A stretch of 64,000 nucleotides of DNA from an uncultured Bacteroidales bacterium (GTDB taxonomy: Bacteria; Bacteroidota; Bacteroidia; Bacteroidales; UBA932), in contig CALVDG010000001.1 of the NCBI GenBank assembly GCA_944326255.1, positions 1 to 64,000 of the forward strand, given 5' to 3'. The notes below the pieces were generated by a model that was not told the origin of the DNA, made no database searches, and saw only the letters and a list, made by a program, of their open reading frames with translations. The stretch's first letter is position 1, and the number at the start of each line of letters is the position of its first letter. A program made the translations under genes and the position numbers. This document shows positions 1 through 64,000 of this stretch, one piece after another.

Positions 1-90
1 ACAAAATTTTCAAAGAACTCATTTTATTTACTGCCAGAGCCGCTTAGGCGAGGCCATTTTTTAACGAACTATTGTAAAATATACATAATA

Positions 91-121
91 TTGCCCATTC
101 ATTTTTTTATTTCTATTTTTG
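91..121 (+). promoter_or_regulatory. Bacteroidota-type promoter (-33 TTG, -7 TATTTTTG)
   Basis: TTG at 91-93 is followed after exactly 20 bases by TATTTTTG at 114-121, the classical spacing of the primary sigma factor of this phylum. Transcription would start about 250 bases before the first gene, giving either a long leader or a small untranslated RNA. Confidence 0.5.
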
Positions 122-297
122 CTGTGCGAGTTATGCGCATTGTGGCAAAGCAATGAAGAACTCTGAAATATGAACGGTTTCTATCTCGTTACCTAATTTT
201 CAAGAAGGCACAACAACCAGCTAATTATAAGGAAGTTATCTTATTTTATAAAACTTACGGAAAATTTTTCAAAAGTTATTTAGGGAGAACTGCCGGG

Positions 298-345
298 TAT
301 CTTTGCAAATTAATTAAACCGATAGAAAAAGTTTTTATATTTTTG
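298..345 (+). promoter_or_regulatory. Two candidate -7 boxes upstream of the SDR gene
   Basis: TATCTTTG (298-305) and TATTTTTG (338-345) both match TAnnTTTG and lie 75 and 35 bases before the ATG at 380. Neither has a clear TTG at the standard distance, so which one is used is not decided by sequence. Confidence 0.45.
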
Positions 346-379
346 CGGTTTAATAAAACAACAACTAAAGTTAACGTAT

Positions 380-1333
380 ATGAAACGTATATTAGTTATA
401 GGCGCCGGCGGACAGATCGGCACCGAACTGGTACCCCACCTCCAGAAACATTATGGGGAAGACAATGTAATCGGTGCAGACCTTAAAGACGAGGCTGTCG
501 CCAAGATCGGAACATACGCCAGGGCAATCAAGCTGGATGCTCTTGACTTCAATGCTTTCGGTCAGGCTGTCAAGGACAACAACATAGATGCCATCTTCAA
601 TCTCGTGGCCCTTCTTTCGGCTACCGGCGAGAAGAATCCCGAACTGGCCTGGAAGATCAACATGGGCGCGCTGGTCAACTCACTGACCCTCGCCAAAGAG
701 TTCAAGACGGCGGTGTTCACCCCCAGCTCCATCGGAGCATTCGGTGTCAGCACTCCTCACGACAAGACTCCTCAGGACACGGTCATGAGACCCGACACCA
801 TCTACGGAGTATGCAAGGTAACCGGTGAGCTGCTTTCAGACTATTATTTCCACCGTTTCGGCGTGGATGCCAGAAGCGTGCGCTTCCCCGGCATTATCTC
901 CAACGGTTGCCTGCCCGGCGGCGGTACCACCGACTATGCCGTAGAGGTCTTCTACGAGATACTCAAGACAGGCCACTATACCTGCCCTATTCCTGAGGAC
1001 AGCTACATGGACATGCTCTACATGCCTGATGCACTGAATGCAGTGACTCAGCTCATGGAGGCCGACCCCTCTAAGCTGAAACACCGCAACAGCTTCAACA
1101 TCACCTGCATGAGTTTCTGCCCTAAGGAACTGTTTGCGAAGATCAAGGAACGCATACCTTCTGCTACCTTTGATTACAACGTGGATCCCGTGAAGGCGGC
1201 CATAGCCGACTCATGGCCCAATATGATGGACGACAGCTGTGCCCGCGAGGAGTGGGGCTGGAATCCTCAGTGGCATCTTGACGCCATGGTTGACGATATG
1301 CTCAAGGCCATTGCTGCCAAGTTGGGGAAATAA
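380..1333 (+). CDS. NAD-dependent epimerase/dehydratase family protein, L-threonine 3-dehydrogenase type
   Basis: A 317-residue extended short-chain dehydrogenase. The N-terminus carries the Rossmann dinucleotide motif GAGGQIG (residues 8-14), and the catalytic pair is Tyr142 and Lys146 (YGVCK). The length, the short acidic first loop and the sequence after the Tyr-Lys motif match the SDR form of L-threonine 3-dehydrogenase, which oxidises threonine to 2-amino-3-ketobutyrate with NAD in the cytoplasm. The usual partner, 2-amino-3-ketobutyrate CoA ligase (kbl), is not next to it here, so the exact substrate is inferred from family resemblance; a nucleotide-sugar epimerase is the alternative. 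It appears to be transcribed from its own upstream region and is followed 16 bases later by an unrelated envelope gene. Confidence 0.85.
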   Translation: MKRILVIGAGGQIGTELVPHLQKHYGEDNVIGADLKDEAVAKIGTYARAIKLDALDFNAFGQAVKDNNIDAIFNLVALLSATGEKNPELAWKINMGALVNSLTLAKEFKTAVFTPSSIGAFGVSTPHDKTPQDTVMRPDTIYGVCKVTGELLSDYYFHRFGVDARSVRFPGIISNGCLPGGGTTDYAVEVFYEILKTGHYTCPIPEDSYMDMLYMPDALNAVTQLMEADPSKLKHRNSFNITCMSFCPKELFAKIKERIPSATFDYNVDPVKAAIADSWPNMMDDSCAREEWGWNPQWHLDAMVDDMLKAIAAKLGK

Positions 1334-1349
1334 ATAACGCAGTGCGCCT

Positions 1350-1997
1350 ATGAAAAAACGTATATCCAGGATATTGATATCGGCGGTATTTCTGATGCTT
1401 GCATCGGGAAGTATCGCCGATATTTCTGCCAGAGATAGAAATGAATTCAGATTCTGGCAGGGCAGCGAGCTCAGGCTTATCTGGGGAGCCGTGCCTTTTG
1501 ACGCGGTTACACTGAATCATGGTATAGATAAAGACTACGGTTTATATGGCTATGGAACAATAGCCGGCGGGATAGCCGACAGCCGGTATTATGGTGGTGA
1601 CGGTTATCTGTCGGGGGCTGTAGGACTGACATATACTTACCGTTTCCGTAAGTGGTTCGAGCTTTCCGGAGTGGTGACGTATTCCGGATACTACCGTGAC
1701 TATTTTGACAAATATACCGGTAATCTGGCTTTCAAGAGCAATGACAATCAGATATCCGTTATGCCTTATGTCCGGTTTGTGTGGGTGCATACCAATCTGG
1801 TGCGGCTGTATTCCGGTATCGGTCTTGGAGTCTCTTTCCTGACCGAGACGTGGAATCACAGTACATCCATGACTTTGCTCCCGGCATTTGCGCTGACGCC
1901 CATCGGCATCACGGTCGGAACATATGTCTACGGCATAGCGGAGGTGTCATTGGGCAATACCGGCACGTTCTCGCTGGGAATCGGATATAAATTCTAA
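1350..1997 (+). CDS. Putative outer-membrane beta-barrel protein
   Basis: A 215-residue protein with a signal peptide (basic MKKR start, hydrophobic core to about residue 27, alanine-rich cleavage region). The mature part has alternating aromatic/polar strands, many Gly and Tyr residues, and ends in Phe (GIGYKF), as outer-membrane barrels do. Its C-terminal half resembles the protein at 32308-32994: both have a strand ending V-R-(L/M)-Y-S followed by a glycine-rich G-(L/A)-G-V stretch, then a G-(I/L)-T-V-G segment and a final GIG-x-(K/R)-F. The two look like paralogues. No function can be named. The gene sits 12 bases before a lipoprotein gene, and the pair may be co-expressed. Confidence 0.65.
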   Translation: MKKRISRILISAVFLMLASGSIADISARDRNEFRFWQGSELRLIWGAVPFDAVTLNHGIDKDYGLYGYGTIAGGIADSRYYGGDGYLSGAVGLTYTYRFRKWFELSGVVTYSGYYRDYFDKYTGNLAFKSNDNQISVMPYVRFVWVHTNLVRLYSGIGLGVSFLTETWNHSTSMTLLPAFALTPIGITVGTYVYGIAEVSLGNTGTFSLGIGYKF

Positions 1998-2008
1998 AAC
2001 CTGGAATC

Positions 2009-2791
2009 ATGAAGAATGCTATAAAGATATGGTTGGCGGCAGCTGCTCTTATGACAGTGGCGGGATGCAAGGTGGACAGTTCGGAGGAGAAGTATGTAAA
2101 TATTGTCGAGGAGGCTTATTACGTCTATTGCGTTACCGGAGACTATGTACTCTCTCCCGTTCTTTCAGTGTTGGACCGGGCTTTGAAGGTGGATATGTAC
2201 GTGAGAGCCGACCAATATGGAAGATATGAGCTGGAGGATATGTATTTTCCTGAGTATAAGGTGCGTCTTTACGACGATAAATGCGTCCTTGCTGATGGAC
2301 GGGGCGAGTTTGTATTTGACGGTAATTCCATTCTCGACGAAGGGTCTGTCTGGGAATGTACTTTCAACGGGGTGGCGGCTGCAGTCTCCTGCACCGGCCC
2401 GGAAGAGTGGAGTGTGGATGTAGACTTTCAGACAACCAGGCTGGATGCACCCTATTCCTTGAATGCCATGGAGATGCATGTGGCTCTTGCCGATTCGTGC
2501 GATTACGGTTATGTCTATGAGGTGACCGTGGAAGGCGATTACACGGAGCATACTTCCAGCCGGGAAGGAAATACCGTGGTGGAAGTCGCTTTCTCGACAG
2601 CGGTACCGACGATGGCGGTACTCAGCCGCGGACCTTTGTTTCATTTCTTCAACGGTGGATTCGATCTTCATATGGATATATCCGGAGGAATGCAGCGTTC
2701 GGAGGATATAGAGGTACGGCTGTCTCCGGCTATGTCCGGCACCGAGGTGACGGTAAACTACATGGGTGAAACAGAATTCTGGAGGGAGTGA
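2009..2791 (+). CDS. Hypothetical lipoprotein
   Basis: A 260-residue protein with a type II signal peptide: hydrophobic segment residues 5-19 and lipobox ending in Cys20 (TVAGC). It should be lipid-anchored on the periplasmic side or outer membrane. The mature chain is acidic, rich in Tyr, Val and Asp, and reads as beta-rich; no known catalytic motif was recognised. Four bases separate its stop from the probable tgt start, so it may be in the same transcript as tgt, although the functions are unrelated. Confidence 0.6.
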   Translation: MKNAIKIWLAAAALMTVAGCKVDSSEEKYVNIVEEAYYVYCVTGDYVLSPVLSVLDRALKVDMYVRADQYGRYELEDMYFPEYKVRLYDDKCVLADGRGEFVFDGNSILDEGSVWECTFNGVAAAVSCTGPEEWSVDVDFQTTRLDAPYSLNAMEMHVALADSCDYGYVYEVTVEGDYTEHTSSREGNTVVEVAFSTAVPTMAVLSRGPLFHFFNGGFDLHMDISGGMQRSEDIEVRLSPAMSGTEVTVNYMGETEFWRE

Positions 2792-2795
2792 TCCG

Positions 2796-3926
2796 ATGAG
2801 ATTTACGTTGCTTAAGACAGATCCGCAGTCCAATGCCCGCAGAGGCAGGATAGAGACAGATCATGGGACGATAGAGACACCGATATTCATGCCGGTGGGG
2901 ACTGTCGGTTCGGTCAAGGGCGTATATCATCGGGACCTTAAAAGCGATATCCGGGCTCAGATTATTCTGGGCAATACATATCATCTGTATCTGCGTCCGG
3001 GACTGGACGTGCTCAAGGAAGCCGGCGGCCTGCACAGCTTCATAGGCTGGGACCGTCCGATACTCACCGACAGCGGCGGATTCCAGGTGTTCTCCCTGGC
3101 GGACAGCCGCAAGCTCACACCCGAAGGCTGTACTTTCCGCTCGCACATAGACGGTTCGGCTCACAGTTTCACACCCGAGAACAATGTAGACACCCAGCGC
3201 GTGATAGGAGCCGATATCATTATGGCTCTGGACGAATGTACGCCCGGAGACGCTGACCGCGCTTATGCCCGGAAGTCATTGGATCTTACCAAGGAGTGGC
3301 TGAAAAGGGGAATCGCCCGATTTGACAGTACCGAGCCGCTTTACGGGTACTCCCAGACATTTTTTCCTATCATACAGGGTTGTGTGTACCCTGATATGAG
3401 GGCTGAGGCCGCCGAGTTTGTGGCGTCGTTTGACCGTGAGGGCTATGCCATAGGCGGACTGTCGGTCGGAGAACCTACGGAAGTGATGTATGAGATGATA
3501 GAGGTGGTACATCCGATACTGCCCAAGGACCGGCCCAGATACCTGATGGGAGTCGGTACGCCTGAGAACCTGCTGGAGGGCATTGCCCGCGGTATCGATA
3601 TGTTCGACTGCGTAATGCCCACCCGCAACGGCCGCAACGGGATGCTCTTCACATGGGAGGGCCGGATGAATATGCGTAACCGGAAATGGGAGAGGGATTT
3701 TTCTCCGATAGATCCCAATGGCACGTCCTTTGTTGATACCGCCTACACGAAAGCTTATCTGCGTCATCTTTTCATAGCCGGAGAGATGCTTGCCGCCCAG
3801 ATTGCCAGCGAGCACAATCTGGCGTTCTATCTCGACGTGGTCTCAAAAGCGAGACAGCACATAGAGGACGGAGATTTTTACCAGTGGAAGGAAGCGGCGG
3901 TTAGAAAATTACAGAACCGCCTATAA
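2796..3926 (+). CDS. tgt: Queuine tRNA-ribosyltransferase
   Basis: tRNA-guanine transglycosylase, 376 residues, which exchanges guanine-34 of GUN-anticodon tRNAs for the queuosine precursor preQ1. The start at 2796 is preferred over an in-frame ATG at 2766, because the earlier one overlaps the previous gene and GGAGGG at 2781-2786 is well placed as a ribosome-binding site. Key residues are visible: Asp92 in DSGGFQVFSL, Asp146 in DECTPG, and the nucleophile region FDCVMPTRNGRNG around Asp271. The zinc-binding cysteines of the E. coli enzyme (C-x-C-x2-C) are absent: the aligned positions are Gly310, Ser312 and Asp315, while the histidine (His340) remains. Followed by a permease gene 11 bases later. 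Confidence 0.95.
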   Translation: MRFTLLKTDPQSNARRGRIETDHGTIETPIFMPVGTVGSVKGVYHRDLKSDIRAQIILGNTYHLYLRPGLDVLKEAGGLHSFIGWDRPILTDSGGFQVFSLADSRKLTPEGCTFRSHIDGSAHSFTPENNVDTQRVIGADIIMALDECTPGDADRAYARKSLDLTKEWLKRGIARFDSTEPLYGYSQTFFPIIQGCVYPDMRAEAAEFVASFDREGYAIGGLSVGEPTEVMYEMIEVVHPILPKDRPRYLMGVGTPENLLEGIARGIDMFDCVMPTRNGRNGMLFTWEGRMNMRNRKWERDFSPIDPNGTSFVDTAYTKAYLRHLFIAGEMLAAQIASEHNLAFYLDVVSKARQHIEDGDFYQWKEAAVRKLQNRL

Positions 3927-3937
3927 CCGAAGCGAGC

Positions 3938-5041
3938 ATGAACATACTGAGTACATTTAAAGTAAGACTCCTGGACAGGTATATCATAAGGAAGTTCATC
4001 GGAACGTTCTTTGTTGCCCTGCTGCTTATCATCGTGATAGTGATAATCTTCGATATAAGCGAGAAGATAGATGACTTCGTGGATAAAGAGGCACCTCTGA
4101 GGGCGATTGTAGTGGATTACTACTTCAATTTCATCCCGTACTTCGTCAATATGTTCAGTCCGCTGTTCGTCTTCATCACCGTTATATTCTTCACCTCAAA
4201 ACTGGCCGGCAACAGCGAGATCATAGCCATGCTCTCCGGTGGAGTAAGCTTCGGCAGGCTGATGTATCCATACTTCCTGTCCGCCTTGTTGATTGCACTT
4301 ATGAGTCTGTCGCTCAACTTGTTCGTGATACCGAACGCAAATGAGAAACGGCTTGCTTTCGAGGAACAGTATATCAGGGGGCAGAAGTTCTACAATACCA
4401 AGCGTAACATACATTATCAGATTGCGCCCGGGGAATTTGTATACGTAGAGTCGTTCAGCACGTGGAACAATACTGCCTACAAGTTTACTCTGGAAACCAC
4501 CAAGGACAGCCATCTGCTCTCCAAACTCTCGGCTGAGAGCGCGGCCTGGGATTCTACCAAAGGAGGATGGCGACTGAAGAATTATACTCTCAGGGACTAC
4601 ACCACCTCGCAGCAGACGATAACTTTCGGAAAGCAGCTGGATACCGTCATCAGTCTTAAACTGGATGATTTTTACCGGAGGGAGAATACTGTGGAAACTC
4701 TCAATTACGATGAGCTGCAGAGTCTTATAGACATGCAGAAGATGCGCGGGGACAGTATGGTCAAATATTCCCTTATCGAGAAGCACACCCGTTTCGCAGT
4801 GCCGTTTTCCGCATTTATCCTTACCCTTATAGGAGTGTCGCTTTCTTCCAAGAAACGGCGTGGAGGCATAGGACTCAATCTTGGGGTGGGTATCGCATTG
4901 AGCTTTTCGTATATCCTTTTTCTGCGTTTCAGCCAGATGTTCGTGATTACCGATACTCTCCCGCCATGGCTGGCCATGTGGCTGCCCAATATCCTGTATG
5001 CAGTGGTTGCGGCAGTCCTTTACCGCATGGCTCCGAAATAA
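3938..5041 (+). CDS. LptF/LptG (YjgP/YjgQ) family permease
   Basis: A 367-residue inner-membrane permease of the LPS export ABC transporter LptB2FG, which extracts lipopolysaccharide from the inner membrane. The architecture is the family's usual one: three N-terminal membrane segments (about residues 17-40, 60-85, 105-127), a periplasmic jellyroll domain of roughly 140 residues, and three C-terminal membrane segments (about 285-305, 312-335, 342-362). The length matches LptF-type members. A second, longer family member is fused to Fmt at 7736. Assignment to LptF rather than LptG is not certain. It is 11 bases downstream of tgt. Confidence 0.9.
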   Translation: MNILSTFKVRLLDRYIIRKFIGTFFVALLLIIVIVIIFDISEKIDDFVDKEAPLRAIVVDYYFNFIPYFVNMFSPLFVFITVIFFTSKLAGNSEIIAMLSGGVSFGRLMYPYFLSALLIALMSLSLNLFVIPNANEKRLAFEEQYIRGQKFYNTKRNIHYQIAPGEFVYVESFSTWNNTAYKFTLETTKDSHLLSKLSAESAAWDSTKGGWRLKNYTLRDYTTSQQTITFGKQLDTVISLKLDDFYRRENTVETLNYDELQSLIDMQKMRGDSMVKYSLIEKHTRFAVPFSAFILTLIGVSLSSKKRRGGIGLNLGVGIALSFSYILFLRFSQMFVITDTLPPWLAMWLPNILYAVVAAVLYRMAPK

Positions 5042-5052
5042 ATAGAAATGTA

Positions 5053-5060
5053 TATCTTTG
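5053..5060 (+). promoter_or_regulatory. -7 promoter box before alaS
   Basis: TATCTTTG matches TAnnTTTG and lies 27 bases before the ATG at 5088. It decides the start of alaS: the in-frame ATG at 5058 lies inside this box and upstream of the expected transcription start. Confidence 0.6.
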
Positions 5061-5087
5061 CAATTTGCAACTGAGCAGTTCATTAAT

Positions 5088-7715
5088 ATGACTTCAAAAG
5101 AGATTAGACAGCAGTTTCTGGACTTCTTCGCATCGAAGGGTCACAAGATAGTTCCCTCTGCGCCGATGGTCGTGAAGGGCGATCCCACGCTTATGTTCAC
5201 CAATGCCGGTATGAATCAGTTCAAGGACTGGTTCCTGGGCAATTCTCCCATACTCTATCCAAGGGTGGCGGACAGTCAGAAGTGCCTCAGAGTGAGTGGA
5301 AAGCACAACGACCTGGAGGAGGTGGGCCATGATTCCTATCATCACACTATGTTCGAGATGCTGGGTAACTGGAGTTTCGGCGACTATTTCAAGAAAGAGG
5401 CGATAGCATGGGCATGGGAGCTTCTGACCGAGGTGTACAAGCTGGATAAGGATCGTCTGTATGCTACCGTGTTCGAGGGGTATGACAAGGACGGCCTGGG
5501 CCCGGACTCCGAGGCTCTGGAGATATGGAAGCAGTATCTGCCCGAGGACCGTATCCTCTACGGCAACAAGAAGGACAATTTCTGGGAGATGGGCGATACA
5601 GGTCCGTGCGGCCCTTGCAGCGAGATACACATCGACCTCAGGGACGAGAAGGATAGGCAGGCCGTGCCCGGTCGGGAGCTGGTCAACAAGAGCGATCCTC
5701 TGGTCATCGAGATATGGAACCTGGTTTTCATTCAGTACAACCGCAAGGCTGACGGCTCTCTGGAGCTTCTGCCGCACAGGCATGTGGATACCGGCATGGG
5801 CTTCGAGCGTCTTGTCATGGCTGTCAACGGCAACAAGAGCAATTACGACGGCGACATGTTCCAGGACATCATTTCCCGTATCGCTGAACTGTCGGGGCAC
5901 AAGTATGGTGCGGAGTCGGAGCAGGTGGACGTAGCTATGAGGGTGGTGGCGGACCATATCAGGGCCATCTCGTTCTCTATAGCTGACGGCCAGCTGCCTT
6001 CCAACGTCAAGGCCGGTTACGTCATCCGGCGCATCCTGCGCAGGGCAGTCCGTTACGGTTATACTTTCCTGGGATTCACCGAGCCTTTCCTGTGCCGTCT
6101 GGTACCGGTGCTGGTGGATGTCATGGGTGATGCATATCCCGAACTCAGCCGACAGCAGACGCTCATCGAGAAGGTCATCCGCGAGGAGGAGGAGGCTTTC
6201 CTGCGCACCCTGGCCAAGGGTATAGGGCTCATCAACGCAGTGATGGAACGCTGTGCGGATACCAGGCGCATATCCGGCAAGGATGCATTCGTACTTTATG
6301 ATACATTCGGTTTCCCGATTGACCTGAGCGAACTGATTGCCAGGGAAAACGGATATACCATCGACCTGGAGGAATTTGAGGCCGAGCTGGGAAAGCAGAA
6401 GGCCAGGGCCCGCAATGCCGCCGCAGTGGAGGCCGGTGACTGGGTGGTGCTGGACGGGACAGAGGAGCATTCTTTCGTAGGTTACGACACTCTGGAGGCA
6501 GATGTGCGTATAGTCAAGTACCGTACCGTCAAGACCAAGGGAAAGGAGGTCTACCAGCTGGTATTCGACCGTACTCCCTTTTATGCCGAGAGCGGCGGAC
6601 AGGTCGGAGACTGCGGAACCATAGTTTCTCCCTCAGATGAGAAGACGCTTGTACTAAACACAATCAAGGAGAACAACCTCAGCATACATATTGCGGATCG
6701 GATTCCTTCGGAGCCGGAGGCGGTGTTCCACGCCTGTGTGGACGCTCAGAAACGGCAGGAGACGGCCAACAACCATTCGGCCACCCACCTGCTGCACCAG
6801 GCCCTGCGTTCCGTGCTGGGTACTCATATAGAGCAGAAGGGTTCCTATGTATGCCCCGCGTATTTCCGTTTTGACTTTTCTCACTACGAGAAGATATCTG
6901 CTGAGAAACTGCGCGAGGTGGAGAGGATGGTCAACCGTCTTATACGTGAGGATTATCCCCGTCAGGAGTTCCGGGATGTGCCTATAGCCGAGGCAAAGGA
7001 CATGGGTGCGATGGCTCTTTTCGGAGAAAAATACGGGGACAAGGTGCGCGTAATCCGCTTCGGAGACTCAGTGGAGCTCTGCGGAGGAACCCACACTTCC
7101 TCGACCGGCCGTATCGGTATGCTCAAGATAGTCTCTGAGTCGGCCGTTGCTGCAGGTGTACGCAGGATACAGGCCGTTACGGGCAGTTATGTAGAGGATC
7201 TTTTCGACGGAGTCGAGGACCAGATCAACGCAGTGCGCTCCTTCCTGGAGAATACCCCGGATATTATCACCGGTATCAAGAAGCTCGTGGCCGAGAATGA
7301 TTCATTCCGTCATTCCCTTGAGGAGGTGGCACGTGAGAGAGCCGCTGCCCTCAAGAAGAACCTGGTGGAAAAGAGCGAGATGACACCTTCCGGAGTGCGT
7401 CTGTTCTCCCTGACCGGAGTATATTCGCCCGATATTATTAAGGAAGTGGCCTTTGAACTGCGGAAAGAGAATACACGCGCTGCCATGGTTGCCGCGATTA
7501 TGACCCCCGACCGCAAGCCCTCGCTGCTTATGATGTACACGGATGACCTGGTGGCCGCCGGAGCTCATGCAGGCAAGGATGTGAAGGCTGCCGCAGCGCA
7601 TATCAAGGGTGGCGGAGGCGGTCAGCCCTTCCTGGCTACCGCAGGAGGTAAGGATTCTGACGGTCTTGTAGCGGCTTTGACAGCCATGATTGAATCCGTC
7701 AATAAGATAGGCTGA
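5088..7715 (+). CDS. alaS: Alanyl-tRNA synthetase
   Basis: Class II alanyl-tRNA synthetase of 875 residues from the ATG at 5088, the full family length. The N-terminal [14 protein letters not shown] is the standard beginning. The aminoacylation core shows the class II motif 2 region ([17 protein letters not shown]). The editing domain has the zinc-ligand motifs HSATHLLH and CGGTH, and the C-terminal glycine-rich tail ([10 protein letters not shown]) belongs to the DHHA1 domain. The gene begins a transcript with its own -7 box, and is followed after 20 bases by the permease-Fmt fusion. Grouping with fmt gives two tRNA-charging functions in one operon. Confidence 0.97.
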
Positions 7716-7735
7716 CAGATATACTGTTCTGCAGG

Positions 7736-10171
7736 ATGAAGAAACTCGACCTTTTCATACTCAAGTCTTTTCTGGGACCGTTCGTGATGACGTTCTTCAT
7801 CACCGTATTCATACTGGTGATGCAGTTCCTGTGGCTTTACATCGACGAACTGGTGGGCAAGGGTCTGAGTTTCTGGGTCATCATGGAGTTCCTGGGCTGG
7901 GGCTCGGCGACCATCCTGCCGCTCTCCATGCCGCTGGCCACTCTGCTGGCCTCCATCATGACATTCGGCAACCTTGGAGAGAACAACGAACTGCTGGCCA
8001 TGAAGGCTGCCGGAATCTCCCTTCAGAGGATATTCCTCCCGCTGATATTCGTGGCATTTGCCATCAGCGTGGCGGCATTTTTCGTGTCCAACAACCTTAT
8101 ACCGCTGGCATACAATAAGATCTATACCCTGCAGTACGACATTGCCCGGACCAAGGACGAGATAAAGATACCGACCGGTACATTCTACAACGGTATTGAC
8201 GGTTATTCCCTCAGAGTCAACTCCAACAACAAGGAAACCGGCATGATGTACGATGTGATGATCTACAATCACACCAAGAACAAGGGCAATATATCTCTGG
8301 CTGTTGCTGACTCAGGTATGATACGCTCCACGCCCGACAAGAAGGCCCTGGTGTTTACTCTGTACCACGGAGTCTCATACGAGGAGGACAATACCAGAAC
8401 GGCCCGTGACACATCCTATGTCCTTCAGCAGGTGGACTTCGAGATGCAGGAGATAGTCATAGCCCTGGAGAACTATGCTTTTCAGAAGTCGGAAGAGACC
8501 AGATACGGCAATGATATCATGGCCAGGAATCTGCAGCAACTTCGGGGGGACAGGGATTCGTTGGGACGCCTGTATGACTCTACGGCTGCGGTTCAGAGGA
8601 AAGAGGTAGTCTACGATTTGAGCATGAGATCAGCCAAGCAGCTGGATACGGCAAAGAATAAAGATCTGGACAGTGCTGCCAATTTCCCTTTGGATACGCT
8701 GAAGTGGGATGATACTCAGCGGGAGCTTAAGGCTGTCGAAGACGCTATAAATTCAGTTCAAAAAGCGATTCAGACTATGAAAGGGTATGACCGTGAGGTT
8801 CTTCAGTATACTTTTTATCTCAGGAGGATAGACCTGGAGTATCTAAGGAAGTTTACGTTGTCCTTCGCATGTTTCATATTTTTCTTCATAGGGGCTCCTC
8901 TGGGTGCTATTATCCGCAAGGGCGGACTGGGCACTCCTGTGATAGTGTCCGCACTGTTCTTCGTACTGTACTGGGTGGTAGATATATCAGGCAAGAAGCT
9001 GGCCAGGGACGGTGTCATATCTCCGGAACTGGGAGCATTCATATCTTCCCTGGTACTGTTGCCCATAGGCGTGTTCCTTACGTGGAAATCCACCAAGGAT
9101 TCCTCTATCTTCAATATAGAGACCTATATCCTGCCGGTTAAGAAATTTTTTGCCAAAATGTTCGGAAGTAAGAAGAAACGCAGTGCGGGTTCTACGGACG
9201 GAGCCCTCAGCCGTGGCCGCAAGGCCGGTATAGTGTTCATGGGTACGCCTGAATTTGCCGTGGAGTCATTGAAGGCGTTGGTGGAGGGCGGATACAATGT
9301 TCTGGGCGTGGTGACTGTCCCTGACCGTAAGATCGGCAGGGGGCAGAAGGTAGGCTGCAGTCCGGTGAAGCAGTATGCCGAGGAGCATTCCCTGCCACTG
9401 CTGCAGCCGGAGTCTCTCAAGGATTCCGATTTCCTGAAGGAGCTGGAGACTTTCGAAGCCGACCTGTTCGTCGTAGTGGCATTCAGGATGCTGCCCAAGG
9501 TTGTCTGGTCCATGCCCCGTCTGGGCACATTCAATCTCCATGCCTCCCTGCTCCCCGCTTACCGCGGAGCGGCCCCCATCAACTGGGCGGTAATCAACGG
9601 GGAGACGCGGACCGGAGTGACTACGTTCCTGCTGGACGAGCATATGGATACGGGCTCTATTCTGTTTCAGGAAGAGGAGGAGATACTGCCTGAGGATAAT
9701 GTGGGCAGGCTTTATGACCGTCTGATGGTCAGGGGAGCGGCTTTGGTGCTCAGGACTGTAGATGCACTGATCAGTGGTACTGCGGAGCCGAGGCCGCAGG
9801 ATACTTCGTCGCTTGCGCCGGAGAGGATGTCCGCGCCGAAGCTGAGCCGTCAGACAGGGGAGATAGACTGGACTATCAGTGCGGAACGGATACATAATCT
9901 GGTGCGCGGTCTGGCTCCGAAGCCGGGTGCTCACGGCCTACTGCATATGGGAGATCAGGAACTGGAACTTAAAATCTATGATACTGAGATTATAAGCGGG
10001 GACGGTCTTCCTGAGGAGTTTGTCAACTCCGCTCCGGGTGTCGTATATACAGATCACAAGTCCCTGCTCGCGGTTCGTTGCGGCGAGGGAATATTGTCTG
10101 TAAAGGAACTTCAGGCTCCCGGTAAAAAGATGATGCCTGCGTCCAGTTTCCTGGCAGGATGGAGGGGATAG
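7736..10171 (+). CDS. fmt: LptG-type permease fused in frame to methionyl-tRNA formyltransferase
   Basis: An uninterrupted 811-codon frame encodes two unrelated proteins. Residues 1 to about 460 are a YjgP/YjgQ permease: three N-terminal membrane helices, a long charged periplasmic insert (about 125-370), and three C-terminal helices (about 374-448). A basic linker (about 474-498, with KKKR and Ser/Gly) leads into residues 499-811, a complete methionyl-tRNA formyltransferase. This has IVFMGTPEFA, the signature SLLPAYRGAAP, and the catalytic triad Asn600, His602 and Asp638, with the same 38-residue Asn-to-Asp spacing as E. coli. The permease C-terminus is cytoplasmic in this family, so the topology fits a tethered Fmt. 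An in-frame ATG at 9158 (Met475) could also yield free Fmt. A missed stop codon from sequencing error is the main alternative. Confidence 0.85.
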   Translation: MKKLDLFILKSFLGPFVMTFFITVFILVMQFLWLYIDELVGKGLSFWVIMEFLGWGSATILPLSMPLATLLASIMTFGNLGENNELLAMKAAGISLQRIFLPLIFVAFAISVAAFFVSNNLIPLAYNKIYTLQYDIARTKDEIKIPTGTFYNGIDGYSLRVNSNNKETGMMYDVMIYNHTKNKGNISLAVADSGMIRSTPDKKALVFTLYHGVSYEEDNTRTARDTSYVLQQVDFEMQEIVIALENYAFQKSEETRYGNDIMARNLQQLRGDRDSLGRLYDSTAAVQRKEVVYDLSMRSAKQLDTAKNKDLDSAANFPLDTLKWDDTQRELKAVEDAINSVQKAIQTMKGYDREVLQYTFYLRRIDLEYLRKFTLSFACFIFFFIGAPLGAIIRKGGLGTPVIVSALFFVLYWVVDISGKKLARDGVISPELGAFISSLVLLPIGVFLTWKSTKDSSIFNIETYILPVKKFFAKMFGSKKKRSAGSTDGALSRGRKAGIVFMGTPEFAVESLKALVEGGYNVLGVVTVPDRKIGRGQKVGCSPVKQYAEEHSLPLLQPESLKDSDFLKELETFEADLFVVVAFRMLPKVVWSMPRLGTFNLHASLLPAYRGAAPINWAVINGETRTGVTTFLLDEHMDTGSILFQEEEEILPEDNVGRLYDRLMVRGAALVLRTVDALISGTAEPRPQDTSSLAPERMSAPKLSRQTGEIDWTISAERIHNLVRGLAPKPGAHGLLHMGDQELELKIYDTEIISGDGLPEEFVNSAPGVVYTDHKSLLAVRCGEGILSVKELQAPGKKMMPASSFLAGWRG

Positions 10172-10175
10172 GGGG

Positions 10176-10883
10176 ATGAGGCCGTCTGTTTCTTATGCTA
10201 TATTGTGTGACGGGGATTTTCCCGGGAAAGCCGAGGTCAGGGACTGCCTCCTCTCCTGTGACGTGGTGGTCTGCTGCGACGGTGCCGCGGCCTCTTTCAT
10301 GAGATTCCGGAGGCCGGAATTTGTGGTAGGGGATATGGACTCGTTGCCAGAGGATGTCAGGGATGAACTTTCCGACCAGCTGTTTCATATAGGGGAACAG
10401 GAGAGTAATGATCTCTCCAAGGCTTTCCGGTGCGTCTGTGCCCTGCTCAGGACAGGCTCAGGCAGGCACATTCCGGAATTTTCCATAACGGTATTCGGCG
10501 CTACCGGCAAGCGCGAGGACCACACGCTCGGCAATATATCGCTTCTGGCCGACTTCGCGCAGTATCTGTCCGCTTGCGGGACCCCCGGGCGGCTTTCCAT
10601 GATGACTGATTACGGTCTGTTCGTACCGGTGCTGGACTCATGTGCGTTCAGCCTCCCTGCCGGCCAGCCGGTCTCCATATTTGCCTTTGACCAGACCCTC
10701 AGGATAGACAGCACCGGACTGGAATATCCTACTGGGGATGTCAGGTTCGATATGTGGTGGAAGGCTACGTTGAACAGGGCTTCAGGCGGCAGGGTGGAGC
10801 TCAGGCTCAGTCATCCGGCCAAAGCACTGATGTATCTGCCCGGATGGCACGGCAGAAGACTTGAGACGGAGACATTGCTATGA
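10176..10883 (+). CDS. thiN: Thiamine pyrophosphokinase
   Basis: A 235-residue cytoplasmic kinase that converts thiamine to thiamine pyrophosphate with ATP. Family hallmarks are the acidic motifs CCDGAAASF and VVGDMDSLPED in the N-terminal catalytic domain and the FGATGKREDHTLGN stretch that binds the pyrophosphate group. The C-terminal third is the small beta-rich thiamine-binding domain. It lies four bases after the permease-Fmt fusion and overlaps the next gene by ATGA, so it is not in the riboswitch-controlled thi operon at 28891-32242 but completes the same pathway. Confidence 0.9.
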   Translation: MRPSVSYAILCDGDFPGKAEVRDCLLSCDVVVCCDGAAASFMRFRRPEFVVGDMDSLPEDVRDELSDQLFHIGEQESNDLSKAFRCVCALLRTGSGRHIPEFSITVFGATGKREDHTLGNISLLADFAQYLSACGTPGRLSMMTDYGLFVPVLDSCAFSLPAGQPVSIFAFDQTLRIDSTGLEYPTGDVRFDMWWKATLNRASGGRVELRLSHPAKALMYLPGWHGRRLETETLL

Positions 10884-11836
10884 TGCGTTTTCTCAAGGAC
10901 TGGACTCTTCCGATTGCCATGGCTGCGGGTGCCGGCGGATATTTTCTGTTTCACTATGCCGGTTTTCTCGCACCCCTTAAACCTGCGGTATGGGTGGCGG
11001 TGGATATCCTGACACCGTCGCTGATTTTCATACAGCTTTTTCTGACTTTCTGCAAGATAGACCTGAAGGACCTGCGTCTGACGAAGTGGCACTGGATCAT
11101 ACTGGCTTTTCAGGCCGTATCCGCGCTGGTTATGGCGGCCGTGCTGATATTGGTGCCGATGAATGAGGTCTACCGGGAGATATTCGAGGGGGCGATGGTA
11201 TGTCTGATATGCCCGACCGCCACAGCCGCTGCAGTCGTCACGGACAAACTGGGTGGCAGTGCTGCGCGCATTACGCTTTATAACCTCATGTCCAATATTC
11301 TGGCGGCGGTCTTCGTGCCCGTTGTCTTTCCATTGATTGAGGTTCATTCCGAAATGGGATTCTTCCCGGCATTTCTGAAGATTCTCTCAAAGGTCTTTCC
11401 GCTGCTGATATGTCCTTTCCTGCTGGCTGTGTTGCTCAAGTACATCTGGCCCAAGGCCCATGATTTCTTCAAGGCCCGTGCGGGCATCGCGTTCTATCTT
11501 TGGGCGGTGGCTCTCGCGCTCGCTATCGGACAGACAGTGCGCTCCATGCACAACAGCACGGCTCCCGCAGCTGTCCTGTGGATGATAGCAGGCGCGGCTT
11601 TGCTGACCTGCATAGTTCAGTTCTGGTTCGGAAAGCGTACCGGCAAGGCTTTGGGAGATACCATTACCGCCGGTCAGGCTCTTGGACAGAAAAACAGTGT
11701 CCTGGCCATCTGGATGGCATATACCTATCTTAATCCCGTATCATCCCTCGCTCCAGGAACCTATGCCGTCTGGCAGAATATTTTCAACTCCTGGCAGCTC
11801 TGGCGGAAAAATCACAGGGATTGTCCCGAAAAATAG
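10880..11836 (+). CDS. Bile acid:sodium symporter (BASS) family transporter
   Basis: A 318-residue integral membrane protein with about nine or ten hydrophobic helices spread over its whole length. The resemblance to BASS-family carriers is in the central CPTATAAAVVT segment and the C-terminal stretch QNSVLAIWMAYTYLNP-type region followed by a proline-rich loop, which form the crossed-helix sodium and substrate site. The substrate is unknown; organic anions are usual. The ATGA overlap with thiN suggests translational coupling, and location next to thiN raises the possibility of a thiamine-related substrate, but that is only context. Confidence 0.7.
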   Translation: MMRFLKDWTLPIAMAAGAGGYFLFHYAGFLAPLKPAVWVAVDILTPSLIFIQLFLTFCKIDLKDLRLTKWHWIILAFQAVSALVMAAVLILVPMNEVYREIFEGAMVCLICPTATAAAVVTDKLGGSAARITLYNLMSNILAAVFVPVVFPLIEVHSEMGFFPAFLKILSKVFPLLICPFLLAVLLKYIWPKAHDFFKARAGIAFYLWAVALALAIGQTVRSMHNSTAPAAVLWMIAGAALLTCIVQFWFGKRTGKALGDTITAGQALGQKNSVLAIWMAYTYLNPVSSLAPGTYAVWQNIFNSWQLWRKNHRDCPEK

Positions 11837-11856
11837 GATATCTTCCGATATTTTTA

Positions 11857-11864
11857 TATTTTTG
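11857..11864 (+). promoter_or_regulatory. -7 promoter box before the M23 peptidase pair
   Basis: TATTTTTG at 11857-11864 lies 26 bases before the ATG at 11891, in an AT-rich gap between the transporter and the peptidases. The -33 element is not obvious. Confidence 0.5.
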
Positions 11865-11890
11865 CTGCTTAATTCGGCTAAGTAGTAAAT

Positions 11891-12886
11891 ATGCGCAAGA
11901 AAATAGACAGGCAGTATATTCTGAACCGCGAGACCCTTGAGTATGAGGAGGTGGAGCAGCCTTCCACCACCAAGCGGTATATCAGGACGGTCATATCGTA
12001 TGCTGTGTCCAGCATCTCTGTTTTCATCCTGTCGCTCTATCTTATTACCGATGTTTTCCATACCCGTACTCCGAAAGGCATGATTGTCCACAGGGACTAC
12101 AGTGAGTGGCGTTCCAAACTGAATCTGCTGGAGCGCAGGCTTGAGGCTGCGGATCAGTCGCTGCTGGACATGGAGAGGAGGGACAATATGCTGTACCGTT
12201 CTGTTTTCGGTATGGAGACTATCCCTGAGGATATACGAAATGCCGGCTATGGCGGTATTGACCGTTATGCTGACATCAGAAGCAGGGATTATACCGGTGC
12301 GTTGACCTCTGCGGTGATGCGCTCGGAGATACTGCTTAAGAAAGCCTATATACAGTCCAAGTCATTTGACCAGGTGGCGATGGTGTCTGAAAGAGCCGCT
12401 GAAATGGCTATGTGTGCTCCTACCATACCGCCCGTGAATTATTCGCATGTGCGGCAGGCATCTGGTTTCGGTGTACGTGTGGACCCGATACTCAAGAACC
12501 GTCAAAGAAAGCATCAGGGTGTGGATCTTGCTCCGAAGTCCGGTAAGGACGGTGAGCCGGTGTATGTGACCGGCAACGGAGTCGTCAAGGCTGTGGGCTA
12601 TGATGCCGGAGGATACGGCAGATATGTGCTGGTTGATCACGGTTTCGGCTATCAGACCCGTTATGCCCACTTAAGTAAAGCATTGGTGGAAAAAGGGCAG
12701 GAAGTGCAAAGGGGGCAGCAGATAGCCGAGATGGGCAATACAGGACGTTCTACAGGTACCCATCTTCATTATGAGGTGATATATATGGGCAAGCACGTCA
12801 ACCCTGTCAATTATTACAACAAGGATATCCTTCCGGAGGATTACGCGGCTATCATCGATTCCTCCAACGAGAAGCCTATGAGCTGA
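11891..12886 (+). CDS. M23 family metallopeptidase, membrane-anchored
   Basis: A 331-residue peptidoglycan endopeptidase of the LytM/M23 family. A short cytoplasmic N-terminus is followed by a transmembrane helix at about residues 36-56, then a coiled-coil-like periplasmic stalk (about 70-100), and the C-terminal LytM domain (about 195-310). The zinc ligands are intact: His and Asp in HQGVDLA, and the HLHYEV pair near residue 295. It would cleave peptide cross-links in the cell wall. It is followed five bases later by a second peptidase of the same plan, so the two are likely an old tandem duplication. Confidence 0.9.
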   Translation: MRKKIDRQYILNRETLEYEEVEQPSTTKRYIRTVISYAVSSISVFILSLYLITDVFHTRTPKGMIVHRDYSEWRSKLNLLERRLEAADQSLLDMERRDNMLYRSVFGMETIPEDIRNAGYGGIDRYADIRSRDYTGALTSAVMRSEILLKKAYIQSKSFDQVAMVSERAAEMAMCAPTIPPVNYSHVRQASGFGVRVDPILKNRQRKHQGVDLAPKSGKDGEPVYVTGNGVVKAVGYDAGGYGRYVLVDHGFGYQTRYAHLSKALVEKGQEVQRGQQIAEMGNTGRSTGTHLHYEVIYMGKHVNPVNYYNKDILPEDYAAIIDSSNEKPMS

Positions 12887-12891
12887 CGGGT

Positions 12892-13821
12892 ATGGGCAGG
12901 CTTAAGTACGATAAGGAACTCCTGGACTACGTTGAGGACAAGCATCCGGCGGTATATCACATTCTGCGGATACTCAAGTTTACCGGTTACACGCTGGCTC
13001 TGGTGTTTCTATATTATCTGGTTTTCACAATATTCTTTGCTTCCGAGGAGGAGAAACGTATGATTTCCGAGAGGCGCCTTATAGAGGAAGAGTATGAGGA
13101 GCTGGCCGGTCAGGCGGATCTGCTGGAAAGCGTGCTGGGAGAGCTGGAGCTTAAGGACGGGGAGATTTACAGAGAACTGTTCAATACTAATTTCCCGAAT
13201 TACTCATTTACTCCCGATACCATTTCAGGTGGGTATATCTCACATACATCCATGATGATAGACCGTCTCTGCGGAGAGATGGAATACAGCGGCAGACTGT
13301 TGGAGTCCGTGACGGATTCGCTTATGGCGGCGGGACAAGGTGTGCTTGGAGCTATTCCTTCGATATTGCCGATAACGGACTTTCCTCTGGGTAATGTAGG
13401 AGCTTCGCTTGGGCGTAAGATGCATCCGTTTTATAAGCAGGTGGTCTTTCACGGTGGGTTGGATCTTGTGTCTCCGGTCGGAGTGGAGGTAGTGGCCACG
13501 GCTGACGGCAGGGTCGCATCGGTGGAGAGGACTATGAAACTGCAGGGAACCAGGATAATACTTGATCACGGCAATGGCTACGAGACTGTCTACGCGCATC
13601 TTTCTGACGTGTTGGTACGTAAGGGCCAGAAGGTGAGCCGTGGGGATGTTATCGCGCGTACCGGCAATACCGGGACTTCCTTTGCGCCTCATTTGCACTA
13701 TGAGGTGATACGGAACGGACACCAGCTGGATCCGCTGTGCTTTTTCAACGCTGAACTGGATACTGAAAGATATGGGGAACTGCTTATGTATGCTGTCAAT
13801 ACCGGGCAGTCCCTGGATTAA
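12892..13821 (+). CDS. M23 family metallopeptidase, membrane-anchored (paralogue)
   Basis: A 309-residue paralogue of the preceding gene with the same plan: N-terminal cytoplasmic patch, membrane helix at about residues 29-50, a charged coiled coil (about 55-85), and a C-terminal LytM domain. The metal-binding residues are conserved (HGGLD and HLHYEV), so it should be active. Expression is probably coupled to the first copy through the five-base gap. The two stalks differ in length and charge, which may set different reach into the wall. Confidence 0.9.
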   Translation: MGRLKYDKELLDYVEDKHPAVYHILRILKFTGYTLALVFLYYLVFTIFFASEEEKRMISERRLIEEEYEELAGQADLLESVLGELELKDGEIYRELFNTNFPNYSFTPDTISGGYISHTSMMIDRLCGEMEYSGRLLESVTDSLMAAGQGVLGAIPSILPITDFPLGNVGASLGRKMHPFYKQVVFHGGLDLVSPVGVEVVATADGRVASVERTMKLQGTRIILDHGNGYETVYAHLSDVLVRKGQKVSRGDVIARTGNTGTSFAPHLHYEVIRNGHQLDPLCFFNAELDTERYGELLMYAVNTGQSLD

Positions 13822-13831
13822 AACATAATTT

Positions 13832-14182
13832 ATGCCTTATAAGGAATATAAACCGGAAAAACTGTACTACAGTATCGGAGAAGTGGCTGAGATACTGGGA
13901 GAGAGCACTTCTCTGGTGCGTTTCTGGTCGGACTCGTTCCCGGAGTTCGTAAGACCGCAGAGAAATAAAAAGGGCAACAGGAAGTTCACTCCCGCCGATG
14001 TGGAGAATCTCAGGATCATCCATCATCTGGTAAAGGACCAGAGGATGACTCTGGAGGGAGCGGCGGCCAGGATGAAGGTCAATAAGGATGGCCTGGACCA
14101 TAGGACTGAGGCGGTGGAGCGTCTGCGCGGCATAAAAGAGTCCCTTATGGAGATATCACAGTTATTGAACAGCAGGTTTTAG
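13832..14182 (+). CDS. MerR family transcriptional regulator
   Basis: A 116-residue regulator with an N-terminal MerR winged helix: YSIGEVAEILGESTSLVRFW at residues 11-30, then the wing and a dimerisation helix. It is short and has no cysteine-based metal-sensing tail, so it belongs to the small MerR-like group often found beside M23 peptidase genes in this phylum. The target is unknown. It sits in the middle of an operon, with 10 bases before and 3 bases after. Confidence 0.85.
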   Translation: MPYKEYKPEKLYYSIGEVAEILGESTSLVRFWSDSFPEFVRPQRNKKGNRKFTPADVENLRIIHHLVKDQRMTLEGAAARMKVNKDGLDHRTEAVERLRGIKESLMEISQLLNSRF

Positions 14183-14185
14183 GAT

Positions 14186-14962
14186 ATGAAAGCAGCGGAA
14201 ATAGCATCGGTCATAGAGGCAATGGCTCCTCTGGGTATTCAGGAGTCCTGGGACAATTCCGGATTCTGTATAGGCAACGGTGAAAGTGAGGTTCACAAGG
14301 CTCTGATAGGCTTTGACTGTACTCCGGCCCTCATAGCGGAGGCAGTGGAGGTGGGTGCGGACATGGTAATAACTCATCATCCTCTGATTTTCAGAGGTAT
14401 CAGTAAGATCTCCATGACCACTGACACCGGCAGGACTGTCATGGAAGCCATCCGTCACGGAATAACGGTCTATGCCTGTCACACCAACATGGACAAGGTC
14501 CTGTGCGGAGTCAGCGGACATACAGCCTCGCTGATGGGGCTGTGCAATGTGCGCGTGCTGGACAGTGACGCTGACGGTAACGGACTGGGTGTGATCGGCG
14601 AGCTGCCTTCGCCGGTGAGTGCGGAGGATTTTCTCAAGGCGATGAAGTCAGCTTTGGGTCTGAGCGTAGTGCGCCATTCCAGACTGCCGGATGCTCCGGT
14701 GTTCAGAGTCGCGCTCTGCGGAGGCAGCGGACATTCACTGATCGCCCGGGCTCATGAGGCTGGTGCGGATGTATATGTGAGCGCGGATATATCCTACCAT
14801 GATTTTTACGCTCCTGACGGCATGATGATTGCTGACATAGGACATTTTGAGAGCGAGTCAGGGATTGTGGGCGTAATATATGATACCGTTAGGGAAAAAA
14901 TTCCTAACTTTGCGGTTCAGATTGCAGAGAAAAGTATTGTTAATCCGGTATATTATTTTTAG
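14186..14962 (+). CDS. Nif3-like dinuclear metal centre hexameric protein
   Basis: A 258-residue Nif3/GTP cyclohydrolase I type 2 homologue. It carries the metal-binding ITHHPLIF motif near residue 65 and the C-terminal DIGHFESE motif, whose residues hold the dinuclear metal. Members form hexameric rings; their physiological role is unclear. This copy has the short form of about 250 residues without the PII-like insert found in longer homologues. Its 3' end contains TAACTTTG (14905-14912), which could act as a promoter for the next gene. Next gene starts seven bases downstream, a pairing common in this phylum. Confidence 0.88.
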   Translation: MKAAEIASVIEAMAPLGIQESWDNSGFCIGNGESEVHKALIGFDCTPALIAEAVEVGADMVITHHPLIFRGISKISMTTDTGRTVMEAIRHGITVYACHTNMDKVLCGVSGHTASLMGLCNVRVLDSDADGNGLGVIGELPSPVSAEDFLKAMKSALGLSVVRHSRLPDAPVFRVALCGGSGHSLIARAHEAGADVYVSADISYHDFYAPDGMMIADIGHFESESGIVGVIYDTVREKIPNFAVQIAEKSIVNPVYYF

Positions 14963-14968
14963 ACAGAT

Positions 14969-15808
14969 ATGGCTACAACAAGACAGAAAAATTTGGTGGA
15001 CACTCCCATCGACAGGCGTGAGACATTCGTTTCTCTTTCCAAGAGCATCAATGACACCGATGCCGGGATGGAGCACAAGCTTCACACATTGTACATGATT
15101 CAGCAGAAGGACTCGAAGATAGATGAGATTCATATGCTGTTGGGAGAGCTTCCCGATGAGATCAGGGATCTGGAGGACGAGATAGCAGGTCTGAAGACCC
15201 GTGTGGGCAAGCTTCGCGAGGAAATAGTCGAGGCTGAGAAATATATAACCCAGAAGAAGATAGAGGCTGACAACAACAGGGCTTCGATAGCCAAGTATCA
15301 GGAGCAGCAGGCCAATGTCAAGAACAACAGGGAGTATGTGTCCATCTCCCGTGAGCTGGAGTACCAGCAGCTTGAGCTGGAACTGGCCGCCAAGCGCATC
15401 AATGAGAAGAAGGCCCGTGTGGACGAACTTAAGGCCGCTGTGACGGCGACACAGAATGCCATCAGCCAGAAGGAGTCGGATCTGGAGGAGAAGAAGAAGG
15501 AGTGCGAGTCCATCACCGAGGAGACTGCCAGGGAGGAGGAGAGGCTTACCAAGGAGATAGCGGAGCTCAAGGCCTCCATCGATGCCAGGACACTGGCCGC
15601 TTATGAGAAAGTGAGGGCCAATGCCCACAACGGACTGGCCGTCGTGACTGTCAAGAGGGATGCCTGCGGCGGATGCTTCAACAAGATACCCCCTCAGAGG
15701 CAGCTGGATATAGCACAGAACAAGAAGATAATCGTATGCGAGTACTGCGGCAGGATTCTGGTGAGTCCCGATTTTGAAGAGGACAACTCGTCCGCAGACA
15801 AGCAATGA
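14969..15808 (+). CDS. Zinc-ribbon coiled-coil protein (C4-type zinc ribbon domain)
   Basis: A 279-residue protein: a short N-terminal region, a long antiparallel coiled coil (about residues 45-210, almost all Glu, Lys, Leu, Arg and Ala), then a C-terminal C4 zinc ribbon with cysteines in CGGCF and VCEYCGR. Homologues are annotated as nucleic-acid-binding zinc-ribbon proteins and are regularly encoded beside nif3, as here. The biochemical role is unknown. The stop overlaps the next start by four bases. Confidence 0.85.
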   Translation: MATTRQKNLVDTPIDRRETFVSLSKSINDTDAGMEHKLHTLYMIQQKDSKIDEIHMLLGELPDEIRDLEDEIAGLKTRVGKLREEIVEAEKYITQKKIEADNNRASIAKYQEQQANVKNNREYVSISRELEYQQLELELAAKRINEKKARVDELKAAVTATQNAISQKESDLEEKKKECESITEETAREEERLTKEIAELKASIDARTLAAYEKVRANAHNGLAVVTVKRDACGGCFNKIPPQRQLDIAQNKKIIVCEYCGRILVSPDFEEDNSSADKQ

Positions 15809-16980
15809 TACGCACGTTTTTCCAACACGTAGGACAGACATCACCATCCCCTTTGGCTATTGAGGTAGACAGGGCGGATGGTGTTTTTATCTATTCCGGA
15901 GACCGCAGGTATCTGGATATGGTCTCCGGCGTGTGTGTCAGCAATATAGGTCATCATCATCCCGATGTGACAGCCGCTGTACGCGCACAGGCTGAGAATT
16001 ATTTTCACCTGATGGTCTACGGGGAGATGATACAGGCCCCGCAGGTGCTGCACGCATCTCTGCTCACATCCATTCTGCCGCCGTCGCTGGACTGCATCTA
16101 CTATGTCAATTCCGGTTCCGAGGCTGTGGATGCGGCCTTGAAACTGGCCAAGCGGCTTACAGGCCGCCGTCGCATGGCTTCGTTCGTAAACTGTTATCAC
16201 GGGTCTTCCCATACTTCGCTGAGTCTTATGACGGATCCGGAGCGTCAGAGTGTGTTCGGACCGCTGCTGCCGGATGTGGATCATCTGCGCTTCAACGTGG
16301 TGGAGGATCTGGCCCGGATAACGGAGCAGACGGCGTGCGTGATAGTGGAGCCGGTTCAGGGTGAGGCGGGGGTGATTGTACCCGAGGACGGTTTCCTGCA
16401 GGCCCTGCGCTTACGCTGCGACGAGACAGGTGCGCTGCTGGTCTTTGACGAGGTGCAGACCGGATTCGGCCGCACCGGCCGGATGTTTGCCTTTGAGAAA
16501 TACGGAACTGTGCCGGACATTCTTGTGCTGGCCAAGGCCCTCGGCGGAGGGATGCCTCTGGGAGGAGTGGTCTCTTCCAAACGGAGGCTGGACGCATTTA
16601 CCTGCAATCCGGTTCTCGGGCATATCACTACATTCGGAGGACATCCGGTGTGCTGTGCCGCCGCGCTTGCCTCGCTCAAGGTGCTGCTGCGGGAGGGCTG
16701 GGTGGCTCAGGCCGAGACCAAGGGGCAGTATATAGAGGATGCGCTCCGCTCTCATCCCGCTGTCAGGGAGATACGCCGCTCCGGCCTGCTGCTGGCAGTG
16801 GATCTGGGCCGGGAGGACTATGCCTCGCGGATGCTGGGCCTGCTGCTGGACGAGGGAGCGGTGAGCGATTATTTCCTCTACAATCCCACATCTTTCCGTA
16901 TCGCGCCCCCGCTGTGCATAAGCATGGAGGAGGCGGATATGGCCGTGAACGCCGTGATCAGGGCGTTGGATAAACTCTAA
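15805..16980 (+). CDS. Class III PLP-dependent aminotransferase
   Basis: A 391-residue fold type I aminotransferase of the acetylornithine/ornithine/GABA group. Visible features are the substrate/PLP region NSGSEAVDAALKLA, Asp215 in VFDEVQTGFGRTG that bonds the pyridine nitrogen, and the Schiff-base Lys244 in AKALGGGMPLGG. The substrate cannot be set from the sequence; no arginine genes are nearby. It overlaps the zinc-ribbon gene by ATGA and ends three bases before the dnaB region, so it is embedded in the operon. Confidence 0.88.
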   Translation: MIRTFFQHVGQTSPSPLAIEVDRADGVFIYSGDRRYLDMVSGVCVSNIGHHHPDVTAAVRAQAENYFHLMVYGEMIQAPQVLHASLLTSILPPSLDCIYYVNSGSEAVDAALKLAKRLTGRRRMASFVNCYHGSSHTSLSLMTDPERQSVFGPLLPDVDHLRFNVVEDLARITEQTACVIVEPVQGEAGVIVPEDGFLQALRLRCDETGALLVFDEVQTGFGRTGRMFAFEKYGTVPDILVLAKALGGGMPLGGVVSSKRRLDAFTCNPVLGHITTFGGHPVCCAAALASLKVLLREGWVAQAETKGQYIEDALRSHPAVREIRRSGLLLAVDLGREDYASRMLGLLLDEGAVSDYFLYNPTSFRIAPPLCISMEEADMAVNAVIRALDKL

Positions 16981-16992
16981 TCATTGAAGACT

Positions 16993-18468
16993 ATGCCTGT
17001 TAAAACTACCAAACCTAAAAGTAAGAAAGAAGTCTCCCTGGATGCTGTCGGTCTGGAGGCCGGTAAGAAGCCGCCTCAGGCCCTGGATGTCGAGGAGGCT
17101 GTGCTGGGAGCCATGCTCATCGAACCCAACGCGGTGCCGGATGTGCTTGATTCTCTGACTGCTGACTGTTTCTATAAGGATGCGCACCGGAAGATATTCT
17201 CTGCGATATCCAGCCTTTCGCTGGCGCATGATCCGGTGGATATATACACAGTGGCGGAGCAGTTGAAGAAGGACGGCTCGCTGGAAGAGATAGGCGGACC
17301 GTATTACCTGAGTCTGCTGTCGTCAAAGGTGGGTGCGGCCGCTCATGTGGATTACCACGTGAAGATACTGCTCCAGAAATACATACAGAGAGAACTGATA
17401 ACCATATCGGCTCAGGTGCAGAGGGACTCGTTCGATGACGGCATCCCTGTGGACGACCTGCTGGACGGAGCCCAGCAGAAACTGTTCAACCTGGCGGAGA
17501 AGAACATGAAGCGGGAGACCCAGCCTGTACAGGACGTCATCAAGGAGGCAGTGATGGAGATAGAGGCCAACCAGGAGCGGACTGACGGTCTGAGCGGTGT
17601 GGCTTCCGGCTATACCGGGATAGACAGGATCACCCTCGGCTGGCAGGCTTCGGACCTGGTGATTATAGCGGCCCGTCCCGCCATGGGTAAGACGGCCTTC
17701 GTGCTGACTATGGCCCGCAATATGACGGTGGACCATAGGATACCGGTCGCGTTCTTCTCGCTTGAGATGTCATCCAAGCAGCTGGTCAAGAGACTTCTGG
17801 TCTCCGAGACCGGACTCTCTTCGGAGAAGATACGCGGAGGAAAGAAACTGCAGGAGTACGAGCTGGTCCAGCTTCACGAGCGGATAAAGGACCTGGCTTC
17901 GGCTCCGCTTTACATTGACGATACTCCGTCGCTTTCGATATATGAGCTGCGCTCCAAGGCCCGCCGCCTGGTGCGCAACGCTGGAGTCAAGCTCATTATC
18001 ATAGACTACCTTCAGCTTATGACCGGTCCTCCGGAGCTGCGCGGCATGAGGGAGCAGGAGGTGTCCAATATCTCGCGCTCGCTCAAGGCCATAGCCAAGG
18101 AACTGGACATACCGGTGATAGCCCTTTCCCAGCTCAGCCGTGCTGTTGAGACACGCGGCGGCAACAAGCGTCCCCAGCTCAGCGACCTCCGCGAGTCGGG
18201 AGCCATAGAGCAGGATGCCGACATAGTGATGTTCATCCACCGTCCTGAGTATTACGGGACCGAGAGTGAGTCTGCCGTGCCGGGAGAGGCCCAGATCATC
18301 ATAGCCAAGCACCGTAACGGCTCCACGGCTGACGTGCCCATGCGCTTCCGTGCCTCCGAGGCCCGTTTCGTGGATGCCAATGAGGGCGGATTCGGGGATC
18401 TGGAGCCGGCATCGGACGCGTATATTGAGTCCAGCATGAACAACTCCGAGTTCGATGAGGACTTTTAG
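16993..18468 (+). CDS. dnaB: Replicative DNA helicase
   Basis: Hexameric replicative helicase that unwinds DNA at the fork. The preferred start is the ATG at 16993 (491 residues); a TTG three codons upstream is also open. The N-terminal DnaB domain (about residues 25-130) binds primase, and the C-terminal RecA-like domain carries Walker A ARPAMGKTAF with Lys233, Walker B IIIDYLQLM and the ALSQLSRAVE motif. No intein is present, a common insertion in dnaB. The gene overlaps the following DUF3108 gene by 14 bases. Confidence 0.96.
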   Translation: MPVKTTKPKSKKEVSLDAVGLEAGKKPPQALDVEEAVLGAMLIEPNAVPDVLDSLTADCFYKDAHRKIFSAISSLSLAHDPVDIYTVAEQLKKDGSLEEIGGPYYLSLLSSKVGAAAHVDYHVKILLQKYIQRELITISAQVQRDSFDDGIPVDDLLDGAQQKLFNLAEKNMKRETQPVQDVIKEAVMEIEANQERTDGLSGVASGYTGIDRITLGWQASDLVIIAARPAMGKTAFVLTMARNMTVDHRIPVAFFSLEMSSKQLVKRLLVSETGLSSEKIRGGKKLQEYELVQLHERIKDLASAPLYIDDTPSLSIYELRSKARRLVRNAGVKLIIIDYLQLMTGPPELRGMREQEVSNISRSLKAIAKELDIPVIALSQLSRAVETRGGNKRPQLSDLRESGAIEQDADIVMFIHRPEYYGTESESAVPGEAQIIIAKHRNGSTADVPMRFRASEARFVDANEGGFGDLEPASDAYIESSMNNSEFDEDF

Positions 18469-19306
18469 GCATATCCTCGTACTGCTGCTCGCAGTGACAT
18501 CATCCGTCTCCCTTTGGGGACAGTGCTTCCCGGTCCACCCGGATCTGGCGGAGGAACATGCGTTCAGGCAGGACGAGAGGCTGACATATATTATCCATTA
18601 CAAATGGCTGGGCATCAGGACTGACGTGGGTTCGGCCACGGTGACGCTCCATGACGGAGGGGAGAGAGGCGGCAGACATCTGCTGCACCCGGTGGCTACC
18701 GGCAGCACTTACCGTTTCTGGGATGTCTTCTTCAAGGTCAGGGATACCTACGAGTCCGTTTTTTACGAGGACAGTGTCCGTCCGGTGTATTTCCACAGGG
18801 ACATACACGAGGGCAAGTATACCATAAAGAACACCTACAACTGGGACGACAGCACCCATGCCATAGAGGCCAGGATAGAGTGGGCCAGGCGGTCGCTGGA
18901 TACCCTGCTGCCTGGAAACGAATGTACGTTTGACATCCTTACCCTGTTCTACAATGCCCGCAATATGGATTTCGAGGCACTGGAGCAGGGAGTCAACAAT
19001 CCCGTCTCCTTCGCCATAGACGAGGAGATATTCGACATATATTTCCGCTATATCGGCCGGGAGGAGAAGCGCGTGCCGGGACTCGGGGTCTACAGGACGA
19101 TGAAATTCGCGGCCAAAGTGGTGGCCGGGGAGGTGTTCACCGGGGAGCAGGAGATGTATATCTGGGTCTCGGACGACATGAACCGGGTGCCCCTGCTGTT
19201 CGAGTCTCCTATCATCGTCGGTTCGGTCTTCGGACGGCTGGCGGACTGGGAGGGACTCCGATATCCGTTGGAAGATTGCAAAGTGGTTAAAAATAAAAAG
19301 AAATGA
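18455..19306 (+). CDS. DUF3108 domain-containing periplasmic/outer-membrane protein
   Basis: A 283-residue exported protein with a clear signal peptide (residues 1-22, ending SLWGQ). The remainder is a beta-rich DUF3108 domain, whose members are found across Bacteroidota and proteobacteria and are of unknown biochemical function. The start lies inside dnaB, overlapping its last 14 bases in a different frame, and the stop overlaps the RseC-like gene by four bases. The tight packing implies co-transcription. Confidence 0.82.
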   Translation: MRTFRHILVLLLAVTSSVSLWGQCFPVHPDLAEEHAFRQDERLTYIIHYKWLGIRTDVGSATVTLHDGGERGGRHLLHPVATGSTYRFWDVFFKVRDTYESVFYEDSVRPVYFHRDIHEGKYTIKNTYNWDDSTHAIEARIEWARRSLDTLLPGNECTFDILTLFYNARNMDFEALEQGVNNPVSFAIDEEIFDIYFRYIGREEKRVPGLGVYRTMKFAAKVVAGEVFTGEQEMYIWVSDDMNRVPLLFESPIIVGSVFGRLADWEGLRYPLEDCKVVKNKKK

Positions 19307-19731
19307 AACAGACAGATGCAGAGATAAGACATGCCGGCAGGGTGGTGGGCGTGTCCGGCTCACAGATAAAGGTTCAGATCCTGACACAGACGGCCTGCTC
19401 GGGATGTCAGGCCAAGGCGGTATGCGGAGCCTCGGACGGAAAGACCCGCATCATCCCGGTCCGCCGTCCCGATGACGGAAGCATTGCCGTAGGCGACGAG
19501 GTCAATGTGATAATACGACAGGGTCAGGGCTTCAAGGCAGTTTTGATAGCTTATCTGATTCCGCTGTTCATTTTATTGGTTTTATTATTAACTTTGCCTA
19601 TGTTTTTTGAAAATGAGCTGGTGACCGGACTCGGAGCCCTGGGATTCGTGGCTCTGTACTATCTGGTGCTGGCTCAGTTCAGGGACAAGCTCAACTCAGG
19701 ATTCATATTTACTGTAGAAAAGATAAAATAA
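19303..19731 (+). CDS. RseC/MucC family protein (SoxR-reducing system type)
   Basis: A 142-residue membrane protein: a cytoplasmic N-terminal domain with the cysteine motif CSGCQAKAVCG (residues 33-43), followed by two membrane helices (about 76-97 and 103-122). RseC-like proteins accompany rnf clusters, where they act in reducing the SoxR iron-sulfur sensor in E. coli. Here it directly precedes rnfB by six bases, consistent with a role in assembling or servicing the Rnf complex. Confidence 0.88.
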   Translation: MKQTDAEIRHAGRVVGVSGSQIKVQILTQTACSGCQAKAVCGASDGKTRIIPVRRPDDGSIAVGDEVNVIIRQGQGFKAVLIAYLIPLFILLVLLLTLPMFFENELVTGLGALGFVALYYLVLAQFRDKLNSGFIFTVEKIK

Positions 19732-19737
19732 CAGCAG

Positions 19738-20604
19738 ATGGGTACAACATTTATTTTTACAGTCATCACTCTCAGCGTATTGGGCCTGTTGCTCGCGGTG
19801 GTGCTCTTTCTCGTCGCCAAGAAATTCAACGTGGAGGAGGACCCGCTCATCGATGTTGTCGAGGCCACGATGCCCGGAGCCAACTGCGGAGGCTGCGGCT
19901 TTGCCGGCTGCAGGGCCTTTGCCGAGGCATGTGTGAAGTCCCGCTCGCTTGACGGCAAGTTCTGTCCCGTTGGCGGCAATGCCGTCATGCAGAAGGTGGC
20001 GGCCGCGATGGGTGTGCAGGCCGAGGAGAAGGCTCCTATGGTGGCCGTGGTAAGGTGCAACGGCACATGTCAGAACAGAGTGCGTGTCAATGAGTATGAC
20101 GGCTCGGTCTCCTGCCGCATCATCAGCTCGCTTTATGCGGGTGACACAGGATGCCGTTTCGGCTGCCTGGGCGGAGGGGACTGTGAGCGTGCCTGTCCGT
20201 TCGGAGCCATAAAGGTCAACCCCGAGACCCTTATCCCTGAGGTGGACGAGGAAAAGTGTACTGCCTGCGGAGCCTGTGTAAGAGCCTGCCCCAAGGATAT
20301 CATCGAACTGCGCAACAAAGGCCCTAAGAACCGCCGCGTATATGTGTCCTGCATGAGCCAGGACAAGGGAGCCGTGGCCCGCAAGGCCTGCTCCGCTGCC
20401 TGCATCGGCTGCCGCAAGTGCGAGAAGGTCTGCCCGTTCGGAGCCATTACCGTCGAGAACAATCTGGCTTATATAGATTTCAATAAATGCAAGCTCTGCC
20501 GCAAATGTGTGGCCGAGTGTCCTACAGGAGCCATCCATGCCGTCAATTTCCCTCCCAAACCGGCTGCCGCTCCCGCGGAAGAACCAAAAACTGACAAGCA
20601 ATGA
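19738..20604 (+). CDS. rnfB: Rnf electron transport complex subunit B
   Basis: A 288-residue ferredoxin subunit of the Rnf complex, which oxidises reduced ferredoxin and reduces NAD while pumping ions. It has one N-terminal membrane helix (about residues 5-27), the RnfB cluster motif NCGGCGFAGC, then several [4Fe-4S] motifs: CLGGGDCERACP, CTACGACVRACP, CIGCRKCEKVCP and CKLCRKCVAECP. That is the long RnfB form with extra clusters compared with the ~190-residue E. coli protein. It is the first of the six structural genes; stop and rnfC start overlap by four bases. Confidence 0.95.
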   Translation: MGTTFIFTVITLSVLGLLLAVVLFLVAKKFNVEEDPLIDVVEATMPGANCGGCGFAGCRAFAEACVKSRSLDGKFCPVGGNAVMQKVAAAMGVQAEEKAPMVAVVRCNGTCQNRVRVNEYDGSVSCRIISSLYAGDTGCRFGCLGGGDCERACPFGAIKVNPETLIPEVDEEKCTACGACVRACPKDIIELRNKGPKNRRVYVSCMSQDKGAVARKACSAACIGCRKCEKVCPFGAITVENNLAYIDFNKCKLCRKCVAECPTGAIHAVNFPPKPAAAPAEEPKTDKQ

Positions 20605-21938
20605 GACGTACATTTTCAATGGGTGGCGTTCACCCGCATGACTGCAAGATATCCGCAGACTCAGCGATAGAGACATTCCCTCTGCCTCAGAGGATGTACA
20701 TATCCATGTCCCAGCATCTGGGAGCTCCCGCCAAGCCTCTCGTTCAGAAGGGTGACAAGGTCAGGACAGGACAGCTGATAGGGGCTTCCGCAGGATTTAT
20801 TTCCGCCAATATTCACAGTTCCGTGTCGGGTACCGTCGCTGCCGTCGAGCCATACGCCGACCTGGCGGGCAATCCGGTGATGCACGTGATCATAGACGTG
20901 GAAGGTGACGAGTGGGATGAGTCCATAGACCGTACACCGGACATCGTCAGGGATATAACCCTGTCTCCGACCGAAATCATAAAGAGGATAGCGGACTGCG
21001 GAGTCGTAGGTCTGGGAGGTGCGTCTTTCCCGACCCATGTCAAGCTGTCTCCTCCTCCGGGTAAGAAAGCGGAGTTCCTTATCATCAATGGTGCCGAGTG
21101 CGAGCCGTATCTGACCTCCGATTACCGCCTGATGATCGAACATGCCGAGGAAGTGCTGCTCGGAGCCCGTATCATGATGAAGGCCCTGGGTGTTGTTGAA
21201 GGCTACATCGGTATAGAGGACAACAAACCCGAGGCCATAAAGAAGATGAGAGAGCTGACAGCTTCCTCGTATCCGGAGATAAAAGTGGTCTCCCTGCGCA
21301 AGAAATATCCGCAGGGCGGCGAAAAGCAGCTCATCGATGCCGTGACCGGCCGCAGGGTGCCCTCTATGGGGCTGCCTATAGACGCAGGCGTGGTGGTTCA
21401 GAACGTGGGCACCTCGTTCGCTGTTTACGAGGCGGTCCAGAAGAACAAGCCGCTTTTCGAGGGCGTGATGACGGTTACCGGAGAGTGTCTGGACTCCCAG
21501 CACAATTTCCTGCTCAGGGTGGGAACTCCTTTTGAGAAGATTCTCGAGGCTGTCGGAGGCGTACCTCAGAAGACGGCCAAGATAATCAGCGGCGGCCCTA
21601 TGATGGGCAAGGCCGTGGCCAATCTCTCCGCTGCTTCCGTCAAGAGCACCTCGTCCCTGCTGCTGCTTACAGAGAAGCAGACCAAGCGCATGGAGGAGAG
21701 TGAGTGTATCCGCTGCGGCAAGTGCGTGCAGGCCTGTCCGATGGGACTGGAGCCTTATCTGCTCAACAAGCTCGCCCGTGCAGGCCGTATGGAGGATCTG
21801 GAGCACAACAAAGTCTACGACTGCATCGAGTGCGGATGCTGTATGTTCACCTGCCCGGCCTATATCCCCCTGCTGGACTACATCCGGACTGCGAAGGCCG
21901 ATGTCATGCGCATCATGCGGAGCCGTCCCAAGAAGTAA
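20601..21938 (+). CDS. rnfC: Rnf electron transport complex subunit C
   Basis: A 445-residue peripheral subunit that binds NADH and FMN. It has the RnfC N-terminal domain, a glycine-rich nucleotide site (GLGGASFPTHVKL near residue 135), a SLBB domain (about 255-330), and two C-terminal [4Fe-4S] motifs, CIRCGKCVQACP and CIECGCCMFTCP. It is of the compact Bacteroidota/Clostridia type without the long alanine-lysine repeats of some proteobacteria. Four-base overlap with rnfB. Confidence 0.95.
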   Translation: MRRTFSMGGVHPHDCKISADSAIETFPLPQRMYISMSQHLGAPAKPLVQKGDKVRTGQLIGASAGFISANIHSSVSGTVAAVEPYADLAGNPVMHVIIDVEGDEWDESIDRTPDIVRDITLSPTEIIKRIADCGVVGLGGASFPTHVKLSPPPGKKAEFLIINGAECEPYLTSDYRLMIEHAEEVLLGARIMMKALGVVEGYIGIEDNKPEAIKKMRELTASSYPEIKVVSLRKKYPQGGEKQLIDAVTGRRVPSMGLPIDAGVVVQNVGTSFAVYEAVQKNKPLFEGVMTVTGECLDSQHNFLLRVGTPFEKILEAVGGVPQKTAKIISGGPMMGKAVANLSAASVKSTSSLLLLTEKQTKRMEESECIRCGKCVQACPMGLEPYLLNKLARAGRMEDLEHNKVYDCIECGCCMFTCPAYIPLLDYIRTAKADVMRIMRSRPKK

Positions 21939-21960
21939 CTGATTAAACCATTATAAGAAT

Positions 21961-22965
21961 ATGAGAAAACTGATAGTATCTCCCGCACCCCATGTTCATG
22001 GAGATGAGAGCACGAGGAAGATCATGAAGGACGTGCTTATCGCCCTTGCTCCCTCGATGCTGGTGGCCGTGTACTTCTACGGTCTCTCCGCCATAAAGCT
22101 GCTGCTGGTGGGTGTGATAGCATGTATGGGTGTGGAGTTCCTCATTCAGAAATATCTGATGCGGACCAAGGTGACCGTCACCGACCTGTCCGCAGCCGTG
22201 ACCGGAGTCCTGCTGGCTCTCAACCTGCCTCCGACAGCGCCCTGGTGGGTGATAGTGATCGGAGCCGTAGTGGCTATAGGTGTGGCCAAGATGACATTCG
22301 GCGGACTGGGTCACAATATCTTCAACCCCGCGCTGGTGGGCCGTGTCTTCCTGCTGATATCCTTCCCTGTGATCATGACGGACTGGACCGTGCCCGCTTC
22401 CTGGTTCCGCCCCGGAGTGGATGCCGTCACCGGTGCGACTCCGCTGGCTTTGGTCAAGGAGGGACTTGCACAGGGCATGACAGTGGACCAGATTATCTCC
22501 GCCAACCCTGACCTGACCTACGGGCAGATGCTCTTTGCCAGGGCAGGCGGCTCGGCAGGAGAGGCCTCCGCGCTGGCCATCATCCTCGGTTTCATATATC
22601 TGCTGGTACGCAGGGTCATCCGTCCCCACATCCCCGTTACTATCATCCTGACCGTGGCCGTGATGACCGGTATCTTCTGGCTGATCGATCCGTCCCAGTA
22701 CACCGACCCTCTGTTCAATATCCTGACAGGAGGCGTTCTGCTCGGTTCGGTATTCATGGCCACCGACTACGTGACCTCGCCCATGGCGGTCAAGGGAATG
22801 GTCATCTACGGTATCGGCATCGGAGTGCTCACGGTGCTTATCCGTTACTTCGGTTCGTATCCCGAGGGAGTCTCGTTTGCGATACTCATTATGAACTCGA
22901 TAGTACCCTTACTCAACAAATACATCAAGCCCGCAAGGTTCGGGAAGGAGGTGAGTCATGCCTAA
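21961..22965 (+). CDS. rnfD: Rnf electron transport complex subunit D
   Basis: A 334-residue integral membrane subunit with about nine hydrophobic helices. It contains DAVTGATPLAL, the S/T-G-A-T motif whose threonine covalently carries FMN. RnfD together with A and E forms the ion-translocating membrane part. Starts 22 bases after rnfC and overlaps rnfG by eight bases. Confidence 0.95.
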   Translation: MRKLIVSPAPHVHGDESTRKIMKDVLIALAPSMLVAVYFYGLSAIKLLLVGVIACMGVEFLIQKYLMRTKVTVTDLSAAVTGVLLALNLPPTAPWWVIVIGAVVAIGVAKMTFGGLGHNIFNPALVGRVFLLISFPVIMTDWTVPASWFRPGVDAVTGATPLALVKEGLAQGMTVDQIISANPDLTYGQMLFARAGGSAGEASALAIILGFIYLLVRRVIRPHIPVTIILTVAVMTGIFWLIDPSQYTDPLFNILTGGVLLGSVFMATDYVTSPMAVKGMVIYGIGIGVLTVLIRYFGSYPEGVSFAILIMNSIVPLLNKYIKPARFGKEVSHA

Positions 22966-23536
22966 GGAATCCACACTTCGCAGCATGGTCCTCTGCCTGT
23001 CTCTGGTATGTCTGGTGTGCTCCGCCCTGCTCGGAGGAGTGTACGTGATGACTAAAGGCAAGATAGACCAGGAGCAGATCAAGAAGACCAACAACGCCAT
23101 CGCTCTGGTGACACCGGAGTTTGACAACGCGCCGTCATCCGAGAAGATGACGGTGGAGATAGACGGAAAGGAAGTCGCGGTATATCCGGCCCGTAAGGAC
23201 GGCCAGGCTGTGGGCTATGCAGTAGAGTCCTTTACATCCAAGGGATTCAGCGGCACGATCAACATCATGGTCGGCTTTGACATGGACGGCAACATCGTGG
23301 GTACTTCCGTCATATCCCATACCGAGACCCCCGGCCTGGGCGCGAAGATGACGGAACCTGCCTTCTACTCCCAGTTTGTAGGCAAGAATCCGGCTTCTTT
23401 CAGGCTCAGCGTGGCCAAGGACGGCGGGGACGTGGACGCCATCACGGCCTCCACCATTACCTCCAGGGCTTACTGCGATGCGGTGGACAGAGCCTGGAGG
23501 GTATTTCAGAAGATTATGGACAACAACTCAAAATAG
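22958..23536 (+). CDS. rnfG: Rnf electron transport complex subunit G
   Basis: A 192-residue subunit with one N-terminal membrane helix (about residues 8-30) and a periplasmic FMN-binding domain. The covalent flavin site is in DAITASTITS (near residue 165), an S/T-x-A/S-T variant of the usual SGAT motif. Covalent attachment needs the ApbE flavin transferase, which is not in this window. Six bases precede rnfE. Confidence 0.94.
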   Translation: MPKESTLRSMVLCLSLVCLVCSALLGGVYVMTKGKIDQEQIKKTNNAIALVTPEFDNAPSSEKMTVEIDGKEVAVYPARKDGQAVGYAVESFTSKGFSGTINIMVGFDMDGNIVGTSVISHTETPGLGAKMTEPAFYSQFVGKNPASFRLSVAKDGGDVDAITASTITSRAYCDAVDRAWRVFQKIMDNNSK

Positions 23537-23542
23537 CGGAAC

Positions 23543-24133
23543 ATGAGTAAACTGAGAATTATAGCCAACGGCATCATCAAGGATAATCCTACGTTTATCC
23601 TCGTGCTCGGTATGTGTCCCACCATCGGTACCACTACCTCCGCGATAAACGGTATGGGAATGGGTCTCGCCACTACTTTCGTCCTCATTCTCTCCAACGT
23701 ATTCATCTCGCTTCTGGCCAAGATGATCCCCGACAAGGTCCGTATCCCGGCCTACATCGTCATCATAGCCTCGTTCGTTACGGTCCTGGAGCTCCTGATG
23801 CAGGCCTATGTGCCTGACCTGTATGCGGCCCTGGGTCTGTTCATCCCGCTGATCGTGGTCAACTGCATCATCCTCGGCAGGGCGGAGGCGTTCGCCAACA
23901 AGAATACTCCCCTGGACTCGGCCTGTGACGGTATCGGTATCGGACTCGGTTTCACGCTGGCCCTGACAGTCATCGGTATGGTGCGCGAGCTGCTTGGCAA
24001 TCTGTCGTTCTTCGGCATGAAGCTCGCCGAGGGCGGAGACGGTATGCTGGCTTTCGTCCTGGCACCCGGAGGATTCATCGTGCTGGGCTACCTCATGGTG
24101 GTATTTAGAAAACTTACTCAAAAAAAGGCTTAA
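23543..24133 (+). CDS. rnfE: Rnf electron transport complex subunit E
   Basis: A 196-residue integral membrane subunit with six helices and near twofold similarity to RnfA. It carries the conserved ILGRAEAFA segment and a long hydrophobic middle. With RnfA it forms the antiparallel pair that houses the intramembrane [2Fe-2S] cluster; LVLGMCPTIG near the N-terminus provides one cysteine. Six bases before rnfA. Confidence 0.95.
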   Translation: MSKLRIIANGIIKDNPTFILVLGMCPTIGTTTSAINGMGMGLATTFVLILSNVFISLLAKMIPDKVRIPAYIVIIASFVTVLELLMQAYVPDLYAALGLFIPLIVVNCIILGRAEAFANKNTPLDSACDGIGIGLGFTLALTVIGMVRELLGNLSFFGMKLAEGGDGMLAFVLAPGGFIVLGYLMVVFRKLTQKKA

Positions 24134-24139
24134 TACATT

Positions 24140-24739
24140 ATGGAATATCTGATAATAATCATATCGGCGGTATTTGTCAACAATATCGTACTGGCCCAGT
24201 TCCTCGGTATCTGCCCGTTCCTGGGTGTCTCCAATAAGGTCAGTACGGCCACAGGTATGTCCGCAGCAGTGGTGTTCGTCATCACCCTGTCTACTTTGGT
24301 CACATATCTCATAGACCATTATATACTGGCCAGCCTGGACATCACGTTCATGAGGACGATAGTCTTCATCCTGGTGATTGCAGCCCTCGTGCAGATGGTC
24401 GAGATCATCCTCAAGAAGATATCTCCCTCGCTGTATCAGGCCCTGGGCATCTTCCTGCCCCTGATTACCACCAACTGTACTGTGCTCGGAGTGGCTATCA
24501 GCGTGGTGACCAAGGAGTTCACCTTCGGCGGTGAGGCTCATCTGCTCAATCTGGGCGAGACCGTAGTCTACGCCGCATCCAGCGCGCTGGGTTTCGGAGT
24601 GGCGATGGTGCTTTTCGCCGGTATCCGCGAGCAGCTGGACCTGGTATCCGTTCCCAAGGCATTCAAAGGTACTCCCATCGCACTGGTCACGGCCGGTATC
24701 CTGGCCATGGCGTTCATGGGATTCAGCGGACTGGTATAG
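24140..24739 (+). CDS. rnfA: Rnf electron transport complex subunit A
   Basis: A 199-residue membrane subunit with six helices, beginning with the characteristic NNIVLAQFLGICPFLGVS, whose cysteine is a ligand of the intramembrane cluster, and NCTVLGVAI in the second half. It completes the B-C-D-G-E-A order typical for the phylum. A small TPR gene follows three bases downstream. Confidence 0.95.
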   Translation: MEYLIIIISAVFVNNIVLAQFLGICPFLGVSNKVSTATGMSAAVVFVITLSTLVTYLIDHYILASLDITFMRTIVFILVIAALVQMVEIILKKISPSLYQALGIFLPLITTNCTVLGVAISVVTKEFTFGGEAHLLNLGETVVYAASSALGFGVAMVLFAGIREQLDLVSVPKAFKGTPIALVTAGILAMAFMGFSGLV

Positions 24740-24742
24740 AGT

Positions 24743-25015
24743 ATGGCTACTATAACTGAGATAGAGAAACTGATAGCCGCCGGCCGTCTGGACGATGCCA
24801 GGGACGAGATAGAACGGCTTCTGGAGGCGGAGCCTCAGAATCCCCAGGCGTGGTTCCTGTTGGGAGGTATCTACCGCCGACATGAGCTGTGGGGGGACGC
24901 CATCAATGCCTACAACAAGGCCAAGCTGATAGAGCCGGAGGGACCCGCAGCCGCTGCGATAGAGTCCATCTACGACATTATCCGCTTTGTCAATACTGAC
25001 TTGATGAATCCTTAG
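24743..25015 (+). CDS. Small tetratricopeptide-repeat protein
   Basis: A 90-residue protein made of about two TPR helix-turn-helix units (residues 1-65; AWFLLGGIYRRHELWGDAIN is a clear repeat core) with no signal peptide. It is probably cytoplasmic and mediates protein-protein contact. It follows rnfA by three bases, so it is the last gene of the Rnf transcript; whether it helps the complex is unknown. Its stop overlaps the stop of the convergent methyltransferase gene by four bases. Confidence 0.75.
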   Translation: MATITEIEKLIAAGRLDDARDEIERLLEAEPQNPQAWFLLGGIYRRHELWGDAINAYNKAKLIEPEGPAAAAIESIYDIIRFVNTDLMNP

Positions 25016-25557
25016 TGCAGCCCGCGTCCGAGGACATAGAGGACTATGCCTATGGCCACGGATACGTTGAGCGAGTGCTTGGTACCGTACTGGGGAATCT
25101 CCAGAGTGAAGTCGCACTGGTCCACTGCCTCCTGAGAGATGCCGTGGACTTCGTTACCGAAGATTACTGCGTATCTTCCGGCAGGGTCAAGTTCCCTTCT
25201 CCCGTAGAGGAAATCATCGGTGGATATTGAGTCTTCGGTCTGTTCCACTCCTATGACGGTGTATCCCTGCGCCTTCAGTTCCCTGACTGCCTCCACTGTG
25301 TCCTGCCGCCAGACCCAGTCCACAGAGAACTCGGCCCCCAGGGCGGATTTGTGAATCTCAGGGGCGGGAGATGTGGAGCTTATCCCGCACAGCACTATCC
25401 CCGAGGCGCGGAAAGCGTCGCAGGTGCGGAAGGCCGAACCGATATTGTGTCGGCTCCTCACATTGTCCAGAACTACGGTTATAGGGCTTTTAGACAAGGT
25501 TTTATATTCCTCGACGTCCGGTCTTCCCAGCTCGCTGTTCAATAATTTCCTAAACAT
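25012..25557 (-). CDS. SpoU/TrmH family RNA 2'-O-methyltransferase
   Basis: A 181-residue SPOUT-class methyltransferase. The three family motifs are seen: NVRSRHNIGSAFRTCDAF (motif 1), FGNEVHGIS (motif 2) and SLNVSVAIGIVLY (motif 3), which form the trefoil knot that binds S-adenosylmethionine. The target is a tRNA or rRNA ribose and cannot be named. The start is at 25557 and abuts the -33 element of the divergent glyA promoter. Confidence 0.9.
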   Translation of the reverse strand: MFRKLLNSELGRPDVEEYKTLSKSPITVVLDNVRSRHNIGSAFRTCDAFRASGIVLCGISSTSPAPEIHKSALGAEFSVDWVWRQDTVEAVRELKAQGYTVIGVEQTEDSISTDDFLYGRRELDPAGRYAVIFGNEVHGISQEAVDQCDFTLEIPQYGTKHSLNVSVAIGIVLYVLGRGLH

Positions 25558-25588
25558 TTTGTCAAACGGTAAATTTTTGCGTACTTTG
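25558..25588 (+). promoter_or_regulatory. Promoter of glyA
   Basis: TTTG at 25558-25561, 20 bases, then TACTTTG at 25582-25588, one base short of the TAnnTTTG consensus. The ATG of glyA follows 37 bases later. Confidence 0.5.
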
Positions 25589-25625
25589 CAAAGTTAAAAT
25601 GAAAAAATCAGTTTAACCAAACAAT

Positions 25626-26906
25626 ATGAAACAGGATCTGCAAATATCAGAACTTATCAAGAAAGAGGAGAGCAGACAGCTTCACGGAATAGAGCTGATC
25701 GCCTCTGAAAACTTTGTCAGTGACAACGTTCTGGCCGCACTCGGCTCTTGCCTGACAAACAAATATGCTGAAGGTTATCCCGCAGCCCGTTATTATGGCG
25801 GATGCGAGGTGGTGGACCAGGTCGAGCAGCTTGCGATTGATCGTCTTAAAGAGCTTTATGGAGCCGAGTTTGCCAATGTACAGCCTCACTCCGGCGCTCA
25901 GGCCAATATGGCGGTGTTCATGGCATGTCTCAAGCCCGGTGACACTTTCATGGGGCTGGACCTGGCTCACGGCGGACACCTTACTCATGGCTCGCCCGTC
26001 AATATGTCCGGTATCAACTATCATCCCGTAGCGTACAAGCTGAACGAGGAGACAGGCCGCGTGGATTACGACCAGATGGAGAAGACAGCCCTCGAGTGCA
26101 GGCCCAAACTGATAGTGGGAGGTGCCTCTGCTTATTCCCGCGAGTGGGACTGGAAGAGGATGCGCGAGATAGCCGACAAGGTAGGTGCCATCTTCATGGT
26201 CGATATGGCTCATCCTGCAGGACTTATCGCAGCAGGTCTGCTGGACAATCCTGTCAAGTATGCCCACATCGTGACCACTACCACACACAAGACTCTCCGC
26301 GGACCTCGTGGCGGTGCCATCATCATCGGCAAGGACTTTGAGAATCCTTGGGGCCTGAAGACTCCTAAGGGTCAGATCAAGATGATGTCCCAGCTTATCA
26401 ACTCGGCTGTATTCCCCGGTGTGCAGGGCGGTCCCCTCGAGCACTGCATCGCAGCCAAGGCCGTGGCATTCTACGAGGCTCTCCAGCCTGAGTTCAAGGA
26501 GTATCAGATGCAGGTTAAGAAGAATGCCGCCGCTATGGCCAAGGCTTTCATTGACAGAGGTTACAAGATCGTATCCGGCGGTACTGACAACCACCTGATG
26601 CTGATTGACCTCCGCACCAAGTTCCCCGACCTGACAGGAAAGGTGGCCGAGAAGACCCTCGTGCGTGCCGACATCACTGTCAATAAGAACATGGTGCCTT
26701 TCGACAGCCGTACTCCGTTCACTACTTCGGGTATCCGTGTAGGTACACCCGCCATCACATCCAGAGGTCTGGTGGAGAAGGATATGGAGGCTATCGTCGA
26801 ACTTATCGATGAGGTGCTTTCAGATGTTGAGAACGAGGCAGTTATCGAGAAGGTCAAGAATGCCGCGCATTCTCTCGTTGCCGGCCGTCCTCTGAACGTC
26901 TGGTAG
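25626..26906 (+). CDS. glyA: Serine hydroxymethyltransferase
   Basis: A 426-residue PLP enzyme that interconverts serine plus tetrahydrofolate with glycine plus methylenetetrahydrofolate. Hallmarks are [11 protein letters not shown] near the N-terminus, the [11 protein letters not shown] motif, and the Schiff-base lysine in [14 protein letters not shown] (about Lys222). Full length for the family. It stands alone with its own promoter and terminator. A perfect 10-bp inverted repeat starts right at its stop codon. Confidence 0.97.
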
Positions 26907-26935
26907 TAAAATGTACACATTTTGATACATTTTAC
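26906..26935. repeat. Perfect 10-bp inverted repeat after glyA
   Basis: GTAAAATGTA at 26906-26915 and its exact reverse complement at 26926-26935 are separated by 10 bases. The arms are AT-rich. It could be an operator-like site or a weak stem in the glyA 3' untranslated region; no T run follows directly. Confidence 0.5.
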
Positions 26936-26960
26936 GAACTTAAGCAGATAGAATTTAACG

Positions 26961-26989
26961 GGGGTGGATTGACAGTCCGCCCCTTTTTT
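26961..26989 (+). terminator. Rho-independent terminator of glyA
   Basis: An 8-bp stem, GGGGTGGA with TCCGCCCC (one G-T pair), a 7-base loop, then six T. It ends the glyA transcript. Confidence 0.8.
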
Positions 26990-26992
26990 GTG

Positions 26993-27100
26993 TCAGTCCC
27001 GTAGGCAGCCGACAGGCACTATCAGCACGGCTCCGCTGGTCCTCAACTTTTTCTGCAGGAGAGTATCGCAGATTCTAGGTCTGTAGTGCTTATTATCCAT
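26993..27100 (-). pseudogene. Truncated start of an AAA/DUF4143-type ATPase
   Basis: A 35-codon frame from the ATG at 27100 begins MDNKHYRPRICDTLLQKKLR and continues TSGAVLI, which is how DUF4143-type ATP-binding proteins of Bacteroidota begin just before their Walker A motif. The Walker A and everything downstream is missing: the frame runs into unrelated residues and stops at 26993, close to the glyA terminator. The intact promoter and repeats upstream (27123-27216) show that this was a full gene cut by deletion. Such ATPases are widespread, variable accessory genes. The identification rests on recall of family N-termini and needs a search. Confidence 0.5.
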
Positions 27101-27122
27101 TGTCCAATTCTTTATCCTTTTG

Positions 27123-27153
27123 CAAAAATAAGCAATTCCGAACTTTTTGGCAA
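27123..27153 (-). promoter_or_regulatory. Promoter of the truncated ATPase gene
   Basis: On the minus strand TTG (27153-27151), exactly 20 bases, then TATTTTTG (27130-27123). The spacing is ideal. One 23-bp repeat copy lies between the two elements, so a protein bound to the repeats would compete with RNA polymerase. Confidence 0.6.
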
Positions 27154-27216
27154 GTTTGCTCCGAACTTTTCGGCTGTTTTGCTCCGAACTTTTTAGTGAG
27201 TTTACTCCGAACTTTT
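27137..27216. repeat. Four direct repeats of TCCGAACTTTT with a 23-bp period
   Basis: The 11-bp core occurs at 27137, 27160, 27183 and 27206, each exactly 23 bases from the next. The 12-base spacers differ (partly similar, G/T-rich). The regular phasing, about two helical turns, and the overlap with the minus-strand promoter suggest an array of operators for one protein, probably made by or for the adjacent ATPase gene, now truncated. Confidence 0.85.
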
Positions 27217-27252
27217 CTGAAAAAATGAAGCGGCATTTTCCTGAATCAGCCG

Positions 27253-27260
27253 TATCTTTG
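27253..27260 (+). promoter_or_regulatory. -7 promoter box immediately before thiD
   Basis: TATCTTTG ends only four bases before the ATG of thiD. Transcription would start at or within a base or so of the start codon, implying a leaderless mRNA with no room for a riboswitch. Confidence 0.6.
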
Positions 27261-27264
27261 TAGT

Positions 27265-28062
27265 ATGAAAGATTACCCGATAGTATTGTCAATAGCCGGT
27301 TCCGACCCCTCTGGTGGAGCCGGAATCCAGGCTGATATCAAGGCCATATCGGCCTGCGGAGGTTATGCCGCTGCGGCCATTACGGCTGTAACAGTTCAGA
27401 ATACCCAGGGTGTCAAGGCTGTGGAATATGTACCGGCTGAGATTGTCGGACAACAGATAGATGCGGTAATGTCTGATCTGGCCGTGGATGCCGTGAAGAT
27501 AGGTATGACAGGTACAGTGTCCATAGTCAAGGCTATAGCCGCTCAGTTGTCGGTACATCCGGTACTGTATGTGGTGACTGACCCGGTCATGGTCTCGACC
27601 AGCAAGGACTCGCTGACCATGCCCGAAGCCGTGGATGCCCTGTGCTCATGTCTCTTCCCGAAATCGCATCTGGTGACTCCCAATATTGATGAGGCCTCGC
27701 GCCTGGCAGGTTTCCGGATACAGTCCGTTGAGGACATGAACCGGGCAGCTGTGCAGCTCCGCGACCGTTACGGCTGTGCTTTTCTGGTCAAGGGAGGAGA
27801 TCTGGATGCAGACAATACTTCTGTGGATGTTCTTTGTGATCTTGACGGGCTGGTGCATATTACGTCCGAGCGGGTATTGACCGACAATCTGCACGGAACG
27901 GGATGTACCCTGTCTTCCTCAATCGCCACTTTTCTGGGCTCAGGTCTGCCGCTGCGGGAGGCTGTTCAGACTGCTGTCGCTTATGTCCACAATGCTATTG
28001 TGGCCGCAGCATCTCTGCGTATCGGTCATGGTCACGGACCTCTCAGACATTTTTACAGATGA
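27265..28062 (+). CDS. thiD: Hydroxymethylpyrimidine/phosphomethylpyrimidine kinase
   Basis: A 265-residue ribokinase-fold kinase that phosphorylates HMP and HMP-phosphate to HMP-PP for thiamine synthesis. It begins VLSIAGSDPSGGAGIQADIKA, the standard substrate-binding start, has FLVKGGD in the centre, and the anion-hole/catalytic motif LHGTGCTLSSSIA near residue 215. The start codon is confirmed by the family N-terminus. It overlaps the following thiE-like gene by ATGA. It is not in the TPP-riboswitch operon but converges on it. Confidence 0.95.
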   Translation: MKDYPIVLSIAGSDPSGGAGIQADIKAISACGGYAAAAITAVTVQNTQGVKAVEYVPAEIVGQQIDAVMSDLAVDAVKIGMTGTVSIVKAIAAQLSVHPVLYVVTDPVMVSTSKDSLTMPEAVDALCSCLFPKSHLVTPNIDEASRLAGFRIQSVEDMNRAAVQLRDRYGCAFLVKGGDLDADNTSVDVLCDLDGLVHITSERVLTDNLHGTGCTLSSSIATFLGSGLPLREAVQTAVAYVHNAIVAAASLRIGHGHGPLRHFYR

Positions 28063-28658
28063 GGGTAATTGTCATAACCGATCCGGAGTTTTTGCCCGGG
28101 GAAGCGGAGGCTGTGACGGCTTTGCTTGATGCCGGTGCATGGCGGGTGCATGTCCGTAAGCCGGGATCTCATGCGGAAGATGTGTCGGCTTTGCTGGATG
28201 TTGTCCCGGAGCGGTATTACAGCCGGATATCCCTGCACGACTGCCATGACCTGGCTCTCCGCTACGGGCTGGGAGGAGTGCATCTCAACAGCCGTAATCC
28301 CGTGCCGCCTTCCGGATTTGCCGGCCTGGTCAGCCGTTCCTGCCACTCTTTTGAGGAGCTCGGAAGATATGCCGGGAAGTGCGACTATATGTTCCTAAGC
28401 CCCGTGTTCGACAGTATATCGAAGCGGGGCTACAGTTCTCATTTCTCCCTTGAGGATATCAAATCCAAGTCTGGCATTGTCAATGACAGGGTATTCGCGC
28501 TCGGAGGAGTGTCCGCCGACAACATAGGACTGTTGCCTGATGCCGGATTCGGCGGTGCCGCCGTCCTCGGCTATATCTGGGAGCCGTATAAACATGGCCG
28601 TGACGTTCAGGACCTTGTCCAACGGCTCCGTTCTATTTTGGATGTTTTTAAGAATTAA
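28059..28658 (+). CDS. ThiE/TenI-like thiamine phosphate synthase family protein
   Basis: A 199-residue TIM-barrel protein that starts at the ATG overlapping the thiD stop. It has family marks (VHVRKPG, GGVHLNSRNP, FLSPVFDSISKRGY, FALGGVSADN) but differs from the second copy at 31429 at places that bind substrate: the diphosphate-binding DD pair of that copy is HD here, and the G-x-T-x-x-K loop is replaced by DSISKRGY. It may be a thiamine phosphate synthase of divergent type or a TenI-like paralogue with another role. Pairing with thiD favours thiamine metabolism. Confidence 0.75.
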   Translation: MRVIVITDPEFLPGEAEAVTALLDAGAWRVHVRKPGSHAEDVSALLDVVPERYYSRISLHDCHDLALRYGLGGVHLNSRNPVPPSGFAGLVSRSCHSFEELGRYAGKCDYMFLSPVFDSISKRGYSSHFSLEDIKSKSGIVNDRVFALGGVSADNIGLLPDAGFGGAAVLGYIWEPYKHGRDVQDLVQRLRSILDVFKN

Positions 28659-28821
28659 GCGTTTATAAAGTTTAGTTATCGTCTTTTTATCTTCATCGAG
28701 CGGCCTAAGTTCAAGCCGAAGAATTACGGGGACAAGAAGATGCAGGTGCTAAGGTATTTCACTGGAGACAATAGCCAGAGTCACGGGCCTCACTCCGGAG
28801 GAAATGGCTGCTCTCCAGTAG
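28659..28821 (+). pseudogene. Decayed remnant, possibly an Rpn/PD-(D/E)XK-type nuclease gene
   Basis: No intact gene lies here. One frame (28659-28763 or so) reads on from the thiE-like gene's stop without a start and contains FIERPKFKPKNYGDKKM, and a second frame ends at 28821 with LETIARVTGLTPEEMAALQ. The second resembles the C-terminal tail of Rpn-type (PD-(D/E)XK nuclease family transposase) proteins, and the first resembles the segment after their catalytic core. The two fit as ends of one gene from which the middle has been lost with a frame change. The family call is tentative. Confidence 0.35.
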
Positions 28822-28833
28822 TGTACGTAACGA

Positions 28834-28873
28834 TAAATCCCGGAACAGATTCAGTGTCTGCTCCGGGATTTTC
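28834..28873. terminator. Bidirectional terminator between thiE-like gene and thi4
   Basis: AAATCCCGGA (28835-28844) pairs with TCCGGGATTT (28862-28871), extended inward by CAGA/TCTG. Flanking A and T runs allow it to work on both strands, stopping the convergent thiD and thi operon transcripts. Confidence 0.75.
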
Positions 28874-28890
28874 TGTATAAAAACTCTAAG

Positions 28891-29664
28891 TTACTTCTTA
28901 AGGCGGGCGATGATCTCGTCGGCGACTTTCTTGCCTGAGAGGAGCATTCCGCCGAATATGGGCCCCATGCGGGGGGTGCCGGAAACGGCTGAGGCGGCCA
29001 TGCCGCAGACGTAGAGGCCGGGATAGATTTCCTTTGTGCCGTTTACCACTTCCTGCTCGCCTGAAGCTACGTCAAGGGAGCGCTCGCCGATGACTCCGCC
29101 GGTCTCGGTGGCCAGACGGATGCCGTTCTTGCGGGCGACGGTGGCTGCTATCTCGCTGTCATGTCCCGTGCCGTCCACTACGACCTTGGCCAGGATGTTC
29201 AGCGGGTCCACGTGCAGCCCCTCGCGGAGGACGGGAGTCCAGTTGACCACCACTCCGCTGACTTTATTGTCCTTGAATATCACGTCCTCGACCGAGTAGC
29301 AGTTGAAGATGCGGGCTCCGGCGTGTACGGCGTGATAGAGCAGGGAAGAGGTGCTCTCGACAGAGTCCATGGTGTAGAGGCCGTCTCCGTAGGGAGTGTG
29401 ATTGATCTCGAAGTCGCGCACGATGTGCATGGCTTCTTCCTGGATTACGATCTGGTTGAACATCATGGCTCCTCCCCACATTCCTCCGCCGGGGGCCAGC
29501 TTGCGGTCGAACTGGGCTACCTTGAGCCCGGCCTTGGCCATATAGTATGCGGCTACAATTCCCGATGGACCTCCGCCCACGATGGCGGCGTCCAGCTCGA
29601 GGCAGTCCTGGAGTTTGTCGAAATAGGTACTGATGATACCTCTGGATACTTTTGTCTCAATCAT
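28891..29664 (-). CDS. thi4: Thi4-type thiazole synthase (sulfide-dependent form likely)
   Basis: A 257-residue FAD/NAD-binding enzyme of the Thi4 family. The dinucleotide site is AAIVGGGPSGIVAAYYMAKA near residue 28, followed by GGGMWGGAMMFN, DGTGHDSEIA and the C-terminal RMGPIFGGMLLSGKKVA. Thi4 makes the thiazole adenylate from NAD and glycine. Yeast and plant Thi4 give up an active-site cysteine sulfur and work once; no cysteine is seen in the GTGHD loop here, which fits the prokaryotic, sulfide-using catalytic type. It is the last gene of the riboswitch operon, 12 bases after thiC, and would replace ThiG/ThiH/ThiS/ThiF, none of which is in the window. Confidence 0.9.
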   Translation of the reverse strand: MIETKVSRGIISTYFDKLQDCLELDAAIVGGGPSGIVAAYYMAKAGLKVAQFDRKLAPGGGMWGGAMMFNQIVIQEEAMHIVRDFEINHTPYGDGLYTMDSVESTSSLLYHAVHAGARIFNCYSVEDVIFKDNKVSGVVVNWTPVLREGLHVDPLNILAKVVVDGTGHDSEIAATVARKNGIRLATETGGVIGERSLDVASGEQEVVNGTKEIYPGLYVCGMAASAVSGTPRMGPIFGGMLLSGKKVADEIIARLKK

Positions 29665-29676
29665 TGTTTTATGGAT

Positions 29677-31416
<1,740 letters not shown>

Positions 31417-31428
31417 CTAAAATATATT

Positions 31429-32076
31429 TCAGTCCGATGTAATGGAGGCGGCAATGTCCATCACCCTCCGCATCTCCGCCACAGGGTTCTCCGCCCTCAG
31501 GATGCTGCCGCTCAGGGCAATGCCGCTCAGTCCCGCATCTGCCAGAGCCGGCATGTCCTCCGCGGTGACTCCACCTATGCCTACTACGGGCAGGTGCAGG
31601 CCATCCCGGTGCATCCCGTCCATTATCTGCCTGTAGCCTTCGAGGCCCAGGACGGGAGCGAGCCTGTCGCGGTCTTTGGTCGTGGTGAACCGGAAGGGGC
31701 CGCAGCCTATGTAGTCTGCTCCGGAGGAGGCATGCAGACAGATGTCATTCAAGGTGTTGGCAGTGCCTCCTATTATATATTGTCCTTGAGGTAAAATCTT
31801 CCTGGCCTCGGCCACCGGCATGTCGGTCAGCCCTAAATGCACTCCGTCGGCACCTGTTTCCCGTACCAGCTCCGCATGGTCGTCTAAGATAAGTGTCGCG
31901 CCGTACTGCCTGCAGAGAGCCAGGACCTTTCCGGCGGTTTCCCTCACTTCCGCTTCCGTCGCGTGTTTCATGCGCAGCTGTATCCAGCGGCAGCCTCCCT
32001 CAAGAGCGATGCGCGCAGAGTCCAGATAGGAGATGTGCTCCGTAAAATGGGTGATAAACTGTACTTGAAAGCTCAT
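31429..32076 (-). CDS. thiE: Thiamine phosphate synthase
   Basis: A 215-residue TIM-barrel enzyme that joins HMP-PP with the thiazole phosphate. Substrate-binding motifs are complete: QLRMKHA, ILDDHAEL, DGVHLGLTDM, GGTANT and IGCGPFRFTTTKD. It is the first gene after the TPP riboswitch. Its completeness, compared with the copy at 28059, makes it the likely main enzyme. Confidence 0.95.
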   Translation of the reverse strand: MSFQVQFITHFTEHISYLDSARIALEGGCRWIQLRMKHATEAEVRETAGKVLALCRQYGATLILDDHAELVRETGADGVHLGLTDMPVAEARKILPQGQYIIGGTANTLNDICLHASSGADYIGCGPFRFTTTKDRDRLAPVLGLEGYRQIMDGMHRDGLHLPVVGIGGVTAEDMPALADAGLSGIALSGSILRAENPVAEMRRVMDIAASITSD

Positions 32077-32144
32077 ATCTCAAAATATATCCGGAATGGA
32101 GAGATGCCGCGGATGTGCGGTGGAAGAGCAAAGCACTCGAAAAG

Positions 32145-32226
32145 TCCCTACGACGGTACTGACCGTATCAGGTTCGACGGGTGTAATCTCAGCCTCCGGG
32201 CAACGCCTCGTGAGGCACCCCTCTTT
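32145..32226 (-). ncRNA. TPP riboswitch (THI element)
   Basis: Read on the minus strand the conserved THI-box parts appear in order: GGGGTGCC near 32222, then GGCTGAGATTACACCC, GAACCTGATACGG, and the closing CCGTCGTAGGGA at about 32145. These form the P1 to P5 arms that bind thiamine pyrophosphate. The element precedes thiE by about 70 bases, and that gap probably holds the expression platform, so the thiE-thiC-thi4 operon is shut off by TPP. No clear intrinsic terminator was seen in the gap, so control by start-site masking is more likely. Confidence 0.93.
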
Positions 32227-32234
32227 TCCTGTTG

Positions 32235-32242
32235 CAAAGATA
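32235..32242 (-). promoter_or_regulatory. -7 box of the TPP-riboswitch operon
   Basis: TATCTTTG on the minus strand (32242-32235), about nine bases before the riboswitch. It is divergent from the tandem promoters at 32250-32281. Confidence 0.6.
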
Positions 32243-32249
32243 AGCGATA

Positions 32250-32281
32250 TTTGTTTTGTTAAATTTGTTTTGTTAAATTTG
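32250..32281 (+). promoter_or_regulatory. Promoter with duplicated -7 box before the barrel gene
   Basis: TTTG (32250-32253), 20 bases, then TAAATTTG (32274-32281), ideal spacing. A second TAAATTTG is at 32260-32267, because a 14-bp unit (TTGTTTTGTTAAAT) is repeated in tandem across 32251-32281. Confidence 0.6.
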
Positions 32282-32307
32282 TTGAGCTTTATTAATCTTA
32301 CGGATAT

Positions 32308-32994
32308 ATGAAAAAATTGTATGCGCTTCTTTTTCTGGCAGTTTCAGCCACTTTCCCTTTGTTTTCACAGTCTGGGTCAGATCATCATCCCAAGTGGGTC
32401 GATTATACCGGTACGCATGAGGTGGATGTCAGTGTGGGTTTCCCTACTGCACGTATTATGGTCTCTATCATGGAGATGGGAAGGGGATTTATGTGGCTGA
32501 ACAATCTGGCCGGGGACATACTGGACGACATCGAGGGGAATCCTCCTGCCAATCGGGTTAATGCGGCGTCGTCCGGAGATATCTGCGCGGTTCCCAATCT
32601 TCGGGCTGAGTACGGGTACAATATCCTGAGCTGGCTCAATCTGGGTCTGGCTGTCAACTATTCAAGCTGTTCCAATCCCATGCAGGATATGGACACCGGG
32701 ATGTATCTGTGGACTGAGAACAGTCATATGACATCGGTAACAGTAAAGGTGAGATTCTACTGGCTGAACCGCAAGTGGGTGAGGATGTACTCCAGTTTGG
32801 GCGCAGGAGTGGGAGTGTTTAATACAAATATGATGTCGTATGACCTGGAGGATTCCCAGTCTTATGTTACGAGTGCCTTTTTTGCCCCTGATGTATGTCT
32901 GGTCGGTCTGACAGTGGGCCGGAAGGTCTATGGACGTATAGAGTGGGGGAGCATTTTCGGCGGACTTACTGCCGGTATCGGCTGCCGTTTCTGA
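32308..32994 (+). CDS. Putative outer-membrane beta-barrel protein
   Basis: A 228-residue exported protein with a signal peptide (residues 1-20, ending LFSQS). The chain has repeated amphipathic aromatic strands and ends GIGCRF. Its second half parallels the protein at 1350-1997, indicating a small paralogous family of outer-membrane barrels. Function unknown. It has its own promoter and is a single-gene unit, divergent from the thi operon; no link to thiamine is implied by the sequence itself. Confidence 0.65.
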   Translation: MKKLYALLFLAVSATFPLFSQSGSDHHPKWVDYTGTHEVDVSVGFPTARIMVSIMEMGRGFMWLNNLAGDILDDIEGNPPANRVNAASSGDICAVPNLRAEYGYNILSWLNLGLAVNYSSCSNPMQDMDTGMYLWTENSHMTSVTVKVRFYWLNRKWVRMYSSLGAGVGVFNTNMMSYDLEDSQSYVTSAFFAPDVCLVGLTVGRKVYGRIEWGSIFGGLTAGIGCRF

Positions 32995-33048
32995 TTCCGC
33001 TTCACTCTCCATTGAGGCATGAAAATCCAGCGAGGAGAAAAGACTGGT

Positions 33049-33654
33049 TCAGCGGATTTTCCATTCGTGAAGCTCCCGTTGCAGCTCTTTCTCCTTGCCT
33101 CCGAGCAGGGAGTCCAGCAGGGCGTGGAACGCCGGACCGTGGTTCTGGTGGCGGAGGTGGCAGAGCTCGTGCAGTATAACGTAGTCCTGCAGATGCTCCG
33201 GGAGGAGAATCAGGCGCATGTTGAGGTTGATATTGCCCTTCGAGGAGCAGGACCCCCAGTTGGACACGTTGTTCTTTATGGCGACCCGGCCCTTGAAGGG
33301 AAATCCGTACCTTGCTGCGGCCGACAGCAGTTTGGGAACGAGTGCGGCACGGGCCGCTTCACGCATTCTTTCCAGTTCTGCAGGATCGTCAGGTGCGGTG
33401 GCTGTCCTTCCGCTCTCAGCGGCTCTGTGCATCTGTCCGGCCTGTCGTTCCAAAGCATCCGCGACCCACTGCCGCTTGGACAGAAGGAACTTTTCTGCGA
33501 TAGCGTACGGCAGCATCCACGGCATCGAGACCACGACTCCACGGCGCGGCGACACGCTTATGCGCAGCCTCGCTGTGCCAGGCCGCTTGACCAGCAGCAC
33601 TTCCCCTATTTCGGGAACCTGAATTATCTTCTTCCGGGCCGCATCCGCCATCAT
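33049..33654 (-). CDS. YgjP-type (SprT-like) zinc metallopeptidase
   Basis: A 201-residue protein from the ATG at 33654; an open TTG ten codons upstream lies inside the -7 box and is not used. It contains the zinc-protease motif HELCHLRHQNHGPAFH near the C-terminus: HExxH plus a third ligand further on. Homologues are annotated as M48 family or DUF45 metal-dependent hydrolases, and their substrate is unknown. The protein is basic and has no signal peptide, so cytoplasmic. It has its own promoter, divergent from rpsO. Confidence 0.85.
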   Translation of the reverse strand: MMADAARKKIIQVPEIGEVLLVKRPGTARLRISVSPRRGVVVSMPWMLPYAIAEKFLLSKRQWVADALERQAGQMHRAAESGRTATAPDDPAELERMREAARAALVPKLLSAAARYGFPFKGRVAIKNNVSNWGSCSSKGNINLNMRLILLPEHLQDYVILHELCHLRHQNHGPAFHALLDSLLGGKEKELQRELHEWKIR

Positions 33655-33681
33655 CGTAAAATCTTGAAATAAAATTGTCTG

Positions 33682-33689
33682 CAAAAGTA
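33682..33689 (-). promoter_or_regulatory. -7 box of the YgjP-like gene
   Basis: TACTTTTG on the minus strand (33689-33682), 27 bases before the ATG at 33654. Confidence 0.5.
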
Positions 33690-33711
33690 GCGGAATTTGA
33701 TTTTAATTACA

Positions 33712-33737
33712 TATCTTTGCAGTCCCGATTTTCGGGG
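33712..33737 (+). promoter_or_regulatory. rpsO promoter and leader hairpin
   Basis: TATCTTTG at 33712-33719 is the -7 box. The transcript starts almost at once with a hairpin, CCCGA/TCGGG with a TTT loop at 33724-33736, then an AT-rich leader to the ATG at 33776. S15 genes are often self-regulated through structured leaders, so this hairpin is a candidate, but it matches no published motif that I can name. Confidence 0.4.
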
Positions 33738-33775
33738 TAAATGTAATTTTTAATTTTTAAACACTTTAAAGGTTT

Positions 33776-34051
33776 ATGGCAGAGTATCTTGCAGCAGACA
33801 AGAAGCAAGAGATTTTCGCTAAATACGGGAAGTCTAATACGGACACCGGCTCGGCAGAGAGTCAGATTGCTCTATTTTCCTACCGTATCGCTCACCTGAC
33901 AGAACACCTTCGCAACAACAAGAAGGACTTCGGCACCCAGCGCGCCCTGCTCCGTCTTGTAGGTAAGAGGCGCCGCCTCCTGGATTACCTGAAGGAAAAG
34001 GATATTGAGAGATACAGGGAAATCGTCAAAGCGCTCAATTTGCGTAAATAA
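33776..34051 (+). CDS. rpsO: 30S ribosomal protein S15
   Basis: A 91-residue ribosomal protein that binds the 16S rRNA central domain. It has the conserved DTGSAESQIALFSYRIAHLT and LVGKRRRLLDYL segments. Own promoter and terminator; followed by pnp, the order typical of bacteria. Confidence 0.97.
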   Translation: MAEYLAADKKQEIFAKYGKSNTDTGSAESQIALFSYRIAHLTEHLRNNKKDFGTQRALLRLVGKRRRLLDYLKEKDIERYREIVKALNLRK

Positions 34052-34072
34052 GCTTTGGCGTTCGGAAGAAAC

Positions 34073-34107
34073 GGGGTTGTCTTTTAAGATACGGCAGCCC
34101 CTTTTTT
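34073..34107 (+). terminator. Terminator of rpsO
   Basis: A 9-bp stem, GGGGTTGTC with GGCAGCCCC (including G-T pairs), loop of about 10 bases, then six T. It separates rpsO from pnp. Confidence 0.75.
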
Positions 34108-34156
34108 CTTAGATGCAGACAGCTCTCATAACGGCAGACATCATTAAGAAGGAATT

Positions 34157-36400
34157 ATGAATATAATCAAGAAGACCATCACAATGGGTGATGGAACGAT
34201 CGTTGAGATCGAGACCGGTAAGCTGGCCAAGCAGGCCGCCGGTTCTGTAGTCGTTAAGGTCGGCGGCATGATGCTGCTGGCCACAGTCACATGTGCCAAG
34301 GACGCGAAGGAGGACGTGGATTTCATGCCTCTGTCAGTGGAGTACAAGGAAAAATACGCCGCCGCAGGTCGTTATCCCGGTGGATTCCTCAAGAGAGAGG
34401 GACGTGCTTCGGATTCGGAGATTCTGGTGGCCCGTCTGGTGGACAGGGCTCTGCGTCCGTTGTTTCCCGATGATTTCCACGCTGAGGTATTTGTCAATGT
34501 GATTATGATATCGGCCGACAAGGTCAATATGCCTGACAGTTATGCGGGTCTTGCGGCTTCGGCAGCATTGGCGGTAAGCGATATCCCCTGGCACGGCCCT
34601 ATTTCCGAGGTGAGGGTTGCCCGTATCGACGGACAGTTTGTGATCAATCCCACGTTTGATGTTGTGGACAAGGCCGACATGGAACTCATAGTCGCCGCTA
34701 CCGAGGAGAATATCATGATGGTCGAGGGCGAGATGAAGGAGGTGAGCGAGAAGGAGATGCTCGATGCCATCAAGTTTGCTCACGAGGCCATCAAGGAGCA
34801 GTGCCGCGTGCAGAAGGAGATGATGGTGGAGACCGGGAAGGTGGAGAAGAAGGCTTACTGCCACGAGGAGAATGACGAGGATCTCCGCAAGGCCGTCCGC
34901 GACTACTGCTACGACAAATGCTACGCCATAGCCAAGAGCGGTCTTGCAAAGCATGAGCGTGAGGACGCTTTCGATGCTCTGAAAGAGGAGTTCATGGAGA
35001 CCATTCCCGAGGAAGAGAGAGAGGACAAGACCATGATGGTCAACAGATATTACGGTGCGGTGGAGAAAGAGGCCATGCGCCGTATGATTATAGACGAGGG
35101 TGTTCGTCTGGACGGCCGCAGCACTACTCAGATCCGCCCGATCTGGTGCGAGGTGGGCTATCTGCCCGGAGCGCACGGCTCGGCTATTTTCACCCGGGGC
35201 GAGACCCAATCCCTGTCGACTGTCACCCTCGGAACCAAAATGGACATGAAAGAGCTGGATGAGGTGCTGGTACAGGGTACGCAGCAGTTTGTCCTCCACT
35301 ATAACTTCCCTCCCTATGCTACGGGAGAGGCCAAGCCCCAGAGAGGCGTAGGCCGCCGCGAGATCGGTCACGGCAATCTGGCATGGAGGGCTTTGAAACC
35401 GGTAGTTCCCATCGGTGAGGAGAATCCCTACGCTGTCCGCGTGGTCTCCGATATCCTCGAGTCCAACGGCTCGTCTTCCATGGCTACTGTATGCGCCGGC
35501 ACCCTGGCCCTGATGGACTGCGGTGTGAAGATCAAGAAGCCCGTATCCGGTATCGCCATGGGTCTTATCTCCGATGAGAAGACCGGCAAGTTCGTGGTGC
35601 TCTCCGATATCCTCGGCGATGAGGACCATCTCGGAGACATGGACTTCAAGGTGACCGGAACCAGGGACGGTATTACAGCCACACAGATGGATATCAAGGT
35701 GGACGGACTTCCCTACGAGGTGCTTGAGCAGGCTTTGGCCCAGGCCAAGGAAGGCCGCGCCCACATCATGGGCGAGATGATGAAGACCATCTCCGAGCCC
35801 CGTGCCGATTACCGTCCCAACGTGCCCCGCATCGTTCAGATCATCATTCCCGGCGAGTTCATCGGTGCCGTTATCGGAACAGGCGGAAAGGTTATCCAGG
35901 ATATCCAGAAGACCACCGGTACCACTATCACCATCACTGAGGAGGGCGACAAGGGTATCGTGGACATCTTCGGCGAGAACAAGGACGCCATGGATGCCGC
36001 ACTTGCACGCATCAAGGCCATCACTACCGTGCCTGAGGTCGGCGAGACTTATCACGGTAAGGTGGTGTCGATTCTCGAATTCGGTGCATTCGTAGAGATA
36101 CTGCCCGGCAAGGAAGGCCTTCTGCATATCTCCGAGCTCGACTACAAGAAAGTGGACAAGGTTGAGGACGTGCTTCAGGTCGGCGACGAGGTGGATGTCA
36201 AGCTCCTCGAGATCGATGAGAAGACAGGCAAGATGAGACTGTCCCGCAGGGCTCTTCTGCCCGCTCCCGAGGGCTGGGTGGAGCACGAGCGCAAGCCCAG
36301 GCTCAACGGCAACGGAGGCGGACGCGGTGGACGCGACCGTGACCGAGGAGATCGCGGAAGAGGTCCCCGCCGTGACGGCGACAAAGGCCCCCGCCGCTAA
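34157..36400 (+). CDS. pnp: Polyribonucleotide nucleotidyltransferase (PNPase)
   Basis: A 747-residue trimeric 3'-to-5' exoribonuclease that degrades RNA with phosphate. Two RNase PH domains (about residues 1-220 and 315-545), a KH domain (about 555-615, [12 protein letters not shown]) and an S1 domain (about 625-700). The last 35 residues are a low-complexity tail of Arg, Gly and Asp ([20 protein letters not shown]), which resembles RNA-binding RGG tails and is longer and more basic than usual for PNPase. It follows rpsO after a terminator and is closed by its own terminator at 36433. Confidence 0.97.
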
Positions 36401-36432
36401 CTGAGGAAAAGCCAACTCATTACATAGAACGG

Positions 36433-36465
36433 AGCTGATTCACGATTTAGTGAGTCAGCTTTTTC
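36433..36465 (+). terminator. Terminator of pnp
   Basis: AGCTGATTCAC (36433-36443) pairs with GTGAGTCAGCT (36450-36460) except for one mismatch, followed by five T. Loop about six bases. Confidence 0.75.
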
Positions 36466-36511
36466 ATTTATGAGGGTCTGGGAGGGGGTGGTGAAAGCGG
36501 AGCGGCACCTT

Positions 36512-37438
36512 TCAGGGGCGGTAGAGGCGGCCCTGAAAGGTGTTGCGGGCTTCAAGACGCTGTTCAAGGAGGCGGATGAGGTCTGTGTTGCGGATCAGGC
36601 CCCAGGGGGTGGAGTTGACAAAGCGCGGAGGAACTTCGCCGGCGAACCGTTCGATGTAGAGGTCGGGCCTCAGGCGTTCCAGCAGGTCAGCGATGAAGTC
36701 CAGGTATTCGTCCAGGGTGAATGTGACGAAGTCCGACGGGCAGGAGGCGAACTCACGCTCCATAGCTGTGCCGCGTACTATCTGGAGCTGGTGGAATTTG
36801 ACCGAGTGCAGCGGCAGCTTATTAATAATAGGTGCATAGGCCAGCATGTCCTCTGTCAATTCTCCAGGCAGGCCGAAGATGAAGTGCGCTCCCTGGGTCA
36901 GTCCGCGCGAGGCGGTCATCTCAACGGCCCGGACAGCATCGGCAAAGGTGTGCCCCCGGTTGATGCGCCGCAAAGTGCGGTCATAGCAGGATTCGATGCC
37001 GTATTCGATGATGACGATGTGCCCACGGCCGGCCAGAGAGGCCAGGTAGTCCAGTTTCTCAGTGTCCACGCAGTCAGGCCGTGTGCCGATGACTATGCCG
37101 GCCACAAGCGGATGCGACAACGCTTCCTCGTAGACGGAGCGCAGTCTGTCCAGCGGAGCATAGGTGTTGGAGTAAGGCTGGAAGTAAGCGAGGAACTTCT
37201 CCGCTTTACGGTAACGGACCCGGTGGAACTTGATGCCCTCGTCTATCTGCTCGTGGATAGGTATGCCCGCAGTGCTGTATCCGGGATGGAAGGCTGCATT
37301 GTCACAGTAGGTGCAGCCGCCGGTGCCGGTCAGTCCGTCGCGGTTGGGGCATGTGAAGCCGGCATCCACCACGACTTTCTGCAGCCGTTCTCCGTAAGTC
37401 TTCTTGAAATAGCCGATGTAGGAGTTGTATCTGCTCAT
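36512..37438 (-). CDS. TIGR01212 family radical SAM protein (YhcC-like)
   Basis: A 308-residue radical SAM enzyme. The iron-sulfur motif is the widely spaced form seen in YhcC/Elp3 relatives, CPNRDGLTGTGGCTYC near residues 29-44, followed by GTRPDCVDTEKLDYLA and GLPGELTEDML. The chemical reaction of this family is unknown. It is transcribed from the minus strand with the YhcH gene 51 bases upstream. Confidence 0.9.
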   Translation of the reverse strand: MSRYNSYIGYFKKTYGERLQKVVVDAGFTCPNRDGLTGTGGCTYCDNAAFHPGYSTAGIPIHEQIDEGIKFHRVRYRKAEKFLAYFQPYSNTYAPLDRLRSVYEEALSHPLVAGIVIGTRPDCVDTEKLDYLASLAGRGHIVIIEYGIESCYDRTLRRINRGHTFADAVRAVEMTASRGLTQGAHFIFGLPGELTEDMLAYAPIINKLPLHSVKFHQLQIVRGTAMEREFASCPSDFVTFTLDEYLDFIADLLERLRPDLYIERFAGEVPPRFVNSTPWGLIRNTDLIRLLEQRLEARNTFQGRLYRP

Positions 37439-37489
37439 TGCCCGTCAGTCTGGAAAAAGCTGTCGATTGTGTGGCGAAGGCGGTCCGCG

Positions 37490-37930
37490 CTACAGGCGTA
37501 CTTTGAAGACGGCCTTGCGGACGGTGCCGCTGCCCAGAAGCGGTGCGTGGGAGTCCTGGGGAAAGCAGATGACGAAGTTGTCACCGGAATAGCTGATGTA
37601 GGCTTCGGGGCTTTCTTTCATAAGGGCGGTGTCGGAAGCCTCGTCGTAGCTGACTCCGACACCGAGGCATTCGGACCTGTCCCGGAATCCCATGATCTCA
37701 GTGCCTTCAAGGACGATGTGGATGTCTATGAACGAGTCATGTACTTCCAGCGGTGCGTCTTCCCGTGCTTCGGAAGTCGAGACGGTACACCAGATGTTGT
37801 CTTCCTCTATGACGTGCTTGCCGTCCTCGAGAGAGTGCAGGTCGTGACTTTTTATGAATTCGTATACCTTGCCGAATCTCTCGTGCAGGGTGATGTATCT
37901 TTCAAAGCTTTTGAGCGAGTCGAGTATCAT
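37490..37930 (-). CDS. YhcH/YjgK/YiaL family protein
   Basis: A 146-residue cupin-fold protein of the YhcH family (EbgC-like), often linked to sugar or sialic-acid metabolism. Features include DIHIVLEGTEIMG with a metal-binding histidine and FVICFPQDSHAPLLG near the C-terminus. The exact substrate is unknown. It lies 12 bases downstream of the DUF4105 gene and probably shares its transcript. Confidence 0.85.
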   Translation of the reverse strand: MILDSLKSFERYITLHERFGKVYEFIKSHDLHSLEDGKHVIEEDNIWCTVSTSEAREDAPLEVHDSFIDIHIVLEGTEIMGFRDRSECLGVGVSYDEASDTALMKESPEAYISYSGDNFVICFPQDSHAPLLGSGTVRKAVFKVRL

Positions 37931-37942
37931 ATGTCGTTAGTT

Positions 37943-39088
37943 TCAATATTTTCTGTAGATGGACCGGCGGCTTAGCGCGATAAGCGCCAGCAGCAGGATG
38001 ATGACGGTCACGGCGGGGTGGAAGGTCTGGGGAATAATCCAGGAGAATATCAGCCCGAGGACGGCGACTGCGGTGAGCAGGTCCACGCTCAGGTTCTTGG
38101 CGACTCCGTCCGGCAGTACTGCGGGGATGAGCAGCAGCGGATTCATCCAGATGAGGTTCCAGTTGTTCTCAGTCCAGATATGGTTGGTGGCCAGCCACAT
38201 GAGGGTAAGGATTATACCTCCTGTGCCGAGTATTGCGTAAAGTACGGTGGAGAAGATGTTTATGAATTTCCATTTGTGTCCGGTCTTTAGGAAAAATATC
38301 AGATAGAACAGCAGCAGCAGAGTGAATACCGTGAACGGGCTTGTGGCCTTGGACAGTATGGTCATGAATCTCCCCGGACCAGGTGCCGGCTCTACGAGGG
38401 TTGCACACTCTGTCATGAGCCGGGTGTCTTCCAGTGAGCCGTTGGTGTAGCTGGCCAGGTTCTCCGATAGTCTGTCAGGCAGGAACATGGCCTCCCGGGC
38501 GGTAATCTCCCGGTCCACCCTGGCTCCCAGCAGCAGGTCTATGCCGAACATCATCCAGCGCTTGTCTCCTACCAGGCGGGTCAGCTCGTCCCTATAGGTC
38601 TTCCCGGTGAGCGTGTCCCGGAATGAGAATTCTCCTCCGTCGAAGATGTCGCGGATACGGGTGGCGCAGTTGTCCTGCAGGAAGTCGTAGCGGTAGTAGC
38701 GGTTCTCTTCCCTGGCGTTGTCCATCAGGAACAGCCGCAGCCTGGTCTTCTGCTCCGGAGTGAGATTCATCGGCTGCTCGATGATGCCCCGTCCGGCCCT
38801 TTCGTAGGATTGCTTGAAGTTCTGGAAATAATTGATGGACAGGCAGTAGTTGAGGTCTCCCCGGAGAAATTTCAGGAGGAAATGCGGTTCCTCAAAACTG
38901 TAGGTTCCGTAGTTGAATACCAGGTCGCGTTCGGATGAGTGATCCTTGATGCGGATGGCAGAATGTCCGAATGCGGAGGCGGGGTCATTGCCCGGAGAGC
39001 AGGTCAGCAACGAGACTGAAAGGGAGTCCCTGGCCTGTGCGGAGGCTGCCAGCAGCACTGCCGTAAATATCAGTATAAGCCGTTTCAT
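37943..39088 (-). CDS. DUF4105 domain-containing membrane protein
   Basis: A 381-residue protein from the ATG at 39088 (an adjacent ATG at 39091 is also possible); upstream in-frame codons cover the promoter and are not used. A signal peptide (residues 1-18, AASAQA) is followed by a DUF4105 domain (about 20-235), with SFGHSAIRI and LQDNCATRIRDIF, reminiscent of a papain-like/NlpC fold with Cys and His. Four to five hydrophobic helices fill the C-terminus. The family is common in Bacteroidota and is thought to act in the envelope. Its promoter is divergent from the NlpC/P60 gene. Confidence 0.83.
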   Translation of the reverse strand: MKRLILIFTAVLLAASAQARDSLSVSLLTCSPGNDPASAFGHSAIRIKDHSSERDLVFNYGTYSFEEPHFLLKFLRGDLNYCLSINYFQNFKQSYERAGRGIIEQPMNLTPEQKTRLRLFLMDNAREENRYYRYDFLQDNCATRIRDIFDGGEFSFRDTLTGKTYRDELTRLVGDKRWMMFGIDLLLGARVDREITAREAMFLPDRLSENLASYTNGSLEDTRLMTECATLVEPAPGPGRFMTILSKATSPFTVFTLLLLFYLIFFLKTGHKWKFINIFSTVLYAILGTGGIILTLMWLATNHIWTENNWNLIWMNPLLLIPAVLPDGVAKNLSVDLLTAVAVLGLIFSWIIPQTFHPAVTVIILLLALIALSRRSIYRKY

Positions 39089-39100
39089 CATAATTAATTT

Positions 39101-39129
39101 CAAAAATATAAAAATCTCGTTTATATTTG
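39101..39129. promoter_or_regulatory. Divergent promoters between DUF4105 and NlpC/P60 genes
   Basis: On the minus strand TATTTTTG (39108-39101) is nine to twelve bases before the DUF4105 start. On the plus strand TATATTTG (39122-39129) is five bases before the NlpC/P60 ATG. The two -7 boxes sit 13 bases apart, so the polymerases would exclude each other. The plus-strand mRNA would be leaderless. Confidence 0.55.
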
Positions 39130-39134
39130 CAGGA

Positions 39135-40112
39135 ATGAATAAACTTTTGTGTACAATCATGCTTTTTGTCCTGTGCGCTGTGTCAAGTGCAGCGGCGGAA
39201 AAAAGCATGGCCTTGATCTCCGTATCCGTTACGGATATGAAATCGGCCCCTGACTATCAGTCCGAGACGATTTCACAGGCCCTTATGGGGACTCCTGTGG
39301 AGGTTACCGGAAAGGAGGGCTACTGGTATTCGATAGTTACTCCCGAAGGTTATGAAGGCTGGACGACCGAGCTCAATCTGGCTCTTGTCTCCGAGGAACG
39401 CTTTGAGCAATGGAAATCAACGGTCAGATTCATCGTTACGGATTATTTCGCGGTGGTCAGGGAAGCCCCGTATGACTCTGCCCAGGTTATCTCCGACTGC
39501 GTGATGGGCGATATCATGGAACTGGGAGAGCCGGGGATGTACGATACACCGTATGTGCCGGTAAAGCTGCCTGACGACAGGCTGGGCTATGTGCCGGCGG
39601 CGAGTGTCGAGATGCTGGAAATGTGGATGAGGTCGGTGGATAGTCCCTCCGGGGAGGATATCGTAAGGACGGCGAGGATGTTCCTGGGTTTCCCGTATCT
39701 CTGGGGCGGTCTGTCTCCGAAAGGGCTGGACTGCAGCGGACTTGTGAGGATGAGCTACTTCATGAACGGTCTGATACTGCTCAGGGATGCCCGTCAGCAG
39801 ATAGACACCGGCGTGACCTTGGACTACAGAGATATAAAAGCTAATCTCAGAGCCGGAGACCTGGTCTTTTTCGGAAGGCCTGCCGACGGACAGAAGCCCC
39901 GCAGCGTGACCCATGTGGGCATATATATGGAGGACGGCATGATGATACACTCGTCCCTGCGGGTGAGGATCAACAGTCTGTTTCCGGGCCGGGATGATTC
40001 CTATACGGGCAAACGGATAGTGGGGGCGGTGAGAATTCTCGGCAGCCAGGATACGGAGCCTGGGATAGTCTCCGTTTTACGCCATCCGTGGTATTTCAAT
40101 CAGAATCGATAA
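39135..40112 (+). CDS. NlpC/P60 family endopeptidase with SH3 domains
   Basis: A 325-residue exported cell-wall hydrolase; the real start is the ATG at 39135, after the promoter. Signal peptide residues 1-21 (VSSAAA). Two bacterial SH3 domains (about 25-90 and 95-165) bind peptidoglycan. The C-terminal NlpC/P60 domain (about 170-310) has the nucleophile in GLDCSGLVRMSYF and the histidine in VTHVGIYMEDG. It would cut between D-Glu and the diamino acid of the wall peptide. Similar two-SH3 proteins are common in Bacteroidales. Confidence 0.9.
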   Translation: MNKLLCTIMLFVLCAVSSAAAEKSMALISVSVTDMKSAPDYQSETISQALMGTPVEVTGKEGYWYSIVTPEGYEGWTTELNLALVSEERFEQWKSTVRFIVTDYFAVVREAPYDSAQVISDCVMGDIMELGEPGMYDTPYVPVKLPDDRLGYVPAASVEMLEMWMRSVDSPSGEDIVRTARMFLGFPYLWGGLSPKGLDCSGLVRMSYFMNGLILLRDARQQIDTGVTLDYRDIKANLRAGDLVFFGRPADGQKPRSVTHVGIYMEDGMMIHSSLRVRINSLFPGRDDSYTGKRIVGAVRILGSQDTEPGIVSVLRHPWYFNQNR

Positions 40113-40131
40113 CAAATAAAATATAAGCGCT

Positions 40132-40416
40132 ATGAATTTAAGAGTTATTAAGAAGGATGTCAATTATCTGATAGATGAATTTCTCTCAGACGCATTTATC
40201 AGCATGAGCTTTACAGACGACGAGGAAAAGTCGGAGAAGATAGTGGGTCTTGCCAATGACGCCCTGGATCTCCGCGACGAGACTCTTACAAAGATAAACC
40301 ATCCCGAAGGGGACAGGAGGACTTACTACCGCAATCTTACAGAGGGTCTTCTGAGCTCCCTGGATGTTATGTATGACAAGTTGAGCGAGGCTGTCTCCAA
40401 GAAGTCAGACAAATAA
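40132..40416 (+). CDS. Small conserved protein of unknown function
   Basis: A 94-residue acidic, helical protein without signal peptide. It has a hydrophobic-repeat N-terminal helix (VINVYLI-type start VIKKDVNYLIDEFLSDA) and ends in a lysine-rich tail. It resembles a family of about 95 residues often found beside guaB or envelope genes in Bacteroidales; I do not recognise a function. Twenty bases after the NlpC/P60 gene and 12 before guaB, so likely co-transcribed. Confidence 0.65.
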   Translation: MNLRVIKKDVNYLIDEFLSDAFISMSFTDDEEKSEKIVGLANDALDLRDETLTKINHPEGDRRTYYRNLTEGLLSSLDVMYDKLSEAVSKKSDK

Positions 40417-40428
40417 GGAGACAGGGAT

Positions 40429-41898
40429 ATGCAGATTTATACCAATTCGCCGATCATCGAGGGACTGACGTTCGATGACGTGCTCCTTATACCCGCACAC
40501 TCCGATGTCCTTCCGCGTGAAGTGGATGTTACCACTAAACTGACAAGGGAGATAACCCTGCACACGCCTATCGTATCCGCCGCCATGGATACGGTGACTG
40601 AGGCCGACCTGGCCATAGCCATTGCCCGTGAGGGAGGTATCGGAGTGATACACAAGAATATGCCCATCAATGTGCAGATGGAGCAGGTGCGCAAGGTCAA
40701 GAGGGCCGAGAACGGCATGATCTACGATCCCGTGACCATCCGCGACAACGCTACCGTGGGAGACGCTCTTAAGATAATGAGCGAGAACCATATCGGCGGC
40801 ATACCGGTAGTGGATGCCCAGGGAATGCTCTGCGGTATCGTCACCAACAGGGATCTCCGTTTCCAGGACAATCCCAAGACCCCCATCAGTGAAGTGATGA
40901 CCAAGGAGAACCTGATCACCACTACTGACGGCAGCAATCTTAAGGAGGCTACTGATCTTTTGAGAAGATACAAGATCGAGAAACTGCTTGTGGTGGACAA
41001 GAACGGCAAGCTGGCCGGCCTGATCACCTACAAGGACATCATGAAGATCAAGGACAATCCTATCGCCAGCAAGGACTCCAAGGGCCGTCTGCTCGTGGCG
41101 GCTGCCGTAGGCATCAACTCGGAGACGATAGACAAGGTGGAGATGCTGATGAGCGTGGAGCCGGACGCACTTGTGTTCGATACTGCTCACGGTCATTCGG
41201 AAGGTGTGCTGAGGGTGCTGAGGACTGTCCGTCAGAAATTCCCCGACCTGCAGATCATAGCCGGAAATATCGCTACCGGCGAGGCTGCCGCAGCGTTGAA
41301 AGAGTGCGGAGTGGATGCCGTCAAGGTAGGTATCGGCCCGGGCTCCATCTGTACGACCCGTATCATCGCCGGAGTGGGTGTGCCCCAGCTTTCGGCTGTC
41401 ATGATGGCCGCCGAGGCCCTCAAGGGTTCAGGCATTCCGATTATCGCCGACGGAGGTATCCGCTATTCGGGTGATATCGTCAAGGCTCTGGCCGCCGGTG
41501 CGGACACCATCATGGCCGGCTCGCTCTTCGCCGGAGTCGAGGAGTCGCCCGGAGAGACCATCATCCTCAACGGCCGTAAGTTCAAGTCCTACCGCGGTAT
41601 GGGCTCTCTCGAAGCCATGCAGCTCGGCTCCAAGGACCGTTATTTCCAGGATATGGAGGAGGACATCAAGAAGCTTGTACCGGAGGGTATCGTGGCTCAG
41701 GTTCCCTACAAGGGGACTCTGTCCGAGGTGGTGTACCAGCTCATAGGCGGTCTCCGCGCAGGTATGGGATATTGCGGAGCGCACAATCTTGAGGAGCTCA
41801 AGAAAGCCCGCTTCGTGCGCATCACGGCGGCGGGTATGGCCGAGAGCCATCCTCACGACGTGACCATCACACGCGAGGCTCCCAACTACAGCAGATAA
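40429..41898 (+). CDS. guaB: IMP dehydrogenase
   Basis: A 489-residue TIM-barrel enzyme that oxidises IMP to XMP, the first step to GMP. The barrel is interrupted by two CBS domains (about residues 95-210), which bind adenine or guanine nucleotides. The catalytic Cys308 lies in [10 protein letters not shown], and the flap has the [10 protein letters not shown] and Arg-Tyr region. Full length for the family. Fifteen bases before the envelope operon start. Confidence 0.96.
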
Positions 41899-41913
41899 GG
41901 ATTACTGGAAACG

Positions 41914-42762
41914 ATGAGAAAGGCTCTCCTTATCATAACGTTTCTTGCGGCAATATCGTCCTGCCGGCTCTATGACAGACTTTTCAAAGGGGATGTCGTT
42001 GCGAGGGCCGGCAGGGACGTTTTGTATGAGAGCGATGTGGAGGCCTTGAACATCACCGGCTTCTCTGCTGAGGACAGTGCCCGGATAGTGGAGCGTTACA
42101 TCATGTCCTGGGCCAAGAACAGGCTGTTGCTGGACATGGCCGAGAGCCAGCTTTCGAAAGCAGACAGGGATGTGGAGGCGCAGCTGGAGGAATACCGTCA
42201 GCAGCTTTTGGTCTACCGGTATGAACAGAAATATGTGGAACAGCGTCTGGATACGGTGGTCTCCGAGCAGGAGTATCTGGATTTCTATGAGGCCAATCCG
42301 GCCAGTTTCACGACTCATGTCCCGCTTATGAAAGGCCGGTACATCAAGATGAGCGACAATTCCCCCAATCTCAATCCGGTCAAGTCTCTTTACCGTTCCA
42401 GGATTGAGGAAGATATGGACAGACTGGAGCAATTGTGCTATACATCAGCTGAGAAATATTATTTTTTCGAAGACTGGGTGGGGCTTGATGCAGTCGTGGA
42501 AGGAACGGGCCTGGACGTGCAGGAACTGGCCAGAGTGTTGGAGAACAGATCTTACCTGGAGAAGGATTTTCTTGGCTATACTTACCTGATATCAGTGGAT
42601 GACTATGTCCCTGCGGGGAGTCTGGCCCCATATGAATACTGCAGGGAGAGGATAAGAAACCACATTCTCAACAGAAGAAAGCAGGCACTCGTGACCAGTT
42701 TGGAACGAAATCTGCTTAATGACGCTATAGTTTCCGAAAAGTTTGTTATTTATACCAGATAG
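41914..42762 (+). CDS. Parvulin/SurA-N-like lipoprotein
   Basis: A 282-residue protein with a lipobox ending at Cys17 (AISSC), so a lipoprotein. The helical N-terminal half (about residues 30-130) resembles the SurA-N chaperone domain, with a start like VVARAGRDVLYESDVEAL. No parvulin active-site motif (the GG-x-L-G and H-I-L patterns) was seen, unlike the next gene. It is therefore more likely a chaperone than a prolyl isomerase. It heads the OMP/LPS assembly group and precedes the SurA-like gene by three bases. Confidence 0.7.
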   Translation: MRKALLIITFLAAISSCRLYDRLFKGDVVARAGRDVLYESDVEALNITGFSAEDSARIVERYIMSWAKNRLLLDMAESQLSKADRDVEAQLEEYRQQLLVYRYEQKYVEQRLDTVVSEQEYLDFYEANPASFTTHVPLMKGRYIKMSDNSPNLNPVKSLYRSRIEEDMDRLEQLCYTSAEKYYFFEDWVGLDAVVEGTGLDVQELARVLENRSYLEKDFLGYTYLISVDDYVPAGSLAPYEYCRERIRNHILNRRKQALVTSLERNLLNDAIVSEKFVIYTR

Positions 42763-42765
42763 TAT

Positions 42766-44154
42766 ATGAAGATAAAGGAGATATTGACAGCGGCCCTGTT
42801 GTCGGCGGCAGTCCTGATGATGCCGGGGCTGGAGGTGTCGGCCCAGAAATATGAAGGGGGACTTATTGACAAGACGGTCGCATTGGTCGGCAACAGTGTC
42901 ATTCTGCTTTCCGATGTGGAGTCGGATGCCATATATATGCAGAGTATGGGATATGTCTCAGACCGTAACGTCCGCTGTGAGGCACTTGAGAACATCATGG
43001 TGACGAAAATCTTCTACACTCAGGCGGTGCTGGACAGCCTGGCCGTCAATCCGGATATGGTGGACGCAATGCTCAGTCAGCAGGTGGACGGTATCCTGTC
43101 GCGTTTCGGAGGAGAGAAGGCGGTTGAAGCGTATTTTAAGAAGCCTATGCATGAGCTGAGGGAAGGATGGCGGAACAGGATCATGGAGGAGAGTCTGGCA
43201 AATGAGATGAGGCGGACTATCGCAGGCAAGGTTCCGGAAGTTACTCCCAAGGAGGTGGAGCGTTTCTACAAGCGTACGTCAAAGGACAGCCTGCCTGTCA
43301 TACCGGACCAGTATAAGATCAGTGAGATTACGATATATCCCAATGTGGAGCGGGCTGAGCTGGCGGCGCGGGAGAGACTGCTGGAGTTCCGCCAGAGAGT
43401 TATGGACGGGGAGAAATTCTCCCTGCTGGCTACGCTTTATTCCGAGGATTCCGAAAGCGCCATGCGTGGCGGAGAGCTGGGTATGTCATCCAAGTCCTTA
43501 TTCTGGCCCGAGTTCAGTGATGCGGCTATGTCCTTGAAGCCGGGGCAGGTCTCTCCGATAGTCAAGACCCCTAACGGATACCACCTCATCCAGCTGATAG
43601 CCAGGGATGGAGATATGTTCAACGCCAGACATATCCTTCTGAAACCGAGATATACGGCGGAGGACAGGGATTCGGCTTTTATCCGTCTGGACTCCATACG
43701 CAATGCGGTCCTGGCGGACAGTATAACTTTTGAACAGGCTGCCAAGAAATTCTCCCAGGATCCGCTTACCCGGACCAACGGCGGGCTTGTCCCGGATGTG
43801 GAGACCGGAGCACCGTTCATAGATATTGACAAGCTGAAGCCGGAGGAATACAATGTCCTTAAGAATATGAAGCCCGGGGAAATATCCCGTCCGATCGAGT
43901 CTACGGACAATGAGAGCAGGGCGGGAATGACTGCGGGCAATACGGCGTATAAGATAATTCGTCTGGACGAGATCAGGGAGGCTCATACTCCTACTTTCAA
44001 TCAGGATTTTGATATCCTGCTGAATATGGCCACCAACCAGAAGGCCGAAGAAGCTGTAGAGGCGTTTATCAACGATAAGATACAGACGATATATATCGTA
44101 ATAGATCCTCTTTTCCAGAAATGTGTATTTCAACGTGACGGATGGGTGAAATGA
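42766..44154 (+). CDS. SurA-like peptidyl-prolyl cis-trans isomerase
   Basis: A 462-residue periplasmic chaperone-isomerase. Signal peptide of about 27 residues (ending VSAQ), a SurA-N region (about 30-160) with DKTVALVGNSVILLSDVES, then two parvulin-type domains: the first contains GGELGMSSKSLFWPEF (about 225-260), the second ARHILLKP followed by NGGLVPDVETGAPF. It would help fold outer-membrane barrels, as SurA does in E. coli. The stop overlaps the next gene by four bases. Confidence 0.9.
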   Translation: MKIKEILTAALLSAAVLMMPGLEVSAQKYEGGLIDKTVALVGNSVILLSDVESDAIYMQSMGYVSDRNVRCEALENIMVTKIFYTQAVLDSLAVNPDMVDAMLSQQVDGILSRFGGEKAVEAYFKKPMHELREGWRNRIMEESLANEMRRTIAGKVPEVTPKEVERFYKRTSKDSLPVIPDQYKISEITIYPNVERAELAARERLLEFRQRVMDGEKFSLLATLYSEDSESAMRGGELGMSSKSLFWPEFSDAAMSLKPGQVSPIVKTPNGYHLIQLIARDGDMFNARHILLKPRYTAEDRDSAFIRLDSIRNAVLADSITFEQAAKKFSQDPLTRTNGGLVPDVETGAPFIDIDKLKPEEYNVLKNMKPGEISRPIESTDNESRAGMTAGNTAYKIIRLDEIREAHTPTFNQDFDILLNMATNQKAEEAVEAFINDKIQTIYIVIDPLFQKCVFQRDGWVK

Positions 44155-46316
44155 GACGTATTCTTGGTTTTGCTTTTTTCCTGCTGTTGTGCGTGGTTGT
44201 ATCTCATGCCCAGGAGGAGGACAGAGATAGTCTGGTTCGTCTGCTGTCAGCAGACAAGGCCCGTCTGGTGGAACTGAACGGCAAGGCTTACCGTAAGGTC
44301 GTGGGTGATGCGGTGTTTTTTCACAACAACACGTATCTGAAGTGTGACAGTGCGTACTGGAATGTGGATGACGAGTACATAGATGCCATAGGCTCTGTCC
44401 GGATAGAACAGGAAAATACCGTCCTTACGGGGGACAGTATCCGTTATGTGATAGCGGAGAACACGGCCAAGTTCCGCGGTCATCTGGTGGAACTGGTGGA
44501 CAGAGACAGCAATATCCTAAGAACCAATTATCTGGATTATAATACGAAAGACAGTATAGCATTCTTTTACCGGGGTGGGGCTATGAAGGACGAGGACGGC
44601 AATGTTATAGAAAGCCTGACCGGCCGGTATCAATCCAAAATAGAACAGTTTGATTTCATCGGTCAGGTGGAGATGTTCTCGGATTCACTGTTCTTCGTAT
44701 GCGATACGCTTTATTATTATGCGGACAGGGACCTGGCCGAGTTTTTCGGACATACGGGGGGCTGGTATGACCTCAATCATATATCTTCCGGTTCCGGTTG
44801 GTATGACAGGACTTCGGAAAAGTTCTTCTTTACCAGGGACGTGTACGGTCTTACAGAGGATTACGAGCTTTGGTGTGATTCGCTCAATTATGACAGGTAT
44901 GCCGAGTATGCCAGACTGCTGGGTAATGTACAGCTGCTGGATACAGTGGACAATGCCATAACCCTCGCGGGCGAGTTGCGGTACTGGAACGAGCCGCGCA
45001 GGGCGGAACTTTACCGGGATCCTGCTGTTGTCCTGATAAACGAGGAGGAGGGTGGAGTCAGGGACTCTATCTTCCTTGCATCCGATACCTTGATTTATTA
45101 CACCAAGCGGATGTGTGATGTGGACAGTGCGATGCTGGCCTCTGCGAAAGAAAGATATGAGTCCGCTCTGGTGGATCCGTTGGCGAAGAGTACTCCCCAA
45201 CAGAGTGAAGCCGGAGGCGGTCAGACTCCAGATTCGGTGTCTCCCGGAGCATCATCAGCACCGCCATCGTCTTCTGAACCACAAATGTCAGGAATGGGTG
45301 CGGAAACGGGAGCCGGGAAATCATCATCGGTCTCAGGCCGGAGTGCTGCTTCCAGGACAGCTGACTCGACTGACGTACATTCTACAGGTAATTCAGTAGC
45401 GGCAACGCCGGATTCTGTTGCGATAGCTGAATCTTTACCTGTCTCTGATTCACTTTCCGCGGCAGATTCACTTTCCGTAGCAGATTCGCTTGTTGCAACA
45501 GATTCACTTGTCGCAACAGACTCTCTTGTTGTGTCGGATTCTTTGGCTGTGGCAGATTCTCTTGCAGTCACCGATTCGTTGGCGGTCGCACCTCCAGACA
45601 CGACGCAGGTGGACTTTGTAGAGGCTTACCATCATGTCAAGATATACAAGAGCGATGTACAGGTGCTTTGCGATTCGCTGCTTTTCAACTCTATAGACTC
45701 TATTGCCAGACTTTTCACCGAACCTGTGCTCTGGTATGAAGTCGAAAGTCAGATAACGGCGGACAGTATGCAGTTCCTTATGCGGAACGGAACTCTGGAC
45801 AAGGGACTGCTTTTCGGGAATTGTTTTGTAATCTCGGAAGAAGAACCGGGGCAGTATTATCATCAGATAAAGTCTCCTGAGATGATAGGTTATTTTAAAG
45901 ACGGTCAGATATCGCGCTTTGATGCATTGGGAGGAGTGACGGCTATGTTCTATGTGGCGGAGGATTCAGTGGTGACCACCATGAACCAGAAGGAGTGCCG
46001 TATTATGACAGGAAGGATGAAAGACGGTCAGGTTCAGCGGATACTGTATACAGAGAATGTCAAGAGCGATGCATATCCTGTACGTGATTTGACACCGGAA
46101 ATGATGACTCTAAGGGATTTCAACTGGATGTCGGATAAGCGGCCTGCTACAAGGTTCGGCGTGACGGGCAGATATATACATCCGTCAGCCAGGAAAGATG
46201 CCGCGCCGTCACCGGATTTCCCGCGCTTTAAGTATGCTGAGAAATACTTTGAAGGTTATATGAAGCGTATTATGGAGGAGATAGACTTCCGTAAACCTCT
46301 GATTTGGATCAAGTGA
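44151..46316 (+). CDS. OstA-like (LptA/LptD N-domain) protein with Ser-Asp repeats
   Basis: A 721-residue exported protein starting at the ATG that overlaps the SurA stop (ATGA); an ATG nine bases upstream is also possible. Signal peptide residues 1-20 (VSHAQ). The N-terminal (about 25-300) and C-terminal (about 485-640) parts are OstA/LptA beta-jellyroll repeats (VGDAVFFHNNTYLKCDSAYW; VEAYHHVKIYKSDVQVLCDS), which carry LPS across the periplasm. Between them is a Ser/Asp/Ala-rich linker, including nine six-residue repeats SLxxxD (about residues 427-480). It presumably belongs to the LPS transport path with the LptF/LptG permeases elsewhere in the window. Confidence 0.8.
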   Translation: MRRILGFAFFLLLCVVVSHAQEEDRDSLVRLLSADKARLVELNGKAYRKVVGDAVFFHNNTYLKCDSAYWNVDDEYIDAIGSVRIEQENTVLTGDSIRYVIAENTAKFRGHLVELVDRDSNILRTNYLDYNTKDSIAFFYRGGAMKDEDGNVIESLTGRYQSKIEQFDFIGQVEMFSDSLFFVCDTLYYYADRDLAEFFGHTGGWYDLNHISSGSGWYDRTSEKFFFTRDVYGLTEDYELWCDSLNYDRYAEYARLLGNVQLLDTVDNAITLAGELRYWNEPRRAELYRDPAVVLINEEEGGVRDSIFLASDTLIYYTKRMCDVDSAMLASAKERYESALVDPLAKSTPQQSEAGGGQTPDSVSPGASSAPPSSSEPQMSGMGAETGAGKSSSVSGRSAASRTADSTDVHSTGNSVAATPDSVAIAESLPVSDSLSAADSLSVADSLVATDSLVATDSLVVSDSLAVADSLAVTDSLAVAPPDTTQVDFVEAYHHVKIYKSDVQVLCDSLLFNSIDSIARLFTEPVLWYEVESQITADSMQFLMRNGTLDKGLLFGNCFVISEEEPGQYYHQIKSPEMIGYFKDGQISRFDALGGVTAMFYVAEDSVVTTMNQKECRIMTGRMKDGQVQRILYTENVKSDAYPVRDLTPEMMTLRDFNWMSDKRPATRFGVTGRYIHPSARKDAAPSPDFPRFKYAEKYFEGYMKRIMEEIDFRKPLIWIK
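45429..45590 (+). repeat. Nine tandem 18-bp coding repeats (SLxxxD)
   Basis: Units start at 45429 and every 18 bases to 45573, each coding for a Ser-Leu-x-x-x-Asp hexamer with diverged third positions. It encodes a flexible acidic linker inside the OstA-like protein. The DNA repeat is imperfect, so the protein pattern rather than recent duplication is conserved. Confidence 0.85.
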
Positions 46317-46320
46317 TTAT

Positions 46321-46767
46321 TTATTCGGGGGAGTAGCGGCGCAGGTCCTTTTCCTTGATGGACTGGCGCTTGTCGTATTCTTTCTTGCCCCGCGCCAGGG
46401 CGATGTCCAGCTTGGCGTAGCCGTTTTCAGAGATGAACAGGCGGCGGGTGACGATGGTCAGGCCTTTCTCCTTGACGGACCTGGCCAGCTTGCGCAGCTC
46501 TTTTTTAGTCAGCAGCAGCTTGCGGTCCCGCTTGGGATCGTGGCGGTTGAATGTGCCCCACCAGTATTCGGCAATGTGCATGTTCTTGACGTAAAGCTCT
46601 CCGCCGGAGAAATAGCAGTAACTGTCCACAAGCGAGGCCTTGCCGGCCCTGATGGACTTGATCTCGGTGCCGGTCAGGACTATGCCCGCTGTGTAGTTTT
46701 CCAGAAACTCGTATTCGAACGAGGCCTTCTTGTTGCGGATTTCTATCTTGCTTTTTGCCTTTGCCAT
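46321..46767 (-). CDS. smpB: SsrA-binding protein
   Basis: A 148-residue tmRNA partner for rescue of stalled ribosomes. It has the family's [21 protein letters not shown] and the [19 protein letters not shown] segment, and ends with a basic tail ([14 protein letters not shown]), which reaches into the mRNA channel. The -7 box lies six bases before the start codon. Convergent with the OstA-like gene, four bases apart. Confidence 0.96.
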
Positions 46768-48469
<1,702 letters not shown>

Positions 48470-48473
48470 TATT

Positions 48474-48718
48474 ATGGAACTGTTGATAGTCTCGCCTGTC
48501 AGAACCGTGTGTGAAACGGAGGTGACCAAGGTCTTCTTCCCCGGTGCGGCCGGAGGTTTTGAGGTTTTCCCCGGCCACGCACCTCTGCTTACATCCATTA
48601 AGTCCGGCAATATCGTCTATACGCTTCCGGACGGGAAAGAGGAGACAGTGGCCGTACGCACCGGCTGTGTCCGTCTGCTGGATGACAGGATAGAGGCATG
48701 TGTGGAGACGGTAGAGCC

Positions 48719-48722
<4 letters not shown>
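48474..48722 (+). CDS. atpC: F1Fo ATP synthase subunit epsilon (short form)
   Basis: An 82-residue epsilon subunit with only the N-terminal beta-sandwich domain (MELLIVSPVRTVCETEVTKV start), lacking the C-terminal helical hairpin that inhibits ATP hydrolysis in the E. coli subunit of about 138 residues. Such a short form occurs in this phylum. Its stop overlaps atpB by ATGA. Confidence 0.9.
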
Positions 48723-50061
<1,339 letters not shown>

Positions 50062-50076
50062 TAAGGAGGACAGGCT

Positions 50077-50592
50077 ATGGGAATGTTGCAACCGGAACCG
50101 GGACTGCTCATATGGATGACCATAGCGTTCCTCATCGTCTTCGGACTGTTGGCCAGATTCGGCTTTCCGGCCATACAGAAGACTCTGGACGAGCGTAGGA
50201 AGTATATCGATTCGTCTCTGGAGGAGGCCGCGGAGGCCAGGCGCAGGCTGGAGGGGCTTCAGACAGAGATGGAAGGTGTGCGTCAGGAGGCCCAGAAGCA
50301 GAAGTCCGAGATCCTCAAGTCAGCCGCTGACGCCCGTGAGAAGATACTCGCCGAGGCCCGTCAGCGTGCCGGAGAGGAGGGCGAGCGGATTGTGGCCGCA
50401 GCCAGGCTAAGTGCCCGGAATGAGAGCGAGGCCATCATCCGGGAGGCCAGGCATCAGGTGGCCCAGCTGGCGATAGCTGTCAGCGAGAGACTGCTGCGCG
50501 GCAGACTGGAGGACACTCAGGAGCAGACCGCTCTGGCCGAGAGACTGCTTTCCGAGATAGAGCAGAGCAAAGCTGACAACAAGGAGGTATAG
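50077..50592 (+). CDS. atpF: F1Fo ATP synthase subunit b
   Basis: A 171-residue peripheral-stalk subunit with one N-terminal membrane helix (about residues 10-31) and a long charged coiled coil (about 40-170). Start follows a good ribosome site (AAGGAGG at 50063). Two bases before atpH. Confidence 0.93.
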   Translation: MGMLQPEPGLLIWMTIAFLIVFGLLARFGFPAIQKTLDERRKYIDSSLEEAAEARRRLEGLQTEMEGVRQEAQKQKSEILKSAADAREKILAEARQRAGEEGERIVAAARLSARNESEAIIREARHQVAQLAIAVSERLLRGRLEDTQEQTALAERLLSEIEQSKADNKEV

Positions 50593-50594
50593 TT

Positions 50595-51152
50595 ATGACA
50601 GGCATAGGGTTGATATCCAGACGTTATGCGAAAGCCTTGGCGGAATATTCCGCAGGGCTGGGGGAGGAGGCTGTGGTGTATGGCCAGCTGCTTCCCTTGA
50701 CGCAGCGGTATGACTATGTCCCGGCGGTACGGGAGGCCGTGCTGTCTCCCCTCGTTCCGCAGGAGGACAAGCTGGCCGTGATTTTCGCACTTTTCGATGG
50801 AGGCCCGTGCCGTTGTCTGCAGGACTTTATCCGGCTGGTACTGCGTCACCGCCGGGAGGCTTATCTCTATTTTATCATACATTCGTATGTGGAGCTTTAC
50901 CGTGAGCGTCATCACCTCAAGGAGGCAATGCTGGTTACGGCAGTACCCCTTGGTGACGGTGTGACGGAGATGGTCCGCAGCAGGATGCAGGAGCGCAGCG
51001 GATGTACGGTGAATGTCACGGCGAAAGTGGATCCGTCCATCATAGGCGGATTCGTATTCCGGATGGAAGATACCCTGCTGGATGCGAGCGTGGCTTCGCA
51101 GTTGAGGCTGCTGCGCCGTCGGCTCGGCAGCAATCCGGTCAGGAAGATTTAA
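50595..51152 (+). CDS. atpH: F1Fo ATP synthase subunit delta
   Basis: A 185-residue delta subunit that ties the b stalk to the top of F1. It has the six-helix N-terminal domain (ISRRYAKALAEYS start) and the beta/alpha C-terminal domain with IIGGFVFRMEDTLLDASV. Starts right after atpF; 19 bases before atpA. Confidence 0.9.
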   Translation: MTGIGLISRRYAKALAEYSAGLGEEAVVYGQLLPLTQRYDYVPAVREAVLSPLVPQEDKLAVIFALFDGGPCRCLQDFIRLVLRHRREAYLYFIIHSYVELYRERHHLKEAMLVTAVPLGDGVTEMVRSRMQERSGCTVNVTAKVDPSIIGGFVFRMEDTLLDASVASQLRLLRRRLGSNPVRKI

Positions 51153-51171
51153 ATATGATTAATATAAGAAT

Positions 51172-52758
51172 ATGAGTGAGAATACAGATAAGATAAAACC
51201 GTCGGAAGTCTCCTCTGCACTGCTGGCCGAACTTCAGGGAATAGACCTGGAGGCCAAGTATGCAGAGGTCGGTACGGTACTTCAGGTAAGTGACGGCGTG
51301 GTGCGTATCTTCGGACTGCGCAATGCCGAGGCCAGCGAGCTTCTCGAGTTTGACGGCGGCATGAAGGCCGTGGTGATGAACCTTGAGGAGGACAATGTTG
51401 GAGCCGTGCTGCTCGGTCCCACGGACCATATCAAGGAAGGCGACATGGTCCGCAGGACAGGCCGTACCGCGTCCATAGATGTCGGAGAAGGACTTCTGGG
51501 ACGAGTGATCAATCCTCTCGGTGAGCCGATAGACGGAGCCGGAGAGATAGCCGGGGAAAGGGTGGAGATGCCGTTGGACCGCAAGGCTCCGGGAGTCATA
51601 TTCCGTCAGCCGGTCAACCAGCCGCTTCAGACGGGTATCAAGGCCATCGACGCCATGATCCCTATCGGTCGCGGACAGAGGGAGCTTATCATCGGAGACC
51701 GTCAGACCGGCAAGACCGCGATAGCAGTCGATACGATTATCAACCAGAGGGCCAATTACGAGGCCGGAGATCCGGTGTACTGTATCTATGTGGCTGTGGG
51801 CCAGAAGGCTTCCACGGTGGCCAATCTCGTGGAGACGCTGCACAGGTACGGAGCCATGGACTATACGGTAGTGGTGGCTGCCACTGCTTCGGATCCCGCT
51901 GCGGTACAGTATTTCGCCCCGTTTGCCGGAGCCGCTATCGGCGAGTATTTCCGGGATACCGGACGGCATGCCCTGGTGGTGTACGATGACCTCTCGAAGC
52001 AGGCCGTGGCCTACCGCGAAGTCTCTCTGATACTCCGCCGTCCTTCGGGACGTGAGGCTTATCCGGGGGATATCTTCTACCTGCATTCCCGTCTGCTGGA
52101 GAGGGCGGCCAAGATCATCGCCCAGGAGGAAGTGGCCAGGGAGATGAACGATCTTCCGGTGTCTCTGAAAGGCAAGGTGCGCGGCGGCGGCTCGCTTACG
52201 GCCCTTCCTATCATCGAGACTCAGGCAGGAGACGTATCGGCCTATATCCCGACCAATGTGATATCGATTACGGATGGCCAGATATTCCTCGACACGGACT
52301 TGTTCAACGAGGGCAATATGCCTGCGATAGATGTAGGTATATCCGTTTCCCGTGTCGGCGGCAACGCCCAGGTCAAGGCCATGAAGAAGGTGGCCGGAAC
52401 TCTTAAGATAGACCAGGCGCAGTTCCGCGAGCTGGAGTCTTTCTCCAAGTTCAGCAGCGATATGGATCCTGTGACAGCCGCCGTCCTGGACCGCGGCCGC
52501 AAGAATACCCGTCTGCTCGTGCAGCCCCAGTACAGCCCCATGCCTGTGGGCCGGCAGATAGCCGTGCTTTACTGCGGCACGCACGGCCTGCTCAGGGATG
52601 TGCCGATAGAGCATGTGGCGGACTTTGAGAGACTGCTTATAGAGACCCTGAAACCTACCGGTGTGTTCGATACTCTGGCAGCCGAGGGACTGACTGATGA
52701 GGCCTGCCGGACAATAGAAAAAGCCGCTGCCGAGGTGGCCGCTGCATTAAAGGGATGA
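51172..52758 (+). CDS. atpA: F1Fo ATP synthase subunit alpha
   Basis: A 528-residue non-catalytic nucleotide-binding subunit. Walker A is [10 protein letters not shown] near residue 178. The N-terminal beta-barrel and C-terminal helical domain are complete; the alpha signature [11 protein letters not shown] is at about residue 383. Four bases before atpG. Confidence 0.97.
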
Positions 52759-52762
52759 TGCC

Positions 52763-53659
52763 ATGGCTGCACTGAAAGAGCTGAAAGGACGTATAAACTC
52801 CGTGGAGAGTACGCTGAAGATCACTTCCGCCATGAAGATGGTCTCCTCTGCTAAGCTCCACCGTGTCCAGGCCTCCATGGAGGCGCTTGCCCGGTACGAG
52901 AACCGTTTCACGGAGACGGTGGCGGCTCTGTGCAGTGACCCGGATGTGGTGACGGCATCCCCCCTGTATCTGCCGCACAAGGAACTGCGTCATGCCGTGG
53001 TCATTGCCCTGGCCTCGGACAGTTCGCTCTGCGGGGCTTTCAATGCCAATGCCGTGCGTCAGCTGATATCCGCCCTGTCGGCTCTGCAGTCAGAAGGATT
53101 TACGCGGATAACAGTCTATCCGATAGGGGAGAAGATGGTGCAGGCTGTCACACGCCCCGCATTTCAGGACTGTTTCGCACCGGTATTGAAGGTCTGTGAT
53201 GACTACAGGCACATGGCCGGAAAATATTCGTTTGACGGGATAGCTCCGTTGGCCACGCAGTTGATGGAGGACTATGTCGCAGGCCGCAATGACAGGGTCT
53301 GCATGGTCTACAATCATTTTCACTCGATGGGCCGTCAGACTCCGATGACAGACCAACTGCTGCCGTTCATAGAGGAGAGTGTGGACAATATCGGCCGTGA
53401 GGCGGTGCGGGATTATATCCTGGAGCCTGACTCTGACGCTCTGCTGGCCGCTCTGCTGCCCTCGGCCACCCGCATCCGTCTGTACCGCGTGCTGCTCGAC
53501 AGTGTTACAGCGGAAAATGCCGCCCGCATGATAGCCATGCAGACGGCAACAGATAATGCTCAGGAGCTCATAGACGACCTTTCTCTCGAATACAACAAGC
53601 GCCGTCAGCAGGCCATCACGGCCGAGCTCGCCGATATCACCTCATCAGCTGAGGCTTAG
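52763..53659 (+). CDS. atpG: F1Fo ATP synthase subunit gamma
   Basis: A 298-residue central-shaft subunit with the family N-terminus (LKGRINSVESTLKITSAMKM) and the C-terminal coiled coil ending in ELIDDLSLEYNKRRQQAIT. It is the last gene of the operon and is convergent with the lipoprotein gene after it. Confidence 0.96.
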   Translation: MAALKELKGRINSVESTLKITSAMKMVSSAKLHRVQASMEALARYENRFTETVAALCSDPDVVTASPLYLPHKELRHAVVIALASDSSLCGAFNANAVRQLISALSALQSEGFTRITVYPIGEKMVQAVTRPAFQDCFAPVLKVCDDYRHMAGKYSFDGIAPLATQLMEDYVAGRNDRVCMVYNHFHSMGRQTPMTDQLLPFIEESVDNIGREAVRDYILEPDSDALLAALLPSATRIRLYRVLLDSVTAENAARMIAMQTATDNAQELIDDLSLEYNKRRQQAITAELADITSSAEA

Positions 53660-53668
53660 TCTCCGCAT

Positions 53669-54820
53669 TTATTCTGAATACTGGTAAGTTACTTCTCCGT
53701 TGATGTCGCAGGATACGGCATTGTTCACGATGAAGCTCTCGGAACCTTCGGCCTCCGGTGCTGTGATGAACAGAGCCAGGTGGCAGTTCTCAGCGACCCA
53801 TCCTTCTTCAATGTTTATGACAAATGCGTACTCAGCCGTTTCTCCGGCCTCGATTGTGCCGAGGGAGTGTCCGGTGAAGTTGGTATTTGACAGGCGGCTG
53901 TCAGCAACGCGGATACAGTTGTCATGAGTGTTGTAGTCACCTGTCCATGAAGCGGCGTTGTAGTTGGCCTGCTGGCCTTCAATGCCGTCCTCAAGCAGCC
54001 AGGCTCCTATGCGGAACTCTGAGGTCTCGGCGGCTTTGACAGAGGCTATGACTACCAGTGTGTTTCCGTCCAGTTCTGCGCGGGCGGATATTCCGGCCCT
54101 GGCCGGAGCACTGTCATAAGCCGCATCTATGGTGCTCTTCAGTCCGGCCTCGTTATTGTAGTTGTTGTAGGAAAGCGACATGTCGGCGATTACCATAGGA
54201 TATCCCATTACTCCCAATGCCATGTCCAGACCGCCTGAGTAAAAGGCCGGATCATTGGAATTGTATGAGTGGCAGGCTGTAAGCACTGTTCTGGAAGAAT
54301 AATCCTCATCGGCCATGACGCTGCGCAGGAGCTCGATCATACCGGGGCAGTATCCGCAGCCGGTGCCGGTGAACTGTGTCAGAAGGACTCTGCGTGCAAA
54401 GGATGTGTTCTCGGGTTCCGGGTCTTCCGGCAGTTCCGGTACGGGGAAGCCTATCGCGGTAATCGTTACGATATCCGTGTGCGAGGTCCCGTATGCGGCC
54501 CAGAACGAATAAGTGCCGGGTTCTGTGGTCGTGAATTTCATATCCGGAAGCTCAATCTGCTTGCTGGAACCGTCATAGAAGCGGACGTTTTCCGTTACAG
54601 GCTCACCGTTGCTCAGTACGGTGAATTCCACGGCATCCTCTCCGTTGGCATGGATGATCATTTCCGAAGCGAGCAGGACCAGTTCGGTCGAACCTACCGG
54701 ATCATTGCCGTCGTCACCATTATCATTTCCGTTATCGTTGTTCTCATCAGGCAATTCCGTGCAGGAGAAGAACATCATGGCCCCTGCGGCAAACAATGCT
54801 AAAAGTTTTAAGATCTTCAT
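53669..54820 (-). CDS. Omp28-like lipoprotein with thioredoxin-type CxxC
   Basis: A 383-residue protein from the ATG at 54820 (a TTG two codons earlier lies in the promoter). Type II signal peptide (residues 1-18) with Cys19 in MFFSC. It has an acidic, Asn/Asp-rich spacer (about residues 25-42), an Ig-like domain, then RRVLLTQFTGTGCGYCPGM, the Omp28 motif with a thioredoxin-like C-x2-C. Omp28 relatives are outer-membrane lipoproteins in this phylum. The role may be redox or adhesion; it is not known. Probably leaderless: its -7 box is three bases before the ATG. Confidence 0.82.
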   Translation of the reverse strand: MKILKLLALFAAGAMMFFSCTELPDENNDNGNDNGDDGNDPVGSTELVLLASEMIIHANGEDAVEFTVLSNGEPVTENVRFYDGSSKQIELPDMKFTTTEPGTYSFWAAYGTSHTDIVTITAIGFPVPELPEDPEPENTSFARRVLLTQFTGTGCGYCPGMIELLRSVMADEDYSSRTVLTACHSYNSNDPAFYSGGLDMALGVMGYPMVIADMSLSYNNYNNEAGLKSTIDAAYDSAPARAGISARAELDGNTLVVIASVKAAETSEFRIGAWLLEDGIEGQQANYNAASWTGDYNTHDNCIRVADSRLSNTNFTGHSLGTIEAGETAEYAFVINIEEGWVAENCHLALFITAPEAEGSESFIVNNAVSCDINGEVTYQYSE

Positions 54821-54823
54821 TTT

Positions 54824-54831
54824 CAAAAGTA
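54824..54831 (-). promoter_or_regulatory. -7 box of the Omp28-like gene
   Basis: TACTTTTG on the minus strand (54831-54824), only three bases before the ATG at 54820. Confidence 0.5.
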
Positions 54832-54848
54832 TTTTCTTGTCTGCTAAA

Positions 54849-54897
54849 CCGCACCGAACGGGTGGTCCGGCAAACTGTCAGGCCACCCGTCATGCGG
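54849..54897 (-). terminator. Large stem-loop between the two lipoprotein genes
   Basis: ACGGGTGG (54858-54865) pairs with CCACCCGT (54883-54890), flanked by a second arm, CCGCA (54849) and TGCGG (54893). It lies just after the stop of the 870-residue gene on the minus strand. It is a likely terminator or mRNA-stabilising structure; the following T run is short. Confidence 0.55.
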
Positions 54898-54913
54898 TAG
54901 GTAAATAGTTTAT

Positions 54914-57526
54914 TTATCTTGCAAGGCTCTGCTGATAGTTCCTGAGGTTCTCCTGGAATTCCTCAGCTGAGACAATCTTGAAGTCTGTTACCTTCTTGTA
55001 CGCTTTGGCTGTGCGGAAAGAAGTCCTGGACATAGTCCTTGCCTCAGGTCTCAGGGAGACTCCGTTGGCGGACTGAATCCTGGCAGTGCTGTGACTGCCG
55101 TTGGAGGCAGGTGCATAGGCGGCGCTTTCTGTCCAGCCTCTTGTGAGGGTCAGTTCGGAATTGATCCGTTTGCCTCCCAGGTAAGCCCATGTGTAGTTGA
55201 GATATATTGCGTTGGGGTACATCTCCGTACCGTCCAGGATATAGGGATTGACTGTTATGGTATTCCTGTCGGAGGCAATGTCAACGGTAAACTCCTCGTT
55301 GCTGTCGTTCTCACCCACAGATACGTATCCATTGTCGCTTAATGCGGCCAGGTAGTAGATGTTGTCCGTCCATGCCTGGAGAGGATACATCCTGTTGGAG
55401 TTGAAAGGAGCGGTCACGGAACCGTCTTCGGCTATCTGGAGATACCACTTCGGACCGAAGTCATAGAACAGGGAAGCGACATCGTATGAGCTGTATTCCG
55501 GGTTGCAGAAGAGCTCATAGGGAGTGATGCTCGGGAACTGCGGTGTATCTGCATCGTCAGTGTCATATCCGAATCCCAGGCAGAGCAGGCGGTTCTGTCC
55601 GCGGACTCTGGCGTTGAAAGCCTCGGCCTCCATCTTGAACTCGTCATAGAGGGCGTCCACTTCCTCCTTTGTCATGCCGGTATAGTAGTCGTACACTTCG
55701 GAAGGCAGGGTCTCGGGGTAGTCATTGATGCCGTCATATACGGTTACTTTGATGGACTTGGGACCTTCGCTGACATATCCTCCCTCATAGTAGTCGTAGT
55801 GTGCGACATCGGCAGTCATGGTCCATTCACCCTCAAGGGCAGAGAACAGCTCGGACTCTACTCTCTCAGCATCTGGCATGAAGTCAGCGGTGTTGTCAGC
55901 TATGGCGGGACCGCCCTCTTCCAGTACATTGGGCGTCTGCTCAATATTGTATGCCAGAACAGCCAGTCTGGTAGTCATACCGTCTATAGTGGAGAATCCG
56001 AGATTGAGACCTTCGGCAGTGTTGATCTGTGCCACTTGTTCGTCAGTCAGTGCATTGCCTGATGCGGTTACGTCGGCGTATGTCATATATTGAAGAGCCG
56101 CAGCCCAGTCTCTGTCATAGTTGGCGGCATAGATAGCCGATGCTACATCTACGTTTCCGGTGTTCTTTACGTTGAACCATACCTCGAACGGATCATTGGG
56201 TCCGTTAGGATTGTCGATGGCGGTAACCGTCACTTCCGGTGCCTCCATGGTCTTTTCAGTAGTGGAGAACTCAATATGCTGGAATGACTGGCTGGTTCCC
56301 TCCTTGTTGCCCATCGCTGTAACCAGTATATGATAATTGGTCTGTTCCTGGAGGTAGAGATACTCCGTGAGGTCAATTTCCACATTGCCCTCGAATGTCC
56401 TCATACCGAGCATGAACGATGCGTAGTATGATGTGGTGAACCACTGGAGATAATCCTCGTTATTGCCAAGGAGTTCCAGTATCTGTGCATAACTGTACTC
56501 GTCTACAATCACCACGCAGTACTGGAATACGTCCGGATCGGGCGTGAATTTGATGGATCCTGTGACAGCCTGTACGTTTGAGCAGTCTACGTCAACAGTG
56601 GCGTTGAGGACCTGCGGCTCGCGGGCTCTGATCTGAGTCTTGTAAAAGTATCCGGTCCAGTACTCCTCTTCATTTACGTCTCCGGTACCGTTCAAGAGAG
56701 CATCCTGATAGGCTGTTTCGTCAAAGAGGGCCTGATACCATCCCTCGCCCCAGCCGTACATCGATTCACCCCATGCGAACTCACCTACGAGGAACATTAT
56801 AGGCTCGCCGGGAACTATAGGGTCGTGGAGGACAATCTCGTCACCGTATTCATCGATATATACTTCGTTTTCGGGGCCGTAGTAGATAGTGCTGTCGTTA
56901 GTTATAAAGAACCCTCCGTTGGCTTCCAGCGTCTGTGCATCGGATGAGGCCATCCAGCCGGACTTGTTGGAGTTGTACATTACCAGGTTGCCGTAGGAGA
57001 AACGCAGTACGTTTCCGTTTTCCTTTACGGATTCAGGTACCTTCACGTGGACAGTAAAGCTATTGTAGCCTATGTCTACCATAGTGACGTCCTCCTCGTA
57101 GTCGCCGGTGGAGAAATCCTGGGTCACGACTTCACCGTAATATTCATCATCGACGGTCGTGGCAGCTACATAGAGGGTGTAGTTGGTGTTGGGCTCGAGG
57201 CCGGAAACGGTTATGGAGTTGTCTCCGTCAGTACACTCGGCCGTGGTTCCGTTCATGAAAAGAACGTCTTCAGTCTGCTCGGCCTCAGGCGTGCCGGCAA
57301 AAGCCGCGTAGGCGATCTCAGTGATGTCGTTGGTCTTTACAGTAAAGACCGCACTGTTGGCATCAGAGGATACGAAATTGATTTCTACTGAAGGCTCTGT
57401 TACCTCGTCATCGATGACAGGCTCTTCCTCTTGGTCCTGTTCAGGTGTTTTGCATCCGTTAAGTCCTGCGAAGGCCAACAGGAAAAGACCTGCAAGAAGG
57501 ATAAGAAAATAGTTTGAGAGTTTCAT
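54914..57526 (-). CDS. Large lipoprotein with fibronectin type III-like repeats
   Basis: An 870-residue protein with a lipobox (residues 10-25, ending GLNGC at Cys25). The N-terminal domain after the acidic spacer (about 45-140) and another at about 440-540 read as fibronectin type III/Ig-like modules (the patterns LEPNTNYTLYVAATTVDDEY and TNYHILVTAMGNKEG). The rest is rich in Asp, Tyr and Asn and low in Lys, as in surface lipoproteins. No catalytic motif was recognised. Promoter TAACTTTG at 57565-57558. It is followed by the Omp28-like gene after a large hairpin, so the two may be made in different amounts. Confidence 0.7.
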   Translation of the reverse strand: MKLSNYFLILLAGLFLLAFAGLNGCKTPEQDQEEEPVIDDEVTEPSVEINFVSSDANSAVFTVKTNDITEIAYAAFAGTPEAEQTEDVLFMNGTTAECTDGDNSITVSGLEPNTNYTLYVAATTVDDEYYGEVVTQDFSTGDYEEDVTMVDIGYNSFTVHVKVPESVKENGNVLRFSYGNLVMYNSNKSGWMASSDAQTLEANGGFFITNDSTIYYGPENEVYIDEYGDEIVLHDPIVPGEPIMFLVGEFAWGESMYGWGEGWYQALFDETAYQDALLNGTGDVNEEEYWTGYFYKTQIRAREPQVLNATVDVDCSNVQAVTGSIKFTPDPDVFQYCVVIVDEYSYAQILELLGNNEDYLQWFTTSYYASFMLGMRTFEGNVEIDLTEYLYLQEQTNYHILVTAMGNKEGTSQSFQHIEFSTTEKTMEAPEVTVTAIDNPNGPNDPFEVWFNVKNTGNVDVASAIYAANYDRDWAAALQYMTYADVTASGNALTDEQVAQINTAEGLNLGFSTIDGMTTRLAVLAYNIEQTPNVLEEGGPAIADNTADFMPDAERVESELFSALEGEWTMTADVAHYDYYEGGYVSEGPKSIKVTVYDGINDYPETLPSEVYDYYTGMTKEEVDALYDEFKMEAEAFNARVRGQNRLLCLGFGYDTDDADTPQFPSITPYELFCNPEYSSYDVASLFYDFGPKWYLQIAEDGSVTAPFNSNRMYPLQAWTDNIYYLAALSDNGYVSVGENDSNEEFTVDIASDRNTITVNPYILDGTEMYPNAIYLNYTWAYLGGKRINSELTLTRGWTESAAYAPASNGSHSTARIQSANGVSLRPEARTMSRTSFRTAKAYKKVTDFKIVSAEEFQENLRNYQQSLAR

Positions 57527-57557
57527 GATAAGTAATGTTTTCTGGTGTTTGCGTTTT

Positions 57558-57565
57558 CAAAGTTA
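57558..57565 (-). promoter_or_regulatory. -7 box of the 870-residue lipoprotein gene
   Basis: TAACTTTG on the minus strand (57565-57558), 31 bases before the ATG at 57526. It is divergent from the regulator promoter at 57659. Confidence 0.5.
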
Positions 57566-57658
57566 CGGTACAGGATAAAAAAAACTGTTCCTGCGCTCCG
57601 TTAAATGGTGACATTACATATATTTTACATTTTGTAACCCTGTTAAATAAAAAATAAT

Positions 57659-57666
57659 TATCTTTG
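57659..57666 (+). promoter_or_regulatory. -7 box of the TPR-AraC regulator
   Basis: TATCTTTG ends five bases before the ATG at 57672. A TTTG (57631-57634) is 24 bases upstream, slightly too far. The mRNA would be leaderless. Confidence 0.5.
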
Positions 57667-57671
57667 AATTT

Positions 57672-59339
57672 ATGAATAAACCGCAATTAATCATAATCAT
57701 AGCATTGCTTCCGGTGTTGGTGTCGATGCTTTGCTCCTGCTCTGACAGAGCAAGGCAGTCCGAGCTGCAGAAATATTCAGAACTGTATGTTCATTACTGC
57801 CGCTCGGGGCAGTTCGACAGTCTGGCTGTTGATGCCGGCCGCGTGTTCGCGGCAAGGAACCCGGGCATGGACCGCAGGCTGATCCTGCTTTCCGGACTGC
57901 ATTCTGCACAGGCGGCGATTTTTCTGGACAACTATCCGCAGGCGGCGGCGTACATCGATACTCTGTCCGGTTTCGGGGACTGGGCGGAATATCCCGATCT
58001 GTCCGCTATGTTCAGCGGCATACAGGCCTCATACGAGATCAAGGCCGGCTTTGACTATCCGTCGGCTCTGGCACATCTGACGGATGCGCTCAACTGGTTC
58101 AAGGAGGACGGCAACGCGCTCAATACGTGCAATGCGCTGTACAATATCAGTATGATATATTTCTTCAGGAGGGATACGGCGGGGCTCAGGTATGCCAGGG
58201 AGGCGATAGAGATAAGTTCGGAGAATATGGATGATCCGTACATGATGTGTACTGCCGATGTCGTGATGGCGATGATGCTGTTGGTCAAAGGCGATTACGA
58301 CGGTGCAAGGAGATATGCTGACGAGGCGAAGCGGATAGCGGACAAGGAAAGTTATACACTGGTGTATCCGCGCATATATATGGTGCTGGGTGAGGCGGCT
58401 CTTGATGACGGTGATGCGGCGGCCGCTGACGGACTGTTCCGGAAAGGATTCGAGGCGGCCCGGAATACCGACCCGGACTTTTATTTCGAGCTGGCCATCC
58501 CTTATAGCCGGATGCTTATCCAGACAGGAAGATATCAGGAGGCGGAGGAGTTCCTTGCCGGGACACTCAGCATTGTGGACAGGAACGACAACATCCGTTA
58601 CAGGCACGTGCTCCTGGAGCAGCTGTCCGCTCTCAAAGAGGCGCAGGGTGACATACATTCTGCGTACAGGTATTTTAAAAGTGCGGTGTCCTCCAGGGAC
58701 AGCATAATGAATGTCGACAAGGAGACATCGTTCAACAATCTGCTGGATCTGTATGAGAAAGCCTCGCTGCAGAATATTATCCGCAAGCGTCAGTACGATA
58801 TGTATGTGACGCTGTTTATATGCGTGCTGAGTCTTCTGATCTGTGCATTCTTTATATATCGGTATATAAGGCAGATCCGGCTCAACAAGGAACTGGTCCA
58901 GCGCAATCAGGAATATCTGAAAAGAAGCGAGATGCTGCGGATGTACCTCAAGCAGGAATCAACCCAGTCAGGTAATGAGTCTGCGGATGAAGTGCTTTTC
59001 GGGAAGCTGGAGAGAATCATGCGTGAGGAACATGCTTACCGATCCAACGACATATCCCTGGACAAGCTGGCCTCTATGCTCGGGACCAACAGAACCTACA
59101 TATCCAGGGTGATCAACCGATATGCTGACAAGTCATTCTGGGGGTATGTCAATATGTACAGAATAGCCGAGGCCACAGAGATACTTTCAGATCTGGATAA
59201 GGATGTCCAGATAAAGAATATCTATGAGTCGCTCGGCTACAATTCGGCCGCCTCATTTTTCCGGGTGTTCCGGGAGGAGACCGGTATCTCTCCTTCCAAG
59301 TACAGGGAGGAGGTCCGTAAGATCAAGCCTAGAGCATAA
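57672..59339 (+). CDS. Membrane-spanning regulator: TPR sensor domain with AraC-type DNA-binding domain
   Basis: A 555-residue one-component regulator. Residues 1-25 form a signal or anchor segment with cysteines (MLCSCSD), then a periplasmic helical TPR-like domain (about 50-360), one transmembrane helix (about 378-398), a linker, and a C-terminal AraC HTH domain (about 450-550) with NDISLDKLASMLGTNRTYIS and IKNIYESLGYNSAASFFRVF, the second helix pair. The plan is like the TPR-HTH regulators of Bacteroidota, which sense a periplasmic signal and control neighbouring genes. The neighbouring lipoproteins on the opposite strand are possible targets. Confidence 0.85.
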   Translation: MNKPQLIIIIALLPVLVSMLCSCSDRARQSELQKYSELYVHYCRSGQFDSLAVDAGRVFAARNPGMDRRLILLSGLHSAQAAIFLDNYPQAAAYIDTLSGFGDWAEYPDLSAMFSGIQASYEIKAGFDYPSALAHLTDALNWFKEDGNALNTCNALYNISMIYFFRRDTAGLRYAREAIEISSENMDDPYMMCTADVVMAMMLLVKGDYDGARRYADEAKRIADKESYTLVYPRIYMVLGEAALDDGDAAAADGLFRKGFEAARNTDPDFYFELAIPYSRMLIQTGRYQEAEEFLAGTLSIVDRNDNIRYRHVLLEQLSALKEAQGDIHSAYRYFKSAVSSRDSIMNVDKETSFNNLLDLYEKASLQNIIRKRQYDMYVTLFICVLSLLICAFFIYRYIRQIRLNKELVQRNQEYLKRSEMLRMYLKQESTQSGNESADEVLFGKLERIMREEHAYRSNDISLDKLASMLGTNRTYISRVINRYADKSFWGYVNMYRIAEATEILSDLDKDVQIKNIYESLGYNSAASFFRVFREETGISPSKYREEVRKIKPRA

Positions 59340-59925
59340 GAGCTTTGGCGATAGTGGAAGCTGCTTCGGCACCGGAGATGCGCTCGAGAATCTTAAGCCC
59401 GAACGCTATGGCGTGGCCGGGGCCGCTGGCGGTGATGATGTTGCCGTCCTCGACTACACCCTGACGCTGATCGATGACCGTTACTCCCTTTGCCGTGAGG
59501 GCAGGCTCGAAACCCTCGTAACAGGTCATTCTGAGGCTGCCTCGGGCTTCCACCACTTTTTCCAGCGGCAGCATTGAAAGAACCAGTCCGGGCGCCGCGC
59601 AGATGGCGGCTACCGTGCCTCCTTCTGCAAAATGTCTCTGCATCCGGTTCATCAGCGGAGCACATTCGGCCAGGTTGGATGTGCCGGGCATTCCTCCGGG
59701 GAAGATCATGATGTCCTCCTTGCGGATGTCATTCAGAGGGTATTCGTCCAGGGTCGATTCGGCATTGACACTTATACGCTGTGCACTTGTCACGGCGTGT
59801 GAACTGCCGATGGAGATGATGTTGAGCTCGATGCCGCCTCTTATGAGGATGTCGGCGGGGGCCATGGCCTCGGTAATCTCGAAGCCTTCGGCCAGGAAGA
59901 TAAATGCACGTGGTTGAGTGTTCAT
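59329..59925 (-). CDS. DJ-1/PfpI family protein
   Basis: A 198-residue protein of the DJ-1 family, with the nucleophile-elbow cysteine in VAAICAAPGLVLSM near residue 107 and the Glu in LAEGFEITE near residue 15. Members act as glyoxalase/deglycase or chaperone; this one is closest to the short YajL/DJ-1 group. It overlaps the end of the convergent regulator gene by 11 bases. Confidence 0.88.
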   Translation of the reverse strand: MNTQPRAFIFLAEGFEITEAMAPADILIRGGIELNIISIGSSHAVTSAQRISVNAESTLDEYPLNDIRKEDIMIFPGGMPGTSNLAECAPLMNRMQRHFAEGGTVAAICAAPGLVLSMLPLEKVVEARGSLRMTCYEGFEPALTAKGVTVIDQRQGVVEDGNIITASGPGHAIAFGLKILERISGAEAASTIAKALML

Positions 59926-59943
59926 GACGTTTATTTTTAGGGG

Positions 59944-60255
59944 TTAAAGCATCGTGTAAAGGGCAGTTGAGGCACCTGCTATGCCAAGTGCGGCTGCTAT
60001 GACCGCGAACAGGAACAGTATGAGTATGACATCTATCAGCGAGATGATGAATCCGGCTATGGCCAGTCCCCTCGGTCTCCTGAACATACCGATAAATGAA
60101 AAGACGAGCCCTAGAACCCATATTATCCATCCGAAAACGGGCACCCATCCGAAAATAAAAGTGATGAGAGACAGTACGAAGCCGGCTGTTCCAAGCCCGT
60201 TGGTCCGCCTTTCTATGTATACAGGTCCGCGGTAATTGTTGTCGTAAACTTCCAT
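59944..60255 (-). CDS. Small membrane protein, DUF4190-like
   Basis: A 103-residue protein from the ATG at 60255; an upstream in-frame ATG lies in the promoter. Two or three hydrophobic segments (about residues 24-62 and 68-95) with glycine-rich helices such as GFVLSLITFIFGWVPVFGW. The N-terminus is polar. Function unknown. It has an ideal promoter and 18 bases to the DJ-1 gene, so the two are probably in one unit. Confidence 0.7.
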   Translation of the reverse strand: MEVYDNNYRGPVYIERRTNGLGTAGFVLSLITFIFGWVPVFGWIIWVLGLVFSFIGMFRRPRGLAIAGFIISLIDVILILFLFAVIAAALGIAGASTALYTML

Positions 60256-60279
60256 GGTTTTAGTTTTAATGTTGCTCAA

Positions 60280-60311
60280 CAAAGATACGCAGAAGCAGGG
60301 AGCATTGCAAA
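60280..60311 (-). promoter_or_regulatory. Promoter of the small membrane protein gene
   Basis: Minus strand TTTG (60311-60308), 20 bases, TATCTTTG (60287-60280): a canonical Bacteroidota promoter. Confidence 0.7.
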
Positions 60312-60358
60312 TTTATTTGGCTCAGGAAAACATTCTGCGCTCTTTTTCGGAAAATTCT

Positions 60359-60366
60359 TAGATTTG
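60359..60366 (+). promoter_or_regulatory. -7 box of the AraC gene
   Basis: TAGATTTG, 21 bases before the ATG at 60388. Confidence 0.45.
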
Positions 60367-60387
60367 TAACCAAAACAGAAGGGAAGG

Positions 60388-61242
60388 ATGAAAAAATCAT
60401 TTTATTCAGATACTCCTGATATACAGTACGGAGAGACGGATATGGCGGAACTGGTGCGTAACCCGTGCCGTTTCGGCTGCCATATCCAGATCGTGTGTAC
60501 TCATGGCAGTGCCGTGATATCTACCGGGATACAGAGTTACAGTATGCGGAGGGGAACCGGCCTGTTTCTGCTTGGCGGCGGTCTTGTGCAGGTGGTGGAG
60601 CCGTCACCGGACTTCAGGGTCAGGATGCTGCTGTATCCTAAAGACCTGATGATGAAAGTGCTGATACCGCTGGATACGGATTTCCTCAATTATCTGCACG
60701 AATATCCTTATTTTGACCATCTGGATGCCGGAGCGGAGCCTGATGAATGGAAAGGAGTCATGTTGTGGATGGATATGGCGGCGATGCTGTTTTCCCGTCC
60801 GATGCCCCGCTTCCGCAAGTACATAGAACAGAATTTTCTCCAGAGTATGCTTATGTGCCTGCACAGCTCCATCCCGCTCAAGCGTATGGCCGAGGCCCGG
60901 AGAAATGAACGTAAGAGCTTTATAAGCCACCAGTTTGTGCGGCTTGTCAGGGAGAACAGTGCGAAGGAGCATATGCTGCCGTTTTATGCCGGCAAACTCG
61001 GAATATCGTCCAGGTATCTGAACGGAATAGTGGCTGAGAATTTTGACGGGAAGACTCCCAAGCAGCTGATAGACGCCCAGCTGACTGCGGAGATAAAGGT
61101 TCAGCTGGACAACCCTATGCTTACCGTAAGTGAGATAGCCGAGTATTTTAATTTCCCCGAGCATACTTCCATGAGCCGTTTCTTCAAGCGCAATACCGGT
61201 ATGTCTCCTAAGGAGTACAGGCTGAAACGTGAACTACAGTGA
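60388..61242 (+). CDS. AraC family transcriptional regulator
   Basis: A 284-residue regulator. The N-terminal part (about residues 10-150) is a cupin-like sensing domain, and the C-terminal part has the AraC double helix-turn-helix: KLGISSRYLNGIVAENF and VSEIAEYFNFPEHTSMSRFF, ending TGMSPKEYRLKR. The effector is unknown. The stop overlaps miaA by four bases, an odd pairing of a regulator and a tRNA enzyme. Confidence 0.9.
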   Translation: MKKSFYSDTPDIQYGETDMAELVRNPCRFGCHIQIVCTHGSAVISTGIQSYSMRRGTGLFLLGGGLVQVVEPSPDFRVRMLLYPKDLMMKVLIPLDTDFLNYLHEYPYFDHLDAGAEPDEWKGVMLWMDMAAMLFSRPMPRFRKYIEQNFLQSMLMCLHSSIPLKRMAEARRNERKSFISHQFVRLVRENSAKEHMLPFYAGKLGISSRYLNGIVAENFDGKTPKQLIDAQLTAEIKVQLDNPMLTVSEIAEYFNFPEHTSMSRFFKRNTGMSPKEYRLKRELQ

Positions 61243-62141
61243 ATATGAGCGATGTGGAAAAATACAGGCTTACCGTAGTGCTGGGACCTACGGCTTCGGG
61301 CAAGACCCGCTATGCGGTGCAGCTGGCGGGAAAGACAGGCGCTGAGATTATTTCGGCCGACTCGCGGCAGATATACCGCGGAATGGATATCGGTACCGGG
61401 AAGGACCTCGGAGAATATGTGTACGAGGGAAGGCCGGTACCGTATCATCTGATAGATATCGTGGATGCAGGTGTGCGCTACGATATCTTCCGGTATCAGC
61501 GGGATTTCGCGGCGGCATACAATGACATCGTCTCGCGTGACCGTCCGGTCATACTCTGCGGTGGCTCCGGTCTGTACATCGAGTCTGTGACCCGCAATTA
61601 CGCCATACCCGAAGTGCCTTCCAATCCGGCTCTCCGCACGGAGCTGGAGCAGTATTCCGACGAATATCTGATAGATATGCTCAAGTCCCTGACGACTCCG
61701 CACAATACTACCGACTACGACACGCGCAAGCGGCTCATACGGGCCATCGAGATAGCCGTGTATCAGAAGGAGCATCCGGAGGATACCGGAGTGTTCGGCA
61801 AGAGCATGGTGGAGTTCGCTCCGGACGAGGTGCATTATATCGGTCTGTCTGTCAGCCGGGATGAACGCAATGCCCGTATTGACCGTCGTCTGGATGCCCG
61901 TCTTAAGGAAGGAATGGTGGATGAGGTGCGCCGTCTGCTCGAGGGCGGTCTCTCACCCGATGATCTTATCTACTACGGTCTTGAATATAAGTTCGTGACC
62001 CTGTATCTTACAGGGCAGATGAGCTACGACGAGATGCGGACCAAGCTGGCTATCGCCATCCACCAGTTCGCCAAACGGCAGATGACATGGTTCCGGGGCA
62101 TGGAGCGCCGCGGCATCCACATCGACTGGGTATCAGTCTGA
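61239..62141 (+). CDS. miaA: tRNA dimethylallyltransferase
   Basis: A 300-residue enzyme that puts an isopentenyl group on A37 of tRNAs reading UNN codons. P-loop GPTASGKTRYA near residue 14, the catalytic Asp in SADSRQIYRGMDIGTGK, and the GGSGLYIESV and VTLYLTGQMSYDEM parts of the tRNA-binding domain. It is complete. Convergent with the prolyl-tRNA editing gene. Confidence 0.95.
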   Translation: MNMSDVEKYRLTVVLGPTASGKTRYAVQLAGKTGAEIISADSRQIYRGMDIGTGKDLGEYVYEGRPVPYHLIDIVDAGVRYDIFRYQRDFAAAYNDIVSRDRPVILCGGSGLYIESVTRNYAIPEVPSNPALRTELEQYSDEYLIDMLKSLTTPHNTTDYDTRKRLIRAIEIAVYQKEHPEDTGVFGKSMVEFAPDEVHYIGLSVSRDERNARIDRRLDARLKEGMVDEVRRLLEGGLSPDDLIYYGLEYKFVTLYLTGQMSYDEMRTKLAIAIHQFAKRQMTWFRGMERRGIHIDWVSV

Positions 62142-62146
62142 CCTGG

Positions 62147-62647
62147 CTACAACTCTTCCCACTCGCCGCCCCAGAGCTGGATGAAGCGGTACATGTCGTC
62201 GCGGGAGATTTCCAGCGAAGCGGTGTTGTCGTTGGGATGGAAGGTGACCCTTTCGGCCTGGCGCAGGTCCTTGTCCAGATAGAGCTTGACCTGATGGTCA
62301 GGGTCGTTGATCAGCCCGAAGAGGGAGACGGAGCCGGGGACCGTGCCGAGATATTTTTCCATGCGCTGCTCCGAAGCGAAGGAGAGCTTGCCCTGATGCA
62401 GCTGGTGCTCCAGGCCGTGGATGTCCATCTGCTTGTGGCACTCGAGGATGACCAGATAGTGCCGGTTGCCCTTGTGGTTTCTGAAAAACAGGTTCTTGCA
62501 GTGTGTCGAGTCGAAATCCTTCCAGTATTTCATCGCCTCCTCTATCGTCGGAAGCGGCGGATGCTCGTGCATGACGTAACTGATGCCCAGTTCCTGCAAC
62601 TTGTCAAGTACTTTTCTGCGTCTTTCCTCGGCTGTCTTCATATGCAT
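62147..62647 (-). CDS. YbaK/ProX-type prolyl-tRNA deacylase
   Basis: A 166-residue trans-editing domain protein of the YbaK/ProX superfamily that removes wrongly attached amino acids from tRNA. It has HCKNLFFRNHKGNRHYLVIL and VSLFGLINDPDHQVKLYLD, typical of the ProX/PrdX branch, which clears Ala-tRNA(Pro). Methionines at 62647 and 62641 are both possible starts. Promoter TATATTTG (62672-62665). Confidence 0.85.
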   Translation of the reverse strand: MHMKTAEERRRKVLDKLQELGISYVMHEHPPLPTIEEAMKYWKDFDSTHCKNLFFRNHKGNRHYLVILECHKQMDIHGLEHQLHQGKLSFASEQRMEKYLGTVPGSVSLFGLINDPDHQVKLYLDKDLRQAERVTFHPNDNTASLEISRDDMYRFIQLWGGEWEEL

Positions 62648-62664
62648 TTGTCTTAATCGGTGCG

Positions 62665-62703
62665 CAAATATAGTTCATCCTGCCGGTTTCTTGTGTATTT
62701 TTG
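62665..62703. promoter_or_regulatory. Divergent -7 boxes of the deacylase and glsA
   Basis: Minus strand TATATTTG (62672-62665) for the deacylase; plus strand TATTTTTG (62696-62703) for glsA, 18 bases before its ATG. Confidence 0.55.
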
Positions 62704-62721
62704 CATCCCTAAAATCAGAAT

Positions 62722-63636
62722 ATGGATTATCAAAGTGTGATAGACAAGATTCGCGACGAGGTGCGGGAACTGTGGGGACAGGGCAGGGTGGCGGATTATA
62801 TTCCGGCACTGGCGAAGGTGGATCCGAGGCAGTTCGGGATAGCGGTGGCGACTCTCGACGGACATGAGTACAGTACGGGGGACGCACAGGTGTGCTTCTC
62901 TATCCAGAGTATATCAAAAGTGTTCACCCTGGCGATGGTGACCAGGCATGTGGGTGACGATATCTGGGATGCCGTGGGACGCGAGCCCTCCGGCAATCCG
63001 TTCAACTCGCTGGTGCAACTCGAGTATGAGCAGGGCAAGCCGCGCAATCCGTTCATCAATGCGGGTGCGCTGGTGGTTACTGACCGTCTGATCTCGCTTT
63101 ATCCTCATCCCAAGGACGCGATGCTGGAGTTTGTCCGCAGTCTGTGCGGCAATGACGATATCTATTACGACAAGGAAATAGCCCGTTCCGAGCGGCTCAA
63201 TGCGGACCGCAATATGTCGCTGGCCTATCTGATGAAAAGTTTCGGCAACATCCGCAATGATGTGGATACGCTGCTGGATGTATACTGTCATCAGTGTGCC
63301 ATTTCCATGTCCTGCGTGGATCTGGCCAGAGCATTTCTCTTCCTGAGCAACCGGGGTGTGAATCCCTTCAGCGGCAAGCAGGTGCTCAGTGTCAGTCAGG
63401 CCAAGCGTCTCGGTGCCCTGATGCTCACCTGCGGCTTCTACGACGAATCGGGCGACTTCGCCTTCCGCGCCGGCCTTCCCGGCAAGAGCGGTGTGGGCGG
63501 CGGCATAGCGGCCTACATCCCCGGCAACCTCGCTGTCACCGTCTGGAGTCCCGAGCTCAACCGCCACGGCAACTCCCTGGCCGGTATGGCCGCCCTTGAG
63601 CATTTTACCACCGACATCGGCAACTCCATTTTCTAG
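62722..63636 (+). CDS. glsA: Glutaminase
   Basis: A 304-residue serine-dependent beta-lactamase-fold glutaminase that releases ammonia from glutamine. The Ser63-x-x-Lys66 catalytic pair is in FSIQSISKVF; NPFINAGALVV and the GKSGVGGGIAAYIPG C-terminal motif are conserved. Length is normal for the bacterial GlsA/YbgJ group. Genes of this type in gut bacteria also help in acid resistance. Confidence 0.95.
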   Translation: MDYQSVIDKIRDEVRELWGQGRVADYIPALAKVDPRQFGIAVATLDGHEYSTGDAQVCFSIQSISKVFTLAMVTRHVGDDIWDAVGREPSGNPFNSLVQLEYEQGKPRNPFINAGALVVTDRLISLYPHPKDAMLEFVRSLCGNDDIYYDKEIARSERLNADRNMSLAYLMKSFGNIRNDVDTLLDVYCHQCAISMSCVDLARAFLFLSNRGVNPFSGKQVLSVSQAKRLGALMLTCGFYDESGDFAFRAGLPGKSGVGGGIAAYIPGNLAVTVWSPELNRHGNSLAGMAALEHFTTDIGNSIF

Positions 63637-63733
63637 TTATTCGATCAATGTCCATTTCAGCAACGGAGTCATACGATGCCGTCGCTTTCCGATTTAGTGC
63701 GATGAAATAGTATGTGGGGACGAAGAAATTCTC

Positions 63734-63741
63734 TACCTTTG
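63734..63741 (+). promoter_or_regulatory. -7 box before the rhuM gene
   Basis: TACCTTTG, 28 bases upstream of the GTG start at 63770. Confidence 0.45.
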
Positions 63742-63769
63742 TTTTAGGATAACTAAAGTACATAGAATC

Positions 63770-64000
63770 GTGGCAAGGAAATTTGAAATACGTAACAGCA
63801 CGGCGGAGTTCTTGACCTTTGTGTCTGATGGAAAGGAGGACGGGATACAGGTGCTGTATAAGGATGAAACTATTTGGGCGACTCAAAAAGCTATGGCTGA
63901 GCTGTTTGAGGTCGGAGTTCCGGCTGTCAGCAAGCATTTGAAGAATATCTTTGAGAGTGGAGAACTCGATAGAACTGTGACAGTTTCCAAAATGGAAACA
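63770..64000 (+). CDS. rhuM: RhuM family protein, N-terminal part (cut by window end)
   Basis: The last 77 codons of the window, starting from GTG at 63770, encode the beginning of a RhuM/virulence-type protein. The frame reads IRNSTAEFLTFVSD, then IQVLYKDETIWATQKAMAE and LFEVGVPAVSKHLKNIFESG, which are hallmarks of the RhuM N-terminal domain, ending TVSKMET at the edge. RhuM genes in Bacteroidota are accessory, often beside restriction or mobile loci. Lower GC and weak codon bias than its neighbours suggest horizontal gain. The rest lies beyond the window. Confidence 0.82.
   Translation, partial: MARKFEIRNSTAEFLTFVSDGKEDGIQVLYKDETIWATQKAMAELFEVGVPAVSKHLKNIFESGELDRTVTVSKMET

Follow-up and report, generated by a model that had tools for sequence, protein, structure and literature searches.

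A gene joining an LptF/LptG-family permease to methionyl-tRNA formyltransferase, fixed in Candidatus Coprenecus and present in further genera of its family

The window analysed here is the whole stretch of 64,000 nucleotides from an uncultured Bacteroidales bacterium, whose genus is Candidatus Coprenecus (NCBI: Bacteroidales, Rikenellaceae incertae sedis). It carries, in a row of genes read in a single direction (tgt, a second LptF/LptG-family permease, alaS, the fused gene and thiamine pyrophosphokinase), a single frame of 811 codons at 7736-10171 on the + strand with no internal stop. The features of this locus, with the supporting evidence in parentheses, are as follows.

3938..5041, + strand: second, unfused LptF/LptG-family permease, upstream of alaS and in the same direction
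7736..10171, + strand: fused ORF of 811 aa, LptF/LptG-family permease plus methionyl-tRNA formyltransferase (Fmt) (Pfam, NCBIfam; open in relatives)
7757..9088, + strand: LptF_LptG permease domain, residues 8-451 (Pfam; AlphaFold2 helices and strands)
9101..9229, + strand: linker, residues 456-498, with a conserved permease tail (456-474) and then a low-confidence tether (dN/dS, pLDDT)
9140..9160, + strand: AAG AAA TTT TTT GCC AAA ATG, nucleotide-conserved and unstructured, ending at the candidate internal start Met475 (9158) (conservation rank, folding z)
9230..10168, + strand: complete Fmt, residues 499-811, with N600, H602, D638 and the GRG loop (Pfam, NCBIfam, 1fmt alignment)

Immediately 3' of the thiamine pyrophosphokinase gene, an ORF of 318 aa with hydrophobic stretches (10880-11836) gave no Pfam match at E 1e-10.

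A preliminary description of this DNA had proposed an in-frame fusion of a permease and Fmt, and the proposal stands, the stop-free frame containing Pfam domains in both halves: LptF_LptG at residues 8-451 (E 2.9e-74), Formyl_trans_N at residues 499-670 (E 5.1e-36) and Formyl_trans_C at residues 702-808 (E 9.1e-23), with a linker of about 43 residues between the permease and Fmt domains. In the AlphaFold2 model (44 sequences) both domains were confident, Fmt mostly above 90, while the linker stayed below pLDDT 50 at residues 456-495 and pTM was 0.44, suggesting two bodies on a flexible tether. Since the C-terminus of LptF and LptG is cytoplasmic, the Fmt of the fusion would by analogy be located on the correct side of the membrane. 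The motif G[ST]TDGxLSR at residues 485-493 (9188-9214) is kept in most Coprenecus species within an otherwise variable linker, and may serve for cleavage or docking.

The permease half is of full length, its match to PF03739 spanning positions 3-353 of the 353 in the profile (250.7 bits), and its predicted helices are consistent with six TM segments plus a periplasmic beta domain. The coupling-helix residue Glu85 is invariant across 98 loci. The 'LptG-type' label given to it at first was not borne out by the NCBIfam models, in which the score for LptF (147.8, cut-off 230) exceeds that for LptG (TIGR04408; 105.9, cut-off 240) and neither reaches its cut-off. Because LptF outscores LptG and the other permease (3938-5041) leans to LptG, we refer to the fused permease as LptF/LptG-family and not as LptG; by score it appears to resemble LptF slightly more than LptG. 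The genome of the window and the complete genomes of fused relatives carry two LptF_LptG genes, one of them inside the fusion, and in one genome of 80% completeness (G100) the fused permease is the only LptF_LptG match. We take the permease half to be, most likely, one of the two membrane-spanning subunits of LptB2FG, the LPS exporter.

The Fmt half passes the fmt equivalog model TIGR00460 of NCBIfam (243.4 bits, cut-off 201.5) and can be aligned end to end with E. coli Fmt (PDB 1fmt), N600, H602 and D638 being the counterparts of the active-site Asn, His and Asp. These three residues are unchanged in 98 of 98 relatives (54 fused and 44 separate loci), and the complete Fmt with intact Asn600, His602 and Asp638 of the preliminary description is confirmed by Pfam, by TIGR00460 and by the alignment with 1fmt. 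A single Formyl_trans_C domain, located in the fusion, was detected in the genome of the window itself and in each complete fused relative, and the domain search found no second Fmt in the complete genomes checked. Since the genome also encodes a deformylase and no second Fmt was found, formylation of the initiator Met-tRNA is likely to be carried out by the Fmt half.

Relatives were searched for the domain pair, the genomes compared being mostly metagenome-assembled (MAGs). Of the 18 other Candidatus Coprenecus species, 17 have the fused frame at full length without a stop, the single member that lacks it being an MAG of 81% completeness. Related bacteria with the fusion are mostly uncultured and of gut type. 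The fused frame was also found in eight more genera of the family, g3 (one of three), g4, g6, g15, g16, g17, g47 and g48 (one of two examined), and the genes are separate in the remaining genera of the family sample, giving 54 fused versus 44 separate loci in the family and outgroups together. The possibility raised beforehand, that all close relatives would carry two separate adjacent genes, is therefore contradicted: the fused protein is genuine and fixed in the genus, and neither chance nor sequencing error accounts for its frame. Outside the family, no full-length fusion was detected in samples of about 387 other Bacteroidales and about 394 Bacteroidota genomes, where a very divergent one could miss the thresholds. 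The statement that no characterised protein of this architecture was known to its author agrees with our search, since no description of a permease-Fmt fusion was found in the literature searched.

In the outgroups the two genes lie side by side, many pairs overlapping or having tens of bases between them, and separate genes are therefore the ancestral state. In family members with separate genes the frames either overlap or are parted by a gap that is mostly under 90 bp, though it amounts to about 1.2 kb in g7 and g8. Three genomes, G148, G117 and G128 (loci L107, L108 and L109), carry permease and Fmt in frame with a lone TAA between them; these loci are one substitution short of fusion and may be a case of readthrough. 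On a tree built from both domains with the linker excluded, the fused loci fall into Coprenecus with g3 (G020), g4/g6/g15/g16, g17/g47 and g48 (G100), and the separate or fused state changes at least four times, at least three of these changes being forced by starred branches. A common origin of the three main fused groups as one clade was rejected by the AU test (lnL lower by 81.6, p-AU 4.5e-5), and the fusion must therefore have arisen more than once or been undone. Repeated independent fusion is the most economical reading, some fissions being possible, as reversal is not distinguishable on every branch; the loss of a stop or a small indel between the neighbouring genes probably produced the fusions. 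The length of the linker varies among the fused groups.

Both halves are under purifying selection, with dN/dS far below 1, and the linker gave values of 0.07-0.28 in most pairs and 0.98 in a single pair of closely related species that differ by five changes in the linker. The dS values of the permease and Fmt halves are unequal in some species pairs (0.61 versus 0.16 for L001/L004 and 1.62 versus 0.27 for L001/L006), a sharp contrast suggesting homologous recombination with a breakpoint close to the join.

The join is constrained at the RNA level in Coprenecus. Of 18 species, 16 have an ATG in the linker past the conserved tail of the permease; because L006 and L018 carry no ATG in this part of the linker, free Fmt is not required in every species of the genus. 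The predicted mRNA fold of the 40 nt around the linker ATG (about -2 kcal/mol) is close to that of the true fmt starts of relatives (-1.5) and far from that of internal ATGs (-8.3). Against synonymous shuffles the folding z is +1.8 in the window and +2.0 on average in the genus, so that the unstructured stretch is not explained by the amino acids, and none of 138 internal ATGs of the permease part reached z +2.0. Just upstream of the ATG, the sequence AAG AAA TTT TTT GC employs minor codons (AAA 25%, TTT 26%), the conservation of which ranks first among 814 five-codon windows of the gene; this evidence depends on the measure, as only the codon-usage-weighted score picked out the linker, which ranks 57 of 804 by a simple identical-codon score. 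In L006 the T-run and the ATG are both lost, which fits the two belonging together.

Bacteroidota lack Shine-Dalgarno sequences; their initiation is determined in part by weak mRNA structure around the start, and A at -3 and -6 is favourable (PMC6847099). The favourable A residues are only partly present at the linker ATG, with A at -3 in the window and T at -3 in about half of the other species. The position of Met475 (9158) had been given correctly, and the suggestion of internal initiation there gains plausibility at the RNA level from the unstructured, conserved stretch; Coprenecus probably makes free Fmt besides the fusion.

The other fused groups differ at this site. In nine fused genes of g4, g15 and g16, the segment from permease residue 455 to the first Fmt strand contains no ATG, GTG or TTG, and for this reason those species probably produce Fmt in fused form only; in g15 and g16 there is no low-structure valley at the join. 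Coprenecus and g4/g15/g16 may thus represent two stages of commitment to the fusion. In g17 and g47 a weaker unstructured stretch lies at the beginning of Fmt, with mixed start codons. Three g17 loci (L023, L088 and L096) carry a GTG two codons ahead of the first Fmt strand that would give MKIVYMGTPEF, an N-terminus like that of native Fmt, with a weakly unstructured stretch.

The explanation that we consider probable is that a permease subunit of LptB2FG tethers the sole Fmt of the cell, that neighbouring genes fused recurrently, and that the tether is tolerated. A flexible tail of about 30-45 residues would hold a catalytically complete Fmt at the cytoplasmic C-terminus of the permease, both halves being presumably active. 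As the complete genomes checked yielded no further Fmt, the tethered enzyme would supply the whole cell with formylated initiator Met-tRNA. The former start region of Fmt would persist within the fused frame of Coprenecus, yielding some free Fmt (about 37 kDa) beside the fusion of about 90 kDa, and several species of g4, g15 and g16, without such a start, would hold Fmt solely as the fusion. The tether is probably no new pathway, and a dedicated coupling function seems to be absent.

It is unlikely, in our estimate, that the fusion was selected for function, placing fMet-tRNA synthesis and initiation at the inner membrane or coupling them to the state of LPS export through the permease. The recurrence of the fusion, its retention through radiations of genera, the purifying selection on part of the linker and the species without a standard start codon for free Fmt agree with such selection, but the tether is disordered with no fixed contact predicted by AlphaFold2, many sister genera lack the fusion, Coprenecus seems to retain its own Fmt start, and gene neighbourhood by itself predisposes to fusion. 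The data do not support a functional reason for placing fMet-tRNA synthesis on the LPS exporter, the neighbourhood of the two genes being long-standing and the fusion recurring in the family; initiation may be specifically coupled to LPS export, and nothing in the data requires it.

We regard as improbable, too, that the frame is only formal and that mainly two proteins are made, through internal initiation combined with slippage on the A3T6 run, or through proteolytic cleavage in the linker. The unstructured, nucleotide-conserved AAGAAATTTTTTGC with the ATG in 12 of 14 core Coprenecus species agrees with it, as do the conserved TDGxLSR motif and, in the 'KLSM' species, a +1 frame that ends at a TGA overlapping the linker ATG. 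Without a programmed event or cleavage, however, the permease has no end before Fmt, and nine g4/g15/g16 genes offer no linker start. Programmed frameshifting at the T6 run, a weak slippery sequence, was itself set aside and kept as a minor rival, since the -1 frame has no conserved stop, and only some members of the genus have a +1 stop that overlaps the ATG. That the locus is an assembly or sequencing artefact or is decaying, as the metagenomic source of most genomes might suggest, is hardly conceivable, because the in-frame join is equally open in 53 complete loci of nine genera from many independent assemblies, dN/dS is well below 1 in both domains and the active site is invariant.

Returning to recurrent fusion with a tolerated tether, the fusion is more general than the window alone could show. 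We propose tentatively, as an idea that may well prove wrong, that membrane-tethered Fmt evolved repeatedly, with one gene giving both an exporter subunit that bears Fmt and free Fmt from a start retained in the frame, and with some lineages having gone on to obligate fusion; if so, both the amount and the location of initiator-tRNA formylation would be tied to the LPS exporter. Fmt is a near-universal enzyme of bacterial initiation, known as a free protein, and the attachment of the sole Fmt to a component of LPS export, several times, challenges the view that it must diffuse freely. The loci also offer a natural series for the formation and fixation of a fusion, from separate genes through genes parted by one stop and a fusion with a retained start to the obligate fusion.

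Among known systems, the fused protein shares with LptF/LptG permeases (PF03739; 6mit, 6mjp, 8frl) the membrane helices, the periplasmic beta domain, the coupling-helix Glu and its status as one of two genome copies, but it bears a C-terminal extension of about 350 residues holding Fmt, and the curated cut-offs do not name it LptF or LptG. With known Fmt (TIGR00460; E. coli 1fmt and 2fmt) it shares both Fmt domains, the N/H/D site, the GRG loop and the position of the only Fmt in the genome, whereas known Fmts are free soluble proteins and this one makes up the C-terminal portion of a membrane protein. ArnA, the bifunctional formyltransferase/decarboxylase of lipid A modification, likewise pairs a formyltransferase of that fold with a second domain, also in an envelope setting; ArnA, however, is soluble and acts on a UDP-sugar, while the domain described here is by score a true Fmt (243 bits with the fmt model versus 134 with the ArnA model).
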